Shown here: positions 1 through 59,067 of the stretch, piece after piece
How the letters are laid out: each line of letters opens with the position of its first letter
Numbering within the stretch: the first letter of the stretch is position 1
NCBI GenBank assembly: GCA_003232915.1
Contig: QIKE01000023.1
Coordinates: 1-59,067, forward strand
Reading direction: 5' to 3'
DNA: 59,067 nucleotides
DNA from: Bacteroidota bacterium
GTDB taxonomy: Bacteria; Bacteroidota; Bacteroidia; Bacteroidales; F082
The notes under the pieces: generated by a model
Seen by the model: only the letters and a program-made list of their open reading frames with translations
What the model was told of the DNA's origin: nothing
Database searches by the model: none
Translations under genes and position numbers: made by a program

Positions 1-4
1 TATA

Positions 5-203
5 TCGTACCTAACGGCACTTCTTTATTCTTTATTTTTATTGACTACCAAAATATTGTCCCTACGGGACAAGCCACAGTAAAGTTTTTTCTTTATTGTT
101 TAATATTTTGATTGTTAAGCTATTAATTTTGCCATTTTGTCCCATTAGGGACTTAATACCGGTAGGTTAAAAGTGTCTTTTTGTTGAGTGCCGTCAGGTA
201 CGA
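5..203. repeat. Nested inverted-repeat element at window start
   Basis: An outer inverted repeat (5-21, TCGTACCTAACGGCACT, against 187-203) has one mismatch. Nested inside are two GTCCC/GGGAC hairpin-like motifs near 57-72 and 135-151. This is the layout of a small non-coding palindromic repeat of the kind common between Bacteroidetes genes. The left edge lies at the window boundary, so its full extent is unknown. I see no coding sequence in 1-422; 204-422 is AT-rich DNA downstream of the minus-strand peroxidase gene. Confidence 0.5.
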
Positions 204-422
204 AATATTAAAATGTTTTCATTTTGAAAAATGTATCATTTTGAAAAATGTAGTTCAATATTAGTACAAAGGTTTTTAAACGAATGGACAAAATGCCCTG
301 CATTTTTTAACCTGTATCTATTGATTAGTTTGGAGGTATCTATTTGAATAACAGATATTATAATTATGTTTTTCAAAAAATAAGCAAACCCTAAGTATAA
401 ATGAGGATATCTAATTTTCTAA

Positions 423-977
423 CTAATATTTATATCCTCCAGGATCGGATTCGAGTTCTATTCCCAAGCCGTTTACCATACGATTTACAAAGTTGAAATA
501 TGAAATTACCAAACTGGCATCAAGCAAAGTTCGATCGCCTAAGAGTTCTTTTAACGTTTGTGCAAGCTGTTCGGTAGTCCTGTTTGCTGGTTTAAGACTA
601 AGTTTTTCGGCATATTTACAAAGTAAAATATCTTTTTCGTTTAAATTGGCTGACGTATAATCGGCTATCAAATTGTTGAGTCTGTTTTCATCTTTCCAGT
701 AATACAATAACGCTTCGGCGTGGTGCCTGATACAATATTTGCATCCATTGATTGCTGAGACCACCACCGCCATCATTTCGCGTTGATAACGTTTTAGTGG
801 CGATTTGCCAAACATTATGGATAAATACAAATCCATATGGTGTGTGATTGTGTGTGGATTGAGACTTTGCATTTTGTGTACTTCAGCAATTTTTCCGCGA
901 GATTTCTTTAGCTCTTTATAAATTTCTTTTAATTCACCGGTGGCTTCTTCAGGTTCAATAATTTTTATTATCGACAT
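423..977 (-). CDS. AhpD-like peroxidase-related protein (carboxymuconolactone decarboxylase fold)
   Basis: 184 residues, a typical length for the peroxidase-related branch of the AhpD/CMD superfamily. The diagnostic CxxCxxxH motif is present (Cys79, Cys82, His86, in NGCKYCIRHHAEAL). In AhpD-type proteins the two cysteines form a redox-active disulfide and the histidine assists proton transfer. A cytoplasmic role in peroxide or thiol metabolism is therefore likely, but the substrate cannot be read from the sequence. No signal peptide. It stands alone: the next gene upstream on the same strand is 75 bases or more away and functionally unrelated. Confidence 0.85.
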   Translation of the reverse strand: MSIIKIIEPEEATGELKEIYKELKKSRGKIAEVHKMQSLNPHTITHHMDLYLSIMFGKSPLKRYQREMMAVVVSAINGCKYCIRHHAEALLYYWKDENRLNNLIADYTSANLNEKDILLCKYAEKLSLKPANRTTEQLAQTLKELLGDRTLLDASLVISYFNFVNRMVNGLGIELESDPGGYKY

Positions 978-1052
978 CGTTGAGTAGTTTAGTTTGACGG
1001 AATGAAAAAATAATTTAAATGCTGTAAAACACTGATTATTAGTATAGCGTTG

Positions 1053-1682
1053 TTATTTCTTTTTTGTATTAAGTACTTGTTTTAGCATATCGTAATATTC
1101 GGTTGTGTATGGATTGCGTTTGATAAGAATTTCAATGGCTTTGATAGCTTTTTTCGATTTTCCTTTTTTGAGATATTTTTTTGCTCTTTCGAGATATACA
1201 GTATCGCCAGTGCAAACATAACCGGGATTTTTACCTTCCAATACAAGAACAGCGTCATCTTCATTAGTTTTGGTGCCTTTCATGGTAAACTGTATTGGAA
1301 TTTCAAATCTTGTATATTTTTTATCATGGCAAGTATTCCAATGGCCTTGAGTAGCATTTAAAAATTTAGAAACTTGATTGTCGAGGCCAAAATGAAGCGG
1401 GTTTTTTATTTTTATTTTCTCGAAATTTTGTTTACCGTTGCAATCCACTTCAAAAGAAGCAATCATAATACCGATTACACAATTCTTTCTTGCTTGTTCG
1501 GTGTACGAAACATTATCAAGAAAAGTTTTTTCAAAACTGTAAAATCCTCCTTTATAACGGTAATCAAGCAATTCTTTTATGTTTTTAAAACGGTTTGTCG
1601 CCGGTTTGTTTTCTTTCTGCGAAAAAACTGAGCCGTTGAACAGCACCAATACCAACACTAACAAAATTACGTTTTTAATCAT
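1053..1682 (-). CDS. Secreted protein with TonB-C-like domain
   Basis: The ATG at 1682 is preferred over the one at 1733 because it is followed directly by a signal peptide (MIKNVILLVLVLVLFNGSVF), and the extra 17 residues upstream would spoil it. The mature protein is about 190 residues. The middle part (VDCNGKQNFEKIKI, LDNQVSKFL, HWNTC, EIPIQF) follows the strand-helix-strand pattern of TonB C-terminal domains. The lysine-rich tail (KKAIKAIEILIKRNPYTTEYYDML) looks like a single TPR-like helical pair. There is no N-terminal membrane anchor as in a true TonB, so it is a free periplasmic protein of unknown role. The family call rests on pattern only. Confidence 0.6.
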   Translation of the reverse strand: MIKNVILLVLVLVLFNGSVFSQKENKPATNRFKNIKELLDYRYKGGFYSFEKTFLDNVSYTEQARKNCVIGIMIASFEVDCNGKQNFEKIKIKNPLHFGLDNQVSKFLNATQGHWNTCHDKKYTRFEIPIQFTMKGTKTNEDDAVLVLEGKNPGYVCTGDTVYLERAKKYLKKGKSKKAIKAIEILIKRNPYTTEYYDMLKQVLNTKKK

Positions 1683-1780
1683 CTTTTCTTCTTTTGAAGT
1701 TATGGGGGCTAAAAATAGCCATTTTTTAATCATTATTTGACAAAAATTTTAAAAATGAAAATGTTCGGGGAAAGGATTTA

Positions 1781-3334
1781 CTATCTTGCTACTACAAGTT
1801 TTCGTTGAAAAAATCGTCCGTTTTCTTCAAGTTTAAGAATATAAAATCCGTTTTTTAAATCTAAAATATTCAATTTAAAAGTGTTGCTTCCGCCATTAAG
1901 CCGAAAAATTCCCGATTTTGATAGTTGTCCGTTTATATTGTTTAATTGCCAGTTTATTAAACGATTGTTACTACTTCTGATAGGTAAATTAACAAATGTA
2001 TTAGCCGGGAGAGGGAACAAATTACCAATGTTATTTTCAAAAAAGTTACTTTGTTCGGGTACTGTTAAAAATGCTTCACCGTTTTTGATGTAAATACGAA
2101 TACTGTCGAGTTCGGGATGTTGTTCGTTAATTTCAAGACTTATTTTTTTGGCATGTATTCCTGTAATTTCGGGTAGAAGAATATAATTTCCGAGAGCAAT
2201 ATTATTAAAATCGAAATTACCGTTTTCATCGGAATAGTGATAAATTAACGAAACGTTGCTATTGTCGCCAAGGTAGATTGTTAGTCCTTTGGCAGGAGTA
2301 TTGTCGCCATCTTTTAATCCGTCTAAATAGCTAATGTTGCCTTCAATGTTACCATGTCCAAAAGTAAGTCCTTGCGCTTTTTGCAAATGGATATCATATT
2401 CCCAACCGGTTTGTTGTAAATAAATTGTTTTGGCATCTTCCCAAAATAATTTGTCGCCATAATAGGTTGGCAGCATTTGTCCGTATGCTTCCGATTCGGG
2501 TGTGGGCTGTGCTTTAACAAGATATTTTGCTGCAGGTAATTGATAAAAATAATAATAACCTAGAGTATCAATATAGAAAGTGTCAACAGGAATATATGTT
2601 TGTGAAGAATCAAGTAAATACAAATATGCTACACCATAATCAATAGGAAAATGTTCGGAAAAAGCGTGTCCTCCGAAATTATAATATGCCATATTGGAAA
2701 TGTAAATCATCCGGCTAAAAGAATTAGTTTGCTCATTGCCTTCAACATTGGCAACATCGGTAAGCGTGATTTTATAAAATCCGTGATTTTTATAAATATG
2801 TGTAATCGTTTTTTTATCGGATGTAGTACCATCTCCAAATTGCCATTGTCGACTAAGAATATGCTTGTTATCTGTTTGATCAATAAAATGATAGGTAAAA
2901 CGATTGCCATGTTGTTTTTGAACAAATTTGAAACGGGTTTGCAACATTTCGATTTGATAAGGCATGTAAATTTTAAAATTGGCTAGTATAACATGACTAT
3001 CAAATATTAAAAAACGAAAGTGAAGAGTGGTGTCAATTCTTTTTCCGTAATGATCGTAGGTATATATTACAAAAGCTCCTTTTAATTGCGTAGTAGGAAT
3101 AGAATCATAATAGAAACCTTCTTTATCGGTAATTAGTTCGGTAATAGCACGGTTAGGTAAATTGTTTGACGAAGTGTCTAAATATACATATACCGGATGG
3201 CCTTGTACCGGACTACCATATTCGTAATTGATAACTTGTCCCGAAACAATAACATAATGGAGATTTGTGATGGCCTTTAGTACTACAAAAGGCAACAACA
3301 TTAGTAAAAATAATATGATTATAGGTTTTCTCAT
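1781..3334 (-). CDS. PKD-domain surface protein with T9SS sorting tail
   Basis: 517 residues with an N-terminal signal peptide (MRKPIIILFLLMLLPFVVLKA). A PKD domain lies around residues 165-215 (WQFGDGTTSDKKTITHIYKN), and carboxypeptidase-regulatory-like beta modules flank it (residues 27-90 and about 330-410). The C-terminal 80 residues (NLFPLPANTFVNLPI through GFYILKLEENGRFFQRKLVV) are a type A sorting domain of the type IX secretion system. This implies export across the outer membrane and cell-surface attachment or release. It is the last gene of the sigma / anti-sigma operon (5-base gap), so it is a likely output of that system. No enzymatic domain is recognised. Confidence 0.85.
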   Translation of the reverse strand: MRKPIIILFLLMLLPFVVLKAITNLHYVIVSGQVINYEYGSPVQGHPVYVYLDTSSNNLPNRAITELITDKEGFYYDSIPTTQLKGAFVIYTYDHYGKRIDTTLHFRFLIFDSHVILANFKIYMPYQIEMLQTRFKFVQKQHGNRFTYHFIDQTDNKHILSRQWQFGDGTTSDKKTITHIYKNHGFYKITLTDVANVEGNEQTNSFSRMIYISNMAYYNFGGHAFSEHFPIDYGVAYLYLLDSSQTYIPVDTFYIDTLGYYYFYQLPAAKYLVKAQPTPESEAYGQMLPTYYGDKLFWEDAKTIYLQQTGWEYDIHLQKAQGLTFGHGNIEGNISYLDGLKDGDNTPAKGLTIYLGDNSNVSLIYHYSDENGNFDFNNIALGNYILLPEITGIHAKKISLEINEQHPELDSIRIYIKNGEAFLTVPEQSNFFENNIGNLFPLPANTFVNLPIRSSNNRLINWQLNNINGQLSKSGIFRLNGGSNTFKLNILDLKNGFYILKLEENGRFFQRKLVVAR

Positions 3335-3339
3335 TTTTA

Positions 3340-4740
3340 TTATAAGTTTATCATAATACCGAGTTGAAGACTAACAGACGATAGCGACTGCTTTTTGTGA
3401 TAATTTTTAAAAATAGGATTAAAATAATAGCGATAATTGGGTTCTAACGTAATGCTATATTTGCTGCTGATACTATATGCAAAACCGGCACCGAGCCAAA
3501 ATTGAAAAATCACACTGTTTCTTTCGGGTAAATAGTTCTCATACCTAATTAGTTTACTGCTGTTTTTTATTAAGGGGGCTTTGGTGTTTTGATATAATAA
3601 AGTGCTTAAAACAGGACCTCCGAATATATACCAACTCCACTGTCCGGATTGTTTATAGTTGTAACCAAACAATAACGGAATCTGAAAATACATATATTGC
3701 CTGGTGGTTTCGGTAACATTGAAGTGTTGTATCGAATCCCACACATCAACCTTTTGTGTGAAATAGGTAGGAACAGGAACGCCACCGATGGTATCGAAAG
3801 TAACATTGTAAACATCGTTGTAAGAGCCGAGATAATCCAAGCTTTTGAGTTGTATTTTTGTGAATCCACGATCGCGGACATACGAACTACCAAAACCCAA
3901 TCGAATGAAGAAATTACTATTAAGTGAATATTGTACTTCTATACCGAGACTATAATTATGCAGAACACGTACCGAATCAATGGAAGTTAATATAAATTCG
4001 GGTGAGAAAAAGATACCTGCTTTCCACAATTCTTTACTTTGTCCGGTAATTAAAGTATTGTTGTTATCAAAATCGTAAAGCTTAGGTAAAAGTTGCGGCT
4101 TGTTGTTTCCCGAAAACTTTTCCGAAAGTATCAAAGCTTTAAGCAACAGTATGGGTGTGTTTCTATTATTATAAAACGAAACCCCCGTTGTTAAGTCTTG
4201 TTGCTCATAACGGAGGTTTTTGTATTTAAAATTTTTACTCTGTTGTGTTTTAGTATCACGTGGTGTAATTGTTTTTTGCGAAAATTGTGTTTTACCGGTT
4301 GTTAATTTGTCTGAATACACTGTTTTTGCGAGGTGTTTTGAATTAGATATGTTTTCGTTGAGGACTCTATCAGGCAAATTGGCAATTTGTTTTTTTGCTA
4401 ATTCGATATTTTTATTTTGAACGAAAGTATTCGACTTTATCTTGCTTTTTTCAATGGACTGAAAAGTAATTTTGTTGTAAGTTTGAGAAAAAGTATTGGC
4501 TGTTTTCTGACCAAAAAGTAACCTACCTAATATTATTAAAATAATGGCAACGATGGCAACATACCATAAATTTTTGGGCTGTATCCAAAAACTTGTCTTT
4601 CTATTGGTTGCCAATCCAGTTTCAATCTTTTCCCAGATAAAATCGGAAGGTGTAGGAGAAAAACTCTCGAATTTTTCTCGAATTATTTTGTTAATATGTT
4701 GTTGATTGTTATTCAATCTGTTCTTTATTTTTGATTGCAA
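3340..4740 (-). CDS. Membrane anti-sigma-like protein with outer-membrane beta-barrel tail
   Basis: 466 residues. About 50 cytoplasmic residues containing a PSDFIWEKIE motif, common at the start of Bacteroidetes anti-sigma-like proteins, precede one transmembrane helix (WYVAIVAIILIILGRLLFG). A long periplasmic Lys/Gln/Asn-rich linker follows. The C-terminal 220 residues are amphipathic strands (FFSPEFILTSI, YFQIPLLFGYNY, WFLGAGFAYSI-like segments, final LQLGIMINL) typical of the outer-membrane beta-barrel family. Its start overlaps the sigma-factor stop by 32 bases, implying translational coupling. Anti-sigma activity is inferred from context. Whether the barrel really inserts in the outer membrane of a protein anchored in the inner membrane is unclear. 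Confidence 0.7.
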   Translation of the reverse strand: MQSKIKNRLNNNQQHINKIIREKFESFSPTPSDFIWEKIETGLATNRKTSFWIQPKNLWYVAIVAIILIILGRLLFGQKTANTFSQTYNKITFQSIEKSKIKSNTFVQNKNIELAKKQIANLPDRVLNENISNSKHLAKTVYSDKLTTGKTQFSQKTITPRDTKTQQSKNFKYKNLRYEQQDLTTGVSFYNNRNTPILLLKALILSEKFSGNNKPQLLPKLYDFDNNNTLITGQSKELWKAGIFFSPEFILTSIDSVRVLHNYSLGIEVQYSLNSNFFIRLGFGSSYVRDRGFTKIQLKSLDYLGSYNDVYNVTFDTIGGVPVPTYFTQKVDVWDSIQHFNVTETTRQYMYFQIPLLFGYNYKQSGQWSWYIFGGPVLSTLLYQNTKAPLIKNSSKLIRYENYLPERNSVIFQFWLGAGFAYSISSKYSITLEPNYRYYFNPIFKNYHKKQSLSSVSLQLGIMINL

Positions 4741-5257
4741 TTATTTTTTTTTGTAATGCTGTTCGTGCACGCGATAACTGCGATTTCGATGTGTTTTCGG
4801 ATATATTGAGCATTTTCCCTATTTCTTTATGAGTATATCCTTCAATTACATTTAGGTTGAACACAGTGCGATAGCCCGTGGGCAATTCCCGTATCAATAT
4901 TAAAAGTTCATCCACTGACAATTTTTCGATAATGTAAACCGATTTGTCGGCATTTTCGGCTACTACATCAATGGAAACCGTATTTCCTTTTTTTAGTTTA
5001 CGTTTATAAAAGTTTATAGCGGTATTCACAATTGTACGACGTACCCAACCTTCAAGGGAACCTTCGTTTCGGAAATCTGCAATGTGAGTAAAAACACGGA
5101 TAAAGCCTTCCTGCATCATGTCGTTGGCATCGTCTACGTCTTTGGCAAAACGCATACATACGCCATACATTTTTGCTGAAAAATAATGATAAAATTCTCG
5201 CTGCGCGGCTTTGTCATCATCAATCAACCTCTGAATAAACTGTTTGTTAAATTTCAT
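4709..5257 (-). CDS. ECF RNA polymerase sigma factor
   Basis: 182 residues from the ATG at 5257. An ATG at 5308 would add 17 residues that do not fit the family. Region 2 is clear (DDANDMMQEGFIRVFTHIADF then GSLEGWVRRTIVNTAINFYKR). Region 4 contains a helix-turn-helix (LPTGYRTVFNLNVIEGYTHKEIGKMLNISENTSKSQLSRAR). Sigma-70 family members of this size recruit polymerase to a small regulon and are held by a membrane anti-sigma factor, which here is the overlapping downstream gene. The start has no obvious Shine-Dalgarno, as is usual in this phylum. Confidence 0.93.
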   Translation of the reverse strand: MKFNKQFIQRLIDDDKAAQREFYHYFSAKMYGVCMRFAKDVDDANDMMQEGFIRVFTHIADFRNEGSLEGWVRRTIVNTAINFYKRKLKKGNTVSIDVVAENADKSVYIIEKLSVDELLILIRELPTGYRTVFNLNVIEGYTHKEIGKMLNISENTSKSQLSRARTALQKKIIAIKNKEQIE

Positions 5258-6001
5258 GCAGGTATCATTGCAACGATAAAAATCCTCTTTTCCCAAAATG
5301 GCGTGCAATTTACGAAAAATACTAAGAACGTAATTGATTGACAGAAATAAATTTTGGAAGGTTGCATATTTATTATTAGCAATTTAGATTTTAAGTACTA
5401 GGCGAACTTTGTAATTCATTTATTTTTTTTCCTCCGATCGACAATACTATTAACGAACTAATTTTATTTTAACCTGAAAAACATGTCCTTTGAACTATGC
5501 CTTTTTCTGTTTGAGGGGATAATTTGAATAAATAATATCAATCATCAAATCACAATTTAAGAAGTAAACGAAAGCTTAAAGATACTAAAATCGTTTATAG
5601 GCGTTCTATTATCCAAAAAGTAGAAAATATTAAAAAGCCCACTATGGGGTAAAAACAAAGCTACCTTCTTAGACGTTTAATTATCTACTTGTCCGAAATT
5701 CTTAATTTTTATCAGAAAATATAGAAGTCTACAAACAAGGTTATAATATTATTTGAAGTTATTCCGATTCATAGTGTTGCTTATTTATCTTACCACGGAG
5801 TTAACCCGTGTTTATTTGCCGATTACAAATATATTTTTTGTTGTAAAAAGTTTCTAAAAACAGTTTTAACCAAAGATAAGAAGAGTTTTGTGAAAGGATT
5901 TACTAGATTTTACGACAAAAGTTAGTGAAGAAAATAAAAACGCATAATTTTCGAATGAAAATCGAATATCAGAAATGTTTCTTTAATCTAAAAATCATAC
6001 A
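5258..6001. other. Gene-free region between divergent operons
   Basis: About 740 bases separating the minus-strand sigma operon from the plus-strand redox operon. It holds copy 1 of a dispersed repeat (5535-5675, listed separately) and a short hairpin at 5794-5810 (CACGG / CCGTG with a 7-base loop). The hairpin resembles palindromes in the 28 kb tandem array. No open frame with recognisable protein similarity was found. Promoters of both operons should lie here, but I could not place a convincing TAnnTTTG box upstream of 6002. Confidence 0.5.
5535..5675. repeat. Dispersed repeat, copy 1 of 3
   Basis: The segment aligns by eye with 50959-51101 and 30289-30397. Shared blocks include ATATCAAT, TTTAAGAxGTAAA, TAAAATCGTT, GGTGTTCTAT-like and TAGAAAATA, ending in CTATGGGG and a CTTCTTAGA hairpin arm. 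It is diverged, with the right-arm hairpin eroded (ACCTTCTTAGACG against ACCTTCTTAGAAGG in copy 3). It is non-coding. Confidence 0.65.
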
Positions 6002-7834
6002 ATGGATAAAAAAGTCGTGATAAGTACTTCAATAAACGGCCCGTTGGTTGTAAAAAACGTAAAAAGTTTAACCGAATCAAACAGAAACATCTTTTCTGTT
6101 AAAAAAATAAACATTGCACTTTGTCGCTGTGGCGAATCGAAGCACAAACCTTTTTGCGACGGTACGCATGGCAAAATCGGCTGGACAAGCGAAAAGTTGC
6201 CAAGTCAAATCTCAAGGAAAACAGATTCTTATAAGGGAAAACAAATTACTATTCACGACAATCGAGATATTTGTGCACATATTGGTTTTTGTACGGCAGG
6301 TTTACCCGGAGTTTTCCAAATGGGTGTTGAACCTTGGATAAACCCCGATGCCGAAACCATAGAAAAAATTATCGAAACAATAGAAAAATGTCCTTCAGGT
6401 GCATTAAGCTATTCCATTGACGGTGTGTTGTATGACACATTTGCTGAGCATCCCGAAATAATCATTACAGAAGATGGCCCTTATTTTGTTAAAGGTACAA
6501 TTGAATTACACGACAAAAACATGTCCCAATCCGAAGAGCATTATGCCTTGTGCCGCTGTGGAAAGTCGAAAAACAAACCTTTCTGCGACGGCCAACATTG
6601 GTACACAAAATATAAAGATGAGGGCAAAATAAGACCTATCGGACTAGACAAAAATGAAAAAGTAGCCGGCATTCAAAAACTTGCCGAAAGCGGAAAAAGT
6701 GAAAACTCGGCTATGCGTACCTTGCGAACTTTTCCCAATTTTGAAACAATTGTTTTCAAAGGTGCACAACTATACAAAATGCCATTAAACGTAGAAGTAC
6801 AAGTAAATACAAAGACCGTTATAGGAAAAAAAGCCAAACAGCCTCTCGAATTGTCAATGCCTTTTTACGTTTCGCATATGTCGTTCGGTGCCCTTTCGCG
6901 TGAGGCCAAAATAGCACTCGCAAAAGGTACAAGCCTTGTGGGTACTGCAATGTGTTCGGGTGAAGGAGGTATGCTTCCCGAAGCACGCAAAGCCGCCACC
7001 AAATATATTTATGAACTCGGAACAGCTGCTTTTTCGCATGTTGACAGGGTAATGATGCAAGCCGACGCCGTAGAACTAAAAATTGGTCAAGGCGTTAAAC
7101 CTGGTTTAGGTGGACATTTGCCTGCACACAAAGTAACCGGAGAAATAGCAAAAATAAGAGGCTTGAAGCCAGGACAAGCCTCCGTTTCGCCGGGAAGACT
7201 TGCCGGAGTTGACGATTTAAAAGATTTACAAGAGAAAGTTGCACACATCAAAGAAATTACCAATGGCAAACCCGTTGGAATAAAATTTGCCTCCGGACAT
7301 ATTGAAGAAGACCTTGAATTTGCTCTTAAGGCCGAACCTGATTTTATCACCATCGACTGCCGAGGAGGAGCAACGGGTTCTTCTCCTAAATTTCTGAAAG
7401 ATAACGTGGGTATTCCTCCTCTTTTCGTTATTCGCCGGGCAAGAAATTATCTCGACAAAGTAAAAAGTAAAGTAACATTTTGTGTTACAGGTGGTTTTAG
7501 AGATAGTTCCGATATTGCCAAAGCCCTAGCCCTTGGTGCTGATGCCGTTGCCCTTGCTACGGCCTCAATGATTGCTATAGGATGTATTCAGGCAAAAGTT
7601 TGCCATACGGGAACTTGTCCGGTGGGCATTGCAACACAAAACGAGCAACTGCGTGAACTCTTTGATGAAAAAAAAGCGCTAACACAATTCAAAAATTTTT
7701 ACACGGCAACCAATAATGAATTGATGATTTTTGCCCGTACCAACGGTGTAAACGATGTTCATCAACTTGATGTTTCCGATTTAGTTACCGACAGTAAATT
7801 GGTTTCCGATTTTACCAATATCGAACATGTTTAA
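6002..7834 (+). CDS. CDGSH-ferredoxin-CDGSH-FMN glutamate-synthase-like fusion protein
   Basis: 610 residues. Two CDGSH iron-sulfur motifs (C41, C43, C52, H56 and C184, C186, C195, H199, each CRCGxSxxKPFCDGxH) bracket a divergent ferredoxin segment (Fer4_19/DUF1271 type; C91, C97 and C130 in KCPSGALSY). Residues about 230-600 form a GltS-like FMN TIM barrel (SHMSFGALSREAK, SPGRLAGVDDL, IDCRGGATGSSP, GGFRDSSDIAKALALGADAV). It ends with the Cys-x5-Cys-x4-Cys [3Fe-4S] signature of glutamate synthase (C528, C534, C539). No glutaminase domain is present, so it is not a full glutamate synthase. It is probably a flavin oxidoreductase with an internal electron-transfer chain; the substrate is unknown. 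First gene of a five-gene operon, 13 bases before the next. Confidence 0.88.
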   Translation: MDKKVVISTSINGPLVVKNVKSLTESNRNIFSVKKINIALCRCGESKHKPFCDGTHGKIGWTSEKLPSQISRKTDSYKGKQITIHDNRDICAHIGFCTAGLPGVFQMGVEPWINPDAETIEKIIETIEKCPSGALSYSIDGVLYDTFAEHPEIIITEDGPYFVKGTIELHDKNMSQSEEHYALCRCGKSKNKPFCDGQHWYTKYKDEGKIRPIGLDKNEKVAGIQKLAESGKSENSAMRTLRTFPNFETIVFKGAQLYKMPLNVEVQVNTKTVIGKKAKQPLELSMPFYVSHMSFGALSREAKIALAKGTSLVGTAMCSGEGGMLPEARKAATKYIYELGTAAFSHVDRVMMQADAVELKIGQGVKPGLGGHLPAHKVTGEIAKIRGLKPGQASVSPGRLAGVDDLKDLQEKVAHIKEITNGKPVGIKFASGHIEEDLEFALKAEPDFITIDCRGGATGSSPKFLKDNVGIPPLFVIRRARNYLDKVKSKVTFCVTGGFRDSSDIAKALALGADAVALATASMIAIGCIQAKVCHTGTCPVGIATQNEQLRELFDEKKALTQFKNFYTATNNELMIFARTNGVNDVHQLDVSDLVTDSKLVSDFTNIEHV

Positions 7835-7847
7835 AATCTAATTTAAT

Positions 7848-10448
7848 ATGAAAAAAGAAAATACTATAATTTCACCTTTAAAGAACGGACCGCTTTTGGT
7901 GAAAAACTTGCAAAAGCTTTTTAATTCGCGGGGCGAAATCATTGAAACAAAGCAAAATATGACATTGTGCCGCTGTGGCGCGTCCAAAACTAAACCTTTT
8001 TGCGACGGAATGCATAAAAGCGTTGGTTTTATCGATGAAAAAAGCAAAAATCGTGTCGCCAATAAAAGAGAAACGTATAAAGGTAGCTCCATTACTATTC
8101 ACGATAATCGGGGTATTTGTTCGCATGCCGGCTTTTGTACTGATAATCTTCCCAATGTGTTTCGCTTAGGTACTGAACCTTGGATCGACCCTGAAGGAGC
8201 CGAAATTAAAGAAATAAAAAGAGTAATAAAAATGTGTCCGTCAGGTGCATTGAGCTATACCGGAAAAAAAACCGAGACAAATGAATTTTTCGAGGAAGCC
8301 GAAATCATTGTATCTAAAAACGGCCCTTATTATGTTAGGGGAGGGATGGAAGTACAAAATGCAGATTTTTTCGACGGAGCTTCAAAAGAACATTTTACCC
8401 TATGTAGATGTGGAAAATCTAACAATAAACCTCGTTGCGACGGCGAACATTGGTATGCTGCTTTTAAAGACGACGAAGCCCTTACCATTTCTGCAGCCAA
8501 CCGAAAACGTGAAAAAAAAGAACCGCAATGGGTCAAAGTTGCCGAACCGGAAGAATTAAGTAATAGTGGTACAAAAAAGCTAAATTTGTTTTCGCAGCAA
8601 ATTTTGTTGTCGAAAGTAAACGGGCAGTACGGTGCAATCGAAGGGGTTTGTTCGCATCAGGGTGGTCCGCTTATTGACGGTAAAATCGAAGATGGCATTA
8701 TTCGTTGTCCTTGGCACGGTCATCCATTCGACCCCATTAGCGGGAAGTCGCTTGGCACCGACGACAATTTGAAATCCTTTGAAGTGGAAGAACGTGCTGG
8801 CGGTGTTTATTTGAAAATAGCTCCGGCAAAAAAATCGACTTGGACAGTAAGCCATGTTATTGCCGAAACACTTGTAAATTGGGGTATTAAACATGTTTTT
8901 GGTATGGTAGGTCATTCTAATCTTGGTATGGCCGAAGCCTTTCGCATTCAAGAAGAAAAAAGAAACCTTAAATATATCGGTATCCGTCATGAAGGAGCGG
9001 CCGCTTTTGCTTGTTCGGGTTATTCTAAAGTTTCGGGCAAGCCGGCTGTATGTTTCACCATTGCAGGCCCGGGAGCAACCAATTTACTCACCGGTTTGTG
9101 GGATGCCCATATTGACCGAACAGCAGTTTTAGCCATTACCGGACAGGTAAATACACAGTTTTTCGGCCCTGGTTCGTTTCAAGAAATTGATTTAAAAGAA
9201 GCCTTTCAGGCTGTTGCTCCTTTCAGCAAAGTGGTATTGCCAAACAGTAAACATGCCGAATTGGCTTCGCTTGCTTTAAAAAATGCCATTGTGCAAAGAA
9301 ACGTTTCGCATTTGATTATTCCCGATGATGTGCAAACCCTTGATGCTGGGAGTTGTGCCCCTGGTTCTCCCGACGGTCGACTAGCAGATTGGCACATTAC
9401 ACCTTCCGGAGATTCGGTGAATTTATCAATGTACAGGATCTGGAAGGCCAAACGCCCTGCCATTATTGTAGGTTACGGCGCCCGAAACAATATGAACAAA
9501 ATTATAGCTTTTGCCGAAAAACTCATCGCTCCAATTCTTACCACTTTTAAAGCCAAAGGACAAATTGCTGACAGTCATCAGCTTGCTGCCGGCGTATTGG
9601 GTAAAAGTGGAACGCCGGTTTCATCCTATTTTATGAATTCTGCCGATCTGCTCATTGTTTTCGGGGCATCTTTTTCGCAACACACTGGTATAGATAAAGC
9701 AAAACCTATTATACAGGTTGATAACGAACAAATGGCACTAGCAAAATTCCATGCAGTGGACAATCCCGTTTGGGGTGATGTGGGAATAACGGCAGATATT
9801 TTTTCCGGCAAACTCACCGGCTCTTCGCAGTCGGAAATAACCCTAAAGGAAATTGCAGAACGTAAGAAAACTTGGCGTAACGAGAAAAATTTACGTGCAC
9901 TCGAAAATAACGGTAACGGATTAAATTCAATTTTTATTTTTAATAAATTATCGAAAATTTTACCCGAAAATGCCATCGTCAGCCTTGATGTGGGTAACAA
10001 CACATATTCTTTCGGACGATATTTCGAGTGCAAAAAGCAAAAGGTGATTTTGTCGGGCTATCTTGGATCTATCGGCTTTAGCTTTCCGGCAGCCATTGGT
10101 GCGTATTATGCGGCTCCAGATACACCAATTGTTTCCATTAGCGGCGACGGCGGTTTCGGACAATATATGACAGAATTTAATACAGCCGTACTCCATAAAA
10201 TGAAAATAACTCATATTTTACTGAATAATAACGAATTGGGTAAAATATCGAAAGAACAGCGGGATGTAAATATGCCTCAATGGCAAACAAACCTTAGCAA
10301 TCCTGATTTTGCTCGGTATGCCAATATTTGCGGCGGTTTGGGTGTTAGGGTTACAAAAAACGAAGAACTTGAAGAGGCTGTATTAAAAGCATTAGATTAT
10401 GCCGGACCTGCTATAGTTGAAATTACGACCGACCCTTTGTTGACTTAA
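7848..10448 (+). CDS. CDGSH-ferredoxin-CDGSH-Rieske-ThDP enzyme fusion
   Basis: 866 residues. The first 210 are paralogous to the start of the preceding protein: CDGSH 1 (C41, C43, C52, H56), ferredoxin segment (C91, C97, C130) and CDGSH 2 (C186, C188, C197, H201). A Rieske [2Fe-2S] domain follows (C268, H270, C287, H290 in CSHQGGPL and CPWHGHPFD). Residues about 330-866 form a complete thiamine-diphosphate enzyme of the acetolactate synthase / pyruvate oxidase superfamily. Its catalytic Glu is E382 (RHEGAAAFACSGY), and the ThDP-Mg motif runs from GDG at 766-768 to NN at 793-795. All ligands look intact. The substrate is unknown; a 2-oxoacid oxidised with electrons passed to the Fe-S domains is a reasonable inference. 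Co-transcribed with its neighbours (gaps of 13 and 15 bases). Confidence 0.87.
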   Translation: MKKENTIISPLKNGPLLVKNLQKLFNSRGEIIETKQNMTLCRCGASKTKPFCDGMHKSVGFIDEKSKNRVANKRETYKGSSITIHDNRGICSHAGFCTDNLPNVFRLGTEPWIDPEGAEIKEIKRVIKMCPSGALSYTGKKTETNEFFEEAEIIVSKNGPYYVRGGMEVQNADFFDGASKEHFTLCRCGKSNNKPRCDGEHWYAAFKDDEALTISAANRKREKKEPQWVKVAEPEELSNSGTKKLNLFSQQILLSKVNGQYGAIEGVCSHQGGPLIDGKIEDGIIRCPWHGHPFDPISGKSLGTDDNLKSFEVEERAGGVYLKIAPAKKSTWTVSHVIAETLVNWGIKHVFGMVGHSNLGMAEAFRIQEEKRNLKYIGIRHEGAAAFACSGYSKVSGKPAVCFTIAGPGATNLLTGLWDAHIDRTAVLAITGQVNTQFFGPGSFQEIDLKEAFQAVAPFSKVVLPNSKHAELASLALKNAIVQRNVSHLIIPDDVQTLDAGSCAPGSPDGRLADWHITPSGDSVNLSMYRIWKAKRPAIIVGYGARNNMNKIIAFAEKLIAPILTTFKAKGQIADSHQLAAGVLGKSGTPVSSYFMNSADLLIVFGASFSQHTGIDKAKPIIQVDNEQMALAKFHAVDNPVWGDVGITADIFSGKLTGSSQSEITLKEIAERKKTWRNEKNLRALENNGNGLNSIFIFNKLSKILPENAIVSLDVGNNTYSFGRYFECKKQKVILSGYLGSIGFSFPAAIGAYYAAPDTPIVSISGDGGFGQYMTEFNTAVLHKMKITHILLNNNELGKISKEQRDVNMPQWQTNLSNPDFARYANICGGLGVRVTKNEELEEAVLKALDYAGPAIVEITTDPLLT

Positions 10449-10463
10449 TAATAAAAATACTGT

Positions 10464-11753
10464 ATGATAAAAATAGTTGAATTGAAAACAAATGAATTGA
10501 AAAATCTTTTTGATAACAAAGAGGTTAAAATTATTGATGTGCGTAGCGTAGATGCCTATAATGGTTGGAAACTCAATAACGAGTTTAGAGGCGGTCATAT
10601 TAGGGGCGCAAAATCTTTACCCGCAAAATGGACAAAGTATTTGGATTGGATTGAAATAGTTAATTCAAAAGAAATTTTAACTCAAGATAAAATTGTGGTT
10701 TACGGTTACAATAAAGTGGAAACGGAAAAAGTTGCTAAATATTTTTTAAATGCCGGCTTTGACAATATAAACAGTTATCATCATTTTATTGACGAGTGGA
10801 CGGCAAATACCGAATTGCCTATGGAACAATTAAGCCGGTATCAACATTTGGTTTCTGCCGAATGGGTGAAAAAACTTCTTTCTGATGAAAATCCGCCGGA
10901 GTATGGTAACAGCAAATATATAGTGTGTCAAGCACATTATCGCAACCGCAATGCATATCTTTCAGGACATATTCCCGGAGCTATCGACATAGATACATTA
11001 GCGCTTGAGGCACCCGAAACATGGAATAGGCGTTCACCTGATGAACTTAAAACAGCTTTAGAACAGCATGGGATAAACGCCGATACTACTGTGGTTTTAT
11101 ACGGGAAATTTATGTGGCCCGACAATGCCGACGAATTTCCAGGAAGTGCCGCCGGACATATCGGGGCTATACGTTGTGCTTTTATTATGTTGTATGCGGG
11201 TGTAAAAGATGTGCGTGTGCTTAACGGGGGTTTTCAGTCGTGGATAGATGCCGGTTACGATACCAGTACCGTGGATGTTGATAAAAAACCTATTGCCGAC
11301 TTTGGAGCAAAAATTCCAGGTCAAGCCAAACTTGCCGTTGATTTGCCCGAGGCACGAGAAATACTGAAATCGAAGGATGCTGAACTAATTTGTGTACGAA
11401 GTTGGCCTGAGTTTATCGGTGAGGTGAGTGGTTATAACTACATCGAAAAAAAAGGACGTATTCCAGGTGCCATATTCGGAAATTGCGGTAGCGATGCATA
11501 TCATATGGAAAACTACCGGAATGTTGACCATACTACCCGTGAGTTTCACGAAATTGCCCAACAATGGAAAGCAGTTAGCATTACTCCCGACAAACATCTT
11601 GCTTTTTATTGTGGAACAGGCTGGCGCGGTAGCGAAGCTTTCTTTAACGCTTGGCTGATGGGATGGCCCCGTGTGTCGGTTTTCGATGGCGGCTGGTTCG
11701 AATGGAGTAATAACCCCGATAATCCTTATGAAACCGGAATACCCGAAAAATAA
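10464..11753 (+). CDS. eanB: Triple-rhodanese sulfurtransferase, EanB-type anaerobic ergothioneine synthase
   Basis: 429 residues with three rhodanese folds (about 1-112, 130-265, 285-425). Domains 1 and 2 lack a loop cysteine (VVYGYNKVE, VVLYGKFM). Only domain 3 has an active loop, C383-GTGW-R388. As I recall, EanB of Chlorobium limicola uses Cys412, with Tyr353 and Thr414 nearby and further cysteines at 184, 339 and 370. Here C383, Y324, T385, C155, C310 and C341 all sit exactly 29 positions earlier. EanB transfers persulfide sulfur onto hercynine without oxygen. The EgtD-type methyltransferase two genes downstream, which would make hercynine, supports the call. The alternative is a generic thiosulfate sulfurtransferase, which is less likely given the residue register. 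Confidence 0.85.
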   Translation: MIKIVELKTNELKNLFDNKEVKIIDVRSVDAYNGWKLNNEFRGGHIRGAKSLPAKWTKYLDWIEIVNSKEILTQDKIVVYGYNKVETEKVAKYFLNAGFDNINSYHHFIDEWTANTELPMEQLSRYQHLVSAEWVKKLLSDENPPEYGNSKYIVCQAHYRNRNAYLSGHIPGAIDIDTLALEAPETWNRRSPDELKTALEQHGINADTTVVLYGKFMWPDNADEFPGSAAGHIGAIRCAFIMLYAGVKDVRVLNGGFQSWIDAGYDTSTVDVDKKPIADFGAKIPGQAKLAVDLPEAREILKSKDAELICVRSWPEFIGEVSGYNYIEKKGRIPGAIFGNCGSDAYHMENYRNVDHTTREFHEIAQQWKAVSITPDKHLAFYCGTGWRGSEAFFNAWLMGWPRVSVFDGGWFEWSNNPDNPYETGIPEK

Positions 11754-11786
11754 TCAATAGTAATAATCTTCACTAAATAATTTGCA

Positions 11787-12071
11787 ATGAAAGCATTTTG
11801 GAATGGTAAAACAATTGCCGAAAGCGATAAAACAATCGTTATTGAAAACAACCATTATTTTCCACCCGAAACCGTAAATAAACGTTATCTCGAAAATAGT
11901 GATACTCATACGGTTTGTCCTTGGAAAGGGGTGGCATCGTATTATCATATTAACGTTGATGGAAAAAAAAATAAAGATGCTGCATGGTATTATCCACAAC
12001 CCAAACCGATGGCAAAAGATATTTGTAATTATGTTGCCTTTTGGAAAGGAGTATCTATCAAAAAAAAATAA
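11787..12071 (+). CDS. DUF427 family protein
   Basis: 94 residues, the full length of a single DUF427 domain. Family features include the N-terminal WNGKTIAESDKT strand pair, VIENNHYFPPETV, the conserved HTVCPWKGVASYYHI core and the C-terminal AWYYPQPKPMAKDICNYVAFWKGV. No signal peptide or membrane segment. The biochemical function of DUF427 is not established to my knowledge. It lies 33 bases after eanB and 10 bases before eanA, so it is very likely co-transcribed with ergothioneine-type genes. Confidence 0.85.
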   Translation: MKAFWNGKTIAESDKTIVIENNHYFPPETVNKRYLENSDTHTVCPWKGVASYYHINVDGKKNKDAAWYYPQPKPMAKDICNYVAFWKGVSIKKK

Positions 12072-12081
12072 CCGGAACATA

Positions 12082-13086
12082 ATGAATTATACAAAAAAAG
12101 AATTATTAACCAAAGGAGGATTTCAGCTAATTAACTATTTGCCAAGTATTGGAATAGAAAAAGTTAGAGAAGAAATAATTGCCGGCCTTAAAACTATACC
12201 TAAATACATTGCCAGCAAGTTTTTTTACGACGAAAAAGGTTCGGAACTTTTTGAGAAAATCACCCAACTCAATGAATATTATCCAACACGAACCGAAAAG
12301 AAAATTTTATCGACAATTGTATCCAGACTAAATGTTGATTTTACTAACATTAATATTGTTGATATCGGTAGTGGCGATCCTACTAAAATTCGTTTGCTAT
12401 TTAGTCAACTATCTGAGCAAGTCGTTTCTACAATAATTTATTATCCGGTGGACATTAGCCAATCGGCTATTGAAAAAGCAGCGGAAAAATTGATCCTAGA
12501 ATTCCCTATGTTAAAAATTAAGGGAATCGTTGCAGATTTTATTTTTCAACTTAAACTTTTACCTAAAACAAAAAATAGGTTGTTTTGTTTCTTTGGTAGT
12601 ACAGTTGGAAACCTAAGCGCAACCGAAATAGAGTTCTTTATGAACATGTTGGGAAATGAAATGCAACAAGGAGACAACTTTTTACTCGGAATAGATATGA
12701 TAAAAGACGTTGCCGTTTTGGAAAACGCTTATAACGATGAACAACAAATAACAGCTCAATTTAATAAAAATATTTTAAAGGTGGTGAACAATCTTTCGGG
12801 AACAAATTTTAATCCTAACGAATTTGAACATCTTGCCTTTTTTAATGCTGAAAAAAACAGTATTGAAATGCACTTGAAAGCGCTGAAAAACGTGGCTATT
12901 ATCTTTGATTCAAGTACGGATAAAGTTTATCTGAAAAAAGGAGAAACCATCCATACCGAAAATTCTCATAAATTCAATTTCAATAAAATAAAAACTATTG
13001 GTCTTTGGGCCGGATTGGATATCGAAAAAGTTTTTGCAGATGATAACAGATGGTTTAACGTGGTGCATTATAAGAAAAACAAATAG
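12082..13086 (+). CDS. eanA: L-histidine N-alpha-methyltransferase (EanA/EgtD family)
   Basis: 334 residues from the ATG at 12082. An upstream GTG at 11899 runs through the DUF427 gene and is not used. Family marks: FFYDEKGSELFEKITQLNEYYPTRTE (residues about 47-72, histidine-binding Tyr region), SAM motif VDIGSGDPTK (93-102), PVDIS (122-126), FGSTVGNL (171-178, with the Asn that holds the histidine amine), GIDMIKD (203-209), NAYND (215-219) and IEMHL (261-265, carrying the Glu that contacts the imidazole). EgtD enzymes add three methyls to histidine to give hercynine, the substrate of EanB and EgtB. No egtB, egtC or egtE gene is in the window, which favours the anaerobic EanA/EanB route. Confidence 0.88.
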   Translation: MNYTKKELLTKGGFQLINYLPSIGIEKVREEIIAGLKTIPKYIASKFFYDEKGSELFEKITQLNEYYPTRTEKKILSTIVSRLNVDFTNINIVDIGSGDPTKIRLLFSQLSEQVVSTIIYYPVDISQSAIEKAAEKLILEFPMLKIKGIVADFIFQLKLLPKTKNRLFCFFGSTVGNLSATEIEFFMNMLGNEMQQGDNFLLGIDMIKDVAVLENAYNDEQQITAQFNKNILKVVNNLSGTNFNPNEFEHLAFFNAEKNSIEMHLKALKNVAIIFDSSTDKVYLKKGETIHTENSHKFNFNKIKTIGLWAGLDIEKVFADDNRWFNVVHYKKNK

Positions 13087-13864
13087 TTTTGCGATAAGGA
13101 TTTTAACCAAGTAAGAAAAATAAGCTGATTACTAACATATTCAGTTCTGGAAGTAGTATTAAGTAGTATAAAATTGTTTGTTGTTAAATAGATTCTTAAT
13201 TTTCTTCTCCGGAATTTTAACCGTCATATTGCTTTTGATTCTTACATCAAAATGTAATTTTTTACCTATTTGTTAACTGCAAGTGTCTATTCAGAAAACG
13301 TTGTTTTGTTGTTTTCCAGTTACATTGATATGCTATGTATTAGAAAAAGATAGTAGAGAAAGAGAATTAGTTTTACTTAATGTAATAAATGATAAAATAG
13401 TATTAAAATCTTAGTTACAATCTCATTGGCTGATACCTCCGATATTAATTTTGGTTAATTTTTATATTAAATTGAAGAGTCCAGTCTAAAAAGGTTACAA
13501 TTTGGTTTCAGCCACTTTTACCTCTCAATCCCCTAAAGGGGAAGTGGCTGAAGATCAGTACATTTTTTAGGGAAGGGGTCAATACCGATTTTCATTATTT
13601 ACCCTAGTTAACCTACTCATTGAAGATTCTTAAATTCAGAACAACCGATCTAACGTAATTTAATTTTTCGCAAAAATCACCACCGTAATCTTAGTAACTA
13701 TTACCGGATAATCAACACTTTGGAATTTAGAAAACCATTAGTGGCCTAATAGTTACTACCATTGTCTTGTACGATACAATCGTTGTTAATATATGATAAT
13801 CAATCTAAAGACCATGAGTTCTGTAATTGCGATTTAATGACTGGGATTTTTATTAGTCGGTAAA
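13087..13864. other. Gene-free region between eanA and the hem operon
   Basis: About 780 AT-rich bases between the convergent ends of the redox operon and the minus-strand hem operon. I found no open frame with protein similarity on either strand. The only clear structure is the nested hairpin at 13507-13552 (separate entry). The length is more than a terminator needs, so it may hold decayed sequence that is no longer recognisable. Confidence 0.5.
13507..13552. repeat. Nested hairpin, REP-like
   Basis: A perfect 10-base inverted repeat (TTCAGCCACT at 13507-13516 and AGTGGCTGAA at 13543-13552) encloses a second palindrome (TCCCCTAAAGGGGA, 13529-13542). It sits between the convergent eanA and hemH genes, so it could end transcription from either side. 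The nested design also resembles short palindromic repeats dispersed in Bacteroidetes genomes. Confidence 0.5.
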
Positions 13865-14878
13865 CTATAAATCTCTTACCATTGATGCCAATGTCTTTAC
13901 CCACTTCGGTAAGTCGTTCAGACTTGCGACAAGTGTTAAGAGTTCCCCTCCGTTTTTTTCAAAATCTTCTTTTAACTCTTTTCCTAACTCATAAATGGTC
14001 TCAAGACAATCTGCAACAAATGCTGGACTAATGACCAATAAGCGTTTTTTCGCTGTTTTTGTCAATTCCTTCACTAATTCATCAGTGAAGGGCTTTGTCC
14101 AGTTCTTGCGAAATTGCGATTGAAAACAAACTGTGTAATCCTGCTTCTGCAAATTCAGTTTTTCAGCGAGTAGCCGGGAAGTTTCATAGCAAGAAGCTAG
14201 GTAACAATAGCTGTTCTTCTCATCTCGTTTACTTGAACAACCCATGGATTCACAATCATTACCGGCATGAGCTTCATAAATATGGTTCAATGGTAAACCA
14301 TGATAACTCATGATAATATGGTCATAGCTTTGTGGGTTGTATTGTTTGATACGGTGAGCAAAAGCTTCAATGAATCCAAAATGGTCATGAAAATGATGAA
14401 TCATCTTTATATCAGGTATTTGCTTCCAATTACTAATGAGATTAACTGCCTTTTCAAGGGATGAACCTGTAGTAGATGAGGCGTATTGAGGATACATGGG
14501 AACAAGGATTATCCGTTCAGGCTGTTGTTTCTCCAGTTTGCCAAGCATATTTTTTAAAGCTGGTTTGCCATAGCGCATGGCCATCTCAACTACATAATCT
14601 TCACTGAGCTCTTTTCGTAAAGCGTTCCTTAAGTTTTTTGTATTGACTAGCAAGGGGGATCCTGTCGCTGTCCACAACTTTTTGTACAGTGCTGCGGACT
14701 TTGGTGAACGGAAGGGGACAATAATCAGGTTGACCAATAATTTTCTTGCCATCCAGGTCAGATCAATAATGCGGTTATCGTTTAAAAAAGCACTTAGATA
14801 CTTTCGCACATCTGCTGTTTTCGGCGAATCAGGTGTGCCCAGGTTTATTAACAGCACCGCTGTTTTCATAAGATTCAC
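13865..14878 (-). CDS. hemH: Ferrochelatase
   Basis: 337 residues, normal length. It inserts Fe2+ into protoporphyrin IX, the last step of protoheme synthesis. Visible signatures: LLINLGTPDSPKTADVRKYL at the N-terminus, YPQYASSTTGSS, the active-site SYHGLPLNH (metal-binding His) and the C-terminal SPAFVADCLETIYELG with its conserved Glu. ATG codons occur at residues 1 and 4; either could be the start. It is the distal gene of the hem operon, 8 bases after the four-TM gene. Confidence 0.96.
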   Translation of the reverse strand: MNLMKTAVLLINLGTPDSPKTADVRKYLSAFLNDNRIIDLTWMARKLLVNLIIVPFRSPKSAALYKKLWTATGSPLLVNTKNLRNALRKELSEDYVVEMAMRYGKPALKNMLGKLEKQQPERIILVPMYPQYASSTTGSSLEKAVNLISNWKQIPDIKMIHHFHDHFGFIEAFAHRIKQYNPQSYDHIIMSYHGLPLNHIYEAHAGNDCESMGCSSKRDEKNSYCYLASCYETSRLLAEKLNLQKQDYTVCFQSQFRKNWTKPFTDELVKELTKTAKKRLLVISPAFVADCLETIYELGKELKEDFEKNGGELLTLVASLNDLPKWVKTLASMVRDL

Positions 14879-14886
14879 TTATTATA

Positions 14887-15330
14887 TTAACGCCAAAATA
14901 GTCCTATACCCGTTGATATAAAAATAAGCAGGGTAGAAGTCCCAAAATAAAACAAGGCATTTTTGTGTTTGTTCAAATCAAACTTTGAAAGGCGAATGAA
15001 TATCCATCCCAGTTGAGAAAGAAAAAGCGTAAAGATCATTATGACAAAATGTTCCAAGGCCCAGAACCGAAGCGCCATCTGTTCGGTTGCCTCTTTAATA
15101 CTGGCAGCACCACCCGTCCGGTAATCTAACACAAAGTACAGTAATATTCCTAAAACCAATTGTATATACAGGAAAACAAGAAAAAGTACAGAAATATTCT
15201 GATCCAATTTTGTATAAGCTTTTTTAAAATACCAACCTCTTATTGAGCGTACTATAATAATTATGGCTATTAATGTAAAAATGGTGCTAATAAAGCCGTG
15301 TAATTTAATCACCAAATCGTAGTATTCCAT
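14887..15330 (-). CDS. Four-helix membrane protein of the hem operon
   Basis: 147 residues with four predicted transmembrane helices (about 10-27, 47-67, 88-110, 122-145). Possible heme-ligand histidines are His11 (KLHGF) and His94 (ALEHFVIMIF), both inside helices. Relatives in Bacteroidetes are loosely called cytochrome-b-like, but I cannot verify heme binding. It does not match the HemJ protoporphyrinogen oxidase pattern, and a flavin PPO is already encoded upstream. Its location between the PPO gene and hemH suggests a job in late heme synthesis or in handing electrons or heme on. Confidence 0.6.
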   Translation of the reverse strand: MEYYDLVIKLHGFISTIFTLIAIIIIVRSIRGWYFKKAYTKLDQNISVLFLVFLYIQLVLGILLYFVLDYRTGGAASIKEATEQMALRFWALEHFVIMIFTLFLSQLGWIFIRLSKFDLNKHKNALFYFGTSTLLIFISTGIGLFWR

Positions 15331-15426
15331 ATTGTGTATGATTAAGTTTAGGTGTTCATATTTATTTTATTAACTATTCATTTTCGGGATGTATGGGTTT
15401 TTTGTTAATCCATACAAGCTACTAAA

Positions 15427-16788
15427 TTACAAACCGTCTGCAATCATCTTTCCCTGTTTAATTCTGTCTGCCATGCCTATACCATTACGGATATTACCTG
15501 CTAACACCAAATTGGGAAATTCATTCTGCAAAGCATCAATAGATTCATACCTCATTTTACTATCGGCACAATACTGTGGAATGGCATTGGAGTGTCGCAT
15601 AATCCTGAAAAGATCAGGATTAAATTCGTGTAGTTCTAGTAAGTCTTTAAGTTCTCTTTCAACTAATTTTTTAATCCCTTTATCATCAAGCTCACAAAGT
15701 TCCTGGCGTCTCACACCGCCGATGAAGATGGTCATCAATGCGCCTTTTTCAGGTGCACGCCCTTCAAAAAGACTCGACATAAACATGATGCCCAAAATAT
15801 CCCTCTTCTCACAGTGTGGAATTAAAGCTCCAAAAGCGTCTAAAGGTCTACCCAACCATTTCTTAAATCCAACCGCCACTTCAATAACACGGGTATAATG
15901 CAAGGATTCAATTTTATTAAGGTGTTTACTATTAAAAAAGGGAAACAAATTCCTGAGTGCATATGCACCTACCGTACTTACAACTTGCTTCGCCAGTATT
16001 TCAATTGCATCACCTTTGACAACAGACCCTTTGAGCAAATATCCATTGTTACACTTTGCAATGGTTATTTGCTGTAAGTCAAACAAGCATTTTTCTGCTC
16101 CGGCTGATTGTTGTAAGGCTTCCGTAAAACGGGACAGACCACCTTTAACAGAAAATATTTTTCGAGTGGCTTTTTTTGCTTCCAGATCTTTTTTTCTTCT
16201 TTTTTTCTTGATGGCCCCTCCAATGAAGCTACCATACTCTTGTTCCAGATTGTATAATTTGGGCAAAGCATATTTTGGTACCAGTTGAGCCGGATCTCCG
16301 GCATAAATACCGAGGACAAAAGGATCGACGGCATAATCTAAAAAACTCTTTCCCATCCTGCGTTTGACGAGATGGGCCAGATTTTCATCGGGGTCGGTCC
16401 CAGGATTACGAAAGGGTTCACCCAACAAGCGAAATTTATCTTTCCAGCTAAACAAGCGTGTTGTTATGCCTCCAATGAGACCTGATGGCAGTGTTTCCAA
16501 TTTGCCATTCATTAGTATGTATCGTTTTTCTGATATTTTATCAGCTAATTCACAGCTAATGTCTGTCTTTAAATCATCAAATAGGTTAGCTACTTCAGGA
16601 TGAGAAATGACACCCGTATTGGGGCCCGTTTCATAAATAAAACCATTTTCACTAACTGTACCAATCACGCCTCCTGGACGGTTTTGTTTATCCACTATTA
16701 AAAAATCGCGGTTCTTTTTGGCTAAATAATGCGCACAGGTTAATCCGGTTAAACCGGCGCCCAATATGATGATGTCTGTCCGTTGCAT
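15427..16788 (-). CDS. hemY: Protoporphyrinogen oxidase (flavin, HemY/HemG type)
   Basis: 453 residues. The N-terminal FAD-binding motif is intact (IIILGAGLTGLTCAHYLAKK then DKQNRPGGVIGT). Further family marks are YETGPNTGVI, the LDYAVDPFVLGIYAGDP segment typical of PPO and the C-terminal FAD segment NLVLAGNIRNGIGMADRI. It oxidises protoporphyrinogen IX (or coproporphyrinogen, in the coproporphyrin branch) by six electrons and normally needs oxygen. The operon has hemN upstream and ferrochelatase downstream, which fits the classical protoporphyrin route. The stop codon directly abuts the hemN side of the operon. Confidence 0.93.
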   Translation of the reverse strand: MQRTDIIILGAGLTGLTCAHYLAKKNRDFLIVDKQNRPGGVIGTVSENGFIYETGPNTGVISHPEVANLFDDLKTDISCELADKISEKRYILMNGKLETLPSGLIGGITTRLFSWKDKFRLLGEPFRNPGTDPDENLAHLVKRRMGKSFLDYAVDPFVLGIYAGDPAQLVPKYALPKLYNLEQEYGSFIGGAIKKKRRKKDLEAKKATRKIFSVKGGLSRFTEALQQSAGAEKCLFDLQQITIAKCNNGYLLKGSVVKGDAIEILAKQVVSTVGAYALRNLFPFFNSKHLNKIESLHYTRVIEVAVGFKKWLGRPLDAFGALIPHCEKRDILGIMFMSSLFEGRAPEKGALMTIFIGGVRRQELCELDDKGIKKLVERELKDLLELHEFNPDLFRIMRHSNAIPQYCADSKMRYESIDALQNEFPNLVLAGNIRNGIGMADRIKQGKMIADGL

Positions 16789-18165
16789 TTAAATTGTTTT
16801 TGAATACCGGTTTTCGATAATGTTTAATTGTGGGTCAAAAGTCATAGCAATATTTCTAACGACAAAAGAGCTATCATCGTTGATTTTAAGTTGTTCTTTA
16901 TTAATTTCCAGTAAATTATCAGCTAAGAAAGGTGATAATTTATTTGTATTGTAGGCAACTATTTGTTTCACTTCATCTGCGTCCATTCCATACATCAGTC
17001 CAACTTTGTGAAAATCAACAAACAAATTGCACATCACTTCATTAATTACTGTGCGAATGACTTTTTCGTTTTTGTTGACCTGATATCCCCGTTCAACGGC
17101 CCACCCATTTTTATTGATGCTTACGATATAATCTTTGATGGATTTTGTGTTTTGAAAATAGCCGTTGTCAAGTTGTGCGATGGAGGATGATCCAAAACCA
17201 TACACCTGACCGGTAGTTTCGCGTGTGCAGTAACCCTGGAAATTACGGTGCAATTTTTTATTAACCAATGCTTTAGATAGTTTGTCTTCAGGTTTGGCAT
17301 AATGATCTATACCAATAGGTATATAGCCATTTTCTGTAAGTAGCGCATAAGCCGTTTCCATAAGTGCCAGTTTTTCTTCTGCATTGGGAATGCCAGTTTT
17401 TTCCAACACTGATTGGGCTTTTTTCACCCAGGGTACATGTGCATAGGAGAAAGTTGCCAATCTGTCAGGGCTGATCTCGATCACCTTTTCAATACTTTTC
17501 CTAAAACTTTCTACCGTTTGGCCTGGCAATCCATAGATCAGATCAAAGTTTACCCCTTCAAAACCGTTTTCCTTCATTCTTTTCACAAGTGCTTCCACAG
17601 GAAGCTTTGAGGGTAGGCGATTAACAATTCTCAGGACGTCATTATTAAAATCCTGTATTCCCAAGCTCAATCTGTTAAAACCCTGGGCTGCAAGTTGGTC
17701 AATATGCTCCAACTCCAGATAGGCAGGGCTACACTCCATAGCTATTTCAGGATGTGCATCAAGCTCAAAACGATCCATAAACAAGTCCATAATCTCCTTT
17801 ACCATATCAAGCGGAATAGAGTTGGGTGTTCCCCCTCCCCAGTGTATCTGTAATACTTTCCGGTTGTGATCAAGCAAATCAGCTACATTGTTGATTTCCT
17901 TTTTCACCGCATCAATATAACTCCTGAACAAATCCAAGTTTTTACTACCAGAGGTGTTGCATCCGCAAAAATGGCACAATACCGGACAAAATGGAATATG
18001 AACATAAAGCGAAATGCCCTGTGGATAATCATTGTTGGACTTTATGATGGCATTTTTATAGTCCTCTACCGAAATATCAGTATGAAAGTAGTTGGCAGGG
18101 GGATAGCTCGTGTATCTTGGCCCCGGTTGGTTATATTTTAATATTAAGTCTTTATTAATATGCAT
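16789..18165 (-). CDS. hemN: Oxygen-independent coproporphyrinogen III dehydrogenase
   Basis: 458 residues from the ATG at 18165. A TTG at 18186 would overlap hemE, and the ATG leaves a 5-base gap. The radical-SAM cluster motif CxxxCxxC plus the extra HemN cysteine is present (HIPFCPVLCHFCGCNT). PGPRYTSYPPANYF at the N-terminus and GGGTPNSIP are HemN hallmarks. It decarboxylates coproporphyrinogen III to protoporphyrinogen IX anaerobically using SAM. The pairing with an oxygen-type PPO downstream suggests life near the oxic-anoxic boundary, or that the PPO uses another acceptor. Confidence 0.95.
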   Translation of the reverse strand: MHINKDLILKYNQPGPRYTSYPPANYFHTDISVEDYKNAIIKSNNDYPQGISLYVHIPFCPVLCHFCGCNTSGSKNLDLFRSYIDAVKKEINNVADLLDHNRKVLQIHWGGGTPNSIPLDMVKEIMDLFMDRFELDAHPEIAMECSPAYLELEHIDQLAAQGFNRLSLGIQDFNNDVLRIVNRLPSKLPVEALVKRMKENGFEGVNFDLIYGLPGQTVESFRKSIEKVIEISPDRLATFSYAHVPWVKKAQSVLEKTGIPNAEEKLALMETAYALLTENGYIPIGIDHYAKPEDKLSKALVNKKLHRNFQGYCTRETTGQVYGFGSSSIAQLDNGYFQNTKSIKDYIVSINKNGWAVERGYQVNKNEKVIRTVINEVMCNLFVDFHKVGLMYGMDADEVKQIVAYNTNKLSPFLADNLLEINKEQLKINDDSSFVVRNIAMTFDPQLNIIENRYSKTI

Positions 18166-18170
18166 AATTC

Positions 18171-19202
18171 CTAGTTCCTTTTCCAATCAACAGTTTTAAT
18201 CCAATCAACAACAAATTTCAGGTTCTCAAAAGGAATATTGGGCAATACCCCATGGCCAAGATTAAAGATCCATTTATGCTCTCTACTTCCAAAGGGCAGG
18301 TATTTCTCCAATTCTTTCCTGATGGTTTCTTTGTCGAGAGTAAGAATACGTGGGTCGAAGTTTCCTTGTACACCCATCTCCGGGCCAATCATTTCTTTGG
18401 CATCTTCGAGAGACATCTGCCAATCCACACCGACAAAATCAATTTTTTCATTTTTTAGCGCTCTCATACCTGCTCCTAAACCTTTCGGGTAAAAAATAAC
18501 CGGCGTTCCAGTTTCTTGAACAGAGTGCAAAATTCGCCTTACAAAAGGCATCACTATTTCATTGTAAAAAGTATAAGGTACTAAACCGGCATGCGTTTCA
18601 AATAATTGGAATGTGCTGATACCATGTTTTACCTGATTTAAGGCATATTCAATGGATAGGTCTGCAATTGCTTCAAATAGCTTTTTTGTGGTTACCTTAT
18701 CGCGATACATCAGCCCAACAGCATCAGGAAAACTGTGGTTGGAACTAATACCCTGTATCATATAACACAAGGTTGTAAGAGGTGCACCGCAGAAACCTAT
18801 CAAGGGTGTATCGGTGGATTTGGAAGCCATAACAGCATCAATAGCCTTATACACATTCCGGAGTTTATCAGGGTTGGGGTTCAGAAAGGCAACAGGATCT
18901 TTTACATCTTTAAGGGCTGTTTCAAAACGTGGACCATGGTCAGTAAATTCTAACTTCATACCCATGGCTTCGGGAATTACAAGTATGTCGGAAAAAAGTA
19001 TAGCTGCATCTACACCTAGCTGATGAACAGGCTGAAGGGTTACTTCTGCCGCTAATTCCGGGATGTTCATCAGTTCGTGAAAACTGTATTTTTCTCTCAA
19101 TTTCAGGTAATCGGGAATAATCCTTCCTGCCTGTCGCATAAACCATACCGGTGGCCTGTCGTGCTTTATCCCTTTCAGGGTATCAATAAATATATTGTTC
19201 AT
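18171..19202 (-). CDS. hemE: Uroporphyrinogen decarboxylase
   Basis: 343 residues. The signature RPPVWFMRQAGRIIPDY lies at residues 16-32, and FSDILVIPEAMG and GFCGAPLTTLCYMIQG follow. The C-terminal NLGHGVLPNIPFENL segment carries the conserved histidine. It removes four acetate carboxyls from uroporphyrinogen III to give coproporphyrinogen III in the cytoplasm. It is placed between hemL and hemN, which matches the order of the late pathway. Confidence 0.97.
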   Translation of the reverse strand: MNNIFIDTLKGIKHDRPPVWFMRQAGRIIPDYLKLREKYSFHELMNIPELAAEVTLQPVHQLGVDAAILFSDILVIPEAMGMKLEFTDHGPRFETALKDVKDPVAFLNPNPDKLRNVYKAIDAVMASKSTDTPLIGFCGAPLTTLCYMIQGISSNHSFPDAVGLMYRDKVTTKKLFEAIADLSIEYALNQVKHGISTFQLFETHAGLVPYTFYNEIVMPFVRRILHSVQETGTPVIFYPKGLGAGMRALKNEKIDFVGVDWQMSLEDAKEMIGPEMGVQGNFDPRILTLDKETIRKELEKYLPFGSREHKWIFNLGHGVLPNIPFENLKFVVDWIKTVDWKRN

Positions 19203-19265
19203 CTTTTTGGGTTTCTTTTTTTAGCATTTCTTCCCAATTGCAAATCCGGCAGAATTAACTGTTTC

Positions 19266-20558
19266 TTAAGACAGACTTTTCATCGCTTTTAAGCTCGCTG
19301 CAATACAATTGTCAATATCTTTATTTGTATGTGCTCTTGAAATAAACGTGGCTTCAAATTGTGAAGGTGCCATATAGATACCGTTTTCCAACAATTTTCT
19401 AAAGTATTTTGCAAATTTACCGGTATCCGATGCCATTGCTTCATCAAATGAAGTTACTTCATCTTTATCGGTAAAGAAAAGGGTAAGCAATGAGCCTACA
19501 CGGTTGATAATACCGTTTGTGCCTGTTTTTTCCAGATTTGCACGGAGGCCTACTTCCAATCGTGCTGCTTTTTTTTCTATATCATCATAAAAACCGAATG
19601 TTTCGTTCAAGGCTTTCAACATAGCCAAACCTGCTGCCATAGCGAGAGGATTGCCTGAAAGAGTCCCGGCTTGATAAACAGGACCTTCCGGTGCCAGCAA
19701 ATTCATAATCTCCGCTTTACCCCCATACGCTCCTACTGGTAAACCTCCACCGATAATCTTGCCTAAAGTGGTTAAATCGGGATACACACCAAAGTATTCC
19801 TGTGCACCACCTCTTGCCAGTCTAAAACCGGTAATTACCTCATCAAATATAAGTACGGTGCCATAATCATCGGTAAGTTTTCTCAAGCCTTCAAGAAATC
19901 CTTCATTAGGTGGCACAACCCCCATATTTGCTGCTACCGGTTCCACAATGACGGAGGCAATGTTTTTGCCATGAAGTCGAAATAATTCTTCTACTGATTT
20001 TAAATTATTGTAATCGGCCAGCAAGGTGTCTTGAGCTGTAGCTGCTGTAACACCTGGGCTGTCAGGTAGTCCCAGAGTAATGGCACCGGAGCCGGCTTTG
20101 ATAAGGAAACTGTCGGCATGGCCGTGGTAGTTGCCTGCAAATTTTACAAACATGTCTCTTTTAGTGTATGCTCTAGATAGACGCAAGGCACTCATTGTAG
20201 CTTCAGTACCGGAATTTACCATCCGCACCTTATCAATGGAAGGCACCATTTGAACAATGAGTTCAGCAATTTCGGTTTCCATTGTTGTTGGAGCACCAAA
20301 ACTTGTTCCTTTTTGTGCAGCCTCCTGAATAGCATCTAAAATGGTTTTATTGGCATGACCAAGAATAAGTGGTCCCCAAGAAGAGACAAAATCAATATAT
20401 TCGTTACCATCAATATCTTTAATGGTTGAGCCTTTTGCACTTGATATTACAACGGGGTCAATACCTACACTTTTAAATGCCCTTACGGGTGAGTTGACAC
20501 CTCCGGGAATTACTTTTCCGGCCCTGGCAAAAGCTCTCTGGCTTTTTTCATAGTTCAT
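19266..20558 (-). CDS. hemL: Glutamate-1-semialdehyde 2,1-aminomutase
   Basis: 430 residues, family length. PLP aminotransferase class III features: [52 protein letters not shown] and the PLP lysine in [18 protein letters not shown]. It converts glutamate-1-semialdehyde from HemA into 5-aminolevulinate. Presence of both hemA and hemL shows the C5 pathway is used, not ALA synthase. The 17-base gap from hemB indicates one transcript. Confidence 0.97.
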
Positions 20559-20575
20559 TTTAATTAATTTTCTTT

Positions 20576-21559
20576 TTATTGTTTTTCTTTTTTTAGAATT
20601 GCGGCCATTTGTGGGGCATGATACGTGATAATAATGTCAGCTCCGGCTCTTTTGATGGAGGTTAATATTTCTTTGATGATCCTGTCTTCATCAATCCAGC
20701 CATTGGCAGCAGCAGCTTTCACCATCGAAAATTCACCGCTAACATTGTAAGCTGCTATAGGTATATTAAAAGTATCTTTCACTCTTCTGATTACATCAAG
20801 ATAACTCAAAGCCGGCTTCACCATTACAATGTCTGCACCTTCAATCAAGTCTTCTTCTATCTCGCGCAAAGCCTCGTTGGAATTGGCAGGATCCATTTGG
20901 TAGGTCGAACGGTTTCCAAATTTTGGAGCACTTTCGGCGGCTTCACGGAAAGGGCCATAAAAAGCAGAAGCATATTTGGCTGAATAAGATAAAATGGGTA
21001 TATTATAAAAGCCATTTTCGTCCAACACCTCCCTGATTCTTCCTACACGACCGTCCATCATATCACTCGGAGCTATAATATCTGCACCGGCTTCAGCGAG
21101 CGAAACAGATTGTTTTGCCAAAGTTTCTAATGTAAGGTCATTGTGAACGTCTCCATCCACGATGGTTCCGCAATGACCATGCGTCGTGTATTCGCAATTA
21201 CATACATCGGCCACTACCATGATGTCGTCTATTTCGTCCTTTATCGCCCTGATGGCCTGCTGAACAATTCCATCTGCCACACAGGCAACGTAGCCATGTT
21301 CATCTTTGGTTTCTGGAATTCCAAATAATAAAACTGTTCTGATTCCGTCAGCTACCAGCGTTTTACATTCTTCAACAAGCAGATCAACAGATAATTGAAA
21401 GTTGCCTGGCATTGAAGATATTGGGTTTCTTACGTTTTTGCCAGGCCGTACGAAAAGTGGCATTATCAAATCATCAAGTGATACAACGGTTTCGCGTACC
21501 ATATCCCTAAGGATTACTGTTTTCCTCAGTCTTCTGAGTCTAGTTTCTGGAAATGACAT
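20576..21559 (-). CDS. hemB: Porphobilinogen synthase (ALA dehydratase)
   Basis: 327 residues. It condenses two 5-aminolevulinate molecules into porphobilinogen. Visible features: metal-site cysteines in [14 protein letters not shown], which points to a zinc-dependent enzyme; [10 protein letters not shown]; and the two active-site lysines in [14 protein letters not shown] and [11 protein letters not shown]. It lies between hemD and hemL. Confidence 0.97.
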
Positions 21560-21612
21560 AACTTTTTGTTTTTTAAATTTGTTATTATTACTTTCTTTTT
21601 GTGTTATTACTT

Positions 21613-22410
21613 TTATTCAGGTTTATTTGCCTCCATTAGCCTTATCTCCTTCAAACGGGTCGTCGCAAAAAAATTATCAATCCCTTTTATCAAACCTTCT
21701 TTGCCAGAGGGTTTGGCAACTACAAGTGGTTTTAATCCTTCAGTTCGTAAAGCTTCTTCTGTTGTTGGGCCAAGACAAGCGATCTTTAATTTACTCAAAT
21801 CCATCACTCCGGTGGTATGGTGCATAAAACTTCTGAATCCCGAAGGACTCGTAAAAAGTATCAGATCATAGTCGCCTTTCACTATCCTGTGTAGAATGTG
21901 TGTATCCACGGCTTGCACAAAAACGGTACGATACACATTTAAGCGGTCAACTTTTACTTTTGATTTCAAACTTTCCTCTAATAAGGGTGAAGCCAGGTCG
22001 CCAAGTACAAGTAACACTTTATCACCGGATTGAAGTATTGGATATAGGTTTTTTAATAAATCAACAGCGGTGTTTCCGAAATTAGTTACTTTTGGCTTTA
22101 AGCCGTGATCTTGTAAAGCCATATACGTTCTTTTGCCGAATACAGCAGTCTTGAATGGATAATCAGATATTTCTGTATGCGCAGATTTAAGCTGTTTAAA
22201 AAAATTATCAACACCTTTACTACTGGTAAATATTAGCCATTGATAGGTTTTACCATCTATAATATTTTGTAAGTTCCTCGAAGAGATTTTCGATTGAATG
22301 ATTTCAATCATTGGTAAAGATAATACGATAACCCCTAACCTCTGCAGGTTCTCTCCTATCAGGTCTGGTGAACCCGTCGGACCTGTGTTAATGATGATTT
22401 TTCCTTCCAT
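21613..22410 (-). CDS. hemD: Uroporphyrinogen-III synthase
   Basis: 265 residues, a fast-evolving family with few fixed residues. The two-domain pattern is seen in [53 protein letters not shown] and [19 protein letters not shown]. The last two are the most conserved HemD segments. It cyclises hydroxymethylbilane with ring D inversion. Position directly after hemC supports the call. Confidence 0.92.
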
Positions 22411-22432
22411 AATTACAATATGCCTGATCGTT

Positions 22433-23377
22433 TTAAGTGCCGGGCAAATTTGTGTTTCTAATATTTTCCAAAATTTCTGCGGCTCCTTTATCTACCATTT
22501 TTTTAGATACGTCCAGTGCAATTTCCACTGCTTTATCAATGTTGCCATTTTGGGTAACCCTAATGACTTGTTCCCCTTTTAAATCAGCTATCAAGCCGGT
22601 AATTGTGTAAGTGCTCCCTTCAATAGTTGAATAACAACCGATTGGGATCTGACAGCCACCTTCCATATATTTCAGAAAAGCCCTTTCGGCAGTTGTTACA
22701 AGCATAGTTTCTTTGTGGTTGATATTTCTCATAACGGCTTCGACGGCTTCATCGTTTTTACGTATTTCAATGCCAATAGCCCCCTGACTCACAGCAGGTA
22801 CCATAATATCGACAGCAATGATTTCAGTTATCCTTTCGTACAGATTCAGGCGTTGTAAGCCCGTGGCCGCCATTATCATAGCATCACAATAACCATTGTC
22901 CATTTTTGCTAAACGTGTATTTATATTGCCTCTGATATCCACAATCTTGAAATTAGAATTGTAGGCCAGCAATTGTGCTCTTCTTCGTAAGCTTGAGGTA
23001 GCTATCACATCTTCAGGGCATAGTTCGCTTAAGGGTTTACCGTTTTTACTCACCAGTGCATCGCGAACTTCAGAGCGTTTCAGTACGGCACCTAATGTTA
23101 AACCTTCAGGAAAAAAAGTGGGCAGGTCTTTCAAACTATGTACGGCCAAATCTACTTCCCTATTCAAGAGGGCTACTTCCAATTCTTTGGTAAAAAGACC
23201 CTTATCGCTGATCTTAGATAAAGCAATATCATGTATTTTATCGCCTTTGGTATGAATAATTACGATTTCGGCTTTTATGGCCGGAAATTTTTCTTCGATG
23301 GTTTGCTTCACCTGATTGGCCTGGTATAGAGCAAGCCGGCTTCCCCTTGTTCCTATTATGATAATGTTATTTTCCAT
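22433..23377 (-). CDS. hemC: Hydroxymethylbilane synthase (porphobilinogen deaminase)
   Basis: 314 residues. It begins with IIIGTRGSRLALYQANQVK, and HSLKDLPTFFPEGL and SSLRRRAQLLAYNSNF follow. The cysteine that carries the dipyrromethane cofactor is in EGGCQIPIG. It links four porphobilinogen units into hydroxymethylbilane. Its start overlaps the hemA stop by 11 bases, implying translational coupling. Confidence 0.97.
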   Translation of the reverse strand: MENNIIIIGTRGSRLALYQANQVKQTIEEKFPAIKAEIVIIHTKGDKIHDIALSKISDKGLFTKELEVALLNREVDLAVHSLKDLPTFFPEGLTLGAVLKRSEVRDALVSKNGKPLSELCPEDVIATSSLRRRAQLLAYNSNFKIVDIRGNINTRLAKMDNGYCDAMIMAATGLQRLNLYERITEIIAVDIMVPAVSQGAIGIEIRKNDEAVEAVMRNINHKETMLVTTAERAFLKYMEGGCQIPIGCYSTIEGSTYTITGLIADLKGEQVIRVTQNGNIDKAVEIALDVSKKMVDKGAAEILENIRNTNLPGT

Positions 23378-24644
23378 TAGCTATGGTCAGTTCAAAGAGT
23401 TCATTTAACATTTTCAAGTGTTCTACTTTCCTTCCATTGTCAGTGAGATACTTAAGGTTTTCAATAATCAATCTCGAAAATTTATCAGCAATATGGCTGC
23501 CATAATCCTGAATGGGCTTGCGATCAGTATTATTTTTATACTTTCGGTAATTCTCAAATTCCATATTGTTGATTTTCCGGAAATTTTCCTGTATTTGACG
23601 AATGGTTGGCGACAGATTCAATGAGGATAACCACGTCATATAATTATCTGCCATTCTGTTGATAATTTCGTTGGCTTTGACAATTTCAGCTTTACGTTTT
23701 TTGTAAGTTTCCTGAATCACAATTTTCGTATCATCTACATTTAATAAGGTAACCGATTCGATTTTACAAACATTTTCAGCTACATTCCTAGGTACAGACA
23801 GATCAATAATGATTAACGGTCGAAAATTGCGTTCAGGCATAACCTCTTCAATCATTGATCTGGTAATTAAGGGTTTTACCGATCCAGTGGCTACTGTTAC
23901 GATGTCGCAGGTGATCAGATATTTTTTTATGCTGTTGAAAGGCACCGCGGTTGTCTTGAATTCTTTGGCAACCTCAACTGCTTTTTCAAAAGTTCTGTTT
24001 GTTATGTAAAGCTCCTTAAATCCTTTTTCAATGAGGCTTAACATCGACAGCCTACCCGTTTGACCGGCCCCTATCAACAACACAGATCGTGAAGCCATAT
24101 CAGGGCATTGCTGTTTCGCCAGCGTAGCTGCTGCCGAACTAACTGATGCAGCGCCTTCATTAATTTTTGTTTCGGTGCGAACACGTTTTCCTGCACTAAA
24201 TGTCCGGTTGAACAAACGGGTTAAAACAGGTCCGGCGCTATGTGCATGATCACTGATCAAAAAAGCATTTTTTACTTGACCAATAATCTGGTCTTCACCT
24301 AAAGCCATTGAGTTTAAACCGCATGCAACCTGAAATAAGTGTTTAACAGCTTCCAGACCTACAGCAAAATACATGTGATTCTTTACCGAAACGTCCAGAT
24401 TTTTGTAATCTGAAAACCTATTAAATACCATATCAAAGCCTTCCTGAATTGAAACTGTTTTGATATGAAAGTAGATTTCAGTACGGTTGCAGGTGGATAA
24501 TACAACTACTCCTGCAACGGCCTCTATTTGTTTTAGGTTTTTGATAAACTCATATATTTGGTCTTCAGTAAATGAAACCAATTCCCTGATTTCCACAGGT
24601 GCAGATTTATAATTCAAACCTATAAGCCCTATCATTCTTTCCAT
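23367..24644 (-). CDS. hemA: Glutamyl-tRNA reductase
   Basis: 425 residues. The N-terminal catalytic domain shows GLNYKSAPVEIRELVSF and the active cysteine in STCNRTEIYFH. NADPH-binding and hinge segments follow (GLNSMALGEDQIIGQVK, LLIGAGQTGRLSMLSL, IIDLSVPRNV), then a C-terminal helical dimerisation region. It reduces glutamyl-tRNA to glutamate-1-semialdehyde and is the usual control point of the C5 pathway. As first gene of the ten-gene hem operon, its promoter should be within 24645-24839, but I could not assign a convincing box there. Confidence 0.96.
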   Translation of the reverse strand: MERMIGLIGLNYKSAPVEIRELVSFTEDQIYEFIKNLKQIEAVAGVVVLSTCNRTEIYFHIKTVSIQEGFDMVFNRFSDYKNLDVSVKNHMYFAVGLEAVKHLFQVACGLNSMALGEDQIIGQVKNAFLISDHAHSAGPVLTRLFNRTFSAGKRVRTETKINEGAASVSSAAATLAKQQCPDMASRSVLLIGAGQTGRLSMLSLIEKGFKELYITNRTFEKAVEVAKEFKTTAVPFNSIKKYLITCDIVTVATGSVKPLITRSMIEEVMPERNFRPLIIIDLSVPRNVAENVCKIESVTLLNVDDTKIVIQETYKKRKAEIVKANEIINRMADNYMTWLSSLNLSPTIRQIQENFRKINNMEFENYRKYKNNTDRKPIQDYGSHIADKFSRLIIENLKYLTDNGRKVEHLKMLNELFELTIANGK

Positions 24645-24839
24645 TGCCTACCTAACAAGTAAAACTTTAAATAGCGGCAATATTAGATATCAAATCTGAA
24701 GAAAATTTGTAGAAACGTGCGTCGTGGGCAATACAGTGCCAATTTAAATAGTTTCCAGATAAAACACAATATTTGACAATGGATAAATGTCTGTAATTAA
24801 ACTGGTTTAAGACCGTTATACTTTAGAAAAGGAAATATG

Positions 24840-26111
24840 TTAATTTCTGAATTTAACAATTATTTTATGAAGGTTACGTTCATAAAGGTATTGTATATGG
24901 AAATTGTACAATTCACAGATCTTTTTGACCAACGATAATCCTAATCCTAGCGAATTACCTGTATTTTTTGTTTTCACAAAGCGGTTGAAAAGTTGTTCGG
25001 CAGGTATATTAAGCTTAGGGCCAGTATTGCTTATTTCAAAGGAATTGCTGCCAAGGTGAACAAATAATTTACCATTATCAAAATTATGCCTGATGGCATT
25101 TTTAAGGAGGTTCATAATGAGGATATCTGCCAATGCAGTGTTAACATTAATCTCAGTATCACTATCATTTTGCATTTCCGTCTCAAGAGTAATATTTCTT
25201 GCCGCTATTACTTCTTGAAAATTCTCAAGATGGTATTCAATCCTTTCTTTGAGACGCACATTTGACAATTCGGGAAATTGATTGTTCTCAATTCGTGTAA
25301 GCAGTATCAACACCTTGTTAATATTTGAGAGACGGCTTACCGCCATGTTGATGGAACCAATTAGTGCTATTTGTTCTTCTGAATAGCCAGGATACTGCAA
25401 CAATAATTCAATTTTAGCACGCATAATCGATAATGGTGTCTGGATTTCATGAGATGCATTCTCCGTAAACTCTTTCAGGCTAATGTAATCTTTGTGAATT
25501 CTTTCTGTCAGTTTTTCAAGTACGTGGTTGAGCGTCCGGAACTCCTCCACTTCTGAAACGGGCAAGTTCAGGTTTGGGTTATCCCGTAAGTTGTAGTTTT
25601 TTACTTTATTGACCGAGAAAAAGAAATCGTCCCAAAGTTTTTGGAAAAAATAACGGTTTAAAAAAAACATGGCAAAGATGAGGGCGATCAACATGAGTGT
25701 CATAGCGAATACAATTTGCTCAATAAGATTCTCAGCCTCCAGCATCGATCTAAAAATGGTAATCCTAAAGTTGTTACCTTCAACGATTGAATTGAACCTT
25801 AACAACCTGTATGGTGCATAGAGTTTCTCTTTTTTGTTGTACAGCACAGTATCCTTAAACATTTGACCGATGTGATAGTCGGATTCCACCGGTTCAATAT
25901 TGATCATGTTTTCAGTAATCAGATAACTATCATTTAACTTTTTATAGTTTTTCAACTCATTAACTATATTGTAACGTTGATTAATCAGCTCGTGATCAAC
26001 CTGTTTAATTATCATCAACTGAATAATCTTATAGAAAGATATCCCTCCAAAGAGGAAGATAAATAAGGCCATAGTTACTATTATAAGGCCGGTTTTATTA
26101 AGTAGTTTCAT
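24840..26111 (-). CDS. Two-component sensor histidine kinase
   Basis: 423 residues. Two transmembrane helices (about 10-34 and 131-153) flank a roughly 95-residue periplasmic sensor region. A HAMP-like linker leads to the phosphoacceptor His221 (ENASHEIQTPLSIM). N and G boxes follow (MNLLKNAIRHN and GLGLSLVKKIC), giving a complete HATPase_c domain. The cognate response regulator lies 4 bases upstream. No sensory ligand can be named. Location next to hemA raises heme or redox sensing as a possibility, without direct evidence. Confidence 0.93.
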   Translation of the reverse strand: MKLLNKTGLIIVTMALFIFLFGGISFYKIIQLMIIKQVDHELINQRYNIVNELKNYKKLNDSYLITENMINIEPVESDYHIGQMFKDTVLYNKKEKLYAPYRLLRFNSIVEGNNFRITIFRSMLEAENLIEQIVFAMTLMLIALIFAMFFLNRYFFQKLWDDFFFSVNKVKNYNLRDNPNLNLPVSEVEEFRTLNHVLEKLTERIHKDYISLKEFTENASHEIQTPLSIMRAKIELLLQYPGYSEEQIALIGSINMAVSRLSNINKVLILLTRIENNQFPELSNVRLKERIEYHLENFQEVIAARNITLETEMQNDSDTEINVNTALADILIMNLLKNAIRHNFDNGKLFVHLGSNSFEISNTGPKLNIPAEQLFNRFVKTKNTGNSLGLGLSLVKKICELYNFHIQYLYERNLHKIIVKFRN

Positions 26112-26115
26112 GGGT

Positions 26116-26793
26116 TTATAGTGTGTTGAATTTATATCCTACGCCATATACATTTTGCAAATAATCGTCAGCACCCTTATCTAACAATTTTTTCCTGAGA
26201 TTTTTGATGTGCGTATAAATGAAGTCGAAAGAATTGAGGGTATCTGCATAATCGCCCCACACATTTTCAGCAATGGATTCTTTTGTTAGCACCCTGTTTT
26301 TGTTTGAGACAAAAAAGAGTAGCAGGTCGTATTCTTTTTTGGTTAAGGTCACCAATTCATCATGTACAAACACCAGAATAGCATCGGTATTAATCCGGAT
26401 TTCATTAAAAACAATTTCATTGTTACCACTAAAACTTATGCGTCGGATTACCGATTTGATACGTGCATTAAGTTCCGACAGATTAAAAGGTTTAACGAGA
26501 TAATCGTCAGCTCCAATATCAAGGCCGGTAATACGATCATCCAAAGAATTTCGGGCAGAGATAATAATTACACCGGAAGTAGAGCGGTTTTCCTTTAACT
26601 CGCTGATGATACCCAGACCATTACCATCGGGTAAGTTTATATCAACAATCACACAATTATAATCGTAAATGTTGATTTTGGCTGATGCACTGCTGTAATT
26701 AAAAACCAATTCACAAATATAGCCTTCGTCTTTCAGATAATCCCCTATGGATTTGGCCAAAGCCACTTCGTCTTCTATTATTAATATTTTCAT
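26116..26793 (-). CDS. OmpR-family response regulator
   Basis: 225 residues. The receiver domain has the acidic pair in IIEDEVALAK, phosphoacceptor Asp51 (VIVDINLPDGNG) and the switch lysine in DYLVKPFNLSEL. The C-terminal winged helix is of OmpR/PhoB type (VTLTKKEYDLLLFFVSNKNR, VYGVGYKF). It is expressed as a pair with the downstream kinase and diverges from prfB, with about 140 bases shared between them. Confidence 0.95.
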   Translation of the reverse strand: MKILIIEDEVALAKSIGDYLKDEGYICELVFNYSSASAKINIYDYNCVIVDINLPDGNGLGIISELKENRSTSGVIIISARNSLDDRITGLDIGADDYLVKPFNLSELNARIKSVIRRISFSGNNEIVFNEIRINTDAILVFVHDELVTLTKKEYDLLLFFVSNKNRVLTKESIAENVWGDYADTLNSFDFIYTHIKNLRKKLLDKGADDYLQNVYGVGYKFNTL

Positions 26794-26881
26794 TTGCTAC
26801 AAATATGATGATTGACATATGAACAAAACTACAAAAATATGCTGTTAAAATACAGCTGTTCATTTCAAAAACTAACTCTCA

Positions 26882-26910
26882 TTGTAGTTTGCAACAAAGC
26901 CATATCTTTG
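26882..26910 (+). promoter_or_regulatory. Candidate Bacteroidetes-type promoter of prfB
   Basis: TATCTTTG at 26903-26910 matches the Bacteroidetes -7 consensus TAnnTTTG, and a TTG at 26882-26884 lies 18 bases upstream. Transcription would start around 26917, about 18 bases before the prfB ATG. The match is by eye only. Confidence 0.45.
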
Positions 26911-26934
26911 CGGCAAGAATAAAAAGAAAAACTT

Positions 26935-28027
26935 ATGTATACGCAAGAAGGAATAAAAGAAATGAATGAAAGGCTTGTTGCCTTGAGGAGGTATCTTTGA
27001 CATCGACCGTAAATTGATGGAAATAGAAGAAGAAGAAGAAAAAACACTAGACCCCGACTTTTGGGATGACCCGAAAAAAGCAGAATTGTTATTGAAAAAA
27101 ATTCAGGAAAAAAAACGCTGGACACAGGCTTTTGATGCAGCAGAAGTTGCTTTTGACGACTTAAAAGTTCTAGAAGAATTTTTCGAAGCCGGCGAAAGCA
27201 GCAAAGATGAATTAGATAAGCAATTCGACGAAACAATAAAGTTGGTTGAGGATTTGGAATTTTTTCGTATGCTTGGAAAAGAAGAAGACCGGTTTGATGC
27301 GATTTTAAAAATTAATCCAGGAGCCGGAGGAACCGAAAGTCAAGATTGGGCAGAAATGCTTATGCGGATGTACATTCGCTACGGCGAACGCCACAGATTT
27401 AAAGTAAAAGAACTTGAATTTCTAGAGGGCGATGTAGCCGGTATCAAATCTGTTTCGTTGGAGTTTCAAGGCGATTTTGCCTTTGGAAACCTCAAAAGCG
27501 AAAACGGGGTCCATCGTCTTGTACGACTTTCCCCTTTCGACTCGGCCAACCGCAGGCACACATCCTTTGCTTCGGTGTATGTTTACCCGGTGGTTGACGA
27601 CAGCATAAAAATAGCAATAAATCAAGCCGATATTTCTTGGGATACTTTTCGCTCAAGCGGCCCCGGAGGTCAAAACGTTAACAAAGTGGAAACAGCCGTT
27701 CGCTTGCGACATCAACCCTCGGGATTGGTAATTGAATGTCAAGAAACTCGCTCGCAGCTACAAAACCGCGAAAAAGCTTTGAAAATGCTTCGCTCGCAAT
27801 TGTACGAAATAGAACTGCGTAAAAAACAAGTGGCACAAACCAAAATCGAAGACAGCAAAAAGAAGATAGAATGGGGGTCGCAAATCCGTTCCTATGTATT
27901 GCATCCCTACAAATTGGTGAAAGATATACGCTCCGGTTACGAATCTTCCAACGTTAATGATATACTTGATGGCAAAATTGACGATTTTATTAAAGCTTAT
28001 TTAATGGCCTTTAGTGATGCCGATTAA
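26935..28027 (+). CDS. prfB: Peptide chain release factor 2, programmed +1 frameshift
   Basis: The reading frame starts at ATG 26935, runs 21 codons to an in-frame TGA at 26998-27000, and continues in the +1 frame from 26999 to the TAA ending at 28027. The product is 363 residues (join 26935-26997, 26999-28027). The stop-recognition tripeptide SPF ([15 protein letters not shown]) identifies RF2, and the peptidyl-transferase motif GGQ is in [18 protein letters not shown]2 ends translation at UAA and UGA. The downstream frame taken alone would miss the N-terminus. The frameshift is the known self-regulation of prfB: low RF2 lets ribosomes shift past UGA. Confidence 0.96.
26986..27001 (+). promoter_or_regulatory. 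Programmed +1 frameshift site in prfB
   Basis: The bases read AGG AGG TAT CTT TGA C. The Shine-Dalgarno-like AGGAGG, the slippery CTT and the UGA followed by C match the classical RF2 recoding site. This is an unusually strong SD-like sequence for a phylum that rarely uses them for initiation. Confidence 0.95.
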
Positions 28028-28067
28028 CTGCAAAGTTGTATTTTAGCCTAAATTTTTTAAATAAAAT

Positions 28068-28712
28068 GAAACATCCATGGCGGCAAACCGACACACCCTG
28101 TACGTTGCACTACAGGGCAGACAGAAGAATGATTATAAAAGCCCCGTAGGGGCGTAATATTAGTAACGGGGGAATGAAAAAACGAGTACCGGTTTTGGCG
28201 GGATTTTTGCCCGCAGGCAGCAAAAATCGTGACAAAACTAAAATAAAGACAAACAGTTAATAACAAAATTATAAACATATGAAACATCCATGATTGGTTT
28301 TGACACACAAGGGAATGATTAAAAAAGCTCCGAAGGAGCGTAACAATAATAGACACGGGTTTAACCTGTGGAATAATGGTTTTGCCATTCCACGGGTTTA
28401 ACCTGTGGTATAAGAAAAATACACAACCGTTTTGGCGAGATTTTTGTCTTTTTTGTCAAAAATGGTGACAAAACAAAACGCAGATAATCTATTAGTTGCA
28501 AAATTATAAACATATGAAACATTCATGATTAATTTAAAACACACAAGAGAATGATTATAAAAGCTCCGAAGGAGCGTAACAATAATAGCCACAGGTTTAA
28601 CCTGTGGTATAAGAAAAATACAGAACTGTTTTGGCGAGATTTTTGTCTTTTTTGACAAAAATCGTGACAAAACAAAACGCAGATAATCTATTAGTTACAA
28701 AATTATAAACAT
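28068..28712. repeat. Three tandem ~200-base repeats upstream of cdd
   Basis: Three imperfect direct repeats: 28068-28280 (213 bases), 28281-28515 (235) and 28516 to the cdd start (about 198). Each begins GAAACATxCATG and carries a hairpin around GCTCCGAAGGAGC (GCCCCGTAGGGGC in unit 1). Units 2 and 3 have a palindrome of CACAGGTTTAACCTGTGG type, and unit 1 has a diverged equivalent. Each unit also has a TTTTGGCG(A/G)GATTTTTG block followed by CAAAAATxGTGACAAAAC, and ends ACAAAATTATAAACATATGAAA or close to it. Unit 2 has a second copy of the palindrome. The last unit ends exactly at the cdd ATG. Reverse-strand open frames through the array are translations of the repeat, not genes. Confidence 0.85.
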
Positions 28713-29213
28713 ATGAAAATAAAGCAGATAAATATAAAAATACGGGAATTCGACAGCGAAGCGGAATTATCTGCCGAAGAACGAAAACTGCTTAACGAGG
28801 CTGTCGGAGCCATTGACAGTTCGTATGCACCCTATTCCGAGTTTCATGTGGGAACGGCAGTACTATTGGAAAATGGCGGTGTGGTTACCGCCGGAAATCA
28901 AGAAAATGCTGCTTATCCGTCAGGACTTTGCGCCGAAAGAGTAGCTCTTTTTTATGCCCAATCGAAATATCCTGATATAGCCATAAAAACTATAGCCCTT
29001 ACTGCTGCTACCGAACAGTTCGATATTTGTACACCGCTTGCCCCTTGCGGTGCGTGCCGACAAGTTATTGCCGAAGCCGAGAACCGACAGCAATTACCAA
29101 TCATTATTTTAATGCGTGGCAACACCGGCCCAATTTACAAGGTAACCGGTATAGAAAGCCTTTTACCTTTTGCTTTTTTTGAAAAAAAATTACGAAAATA
29201 TCCTAATCATTAA
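28713..29213 (+). CDS. cdd: Cytidine deaminase
   Basis: 166 residues. It hydrolyses cytidine and deoxycytidine to uridine and deoxyuridine for pyrimidine salvage. The zinc site is complete: CAERVAL (Cys and the catalytic Glu) and PCGACRQVI (two Cys). PYSEFHVGTAVLLENG and NQENAAYPSGLCAE are standard substrate-site segments. The start codon lies within the sequence repeated three times upstream. Confidence 0.95.
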   Translation: MKIKQINIKIREFDSEAELSAEERKLLNEAVGAIDSSYAPYSEFHVGTAVLLENGGVVTAGNQENAAYPSGLCAERVALFYAQSKYPDIAIKTIALTAATEQFDICTPLAPCGACRQVIAEAENRQQLPIIILMRGNTGPIYKVTGIESLLPFAFFEKKLRKYPNH

Positions 29214-29225
29214 TTTATTAATACA

Positions 29226-30089
29226 ATGAAAAAAGTTTTGTTTGGACTTATGGTGATATTTGCCCTCACCGCTTTCAAAAACGATAAACCGGCTTATCGT
29301 TTTTATAGCAAAAATGGTAAAAAAGTTAAATTTCAAAAAGTTGTAAATGCAGCCAAAAATGCCGATGTGTTGTTTATCGGCGAATTGCACAACAACCCGA
29401 TTTGTCATTGGATGGAATTTGAACTTACACAAAGCCTTTATACTGCAAAAGACGGTAATATTATTCTGGGTGCCGAAATGTTTGAATCCGATAATCAATT
29501 GATATTAAATGAATATCTTGATGGTGAAATTACAAAAAGAAATTTTGAGGATGAAGCTCGTCTTTGGCCTAACTACAAAACCGACTACAGACCGCTTATC
29601 AGTTTTGCAAAAAAGCGCAAATTACAGTTTATTGCCACCGACATTCCGCGCCGGTATGCTTCGATAGTGTATAAACATGGTTTTGGTGCACTCGACAGCC
29701 TCTCCGCCGAAGCCAAATCTTATATGGCTCCTTTACCTATTCCTTACAACCCTAATGTAAAATGTTATAAAGATATGCTGGCAGAAATGGCGTCGATGGG
29801 ACATAATAGTCCCAATTTGCCAAAAGCACAGGCCATAAAAGATGCTACTATGGCCTATTCCATTGCTGGATATGCCGGAAACGGTAAGCTGTTTATACAT
29901 TACAACGGCTCGTATCATTCCGACAATTTTCAGGGAATTCTCTGGTATCTTAACAAATATAAACCAGGATTGAAAATTGTTACTATCGCTTCGGTCGAAC
30001 AAAAAAATATTGATACGCTCAATAAAGAAAATATCGACAAAGGCAATTTTATTCTTGTCGTTCCAAAAGATATGACCAAAACATACTAA
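29226..30089 (+). CDS. ChaN-like (Tiki/heme-binding superfamily) secreted protein
   Basis: 287 residues with an N-terminal signal-like helix (MKKVLFGLMVIFALTAF) and no lipobox cysteine. The ChaN/DUF399 family marks are DVLFIGELHNNPICHWMEFEL, GAEMFESDNQLILNEYL, LWPNYKTDYRPLISFAKK, FIATDIPRRYASIV and the HYNGSYHSDNFQGI end. The conserved GE(L)H and H-x-D residues belong to a fold that in ChaN binds heme and in Tiki-type relatives acts as a metalloprotease. It lies 12 bases after cdd, so the two are probably co-transcribed although no functional link is evident. Confidence 0.85.
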   Translation: MKKVLFGLMVIFALTAFKNDKPAYRFYSKNGKKVKFQKVVNAAKNADVLFIGELHNNPICHWMEFELTQSLYTAKDGNIILGAEMFESDNQLILNEYLDGEITKRNFEDEARLWPNYKTDYRPLISFAKKRKLQFIATDIPRRYASIVYKHGFGALDSLSAEAKSYMAPLPIPYNPNVKCYKDMLAEMASMGHNSPNLPKAQAIKDATMAYSIAGYAGNGKLFIHYNGSYHSDNFQGILWYLNKYKPGLKIVTIASVEQKNIDTLNKENIDKGNFILVVPKDMTKTY

Positions 30090-30288
30090 ATGCCGGATAA
30101 CACAATTATTTGTAAATAATTGATAGAAACAATATGAATAAAACAATAAGATTCATTTAATTAAAGATTTTATCTGAATTCGATAACTTGTCAAATAGCA
30201 TTTGTTTATTTCAACTTAAACAACTTAGATCTTTGGGAGTTGAAATGTTCTTTTGGCTATATCTTTTTGTTTTTAGAGATAAATTGAC

Positions 30289-30397
30289 TATCAATTAACG
30301 AATCACGAGTTAAGAGGTAAATTATGATTTCAAGATTTTAAAATTATTAATCGGTGCTATATATTCAAAATAATCGAAAATGTTCAAAGCCAAATCA
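30289..30397. repeat. Dispersed repeat, copy 2 of 3 (truncated)
   Basis: The segment aligns with copy 3 at its left end (TATCAATTAACGAAT, TTAAGAGGTAAAT, TTCAAGATTT) and then decays. The right-end CTATGGGG and hairpin arm seen in copies 1 and 3 are absent. It lies in the gene-free stretch 30090-30594, which otherwise shows no coding sequence. Confidence 0.65.
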
Positions 30398-30594
30398 TAG
30401 AATGTAGATTAGTTATTTTAAAATAAATAAGTTACGGGTAAGGCCCGGCTACTCCACAAAACGATATTTTTGGAAGTTTGTCAATTATCCAATCAACAAT
30501 TCGAATGGCCGTTTCAACAATTAAAATCTCAATTAATTAGCAATTATATGCAAAAATGTATATTTTTATCGGAAATTCAGTAATTTTGTAGGTT

Positions 30595-30684
30595 ATGAAT
30601 AACAATGGCTTAAAAGCAATTGACTTCTTTTGTTCGGGATGTGGTATGACATATGGAATAATTGTAAATCTTTATGATGCCTGA
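30595..30684 (+). pseudogene. Fragment of a C5-cytosine DNA methyltransferase
   Basis: A 29-codon remnant, MNNNGLKAIDFFCSGCGMTYG followed by eight more codons to TGA. KAIDFFCSGCGMTYG is motif I (SAM-binding) of Dcm-type methyltransferases, normally followed by over 300 residues that are missing. The fragment ends by overlapping the vsr-like gene by 11 bases, the usual dcm-vsr arrangement. An internal deletion that removed the body of the methyltransferase is therefore likely. It is non-functional. Confidence 0.8.
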
Positions 30685-31068
30685 TATCTATACTAAACAA
30701 AAACGTTTCGAAATAATGTCAAAAATTTCGGATAAGGAAACAAAACTTGCAATTCCGTTCAAGAAATTTTTGTTTGCTAACGGTCTTCGATATAGAAAAA
30801 ACGATAAATATTACATTGGCAAACCGGATATCGTTTTACTTAAATTCAAACCTATAATATTTATAGATGGTTACTTTTGGCACGGGCATACTTGTCCTGC
30901 AGGAAAGTAGGGATACGAGAAAAGGATTTAAGTAAGAAAAAATAATGAGAAATAATGAGCGTGATAAAAAAAAAGTAAAGGATTGAAGAAATCAATCTGG
31001 ATGTAATTATCTGGCAGTGTGAACTGAAAGTTAATACGATAAAGAATGAAATATTAAAAAACATTTAA
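30674..31068 (+). pseudogene. vsr: Degraded very-short-patch-repair endonuclease (Vsr)
   Basis: The first 78 codons read as a good Vsr N-terminus: DIYTKQKRFEIMSKISDKETK, LRYRKNDKYYIGKPDIVL (active-site Asp) and IFIDGYFWHGHTC. A TAG stop at 30908-30910 then interrupts it. Downstream pieces in shifted frames still match Vsr: RNNERDKKKVKD near 30950-30985 and DVIIWQCELK near 31000-31030, ending at a TAA at 31066-31068. At least two frame changes and two stops are needed, so no full protein is made. It is a relic of a Dcm-type restriction-modification or mismatch-repair locus. Confidence 0.8.
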
Positions 31069-31095
31069 TAAAAATCAAGTAAAAAGTTAAAGATA

Positions 31096-32076
31096 ATGAA
31101 TAAGTTGTATCCTTTAAAATTTTCCCCTGTTTTCAAAGAGAAAATTTGGGGTGGAAGAAAAATAAAAGAAGTATTGCACATTAATTTCGGGAACTTGCGT
31201 AATTGCGGTGAAGTATGGGTGATTTCGGGTGTCGAAGGAAACCCTACAATTGTTAAAAACGGTTTTTTGACCGGTAACGAACTTAATGAATTGGTGGAGA
31301 TTTACATGGGCGATTTGGTTGGCGACGATGTTTATGAAAAATATGGGGTCGAATTTCCCATATTGATAAAATACATTGATGCTACCGACTGGCTTTCCAT
31401 ACAAGTACATCCTAACGACGCACTTGCTGCCAAAAGAAAAATCGGTAATGGCAAAACCGAGATGTGGTACATCCTCGAAGCCGACAAATCATCGGAACTA
31501 ATCAGCGGATTTAAAAAAAAAGTAAGTTGCAAAGAATATTTACACTATCTTGAAGAAAAAAAAATAACAGAAATTCTGAATTTTGAAAAAGTTAAAAAAA
31601 GCGATGTGTTTTTTATTCCGGCAGGCCGCATTCACGCCTTGGGCCCTGGAATTTTGGTCGCCGAAATACAACAAACTTCCGATACAACATATCGCATTTA
31701 CGATTGGGATAGAATTGATGCCGCCGGTTTAAAACGCGAACTCCATACCAATGAGGCACTTGATGCTATTGACTTTAGCATTGCCCACAACTACAAAACC
31801 CACTATGAAGAAAAAAATAACCAAACCGAAGAAATTGTAAATTGTGCGGCGTTTACTACTAATATGCTATCTTTCGACAAAAGTATTGAAAAAAATTTCG
31901 AAGAACTTGACTCTTTTGTTATCTACTTAGGTATTGAAGGAAATTGTAAGTTGATTTATGAAAATATTCAGTTGGATATCGCACTCGGCGACGCTGTGCT
32001 CGTGCCCAATATTATTGAAAATGTTAAACTGATACCTGGCGGCAACGCCAAGTTGCTCGAAGTGTATATTAAGTAA
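31096..32076 (+). CDS. manA: Mannose-6-phosphate isomerase, class I
   Basis: 326 residues, typical of the short Bacteroidetes/Firmicutes type. It interconverts mannose-6-phosphate and fructose-6-phosphate, feeding GDP-mannose and glycan synthesis. Zinc-ligand segments are visible in SIQVHPNDALA and KTEMWYILEA, and the downstream PAGRIHALGPGILVAEIQQTSDTTYRIYDWDR. The N-terminus LKFSPVFKEKIWGGRKI is also diagnostic. Confidence 0.95.
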   Translation: MNKLYPLKFSPVFKEKIWGGRKIKEVLHINFGNLRNCGEVWVISGVEGNPTIVKNGFLTGNELNELVEIYMGDLVGDDVYEKYGVEFPILIKYIDATDWLSIQVHPNDALAAKRKIGNGKTEMWYILEADKSSELISGFKKKVSCKEYLHYLEEKKITEILNFEKVKKSDVFFIPAGRIHALGPGILVAEIQQTSDTTYRIYDWDRIDAAGLKRELHTNEALDAIDFSIAHNYKTHYEEKNNQTEEIVNCAAFTTNMLSFDKSIEKNFEELDSFVIYLGIEGNCKLIYENIQLDIALGDAVLVPNIIENVKLIPGGNAKLLEVYIK

Positions 32077-32133
32077 TCGAAAGGCCTGAAAAGCATCTAA
32101 CCCGTGAGTCGATGGTAAATAAAAGTTTATTTT

Positions 32134-33396
32134 ATGAAAAATACTTCTATTTTTTTTCTATTTTTTTTCTTAGTTTCTGTGCTTTTTGCTCAACAACAAA
32201 GTGTGCGAAATGCTTCTAATACAAAGCAGGTTTCACTTATGGCTATATGGCAAAAAGCACAAGAACAAAGGACAATGCAAAACAGAATTTACGTGGATAG
32301 TCTCTTAGCTTTTACACCTGTTGATTCATTAAAGAACCTAATAATCAACGATGCCGCCTATAAGAAACTGCCAGATATTTCACGTTTTTCACAAATAACA
32401 TTAATTGATGCCTCAAACAACCGTTTGAAATGTATCTCACGCAGAGCACTTCAAAGCGACAGCCTTGAAACATTAATCCTTTCCGGTAACAACATTAAAC
32501 ACATTCATTTTCCGCGTCATTCGAAAATCACTACTTTAACTCTCGAAAATAACAATTTAAAACGAATACCCTATTCACTAAGACGTTTAAAAAATCTAAA
32601 AAGATTAAAAATTAACCATAATAAGATCAGGCGAATACCTCATTTTATCGTAAATATGGATTCCATTATCGAAATAGATTTAAATAATAACAGGCTTAGA
32701 TTAAATAAACAGGCCACCCGGCGTTTGGTTAATATCAAAATCCTATTAGTCGGTGCTAACAACATCAAAAAACTTCCCGAGAACATTGGCGATCTAAAGG
32801 AACTAAAAATGCTGAACCTCGGGAAAAATCATATCAATAGCCTTCCTACCTCTTTTGCTTCTCTTACACAAATAGAAACTCTCATTTTTTATAAAAACGA
32901 TTTTACACATATCCCAAAAGAAATTTTTTCGCTTACTAAATTGAAAGAACTTGATTTTTACTATAATAAGTTAAATAAAATCCCTTATGATATAGGGAAA
33001 CTTAAAAATCTTCAACAGCTTTTTCTTTCATACAATAAAATTAAATTGCTCCCCAATACGCTTCGTATGTTGCATAAACTCAGGTATTTGTATATACATC
33101 ACAACCGGCTGCTGATGATTCCCGATTGGTTTGCTTCTTTAACAAAACTTGAACGTATCGGTCTAAGTCATAATCATATTATTACTATTCCCGATTTGTC
33201 GGTTCTTCCTATTTTAAAAGAAGTGGATTTGAGCTTTAATAATATTGAATACCTTCCTTGGCAGCTTATTTTGCGCAACTATTTACAAAGTTTGAATATT
33301 AGAGGCAATCCCTTTATTATGACGAAAAGCGATAAAGAGCAATTAAAAAAAATTGATATGGAAAAACAATCTATCGGTCAGATATTTTATTATTAA
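32134..33396 (+). CDS. Secreted leucine-rich-repeat protein
   Basis: 420 residues with a signal peptide (FFLFFFLVSVLFAQQ). From about residue 85 to 400 there are roughly a dozen LRRs of the 23-residue bacterial/plant-like type (LxxLxLxxNxIxxLPxxI), for example LKMLNLGKNHINSLPTSFAS and LQQLFLSYNKIKLLPNTLRM. No catalytic domain or T9SS tail. It probably acts as a periplasmic or surface binding protein. It is followed by a convergent glycosyltransferase gene. Confidence 0.85.
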   Translation: MKNTSIFFLFFFLVSVLFAQQQSVRNASNTKQVSLMAIWQKAQEQRTMQNRIYVDSLLAFTPVDSLKNLIINDAAYKKLPDISRFSQITLIDASNNRLKCISRRALQSDSLETLILSGNNIKHIHFPRHSKITTLTLENNNLKRIPYSLRRLKNLKRLKINHNKIRRIPHFIVNMDSIIEIDLNNNRLRLNKQATRRLVNIKILLVGANNIKKLPENIGDLKELKMLNLGKNHINSLPTSFASLTQIETLIFYKNDFTHIPKEIFSLTKLKELDFYYNKLNKIPYDIGKLKNLQQLFLSYNKIKLLPNTLRMLHKLRYLYIHHNRLLMIPDWFASLTKLERIGLSHNHIITIPDLSVLPILKEVDLSFNNIEYLPWQLILRNYLQSLNIRGNPFIMTKSDKEQLKKIDMEKQSIGQIFYY

Positions 33397-33450
33397 AATT
33401 TTGAATATTATGACAGTATAATTATTCTAATTTTTTTCTGTTTATCCCCC

Positions 33451-34581
33451 TTAAGGAATATAAAAATAGCGTGCTCTTCCGTAAGGTACGTTAATCACAC
33501 TTTCGTAAATTAGCAAGTGTTTTTTGGCAACTTCGTCCCAATACATTGCCGACAGATTAGTTTTGATTTTTTGTTTTAATTGTTGCCGGTAATCGTCGTC
33601 AACGAGCAGTGTTGTTATAGCCTTAATATATTCTTCGTCGGTGTCGGCAACAATTCCACCTTTTACCGTATTGTTCCATTTGCGAAAACTTTGCAGGGGC
33701 GACAAGACCACCGGAATTTCAAATGCCGAAGCTTGCGCCAGTATACCGCTTTGGGCACCTATTTCGTAAGGAAGAACCATAAGGTCAGCAGCACTAATAA
33801 TTACATCAAAAGTATGCTGAGGAAACTGTCCGCGCAGTACTTCTATACGATCGAATACAGGTGAGTTGTTGATAAGGTCGAAAAAATAGCGCTGATAATC
33901 GTTGTATTCTATCCCCATAATTTTACCCGAAACGAGCAACTGAGCATTATTTACGTTTTTGGCTATTTTTGGGAAAAGTTTAATAATACGGTGAAAACCT
34001 TTGGTAGGTGTAAAATATCCGGCAAGCAACAATACTTTTTCACCCTTAAGGCCAAGAATTTCTTTTGCATTTGAAATACGCTCAACACGTCGTACACCAT
34101 GAGGAACTACATGGTATTTGTTTTTATGTTCTGGAAAATACCGGATAAGCGTATCGTATTGATAACCTTCGTGAACAATAATTGCCGAACTACTGGATGT
34201 AATACTTTCGAGAATGATTTTCTGAGCGTTGTCGAGTTCTTCGAAAAGAGTATGTAAGGTGGTAACCGTAGGAAGTTCAGCCATTTTGCAACGATATAAA
34301 AAATCAAGTATTTGCACGCTGTTTTCCGAGCCGAACAAACTGTAATCGTGCTCAATATGAATTATATCCGGAGTTAGTTTCGAAACCATATGAAATAGCT
34401 TAGCAGCAATATCATTGTCTAAAGGAGAATAAACCGGAAATACATTTTCACCTCTTGCTCCGCTTTCACTAATTATCAGTACTTCTTTTTCGAGCAACCG
34501 CACTGCATCCGAAAGATAACGGGTATAGGTGGCAATTCCGTTTTCGATCGGAAAATAAGTGGAAATGTAACAAACACGCAT
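33451..34581 (-). CDS. Glycosyltransferase family 4 protein
   Basis: 376 residues in the GT-B fold. N-terminal acceptor domain: YISTYFPIENGIATYTRYLSDA, then DIIHIEHDYSLFG. C-terminal nucleotide-sugar domain: LLLAGYFTPTKGFHRIIKLFP, ADLMVLPYEIGAQSGILAQASAFEIPVVLS, with the Glu-x7-Glu region partly altered to QSGILAQA. The usual EXXXXXXXE motif is not obvious, so the donor cannot be stated. Probable role in cell-surface glycan synthesis. Confidence 0.82.
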   Translation of the reverse strand: MRVCYISTYFPIENGIATYTRYLSDAVRLLEKEVLIISESGARGENVFPVYSPLDNDIAAKLFHMVSKLTPDIIHIEHDYSLFGSENSVQILDFLYRCKMAELPTVTTLHTLFEELDNAQKIILESITSSSSAIIVHEGYQYDTLIRYFPEHKNKYHVVPHGVRRVERISNAKEILGLKGEKVLLLAGYFTPTKGFHRIIKLFPKIAKNVNNAQLLVSGKIMGIEYNDYQRYFFDLINNSPVFDRIEVLRGQFPQHTFDVIISAADLMVLPYEIGAQSGILAQASAFEIPVVLSPLQSFRKWNNTVKGGIVADTDEEYIKAITTLLVDDDYRQQLKQKIKTNLSAMYWDEVAKKHLLIYESVINVPYGRARYFYIP

Positions 34582-34655
34582 AATTATTTGATTTGTTTAT
34601 TGTAAAAAAGAAAAATCAACTGCGGTAAAATTAAAAAAAAAGAAATGTTAAACAG

Positions 34656-35033
34656 TTACTTTGCTGCAATAGTTTCTATCTCAACCAAAATACCAAGTGG
34701 CAAGTCTTTTACGGCAAAAGCAGCTCGTGCCGGTGGATCTTGGTGATAATATTTTCCGTAAACTGCATTCATTTCCGCGAAATTAGCCATGTTGCTCAAC
34801 AAACAAGTCGACTTTACAACATCGGAAAAATTATACCCTGCTTCGTGCAAAATTGCTTCAATGTTTTTCATAACTTGCCCGGTTTGAGACGTGATGTCGC
34901 CTGCAACAATTTTTCCCGTCTTAGGATTAATGGGTATTTGTCCCGAAATAAATAAGAAACCACCGGCTTCAACAGCCTGACTATAAGGTCCTATAGCCGC
35001 AGGAGCAAATTTAGTGTTGACGATTTTTTTCAT
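34656..35033 (-). CDS. ridA: RidA family reactive enamine/imine deaminase
   Basis: 125 residues, exact family length. Marks: APAAIGPYSQAVEAGGFLFISGQIP, the trimer-interface NIEAILHEAG and the C-terminal PPARAAFAVKDLPLGILVEIE, with the conserved arginine that binds the substrate carboxylate. RidA hydrolyses 2-aminoacrylate and related imines produced by PLP enzymes. Confidence 0.93.
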   Translation of the reverse strand: MKKIVNTKFAPAAIGPYSQAVEAGGFLFISGQIPINPKTGKIVAGDITSQTGQVMKNIEAILHEAGYNFSDVVKSTCLLSNMANFAEMNAVYGKYYHQDPPARAAFAVKDLPLGILVEIETIAAK

Positions 35034-35245
35034 AGTTAAAGTTTTTCTTCAAAAATACAAAAATTTGCAGGTAACAAAGAAATCATATTGTTGTTTGGCT
35101 ATATAATATTATTGAGATATTGATTGTGTAGCGCATTATGATAGTAAAACCTGTAGAGGTGTACAAAGTTAGGGTAAGCATTGTGAAAAATTCAACTGAT
35201 TTTGTTACGCCTGCACAAATAATTAATAATCATTTTAGTAGGAAA

Positions 35246-35892
35246 TCATTCTGCGGTAAGTGCTTTGAACAGATCTTCCACCTCGCAAGAAGTACTAATA
35301 ATTTTTTTTGTTTTCAAATCTTTGCGGATAATGCTAGTCCTTCTTCAAGAGAGCGGAATGTTTTAAGCCAGTCGGGATCGGTAAAGTAAGGCATCAATAT
35401 TTTGTAATGATAATAGGGTAAGTCTTTTCTGTCTATTTTGCCATCAAAGGGAGTAAGGTTTCCTAAGCGTTCAAACATAGTTGTAACTTTGTATGAAAGT
35501 ACCGTAATTTCTGTTTGATGGCCGGCAATATGTTCGCCTCAATAAAAAAGAAACATATATTCGGGATTTAAAAAACTTAAGGTTTTTATTCTCTTTTTTA
35601 TTATAGGCAGCTTTTAACATACTTCCTAATGCTCCCCCCTCGTTAAATTGCAAACTTAAACTGCGCAAATCGTCGTTGGTAAAACAAATGACGAATGAGT
35701 TTTGTTTTCTTTCGAGGTGGTATGAACCAATTACTTGAAAACCTCCTTTATTAATATTTTCTTTTGCCAAAGTAATTTGGTCGTCCACAGGTTATTGAAA
35801 GTACCATTTTGTAATAAGGCGAAATCTTTGCCCAAAGATTTGTATGAAAACAAAAAATGCAAGAATTGCAGAAAAAACAAATTATTTTTCAT
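35246..35892 (-). pseudogene. Decayed secreted-protein gene, family not recognised
   Basis: A minus-strand coding sequence in several frames. From 35892: MKNNLFFLQFLHFLFSYKSLG (signal-like). It shifts frame near 35790 to DDQITLAKENINKGGFQVIGSYH and FVICFTNDDLRSLSLQFNEGGALG. It shifts again near 35575 to NPEYMFLFY, a TGA at 35539-35541 where GEHIAGHQTEITVL continues in frame, then MFERLGNLTPFDGKIDRKDL and FTDPDWLKTFRSLEEG. Another shift near 35335 leads to LKTKKIISTSCEVEDLFKAL and a stop at 35246-35248. Three frame changes and one nonsense codon make a functional product very unlikely. The protein family is unknown to me. Confidence 0.7.
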
Positions 35893-36249
35893 AAAACAAT
35901 ATTTTTTTTGATTATCGTACAAAAATAAAATATCTGTTAATCAATTAACAACTAACAAAATAAAATTTATAATAAATAAAAATTAATGCGAAAACTTTAT
36001 TTCGTAGCAACTCAAAAAATAATAATTTTGTCGATTAAGCAATAGCATTGTAATAAGAGACCAATGTTTTATTTGGAAATACCATTGACATGTATTATTT
36101 TTGTTATCGGCTTTATGACAACACAGATACATTGAGTTGGATTACAAATATTTTATATATTTAACAGAGAGAATTTTACTATTAATCATAGTTTTAAAAC
36201 AAGTACACGAAACCGGTTATTTTAACGTTAAACCATAAAACAACATATC
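35893..36249. other. Gene-free region upstream of the MCE gene
   Basis: 357 AT-rich bases between the decayed gene and the plus-strand MCE gene. I see no open frame with protein similarity and no strong hairpin. The promoter of the MCE gene must lie here; no clear TAnnTTTG box was found. Confidence 0.4.
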
Positions 36250-37197
36250 GTGAAAAAGGGTAAATATTTAATGATAGGCATTGTTTTTATTTTTGCAATT
36301 GCCATTTTTATTTGGGGTTATAATTTTTTGAAAGGCAACGATGTTTTTTCGAAACAAAAGGTTTTTTATGCTCGTTACGAAAACGTTGGAGGCTTACTTA
36401 CAGCTAATCCGGTATTAATAAATGGTATGCAGGTAGGGCAGGTACGTAGCCTTTATTTTGATCCCGATATGTCGGGCAATATCATTGTAGAGTTTTTAAT
36501 GTCCTCTTCTTTCCCTATTCCCATAGATACAAAAGCAGTAATTACTAATGCTAATTTATTGGGCGACAAATTGGTTACGTTTGAGCTTGGCAAAAGTCGG
36601 CAGTTAGCACAGGACGGCGATACACTTAGGGGAAAAGTAGAAGCCACTCTTTCCGAAGCTGTTAATGAAGAATTGGCACCAATCAAAGAAAAAGCTGAAA
36701 ATCTACTCTCTTCTCTTGATACTCTAATAATAGAGATGAACAATGTGTTTGGCGGACAAGCAGGATTAAACTTGCGCTCAAGTTTTAACGATATAAAATT
36801 TACTTTTCATAATCTTGAAAACACTACTGCCAATATTAATACGCTTGTAGAGGTACAAGCCAATAGCATAGCACACATTATCAGTAATCTCGAAGCATTT
36901 TCTACTACTCTTAAAAGCAAAGATGAAATTTTATCTTCTACATTAGATAATCTGAATTCAATAAGCGATTCGCTGTCGCAGCTCAATTATAGAACCACGT
37001 TAATCGGTATTAATCAATCGGTAGAACAACTTAAAGCATTACTCGTAAAAATAAATTCGGGAAAAGGTTCTATAGGCAAACTGATATCTAATGATTCATT
37101 ATATTTTGAAGTAAATAAATCGGCTGTAGAATTGAATAAATTGTTGAAAGACATTCGTGAAAATCCCAAACGATATGTAAAATTTTCTCTGTTTTGA
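36250..37197 (+). CDS. MCE/MlaD family lipid-transport protein
   Basis: 315 residues starting at GTG 36250. One N-terminal transmembrane helix (YLMIGIVFIFAIAIFIWGYNF) precedes a single MCE domain (about 37-115: VFYARYENVGGLLTANPVLINGM, VGQVRSLYFD, NANLLGDKLVTFELG). A long coiled-coil-like helical tail follows. MCE proteins form periplasmic hexamers that move phospholipids between membranes with MlaE/MlaF-type partners. Those partners are not adjacent here. Confidence 0.88.
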   Translation: MKKGKYLMIGIVFIFAIAIFIWGYNFLKGNDVFSKQKVFYARYENVGGLLTANPVLINGMQVGQVRSLYFDPDMSGNIIVEFLMSSSFPIPIDTKAVITNANLLGDKLVTFELGKSRQLAQDGDTLRGKVEATLSEAVNEELAPIKEKAENLLSSLDTLIIEMNNVFGGQAGLNLRSSFNDIKFTFHNLENTTANINTLVEVQANSIAHIISNLEAFSTTLKSKDEILSSTLDNLNSISDSLSQLNYRTTLIGINQSVEQLKALLVKINSGKGSIGKLISNDSLYFEVNKSAVELNKLLKDIRENPKRYVKFSLF

Positions 37198-37407
37198 TTC
37201 TCAATATTTTTATGAAGAGAAACGGACAAAAGATATTCAGATGTACTGTAGAGGTTTTGCAGAATAGATGATTTGAAAAAAAGGGTTGTGTCGTGAAACA
37301 CGATGCCTGCTTTGAAACTTGATGCACGAAAACATTTTCCTATTGTAAGGAGATATTCATAGTGTGAGTGCCGGTTGATTGTTGATAAACGACAGCAGCA
37401 ACCGATT

Positions 37408-38706
37408 TTAAACCACATGGACAAGAAAGTAGTTCTTTTTTCCTTTTTGAATAAGGATGTATTTATTGTTCAACAGGTCTTTGATGCCTATTTGGTAATC
37501 TTCGTCGATTTTTTTCTTGTTGATAAAAACTGCATTATCTTTCAGCATTCGCCTGGCTTCGCTATTTGATTTAAAGGCACCTACTTTTTCGGAAAGGAAA
37601 TTGAGCAATCCGATACCGTTTTCAAGTTCAGCGCGTAAAATATCAGCTTGCGGTATACCTTTAAAAACATCAAGAAGAGTGTGTTCGTCGATTTTTTTAA
37701 GTAACTCGGTAGTACCTTTGCCAAACAAAATTTGCGAAGTTTCAACGGAGTCATTGTAATCGTCTTGAGAATGTACGCGGATGGTAATGTCTTTGGCAAG
37801 CGCTTTTTGTAACAGCCGTAAATGGGGCATTTTACGGTGTTCGGCAATGAGATTTTCTATTTCTTCACGCTCAAGCAAAGTAAAGATTTTGATATATTTT
37901 TCGGCATCTTCGTCCGATACATTCATCCAAAATTGAAAAAATTCGTAAGGACTTGTTTTTTCGGCATCAAGCCAGATATTTCCTTTTTCGGTTTTTCCGA
38001 ATTTCGTACCGTCGGCTTTGGTAATTAACGGACATGTAAGGGCGTAAGCATCGTTTTTATACCCTAACTTGCGCCTGATAAGTTCGGCGCCGGTTGTGAT
38101 GTTTCCCCACTGGTCGGTACCGCCCATTTGTAGTTTGCAGTTGTGCGTTTGGTATAGATGCAAAAAGTCATATCCTTGAACCAATTGATACGAAAATTCG
38201 GTAAACGACATTCCGCTTTTGCTGTCGGCGCCAATACGTTTTTGCACCGAATCTTTTGCCATCATATAGTTCACAGTAATGTGTTTTCCCACTTCCCTGA
38301 TAAAGTTGAGGAAACTGAAATTTTTCATCCAGTCGTAATTATTCACGAGCAAGGCTTTGTTTTCAAAAGTGCCGTCGAAATCAAGAAACTTGGCGAGTTG
38401 TTTTTTTAAACCGCTTTCATTATTTCGGAGAGTTAATTCATCTAACAACTTGCGTTCTCGTGATTTGCCCGACGGATCGCCAATCATACCGGTTGCACCG
38501 CCAACAAGAACTATGGGTTTGTGACCGGCAAGTTGTAGATGCTTCAACATCATTACTCCAACCAAATGGCCGATATGCAACGAATCGGCGGTGGGATCAA
38601 TACCTACATAACCTGCTGTCATTTCTTTTTTTAGCTGTTCTTCTGTGCCAGGCATTACATCGTGAATCATACCGCGCCATCGCAATTCTTCTACAAAATT
38701 CTTCAT
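37408..38706 (-). CDS. tyrS: Tyrosyl-tRNA synthetase
   Basis: 432 residues, class I synthetase. HIGH motif in [10 protein letters not shown], tyrosine site in [14 protein letters not shown] and [15 protein letters not shown] equivalent KFGKT ([12 protein letters not shown]). A C-terminal S4 RNA-binding domain is present ([19 protein letters not shown]). It charges tRNA-Tyr. Convergent with the MCE gene across a 210-base gap with no clear terminator. Confidence 0.97.
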
Positions 38707-39403
38707 TTGCCGTTAAAAATATTTTTAGGCAAAGATAGCTATTCGGATGAATGTGAAATAGGAAGAAATGGCTATTGTTTCAGGCTTTCGATTCCTTATT
38801 GTCTTTTATGTTGTTTGGAAATATTAAACCGTTTATCAACACATTGTCTTTGACCTTAATGCAAATGGATAGTAACAGTGTTATAACATTGACAAATAAT
38901 GTTGTGATTTTCTAAAAAAAAGAATGCCGAAAAAAAAATCAATCTTGAAATATGAAGTTGGGTAGAATAAATAAATTTGATATGCTTGCCTATATATTGC
39001 TGCTACCACCAAGGCCAGATAGAACAGCTTGTTGGGTTTTAACAGGCACAATTCCACATGAATATATGATACTATACATAAAACGGTGTAAATAAATATA
39101 TTTTACTTTTTTTAATATAACCCTGAACGCTTATAGTCAGGTCTTTCCTGTTCTACAAATTTATATTCTTCCAAAGTGAAATACCCTCTTCCCATAGAGA
39201 AATATTTTCGTACCTCAAGATGCATAGAGCAAAAGCCGCATTGCACGCGGCAGGCCCTGCTTTTTCTATCATTCGTTTTCGAACCATTTTATCCCGTTTT
39301 TAATATAATAACTGTAATTGAAAATACAAGTGATTATAACAACTATATAATCAGCCTATCAAGTAGATTTTAACAAAAATTAATATAAACATGTCAAACC
39401 ATC
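38707..39403. other. Gene-free region with a possible Cys-rich fragment
   Basis: About 700 bases without a supported gene. On the minus strand, 39112-39294 is open between stops. It reads a CxxxCxxC cluster (CRVQCGFCSMHLEVRKYF) followed by GRGYFTLEEYKFVEQERPDY, but has no start codon, so it could be a gene fragment. A 47-codon plus-strand frame at 38952-39095 resembles nothing known. The rest is AT-rich. Confidence 0.3.
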
Positions 39404-39434
39404 TAATGTTAAACCATATGTTTGCACAACATTA
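39404..39434 (+). promoter_or_regulatory. Candidate promoter with overlapping MarR-type operator
   Basis: TATGTTTG at 39417-39424 matches the TAnnTTTG -7 consensus 30 bases before the nitroreductase ATG. Overlapping it is a 15-base palindrome, ATGTT-TGCAC-AACAT (39418-39432), and a wider inverted repeat TAATGTT (39404-39410) / AACATTA (39428-39434). A MarR-family gene ends the same cassette, so autoregulation at this site is plausible. By-eye evidence only. Confidence 0.45.
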
Positions 39435-39453
39435 ATTCTAATATTTAATTGAC

Positions 39454-40071
39454 ATGGAAACAAAAACATTATTCAACGAACGACGCTCAATTAATTTCTT
39501 TGACAAGACCAAAGAAATGGACGAGCAGACATTAAAAGAGATCATCAACCTTGCCGTGTTGGCACCTTCTGCATTTAATTTACAACCGTGGCGAATAATT
39601 GTTGTAAAAAGCGAAAACAGCAAAGAAAAATTATTCAAGCTTTCAAACACACAAGACAAGGTAAAAGAGGCAGCAGTTAATTTAATTCTTATCGGGAAAA
39701 AAAATGCGTGGGATAACAGCAATCTCGTTTGGCAAGAGATGCTTAAAAGTGTTGGGGGCAATAAGCAAATGGTGGATGGAGCAAAACAGGCAGCAGCTTT
39801 TTTATATGGTTCGAGCGACGAACGCAGTCGCAAATTTGCAGAAAGCAACACCGGACTATTGGCAATGGCAATTATGATTGCTGCAAAAGAATATGGTGTG
39901 GATACACATCCTATGAGTGGGATAAATTTTGATGGAATCCACAATGAATTTGGTTTACGGGAAGACGACACGGTTGTAATGATCATAGCAATGGGTTATT
40001 CTGATAAAAGCAAAACATTGTATCCCCGTCGTCCTCGTCTTATGTTTGATGAAATCGCAACGATTTTGTAA
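39454..40071 (+). CDS. Nitroreductase family protein
   Basis: 205 residues. FMN-dependent NAD(P)H oxidoreductase fold: NERRSINFFDKTKEMDEQTL, LAPSAFNLQPWRIIVVKSENSK and VDTHPMSGINFDGIHNEFGL, then VVMIIAMGYSD. Such enzymes reduce nitro-aromatics, quinones or flavins; the physiological substrate is not deducible. First gene of a cassette with DoxX and MarR genes, a typical stress-inducible detoxification unit. Confidence 0.9.
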   Translation: METKTLFNERRSINFFDKTKEMDEQTLKEIINLAVLAPSAFNLQPWRIIVVKSENSKEKLFKLSNTQDKVKEAAVNLILIGKKNAWDNSNLVWQEMLKSVGGNKQMVDGAKQAAAFLYGSSDERSRKFAESNTGLLAMAIMIAAKEYGVDTHPMSGINFDGIHNEFGLREDDTVVMIIAMGYSDKSKTLYPRRPRLMFDEIATIL

Positions 40072-40163
40072 TCTTCAAAACATTAGTGCATTAATTAAAT
40101 ACATTAAGGGCATATAATGCAGATAGTTATGAAGATCAGTTTTTTAACTTAAATTTAAAAATT

Positions 40164-40514
40164 ATGAACACAAAAATTAGAAAAATTGCCGGATGGATAC
40201 TTGCCGGTCTTTTATTAGCACTTTATATTTACACTGCAAGCGGAAAATTTATAAATCCTGCGCAGCTTAACGGAATGGGATTAGCAAAGTGGCGGGTAAT
40301 TATTGCATTAGGCGAAATTACGTCGGCTTTATTGTTCTTTTTTCCAAGAACAAATATCATTGGTACCTTATTATTAAGTGCTTATATGGGCGGTGCAATT
40401 ATTATTCATATGAGCCATGGTTATAGCATTATGTTGCCGGTGGTTGTTTTATTTCTTGTATGGGCTAACGGATTTATCAGAAATCCCGAATTTTTTGTTA
40501 AGTTTGCCCAATAA
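40164..40514 (+). CDS. DoxX family membrane protein
   Basis: 116 residues with four hydrophobic helices. DoxX marks are ASGKFINPAQL after helix 1, RVIIALGEITSALLFFFPRT (helix 2), TLLLSAYMGGAIIIHM (helix 3) and LPVVVLFLVWANGFI (helix 4). Inner-membrane protein, possibly a quinone or thiol redox partner; the function is only loosely known. It is followed 9 bases later by the MarR gene. Confidence 0.85.
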   Translation: MNTKIRKIAGWILAGLLLALYIYTASGKFINPAQLNGMGLAKWRVIIALGEITSALLFFFPRTNIIGTLLLSAYMGGAIIIHMSHGYSIMLPVVVLFLVWANGFIRNPEFFVKFAQ

Positions 40515-40523
40515 AATAATTGT

Positions 40524-40973
40524 ATGAAAATAGAGGAGGAAATAAAGGGACATTTTCGGAACGAGTACCACAAAGGAATAATTAATTTGTTCTATACGGT
40601 AAATCAATTAAACTATCAATTTGAGAAACATCTCAGAAAGCATGGTTTAACGCAGCAGCAATACAATATCCTCCGGGTATTGCGAGGCTTTCGTTCTGAA
40701 TGTCCTGTGTCTATCGGCTTTTTGAAAGAGCGTATGCTTGAAAAAAATTCGGATGTCAGCCGCTTAGTGGATAAACTCTTTCGTAAAGGCCTGGTTGACA
40801 GGAATGAGAACAGAACAAACCGACGACAAAAAGATGTTGATATTACTAAAAAAGGGCTGGAGTTATTGTTCGAGCTTAAAGAATATGAGAAGAAAATAGA
40901 CAGGTTATTATTAAATCTTACTGAGGACGAAGTGGGGCAACTTAATCGGCTTCTTGATAAAATTAGAGATTAA
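40524..40973 (+). CDS. MarR family transcriptional regulator
   Basis: 149 residues. Winged helix in the centre (GLTQQQYNILRVLRGF, VSIGFLKERMLEKNSDVSRLVDKL) and wing (GLVDRNENRTNRRQKDVDITKKG), with dimerisation helices at both ends. MarR proteins bind palindromes of about 16-20 bases and release on ligand binding or oxidation. No cysteine suggests an OhrR-type redox switch at the N-terminus; a small-molecule ligand is more likely. Probable target: its own cassette. Confidence 0.93.
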   Translation: MKIEEEIKGHFRNEYHKGIINLFYTVNQLNYQFEKHLRKHGLTQQQYNILRVLRGFRSECPVSIGFLKERMLEKNSDVSRLVDKLFRKGLVDRNENRTNRRQKDVDITKKGLELLFELKEYEKKIDRLLLNLTEDEVGQLNRLLDKIRD

Positions 40974-41053
40974 TTTCAGAAAACAAATAATATAGAAGGA
41001 TTATTTTATACAAACATCAAAGCATTGGCAAAATTGACAGAAGCACAACAGGA

Positions 41054-41803
41054 CTAAAAGTTATGAAAATGAGGTCCCTTTCCCGAATGACGATGCCACA
41101 AACCGGCTTTTACCAATTTATCTTTGTCGTTGGCAAATTCATTTATGTCGCCATTAAAAATAATCTTGTGATTTTCGGAAAGGACGATAACACGGTCGGC
41201 AATTTCTTTGGCTAATTCCATATTGTGAAGTGCTATCACAAGGGTCGAATCCAAAGAACTCAGAAAGTCGATAAGCCAACCTGTAGCTCTTGGATCCAAG
41301 GAAGAAAACGGCTCGTCTAAAAGTAAAAGTTTAGGCTCTAAAATAAGTATAGAAGCTAATGCAACCCGTTGTTTTTCGCCTCCACTCAGTTTTACGGGAG
41401 ATTTACTTAACAGACTTGATAAGTTTAATCTTTCAGCCCAATAATTCACTTTCTCATCTAATTTGGTACTCTCAAGTTGTTTTAATCCGAAAGATAATTC
41501 ATCATAAACACTCGGATTAAAAAGCATAATATCAGGATTCTGAAACAACATGCCCACCGAAGTGCGAAATTCTTTTCTGAAATTTTTATCTTTTAAACTT
41601 TGTTTTGTGAGTTTATGTCCCTCAAATAATATTTCGCCTTTTTGTGGAAAAATCAATCCGTCCAATAGTTTTAGCAAGGATGTTTTTCCGCTACCGTTAA
41701 CTCCAAATAAAGCCATTTTTTCGCCTTCGGATACGGAAAAACTTGCGTTTTCTTGTACTTGCTCTTGCCCATACTTAAAATAAATATTTTTTACTTCAAT
41801 CAT
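41054..41803 (-). CDS. cbiO: Energy-coupling-factor transporter ATPase (Co/Ni type)
   Basis: 249 residues. Walker A GVNGSGKTSLL, Q-loop LFQNPDIMLF, ABC signature LSGGEKQRVALAS, Walker B LLLLDEPFSSLD and switch His (VIALHNMELAK). Its start overlaps the stop of the fused membrane subunit by 4 bases, so the two are translated together. It powers uptake of cobalt or nickel, judging from the partner. The C-terminal HRHSGKGPHFHNF tail is histidine-rich and could bind metal. Confidence 0.93.
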   Translation of the reverse strand: MIEVKNIYFKYGQEQVQENASFSVSEGEKMALFGVNGSGKTSLLKLLDGLIFPQKGEILFEGHKLTKQSLKDKNFRKEFRTSVGMLFQNPDIMLFNPSVYDELSFGLKQLESTKLDEKVNYWAERLNLSSLLSKSPVKLSGGEKQRVALASILILEPKLLLLDEPFSSLDPRATGWLIDFLSSLDSTLVIALHNMELAKEIADRVIVLSENHKIIFNGDINEFANDKDKLVKAGLWHRHSGKGPHFHNF

Positions 41804-43296
41804 ATTATGGTCCTCGAATTTATTGCCTGTGCTATCTCTTTTGAATTTTCAATTGATTTCTTTATAAATAAGTTAATCTGAAATCCCAAAATACGATAGG
41901 AATTTATTAATGTAATTTTCTTTATTATTCTGCTCTCCAATGCCAGTTTCATTTGCTGGTAAGTTGTTAGATAGTTCATTATTTGACTATAAGCCAGTGT
42001 TAAAGTATAACTTATAAATGGTGAAAAGCTAAAAATGGCAAATAGGTTAATTTTTTTTCCTGCAAGCAGAGTAAAATATAAAATAGTAAACGTACGTAAA
42101 TTAAAAACTATAAGGCTTGTGTAATTTTTAGTAATTATGAAATATATTGAGGACAAAAGGTTAAAAGCTACTATGGCTGCCAACGTTCTCCATATTAATT
42201 TAAAAAGAGCTTTTCCAGAAAGAAATAAGGCAATTATGAGAAAAAATAGTATGAAATAAATGTTTGAAGATATTACAACAGCAAAAATTACAAGCAAATA
42301 ATTAACAAAGAATAACTTGTCAAAAAGAACGCTTCTTTTACCAGAAAAAAGAAAAAAGAGTAAGGTTGTAGTGAAAAATGCTAAAATAGCCGAAAAGTAA
42401 TATGAAGTTACGGTACTAAGTCCAGGTAAAGAATAGTGAGATAATGGTGCAGAATAAAATACCGAAAAGTTTTTTATCCCCTGTGGAATAAAACCCAGTT
42501 TTTCATTAAAGAAGTTCAAATTCCATTCGCCCCATGCCGGATTTTCAGTTATTAATCCCAAAGGTACTAGTAGCATTATGAGCAAGACCACAAAGAAAAA
42601 CAGAAAAATATCGGATGTTTCTTTTTTGACCACTATGGTTTTAAAACCCTGTCCAAAATCAAAATAGCGTTTAAAATAGGAAATTCCAAACAAAGTAAAA
42701 ATGCCTTCTATAATACCAAAAAACAACATAGTAGAACCTACAACAGCCGGCAAGGTGATTTTTAAACCATAAGGAAAATAAACAGGGCTTCCGTTGATGT
42801 CCTTTGCAATGTAAGGTTCTATGCCGAGAACTATGGCCACAACAACCGAAGCCAATACAATGCTAACCCAGCCGGAGATAAAATAGTTTATCTTTTCTGA
42901 AATTTTATTTTTAAACAACTTATATGTGTAATATCCTGAAAAAGATGCTACATATCCCATAGCTAATGCATTAATAGCATAGGTCGTGATGCCGCCGTCA
43001 CCAAATAACAAGGCCTGTAACAAAAGCACAAGACATATTGCAATGAAGCCGGCCCATGGGCCAAATATAATTGCAATAAGTGCTGCACCAAGAGCATGTC
43101 CGCTGGTACCACCTGGAATCGGTATGTTAAACATCATTATAATAAAAGACAAGGCGGTCAAAGAAGACAAAAGGGGTAATACTTCTTCATCTAACTGTTG
43201 GCGTAATTTCTTTATGCCCTTAACAAACAAAGGGATAAATAGCAAATAAAAAGGTATGAAAACTTTTGGTGAAATGTATCCGTCAGGTATATGCAT
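41800..43296 (-). CDS. Fused CbiM-CbiN/L-CbiQ cobalt/nickel ECF transporter subunit
   Basis: 498 residues. Residues 1-220 are CbiM/NikM: the start MHIPDGYIS carries the metal-binding His2, and PIPGGTSGHALGAALIAI and LLLQALLFGDGGITTYAINAL follow. Residues about 230-330 look like a PDGLE (NikN/CbiL-type) segment with one helix, a GFIPQGI / SAPLSHY loop and a second helix. Residues about 340-498 resemble the T component CbiQ (six helices and the cytoplasmic QQMKLALESR segment). With the adjacent cbiO this gives a transporter from two genes instead of four. Co versus Ni specificity cannot be settled. Confidence 0.82.
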   Translation of the reverse strand: MHIPDGYISPKVFIPFYLLFIPLFVKGIKKLRQQLDEEVLPLLSSLTALSFIIMMFNIPIPGGTSGHALGAALIAIIFGPWAGFIAICLVLLLQALLFGDGGITTYAINALAMGYVASFSGYYTYKLFKNKISEKINYFISGWVSIVLASVVVAIVLGIEPYIAKDINGSPVYFPYGLKITLPAVVGSTMLFFGIIEGIFTLFGISYFKRYFDFGQGFKTIVVKKETSDIFLFFFVVLLIMLLVPLGLITENPAWGEWNLNFFNEKLGFIPQGIKNFSVFYSAPLSHYSLPGLSTVTSYYFSAILAFFTTTLLFFLFSGKRSVLFDKLFFVNYLLVIFAVVISSNIYFILFFLIIALFLSGKALFKLIWRTLAAIVAFNLLSSIYFIITKNYTSLIVFNLRTFTILYFTLLAGKKINLFAIFSFSPFISYTLTLAYSQIMNYLTTYQQMKLALESRIIKKITLINSYRILGFQINLFIKKSIENSKEIAQAINSRTII

Positions 43297-43709
43297 ATCT
43301 TTATTTTAAATCAGTGGTATCCGACAAAAATATTTATACAAAGGAAAAATTTATGCGAATAAATCCCTGATTATGATTAAATTTGTAATCATAGCAAAAA
43401 CAAATTATCAACTAGCAAATCTACAAAATTTAATCAACAGCCTATTATGAAATATTTAACTGATTTTAGTAGATAACAATGACAAATAATATCAAACGGA
43501 CAAGAAAAAATATTGGAGAAAGTATAAGTCATAAAGGTTTATGCTATTTTTACGTTTTTATAATGGCCAAAAAGTAAGGGTTCCTAAATCTGTGATTTTT
43601 TAAATATTAACCATTTTAGGCAAGGAAAAAAATCAATAAAACAAAAGGATTTATTGATATTAAATTAATAGGAATTGGAAAGAAATAAAAAGTAATTTTA
43701 TGGTGGAAA
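43297..43709. other. Gene-free region upstream of the Co/Ni transporter
   Basis: About 410 AT-rich bases. I looked for a cobalamin riboswitch on the minus strand upstream of the transporter gene and saw no B12-box-like sequence. No open frame with recognisable similarity. Confidence 0.4.
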
Positions 43710-43820
43710 ATGAACACAAAAAGAAGAAAATCTACATCAGCTTTTAAAGCAAAGGTATCCATTGAAGTGCTCAAGGAGCGTGAGACAATGGAATAATTTT
43801 CGAAACGGTTTGAGATTCAT
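43710..43820 (+). mobile_element. Remnant of IS3-family transposase OrfA
   Basis: ATG at 43710 opens a 28-codon frame reading NTKRRKSTSAFKAKVSIEVL then KERETME and TAA (43794-43796). In-frame continuation past the stop is FSKRFEIH. This is the conserved N-terminus of IS3-group OrfA (usually KERxTxEELxxRFxIHPxQI). One codon pair at the stop is damaged, and everything after residue 37 is absent. No OrfB or terminal inverted repeat was found, so it is an immobile relic. Confidence 0.75.
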
Positions 43821-43835
43821 CTTTTGTTCTATCCA

Positions 43836-44474
43836 TTACTTATAATTTTTCTCCTTGCCAATTGATTTAAAAAAATTATCCGTGTTGACATAAATTATCT
43901 TAACTTTTTTATCTCCTGATAATTTGCAATTTTCTTGAACAGAATGAATTAATCGTTTACTTTGTCTTCCCATAAATATGTTCCAGTAAACAAATATAAT
44001 GTAATCATAATTTTTAATAGAAAAGCTATTTGTCCGTGATAGTGGTCGCAAATATTTTAATTGTATATCAAGTGGAATAATGCTATCAACCGGAGCCTGT
44101 TGTTGGGGAGGAAAAGTTGTCATAATATTGTCTCTATTCCAGTGCAAATTTGGGAAACCTCCGGCATAGCAATTGATTTGAAAAGATATCAGTTGTCCTT
44201 TTTTGTCATAATAAAGGGCTTGTAAAGGTTGATAATGATTTTTCACTTGTTCCTTGTATTTTGTTGTATCAAATGAAAATAAAAATGACACATACGAAGT
44301 ATCTAATTCATAATTGTCTGTTTGTGAGACATCATATTTTTTTGAAAATCGAACAATTGTGTTCTCATTTATTTTCTTTAGATTTTTCATTCCATAAAAT
44401 AAACCAATAATTGACGAACAACTTGTCAACCCAAGAATTAAAACCAAAATCAAAAGATTTATACGTAACTTCAT
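43836..44474 (-). CDS. Lipoprotein of unknown function
   Basis: 212 residues from the ATG at 44474 (an ATG two codons earlier is also possible). The signal peptide ends in a lipobox (LILGLTSC), so the protein is a lipid-anchored envelope protein. The rest is mixed alpha/beta with YDYIIFVYWNIFMGRQSKRLIHSV and KVKIIYVNTDNF, which hints at a thioredoxin-like fold without CxxC. No family recognised. The IS3 relic lies just downstream. Confidence 0.7.
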   Translation of the reverse strand: MKLRINLLILVLILGLTSCSSIIGLFYGMKNLKKINENTIVRFSKKYDVSQTDNYELDTSYVSFLFSFDTTKYKEQVKNHYQPLQALYYDKKGQLISFQINCYAGGFPNLHWNRDNIMTTFPPQQQAPVDSIIPLDIQLKYLRPLSRTNSFSIKNYDYIIFVYWNIFMGRQSKRLIHSVQENCKLSGDKKVKIIYVNTDNFFKSIGKEKNYK

Positions 44475-44634
44475 TTGCATTAATATTATATTGACAGTTT
44501 CTAATAATTTTCAAAAATACGAAATTTTTTTATCACAACAAGGGAACAAACGCTTGTTTCCCAATGGGGCTCAACGACTAACGAAAAAGCAACTCTAATG
44601 CATAGCGTAAACATTTGGCTAATCTCTGTTGCCA

Positions 44635-53327: not shown

Positions 53328-54374
53328 TTACATGTCTGCAACTTTCGTTTTCAATTTATTTGCAATGTTTATAAATGCTTTGGTAACAGGTGAATTGTCA
53401 ACCAAAGCGATTGGCATTCCGCTGTCGCCGGTTTCAGTAATTTTTGCCACAATGGGAATGCGTCCGAGTACGGGAATATTCAACTCACTTGCCAAGTGGT
53501 CACTAGCACCTTGTCCGAAAATAAAATATTTTTTTTCGGGTGCGTCTTCGGGTGTAAAATAAGACATGTTTTCTATCAAACCCAAAAGTGGAATGCTTAG
53601 CTTTTCTTGTCGATACATCATTGCAGCTCGTCGTACATCGGCTGTAGCCACTTTTTGTGGAGTAGTAACCAAAACAGCGCCTCTAATGTTGTAAGTTTGT
53701 GCCAGCGTCAATTGAATGTCGCCTGTTCCGGGTGGCATGTCGATAATAAGAAAATCAAGATTGCCCCATTCCGAGTCGGCCATCAATTGATTAAAAGCAT
53801 TGTTTACCATCGAACCTCTCCACATCAGCGCCTGATCAGGCTTTACAAAAAAACCTATGGAAAGTATTTTAATTCCATAGTTTTCCAAAGGAAGCATTAT
53901 GGGCTTGCCGTTTTTTTCAATAACACCTGGCTGTTGCCCTTCAACTCCAAACATAATAGGAACAGAAGGCCCTAGGATGTCGGCATCAAGTATTCCAACC
54001 ATATTTCCTGTTTTCGATAAAGCTACGGCAAGATTGGCAGAAACAGTAGATTTTCCTACACCTCCTTTTCCCGAAAGTACAGCTATAATGTGTTTTACCC
54101 CTGCAAGAGGCCCTTTGCCTCGATCGGCTTCCGAAACGGATTTTAAATCTACACTGATGTCGCTACCGAGTTCGGCTTTCAATGTCTTTGCCACCGAATT
54201 GTTCACAATACCTACTGCCGGATCACCGAGTTTTGGAAAAATAATTGTTATCTTTATGCTCTTGTCTTTTATTTCAATATCATCAACCATATTCAAATCG
54301 ACAATATTGTTCTTCTTTGCGAAAAAAATTACTTGCTTCAAGGCATCTACCACTTGTTGTTTCTTGAAAGACAT
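53328..54374 (-). CDS. Mrp/ApbC-type Fe-S cluster carrier ATPase
   Basis: 348 residues. N-terminal DUF59/MIP18 domain (residues 1-85; PKLGDPAVGIVNNS resembles the family turn). Deviant Walker A SGKGGVGKSTVSANL (about 101-115), DADILGPSVPIMFG, IDMPPGTGDIQLTLAQ and a C-terminal ATPase. The usual CPxC cluster motif is not evident: ENMSYFTPEDAPEKKYFIFG stands where many homologues have CxxC. Cluster binding may therefore differ. Lies 37 bases upstream of nfu. Confidence 0.9.
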   Translation of the reverse strand: MSFKKQQVVDALKQVIFFAKKNNIVDLNMVDDIEIKDKSIKITIIFPKLGDPAVGIVNNSVAKTLKAELGSDISVDLKSVSEADRGKGPLAGVKHIIAVLSGKGGVGKSTVSANLAVALSKTGNMVGILDADILGPSVPIMFGVEGQQPGVIEKNGKPIMLPLENYGIKILSIGFFVKPDQALMWRGSMVNNAFNQLMADSEWGNLDFLIIDMPPGTGDIQLTLAQTYNIRGAVLVTTPQKVATADVRRAAMMYRQEKLSIPLLGLIENMSYFTPEDAPEKKYFIFGQGASDHLASELNIPVLGRIPIVAKITETGDSGMPIALVDNSPVTKAFINIANKLKTKVADM

Positions 54375-54537
54375 TTTATTTTTATTTAGATTAAATTATA
54401 ATTGCATTTAACGATGAGACAAAAGTAAAGATTTTTTCTTTATCGGAATAAACGTAGAGAAATTTATAAAAGCCTATAAACAAATAAAGTAAAAATTAAA
54501 TATTGAACAATAACCCGATTGTTGATTGCAGGTATGA

Positions 54538-54870
54538 TTAAAATAAAGAGTTGGGCTTCCAAAAAAGTTCCTTAAAATTGGCAATCTGATTATCGTTGAA
54601 AATTACACCTTCGCTTTCGAGCAAGTTTTTCATAGTTTCGTTACCACCAAAATGCCGTTTTCCAGTTAATAGTCCTTTCCGGTTGACTACACGGTGTGCG
54701 GGAAGCGCATTAATACTATTTTTACTGCTGTTTAGCGCCCAACCAACCATACGTGCCGAGCCTTTACTACCAAGATATTCGGCAATGGCACCATAAGTGG
54801 TTACTCTGCCATATGGAATTTGTGCTACTACATTATATACTTTTTGAAAAAAGTGCTGTTTTTCACTCAT
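54538..54870 (-). CDS. Alkyltransferase-like (ATL) DNA-binding protein
   Basis: 110 residues. It matches the DNA-binding half of O6-alkylguanine-DNA alkyltransferase: IPYGRVTTYGAIAEYLGSKGSARMVGWAL. The acceptor motif PCHRV is replaced by PAHRVVNRKGLLTGK. Loss of the acceptor cysteine is the definition of ATL proteins, which bind alkylated guanine and hand it to nucleotide-excision repair instead of removing the alkyl group. Confidence 0.9.
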   Translation of the reverse strand: MSEKQHFFQKVYNVVAQIPYGRVTTYGAIAEYLGSKGSARMVGWALNSSKNSINALPAHRVVNRKGLLTGKRHFGGNETMKNLLESEGVIFNDNQIANFKELFWKPNSLF

Positions 54871-54879
54871 GTATTTTAC

Positions 54880-55557
54880 TTATTTTTGTAACGGAAGTTT
54901 AAAGCGAATATACTTAATCGGTGTATCATACGCAAGCCATTTTTTCTCGTAAAATGTTTGAATTTCAGTAATTTCATTTTTAATATTGCTATGGTAAATA
55001 TCTTCATTTGCATACAAAAGTTGATAGCCTTGTTCATCAATAACCTCAAGAGTATAATCGTATAGTAAAAGGGCATCGGTTTTTAAATGAATTATTCCGT
55101 CGGGTTTCAGAAAAGTTTTGTAGCGGTTTAGAAAACGGGGAGAGGTTAGTCGTTTTTTTTCACGATTGGCTTTTATTTGCGGATCAGGAAATGTTATCCA
55201 AATTTCATCAATCTCCTCAATATCAAAAAAATATTCAATAAGGTCAATACGTGTACGTATAAAAGCTACATTTTTCAGACCTTCTTTCAGTGAGGTTTTT
55301 AGGCCGTGCCACATACGTGCTCCTTTTACGTCAACGCCTATGAAATTTTTTTTTTGAAATTTTCGGGCCAACTCCACTGTGTATTCCCCTTTGCCACATC
55401 CCAATTCAACAACAATGGGGTTGCTGTTTTTAAAAAAATCTTGATGCCATTTACCTTTTACAGGAAAACCTTGAATTATCTCTTCGTAAGTATATTGAAG
55501 CAAATGCTCGAAAGTACGGTTTTCGGCAAAATGTTGTAGTTTATTTTTTCTTCCCAA
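54880..55557 (-). CDS. trmB: tRNA (guanine-N7-)-methyltransferase
   Basis: 225 residues. SAM site VVELGCGKGEYTVELARKF, FIGVDVKGARMWHGL, DEIWITFPDPQIKANREKKRL and RFLNRYKTFLKPDGIIHLKTD. It forms m7G46 in tRNA variable loops. Nine bases upstream of the ATL gene. Confidence 0.95.
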   Translation of the reverse strand: MGRKNKLQHFAENRTFEHLLQYTYEEIIQGFPVKGKWHQDFFKNSNPIVVELGCGKGEYTVELARKFQKKNFIGVDVKGARMWHGLKTSLKEGLKNVAFIRTRIDLIEYFFDIEEIDEIWITFPDPQIKANREKKRLTSPRFLNRYKTFLKPDGIIHLKTDALLLYDYTLEVIDEQGYQLLYANEDIYHSNIKNEITEIQTFYEKKWLAYDTPIKYIRFKLPLQK

Positions 55558-55714
55558 AGTCTATAGTATTTTATCAATAATATTCTTTTTTTTGATAGAA
55601 AAATATAAATCATACTAATCAAATGAATCTCATAATTACTTATTTGAAAGTCGAATATTTCTAAATTGCCTTTTATGGTTTATCCGGTTTAGTTTATATT
55701 CATCTTATAAATGA

Positions 55715-57049
55715 TTATTTGTACAAAATCCAAGCGTGCGGATTATCGTTTTTGCGAACAGCCAACAATTTTTCTTCCGCTTTCTTCATTTCGCCAAATC
55801 TACCATACGAAACTCTGTAAAGTCCATAACCGTTAGTACCGGCAAGAATAGCTTGGTAACCTTTGTTTTGTAAGTGATACATTAGTTTTTTTGCATTTTT
55901 GAGACTTTTAAAAGAGCCGGCAATAATGAAAATATTGTCTTGTGGCACAACAACAGGTACTACTTTTTTTGCGACCGTGATTGTAGTAGTGGTAATTTTC
56001 GCAATATTATTTTCGTTTTCCGGCAGCAGATTATCAAGTAGCGAGGCCTGCTGAATGGTGTTAACCTCAGGTGTGTTTCGGGCGTTTTCACTTGCATTTG
56101 CACTGACGGCACTACTTTGCTCAATAGGTTTAATGTCGTTATCGGTAGTTTGAACGGGAACTGATTTTATTGTATTTTCTTTTTCTATCGCAGAAGCCGA
56201 ATTTGATGAATAGTTATCGCTATTTGGTTTGCTAAGTTTTGCAATAGTGTTTGCAAACCATATTCCTTTTTTCGATTTGCTAAATTCTATAAAATGAATT
56301 CGACCGATGTTGTTCACAAGGTAGCTTTGGGGTGATGCGTAGAAAAAGGGAATAGTAGAGGAATATCTTTGGTAATAATCGTTTACGATACCTTTATGCA
56401 TAAAACCCCAAATAGTGAACATACCGGCTAATAAAAGAATAACGAAAGTAAGTTGCGAGCGATATGGTTTTTTGCGTTTTTCTGCTTTCATCAGGCGAGA
56501 TACTTTCGGGGTGGCCGGGGTAGATATTTTGCGATCGTGAGTTTTTTTTGCGATAGGTTGTTCTCTCATTTTCTTTTGCGAAACCGGCTTGTTGGTAACC
56601 ATTTCTTTGATTTTTTCCTCTTGTGTAAGCCGGCGAACGGCCGGCGAAACAAAGCTACTTAAACCAAATGTTTCGGCATTATAGTTTATTGTTGTATCTT
56701 GCTGAAAAACAATTTGCTCATTATTGTTAAAATAAAGATAGCCGATACGGTGAAAATTAATCCGTTTTCCTTCTTTCAATGCATTGTGGCAATTTAAAAC
56801 AAAACTGTCAAGTTGCGTTTTGGCTTCTTTGTATATTAAATTGTTTTCTTTGGCAATATAATTTACAAGAAGTCCGTCGTTGGCCTGTAGTTGTGCGTTG
56901 AAAAAGACCTGTTTAAAAGGTGGTTTAAATTGATGGTTTACCGGATTGATAGATGCCGGTTTATCGTTGGTGATAAAACCGCCAAGTCCTGGTATCACTA
57001 CACATTCGTAATCGTACAACAAATCGCCTATGTGTCTCGCTATCTTCAT
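55715..57049 (-). CDS. HU-CCDC81 and SPOR domain protein
   Basis: 444 residues. N-terminal 140 residues match the bacterial HU-CCDC81 pair (LLYDYECVVIPGLGGFITNDKPASIN, NDGLLVNYIAKENN, GKRINFHRIGYLYFN). A basic linker and one transmembrane helix (about 200-216, FVILLLAGMFTIWGFMH) follow. After a Ser/Asn-rich periplasmic stretch comes a C-terminal SPOR domain (FIIAGSFKSLKNAKKLMYHL to YRVSYGRFGEMKKAEEKLLA). SPOR domains bind denuded peptidoglycan at the septum, so this is a Bacteroidetes division-site protein linking a cytoplasmic HU-like module to the wall. Confidence 0.92.
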   Translation of the reverse strand: MKIARHIGDLLYDYECVVIPGLGGFITNDKPASINPVNHQFKPPFKQVFFNAQLQANDGLLVNYIAKENNLIYKEAKTQLDSFVLNCHNALKEGKRINFHRIGYLYFNNNEQIVFQQDTTINYNAETFGLSSFVSPAVRRLTQEEKIKEMVTNKPVSQKKMREQPIAKKTHDRKISTPATPKVSRLMKAEKRKKPYRSQLTFVILLLAGMFTIWGFMHKGIVNDYYQRYSSTIPFFYASPQSYLVNNIGRIHFIEFSKSKKGIWFANTIAKLSKPNSDNYSSNSASAIEKENTIKSVPVQTTDNDIKPIEQSSAVSANASENARNTPEVNTIQQASLLDNLLPENENNIAKITTTTITVAKKVVPVVVPQDNIFIIAGSFKSLKNAKKLMYHLQNKGYQAILAGTNGYGLYRVSYGRFGEMKKAEEKLLAVRKNDNPHAWILYK

Positions 57050-57109
57050 AATAAAGTAGTTAAAAACAAAACAAAACAGAACCTGCTAAAATACAAAGAA
57101 AATTCGGAT

Positions 57110-57865
57110 TTACAAAGAAATGTTAGTAAGTTTTGATAAATCTTGTTGTGTATCAATTCCTATACTCTCTGTTTTGGTAAGAGCGAGTTTTATAATAAGT
57201 TTATTTTCAAGCCATAGCAACTGTTCAAGATTTTCAGCTGTATCAAGATTGCCCGTATGTATTCCAGCAATTTTTTCTAAAACCATACTACGATAAGCAT
57301 AAATACCGATGTGTTTGTAGAAAGTGTGATGCTCCAACCATTTTTCCGGTTGAAAATTGTACAGATAAGGTAAGGGTTGCCGGCTAAAATAAAGGGCATT
57401 GTCGAATTTATCTTTGACAACCTTTACTACATTGTGATCGAAAAGTTCCTCAATATCGGTTATTTCTTTTATTAAGCTGCCGATTTGTACAGTTTGGTCG
57501 GTGAACAAACCGGCAAGAGTGTCAATTTGAAGGGGACTTATAAACGGTTCATCGCCCTGAATGTTTATCACTACATCGAATTGGTACCCGGCATTTTCCG
57601 ATAGTACAATTTTCAAGGCTTCAAAACAGCGTGATGTGCCGTTGGTATGATTTTGCGACGTCATCACTACGTTCCCACCAATACGTTTTACTTCATCGAA
57701 AATTCGGTGATCGTCGGTAGCAACAACAACTTGTAATAGTTTTTCCGATTTCAAGGCTTGTTCGTACACTCTGTGTATCATCGTTTTGCCGTAAATTTTG
57801 GCGAGCGGCTTTCCGGGAAAACGAGTGGAAGCGTAACGTGCGGGGATAATACCTATAAAGTTCAT
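57110..57865 (-). CDS. kdsB: 3-deoxy-manno-octulosonate cytidylyltransferase
   Basis: 251 residues. FIGIIPARYASTRFPGKPLAKIYGKTMIHRVYEQAL, VVATDDHRIFDEVKRIGGNVVMTSQNHTNGTSRC and VVINIQGDEPFISPLQI are standard. It activates KDO as CMP-KDO for lipopolysaccharide inner core. Nine bases from the kinase gene upstream. Confidence 0.96.
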   Translation of the reverse strand: MNFIGIIPARYASTRFPGKPLAKIYGKTMIHRVYEQALKSEKLLQVVVATDDHRIFDEVKRIGGNVVMTSQNHTNGTSRCFEALKIVLSENAGYQFDVVINIQGDEPFISPLQIDTLAGLFTDQTVQIGSLIKEITDIEELFDHNVVKVVKDKFDNALYFSRQPLPYLYNFQPEKWLEHHTFYKHIGIYAYRSMVLEKIAGIHTGNLDTAENLEQLLWLENKLIIKLALTKTESIGIDTQQDLSKLTNISL

Positions 57866-57874
57866 AAATCTGCA

Positions 57875-58486
57875 TTAAAATAAACCGTTGATTTCAGCAT
57901 TGATTTTTTCAATAACTATACCAATATCCTCCGGCTTTCTGAAATCCATTTTGTCGGAGTTGATAACCAGGAGTTTTCCCAAATTATAACCGTTTATCCA
58001 ATTTTCGTAACGCTCGTTAAGATGTTTCAGATAGTCGAGTCGTATTGATTCTTCGTATTCGCGTCCTCTATTTTGAATTTGTTGTACCAAAGTAGGAACA
58101 GAAGCACGTAGATAAATCAGCAAGTCGGGAGGTTGAATAAATGAACTCATTAACTCGAAAAGCGAAAGATAATTTTCAAAATCGCGTGTTGACATTAAAC
58201 TCATTGCATGCAGATTGGGCGCAAAAATGTAAGAGTCTTCGTATATCGTCCTGTCTTGAATGACGTTTATTCCGTTACGACGGATTTCTATAATCTGCCG
58301 GAAACGGCTGTTTAAGAAATAAATTTGTAAATTGAACGACCACCGCCGCATATCTTCATAAAAACTATGAAGATATGGATTGCTTTCAACATCCTCATAA
58401 TGAGGTTTCCACCCAAATTCTTTCGATAATTTACGTGTAAGTGTTGTTTTACCAGAACCGATATTTCCTGCAATGGCTACATGCAT
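57875..58486 (-). CDS. Deoxynucleoside kinase
   Basis: 203 residues. P-loop AIAGNIGSGKTTLTRKL, then YEDVESNPYLHSFYEDMRRWSFNLQIYFLNSRF (substrate Glu and lid region), QDRTIYEDSYIFAPN with the DRT motif, and the LID-like QNRGREYEESIRLDYL. It phosphorylates deoxynucleosides with ATP for salvage; specificity (dA/dG versus dC) is not readable. Confidence 0.9.
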   Translation of the reverse strand: MHVAIAGNIGSGKTTLTRKLSKEFGWKPHYEDVESNPYLHSFYEDMRRWSFNLQIYFLNSRFRQIIEIRRNGINVIQDRTIYEDSYIFAPNLHAMSLMSTRDFENYLSLFELMSSFIQPPDLLIYLRASVPTLVQQIQNRGREYEESIRLDYLKHLNERYENWINGYNLGKLLVINSDKMDFRKPEDIGIVIEKINAEINGLF

Positions 58487-59067
58487 ATTCCAAAATTTCG
58501 ACTAAAATAATTATTAATATCATATAAAATTCTACCAATGCTAAAAAAATACCCCAATGCCCCTATTTTATTTATATTTCATCAACCTGCAAAGCAATAT
58601 TATTAGAACAATAAGTACTTGTACTTTGGTAAACCAAAATTAACCCAAAAAACATTTGATTGAAATAAAAATAATTTTTTTATTTAGACAATAATTAAAC
58701 ACATAACAAGATGAAATACAAAATGTTGAGCATATCGACAAATTTATTATCGTCTGAATATCTGACTGTTACAAAATATAATTTAAAATATGTAATCTCC
58801 TTATTATCAGGTGATTTTAAAGTTTTTTTTACAAGATTTGAAAAACGTTTTCTTGTAGGGAGGAAAAGTGTAAAAGACAAAGTATATAAATAGTGTCTGC
58901 CAGAAAACGCTGTAGGCAATGGTTATCAACAATATAATGTTGAAAACTTAAATGAAAAACATCGCAAAAAAAGTAATTTATATTGTTAAAATGTTTATTT
59001 TTAGGCCTATAAACAAATGAGATTCGCCCATAAAAAGGCAATTGAATAAAAGGATAAAAATATGCGA
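58487..59067. other. Gene-free right end of window
   Basis: About 580 AT-rich bases. A 60-codon plus-strand frame (58711-58893, basic, no family match) and a 10-codon frame at 59019 are not convincing. The final ATGCGA (59062-59067) follows AAGGATAAAAAT and may be the start of the next plus-strand gene, which is cut off by the window edge. Confidence 0.35.

Follow-up and report, generated by a model that had tools for sequence, protein, structure and literature searches.

Two Fe-S fusion enzymes encoded in an EanA/EanB-type ergothioneine operon of a Bacteroidota bacterium

The DNA analyzed here, a stretch of 59,067 nucleotides from a Bacteroidota bacterium (hereafter the window), contains homologues of the two enzymes of anaerobic ergothioneine synthesis, EanA and EanB, in one operon with two large Fe-S enzymes and a DUF427 protein. 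Do these additional genes extend the pathway, as originally predicted, or do they form a unit of their own? The layout first described, in which five genes on the plus strand are separated by 13, 15, 33, and 10 bases, was confirmed from the ORF coordinates. The features are the following:

6002..7834, + strand: gene 1, CDC module and glutamate-synthase FMN/3Fe-4S domain, 610 aa (ORF, Pfam)
6002..6631, + strand: CDC Fe-S module of gene 1, residues 1-210 (Fer4_19 at 6230-6415, one CDGSH at 6473-6601)
6683..7750, + strand: Glu_synthase domain of gene 1 (Pfam, alignment)
7848..10448, + strand: gene 2, CDC module, Rieske domain, and ThDP enzyme of the pyruvate-oxidase/PoxB kind, 866 aa (ORF, Pfam)
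8526..8753, + strand: Rieske [2Fe-2S] domain of gene 2 (Pfam)
8844..10424, + strand: ThDP N, middle, and C domains of gene 2 (Pfam, alignment)
10464..11753, + strand: gene 3, EanB homologue with three rhodanese domains; C383 in CGTGWRG at 11610-11612 (Pfam, PDB match)
11787..12071, + strand: gene 4, DUF427 protein, 94 aa (Pfam)
12082..13086, + strand: gene 5, EanA/EgtD histidine methyltransferase homologue, ATG at 12082, 334 aa (Pfam, TIGR03438)

The operon is a mosaic in GC content, with 41-42% in genes 1-3 and 32-33% in genes 4-5.

The ergothioneine genes and DUF427

Gene 3, with three rhodanese (PF00581) stretches in Pfam, matched eight distinct PDB sequences labelled Sulfurtransferase (6ktv, 6kw0, 6h98, and others) at 670-679 bits; we take these to be Chlorobium limicola EanB. 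The match to 6ktv reached 679 bits over residues 5-428, versus 293 bits for YnjE. C383 and the CGTGWRG motif of the last rhodanese domain were invariant in all eight aligned proteins, and this Cys is presumably catalytic. Gene 3 is a convincing EanB homologue, predicted from its sequence to transfer sulfur to trimethylhistidine. Gene 5, a Methyltransf_33 protein (Pfam), scored above the TIGR03438 EgtD cut-off (338.0 versus 290.9 bits) and has, by alignment, all of the residues N166, Y206, M252, E282, and S284 that we assume to form the histidine site of EgtD (M. smegmatis numbering). Its listed GTG start at 11899 would overlap gene 4; the ATG at 12082 fits both the gap and the EgtD family match. 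Gene 5 is a convincing homologue of EanA, and the EanA/EanB pair of the original prediction was thus upheld.

The window's genome, 86.6% complete and in which CydA was not found, has a second EgtD-like gene located beside a Lyase_aromatic gene. The product of the latter has an ASG motif, presumably MIO, and was matched better by histidine ammonia-lyases (up to 279 bits) than by ergothionase (141 bits); it is thus probably no ergothionase.

The product of gene 4 belongs to DUF427 (PF04248, Pfam), the commonest neighbor of EanB after EanA among the families counted (34 of the 80 EanB loci described below). Across a sample of 395 genomes of the phylum, DUF427 was present in 10 of the 18 EanB genomes versus 3.8 expected (p = 0.001, Fisher test ignoring kinship). 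DUF427 becomes a candidate ergothioneine-associated protein; as a general marker of ergothioneine it was rejected, since 73 of the 395 genomes have DUF427 with no EanB found. When 30 DUF427 loci were viewed with 1.5 kb flanks, EanB was found in none of them and an EanA-like gene in only two (L165 and L170), both from EanB-positive genomes (G081 and G364). No gene annotated as DUF427 was present within the 11 kb viewed around two egtB-egtD plasmid loci. A link between DUF427 and glutamine synthetase in a review was discarded as a word match to DUF4278.

Architecture of the two fusion enzymes

Genes 1 and 2 share the order CDGSH - Fer4_19 - CDGSH, that of CISD type 7, subtype CDC (CDGSH - DUF1271/Fer4_19 - CDGSH in PMC3174974). 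The same source gives type 5 as tandem CDGSH with a GltS FMN domain; gene 1 does not have this arrangement, Fer4_19 lying between its two CDGSH motifs. A Vibrio fortis protein was seen to combine a GltS domain with two stretches of CDGSH.

Pfam recovered two zf-CDGSH, Fer4_19, and Glu_synthase (317 bits) in gene 1. All 12 of the proteins aligned keep the cluster cysteines C528, C534, and C539, which align with those of solved GltS. The protein scored below the full glutamate synthase family (151 bits versus a cut-off of 1047), and no N-terminal glutaminase domain was found in it by Pfam. At what we take to be the 2-oxoglutarate site of Synechocystis glutamate synthase, the equivalents of E903, K966, and R992 are kept and Gln (Q978) is replaced by His372; this His likewise stands for the Gln of the solved glutamate synthases, and a Leu for their Glu. 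Because of this altered site and the absence of the glutaminase domain, the gene 1 enzyme may make something other than glutamate.

In gene 2 Pfam recovered two zf-CDGSH, Fer4_19, Rieske, and the N, M, and C domains of TPP_enzyme. Its best solved relative was 3eya (204 bits), and it remained below the pyruvate oxidase family cut-off (382 bits versus 742 for PRK08611). The C-terminus of PoxB is a membrane-binding peptide. Since the ThDP alignment stops at residue 526 of the 549-residue PoxB chain, the protein ending six residues later, gene 2 lacks this peptide, in line with Fe-S electron delivery by gene 2. The structures modelled for gene 1 (mean pLDDT 55) and gene 2 (61), with CDC modules mostly below 50, were too poor for fold searches or for tracing an electron path. 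The Bacillus relatives of gene 2 and gene 1 are presumably ydaP and yerD, respectively. Both names figure in a SigB gene list in PMC7824861.

Both fusions had been called new-looking. This holds for CDC-GltS and CDC-Rieske-ThDP, for which none of the papers listed in our literature searches gave a description, either as such or, together with DUF427, alongside EanB. Of the Rieske counterparts, the GltS fusion is common across the phylum sample, and the ThDP fusion is rarer.

Neighborhoods with and without EanB

We examined the best 80 of 397 EanB relatives as named loci, a sample biased to the window's EanB. Counting genes that lie within 10 kb and share the strand of EanB, we found EanA in 54 loci, DUF427 in the 34 mentioned above, GltS in 17, and ThDP in 11, versus opposite-strand counts of 0 for EanA, GltS, and ThDP and 1 for DUF427. 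The related-GltS count is 16 without L108, whose GltS is distant (35%); neither L082, whose contig breaks off in a Rieske N-terminus, nor L077, with a 67-residue ORF resembling the end of CDC-GltS just upstream of EanB, was counted as GltS-linked. The rough chance expectation, assuming random placement in a 3.5 Mb genome, is below 0.1 each for GltS, ThDP, and DUF427. The additional genes thus go with the ergothioneine genes, as predicted, and the association is not unique to the window. Contigs were often short; among the 32 loci with at least 6 kb on both sides, GltS was seen in 6, ThDP in 6, DUF427 in 12, and EanA in 20. For 62 loci we saw neither of the two enzymes, many contigs being short, and the 18 loci with linked GltS/ThDP all came from records titled MAG. 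Neighbor gene calls at many loci were those of a simple ORF picker. Of the 80 genomes, 50 were searched for GltS, and 20 of these 50 had a match at E 1e-60.

Other same-strand neighbors within 10 kb were AhpC/TSA (11 loci), NDH2-like (9), FMN reductase-like (9), and thioredoxin-like (7) proteins, a disulfide-reductase-like flavoprotein (4), and a betaine/ergothioneine-type permease-binding protein (4); DUF5996 occurred within 6 kb in 14. At L137, genes for CDC-GltS, CDC-ThDP, EanB, EanA, and two transporter proteins were contiguous. The permease-binding protein of this locus had its best PDB match with 8dp6 (309 bits), presumably an ergothioneine transporter structure, and matched EgtUC entries at 140-149 bits; it also matched choline/betaine-type binding proteins, several of them above EgtUC (up to 211 bits).

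The GltS tree had 58 rows, one per place (L077 was too short), and the long row of L108 makes its root and deep forks unsure; an earlier version was without L144 and five unlinked loci (L005, L006, L007, L017, and L019). EanB-linked GltS occupied 19 of these rows in three clades, one CDC and two Rieske. As these clades were clean, the linkage may have arisen by as few as three joinings. The linked state was scattered across the EanB tree, where state changes were read with no-hit loci having less than 4 kb on a side excluded and L053 and L109 taken as one contig. Gene order around EanB varied between lineages. All seven CDC-GltS genes with a readable downstream side lie upstream of EanB, directly or via ThDP (the eighth stops at a contig end), a count that is biased because every one of them but the window's was reached through an EanB locus or an EanB genome. 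One of the seven, L203, has EanB in a broken frame.

The phylum sample is less biased than the 80-locus set. The ThDP enzyme was present in 11 of 395 genomes, only one of which, the window's own, had EanB; 10 of the 11 also had GltS versus 1.7 expected (p = 3e-8, kinship ignored), and the two genes were near each other in four of the ten other ThDP-bearing genomes. EanB was accompanied by ThDP in 1 of 18 genomes, no excess over chance (p = 0.41, Fisher test ignoring kinship), and by GltS in 6 of 18 (p = 0.04; 5 of 17 and p = 0.09 without the window's genome). EanB and the pair thus co-occurred only weakly genome-wide. A haloarchaeal Rieske-ThDP protein, 51% identical to gene 2 in its ThDP part, is encoded one gene away from Rieske-GltS, and no EanB was annotated within the 11 kb viewed around the closely placed GltS and ThDP genes of haloarchaeal plasmids. 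The Fe-S modules matched in all 14 loci with both enzymes, 3 CDC/CDC and 11 Rieske/Rieske, common descent being ignored and the GltS N-terminus of L137 being cut by the contig end with one CDGSH visible. The three CDC/CDC pairs form one clade and may represent one event.

Since the pair occurs with no EanB nearby in Bacteroidota and haloarchaea and its modules match, GltS and ThDP seem to be a redox pair in their own right that has become associated with ergothioneine genes, not steps of the synthesis. These genomic counts, the haloarchaeal plasmids, and the 62 loci with neither enzyme seen all speak against the "expanded pathway" of the original prediction, as does the report that a foreign host needs no more than EanA and EanB to make ergothioneine (PMC11767532).

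A possible redox-stress island and its alternatives

We thus read the operon as two units, the ergothioneine genes 3-5 and the Fe-S redox pair of genes 1-2. Drawing on the gene content, cofactor motifs, recurrent linkage, existence of the pair without EanB, and matched modules, we infer for it the following reactions, electron path, substrate, and stress role. Genes 3-5 would make ergothioneine without oxygen, EanA trimethylating histidine and EanB placing sulfur from persulfide or polysulfide onto the ring, with DUF427 as a small accessory protein beside them. Gene 2 would oxidatively decarboxylate a 2-oxo acid, pyruvate being the likeliest. From its Rieske and CDGSH clusters the electrons would move on to those of the CDGSH type in gene 1, and the 3Fe-4S/FMN domain of gene 1 would use them in a glutamate-synthase-like reduction of ammonia and 2-oxoglutarate to glutamate, or of a related substrate. 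Both units together would form a redox-stress island. We give this electron transfer from the ThDP enzyme via Rieske/CDGSH to the GltS flavin, within such an island, about an even chance of being correct.

The two units could instead be merely co-regulated, meeting separate needs under the same stress from a shared promoter with no biochemical contact. The pair found without EanB, the EanB loci with neither enzyme seen, the inconstant gene order, and the GC mosaic all fit this case. The presence beside EanB of GltS from three clades, carrying Fe-S modules of two kinds, the scattered linked state, and the position of the CDC-GltS genes upstream of EanB, seen in a set biased to EanB, speak against it, and we consider this explanation possible but somewhat unlikely. 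That genes 1-2 directly aid the chemistry of EanB, by supplying persulfide or reducing power as first suggested, seems very improbable. Gene 3 does start 15 bases past gene 2, and CDC-GltS does lie immediately upstream of EanB, or of ThDP and then EanB. Yet the transfer of persulfide sulfur to trimethylhistidine requires no net electrons, Pfam found no desulfurase or sulfide-oxidising domain in genes 1-2, and nothing was found in support of a persulfide supply; the sufficiency of EanA and EanB in a foreign host and the genomes with the pair and no EanB found also argue against such a role. Action on ergothioneine or its oxidized forms (disulfide reduction, degradation, or modification) would agree with the redox flavoprotein and betaine/ergothioneine-type transporter genes of related clusters and with the contiguous genes of L137. 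Against it, ThDP enzymes of the gene 2 family use 2-oxo acids, the quaternary nitrogen of ergothioneine blocks transamination to one, and we know of no GltS-type FMN barrel that acts as a disulfide reductase; the pair is also present where EanB was not found, although ergothioneine could be imported there. We regard this last role as improbable.

The redox-stress island can be taken further, in a version that we consider rather doubtful: genes 1-2 would be an NAD(P)H-independent relay of largely His-ligated (CDGSH, Rieske) clusters from 2-oxo acid oxidation to glutamate-synthase-type reduction, a stand-in under stress for oxygen-sensitive ferredoxin enzymes, with ergothioneine as dedicated partner or protectant. 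Overall, the observation behind the original prediction is solid and its mechanism was borne out in part.

PMC9516567 raises the question whether ergothioneine has functions under anoxia; the recurrent cluster, joining ergothioneine synthesis, an Fe-S redox pair, and in few genomes a likely betaine/ergothioneine transporter, offers concrete partner candidates. It also points to an apparently unstudied ThDP-GltS pair that extends from Bacteroidota to haloarchaea with the same kind of electron module on both enzymes.

Among known systems, the EanA/EanB pathway of Chlorobium limicola has both of its enzymes here, close together and well conserved, whereas the window adds DUF427, CDC-GltS, and CDC-Rieske-ThDP. 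Candidate permease-binding proteins near EanB recall the EgtU ergothioneine transporters, but no such gene lies within the window's operon. Gene 2 has the ThDP domains of PoxB/pyruvate oxidase but differs by its N-terminal Fe-S modules, its score below the cut-off, and its missing C-terminal end. Gene 1 shares with CISD type 5 a GltS FMN domain preceded by CDGSH clusters, but it carries the type 7 CDC module and its GltS falls in a clade apart from the Rieske forms. The unnamed Rieske-GltS and Rieske-ThDP pair of Bacteroidota and haloarchaea has the same two catalytic domains as genes 1-2, from which the window differs by the CDC modules on both enzymes and by their setting in an ergothioneine operon.

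The operon and its ergothioneine unit

On re-reading the sequence, the five genes (6002-13086) agreed in order, strand and gaps with the original prediction, gene 5 starting at ATG 12082. Domain searches gave the following architectures.

Genes of the operon, with the names used for enzymes of each kind
6002-7834, plus strand: gene 1, CDGSH-Fer4_19-CDGSH-Glu_synthase (GltS)
7848-10448, plus strand: gene 2, CDGSH-Fer4_19-CDGSH-Rieske-ThDP (ThDP)
10464-11753, plus strand: gene 3, triple rhodanese (EanB)
11787-12071, plus strand: gene 4, DUF427
12082-13086, plus strand: gene 5, Methyltransf_33 (EanA)

The N-terminal module of genes 1 and 2 is called CDC; Rieske-GltS and Rieske-ThDP carry a Rieske domain instead. 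GC content is mosaic across the operon: genes 1-3 have 41-42%, genes 4 and 5 have 33 and 32%, and the window has 36%.

By far the closest sulfurtransferase structures to gene 3 were 6ktv, 6kw0, 6h98 and others (670-679 bits, versus 293 for YnjE), a set that we take to be EanB of Chlorobium limicola, and its CGTGWRG motif was invariant in 8 aligned homologues. Gene 5 scored above the EgtD equivalog cut-off of the family profile and retained the histidine-site residues in an alignment, under the numbering that we assume for them. The proposed EanA/EanB pair was thus supported. According to the part of PMC11767532 available, Bacillus licheniformis produced ergothioneine when it carried EanA from Bacteroidales together with an EanB-like enzyme from Anaerobacillus.

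Of the 46 full-length EanA-like neighbours of EanB aligned, 24 belonged to a second type, which was 28-34% identical to gene 5 and carried Ser for one histidine-site Met; its copy at locus L137 scored 282 bits, below the 290.9 cut-off. EanB and EanA formed a single open frame, a natural fusion, in three of the best 80 of 397 EanB loci (L077:6922-9171 and L129, each 749 aa, and L133, where it lies at a contig end and counts 676 aa). A second EgtD-like gene of the window's genome (G000:C10:37815-38744, L224) reached 265 bits, less than the TIGR03438 cut-off; some 660 bases away lies a gene for an aromatic amino acid lyase that bears an ASG motif. On a Persicobacter plasmid (L227:6307-9005), egtB-egtD is followed by five 92-aa hypothetical genes of equal size and regular spacing, the first of which had no Pfam match.

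Association of the extra genes with EanB

An alignment-based scan of species genomes yielded 397 EanB relatives, the best 80 of which were kept as loci. Among these best 80 of 397, same-strand genes within 10 kb of EanB included EanA in 54, DUF427 in 34, GltS in 17 (16 without the distant L108) and ThDP in 11 loci; the opposite strand of the same loci held DUF427 once and the other three never. Rough expectations from copy number in 395 genomes of the phylum were 0.036 (GltS), 0.006 (ThDP) and 0.063 loci (DUF427). The association of the extra genes with EanB is thus not unique to the window, and it is not confined to Bacteroidota labels either, since one linked locus (L115) is labelled Deferribacteres. 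EanB neighbours also included peroxiredoxin-, thioredoxin- and disulfide-reductase-like genes. By clustering, 14 of the best 80 of 397 loci have DUF5996 no more than 6 kb from EanB, and DUF5996 also adjoins GltS or ThDP without a nearby EanB (L153, L208, L209, L216, L217). The Lentimicrobium sp. KA12 record unites the ergothioneine genes and the Rieske pair in ten colinear genes: NDH2-like, DUF427, EanB, EanA, DUF5996, DUF3179, permease/binding protein, ATPase, Rieske-GltS, Rieske-ThDP.

At L137, two transporter genes accompany CDC-GltS, CDC-Rieske-ThDP, EanB and EanA. The transporter binding domain best matched 8dp6 (309 bits), presumably the structure of an ergothioneine transporter, then choline/betaine-type proteins (up to 211 bits), with EgtUC entries at 140-149 bits. 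We only tentatively assign it to an ergothioneine transporter because, in the part of PMC9732360 available, the ergothioneine determinants are missing from many relatives that fall outside the EgtU subcluster.

The linked state changed at least 14 times on the EanB tree, a quick tree with many weak forks on which gains were not separated from losses, and at least four times on the GltS tree, where it means GltS near EanB, with L204 scored unlinked. The 19 EanB-linked rows (one per place) fell into three GltS clades: one with CDC (7 linked, 1 cut by a contig end) and two with Rieske (three, L052, L085 and L109; and nine). Seen from GltS, there were therefore few joinings, three or more, involving enzymes whose Fe-S modules differ; the linked state is more scattered on the EanB side. 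Such recurrence with unlike modules favours a functional link of some kind over a single inherited accident. Genome G433 has two EanB on different contigs, one with Rieske-GltS and one beside CDC-GltS, the latter (L203:4573-5845) frame-broken in the deposited DNA. Immediately upstream of EanB at L077, a 67-residue ORF (6700-6903) resembles the C-terminal end of CDC-GltS and may be what remains of a lost gene.

GltS and ThDP as a pair

The 395 phylum genomes are a less biased sample than the best 80 of 397 EanB loci. Carriers numbered 18 for EanB, 60 for GltS, 11 for ThDP and 83 for DUF427. EanB and GltS occurred together in 6 genomes (2.7 expected, p=0.04; 5 genomes and p=0.09 leaving out the window's), and GltS adjoined EanB in 3 of the 18 EanB genomes (the window's own, G116 and G385). 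EanB and ThDP met in a single genome (0.5 expected, p=0.41), whereas GltS was present in 10 of the 11 ThDP genomes (1.7 expected, p=3e-8), a few kb from ThDP in five (the window's, G077, G088, G304, G312). GltS and ThDP are therefore a pair in their own right, and the "expanded pathway" of the original prediction, taken as a tight pathway, was not supported. On haloarchaeal plasmids, Rieske-ThDP of Salinirubellus (51% identical to gene 2) lies one gene from Rieske-GltS, and in Halorarius GltS lies four genes from a gene annotated thiamine-pyrophosphate-binding.

In the 14 loci holding both genes, CDC-GltS was paired with a CDC-bearing ThDP enzyme (3/3) and Rieske-GltS with a Rieske-only one (11/11; Fisher p=0.003, uncorrected for descent, the three CDC-ThDP forming one clade). 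Such matching would be expected of enzymes that pass electrons between them, or use a common carrier, through like modules. In G140, a DEAD-box helicase gene is followed by the gene of a stand-alone CDC protein (L062:9511-10200; 229 aa) that shares 52-57% identity with the fused modules. Two genomes in which no EanB was found hold a Rieske plus ferric-reductase-like membrane protein (L061:13478-14506, 342 aa; L216:7533-8573, 347 aa) close to their Rieske-GltS/ThDP genes; it is possibly a third partner of the pair.

Proposed chemistry and comparison with known systems

Aligned with glutamate synthase, gene 1 retains the three cysteines of the cluster and several positions of the active site, but His372 takes the place of a Gln of solved glutamate synthases; the domain search found no glutaminase domain in it. 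Gene 2 is nearest to pyruvate oxidases, yet below the cut-offs of those families. Because its match to PoxB stops at PoxB residue 526, the Fe-S domains are a likelier exit for its electrons than the membrane. The quaternary amine of ergothioneine keeps it from being a normal ThDP substrate, and no net electrons are required for the EanB reaction. On these grounds we prefer a model, its catalytic statements all inferred, in which a 2-oxo acid would react with the ThDP of gene 2, and electrons would pass through Rieske/CDGSH of gene 2 to CDGSH of gene 1, then to its 3Fe-4S/FMN for a reductive, probably glutamate-forming step. This relay would be co-expressed with the ergothioneine genes as part of a redox-stress island. 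The window also holds a gene (47990-49837) with a domain of the 2-oxoacid:ferredoxin oxidoreductase gamma type (PF01558), which makes ferredoxin-linked oxidation of 2-oxo acids probable here too.

We take ydaP and yerD to be the Bacillus relatives of genes 2 and 1, respectively. Both appear in a Bacillus SigB list in the part of PMC7824861 available; this list and the peroxiredoxin-, thioredoxin- and disulfide-reductase-like neighbours are consistent with a stress role. Among the PubMed Central matches listed, titles and abstract openings held no description of GltS or ThDP enzymes alongside EanB. The modules themselves have precedents: the parts of PMC3174974 and PMC5859297 available already describe CDGSH types 5 and 7 as well as the joint occurrence of CDGSH domains with those of Fer4_19, Rieske and Glu_synthase.
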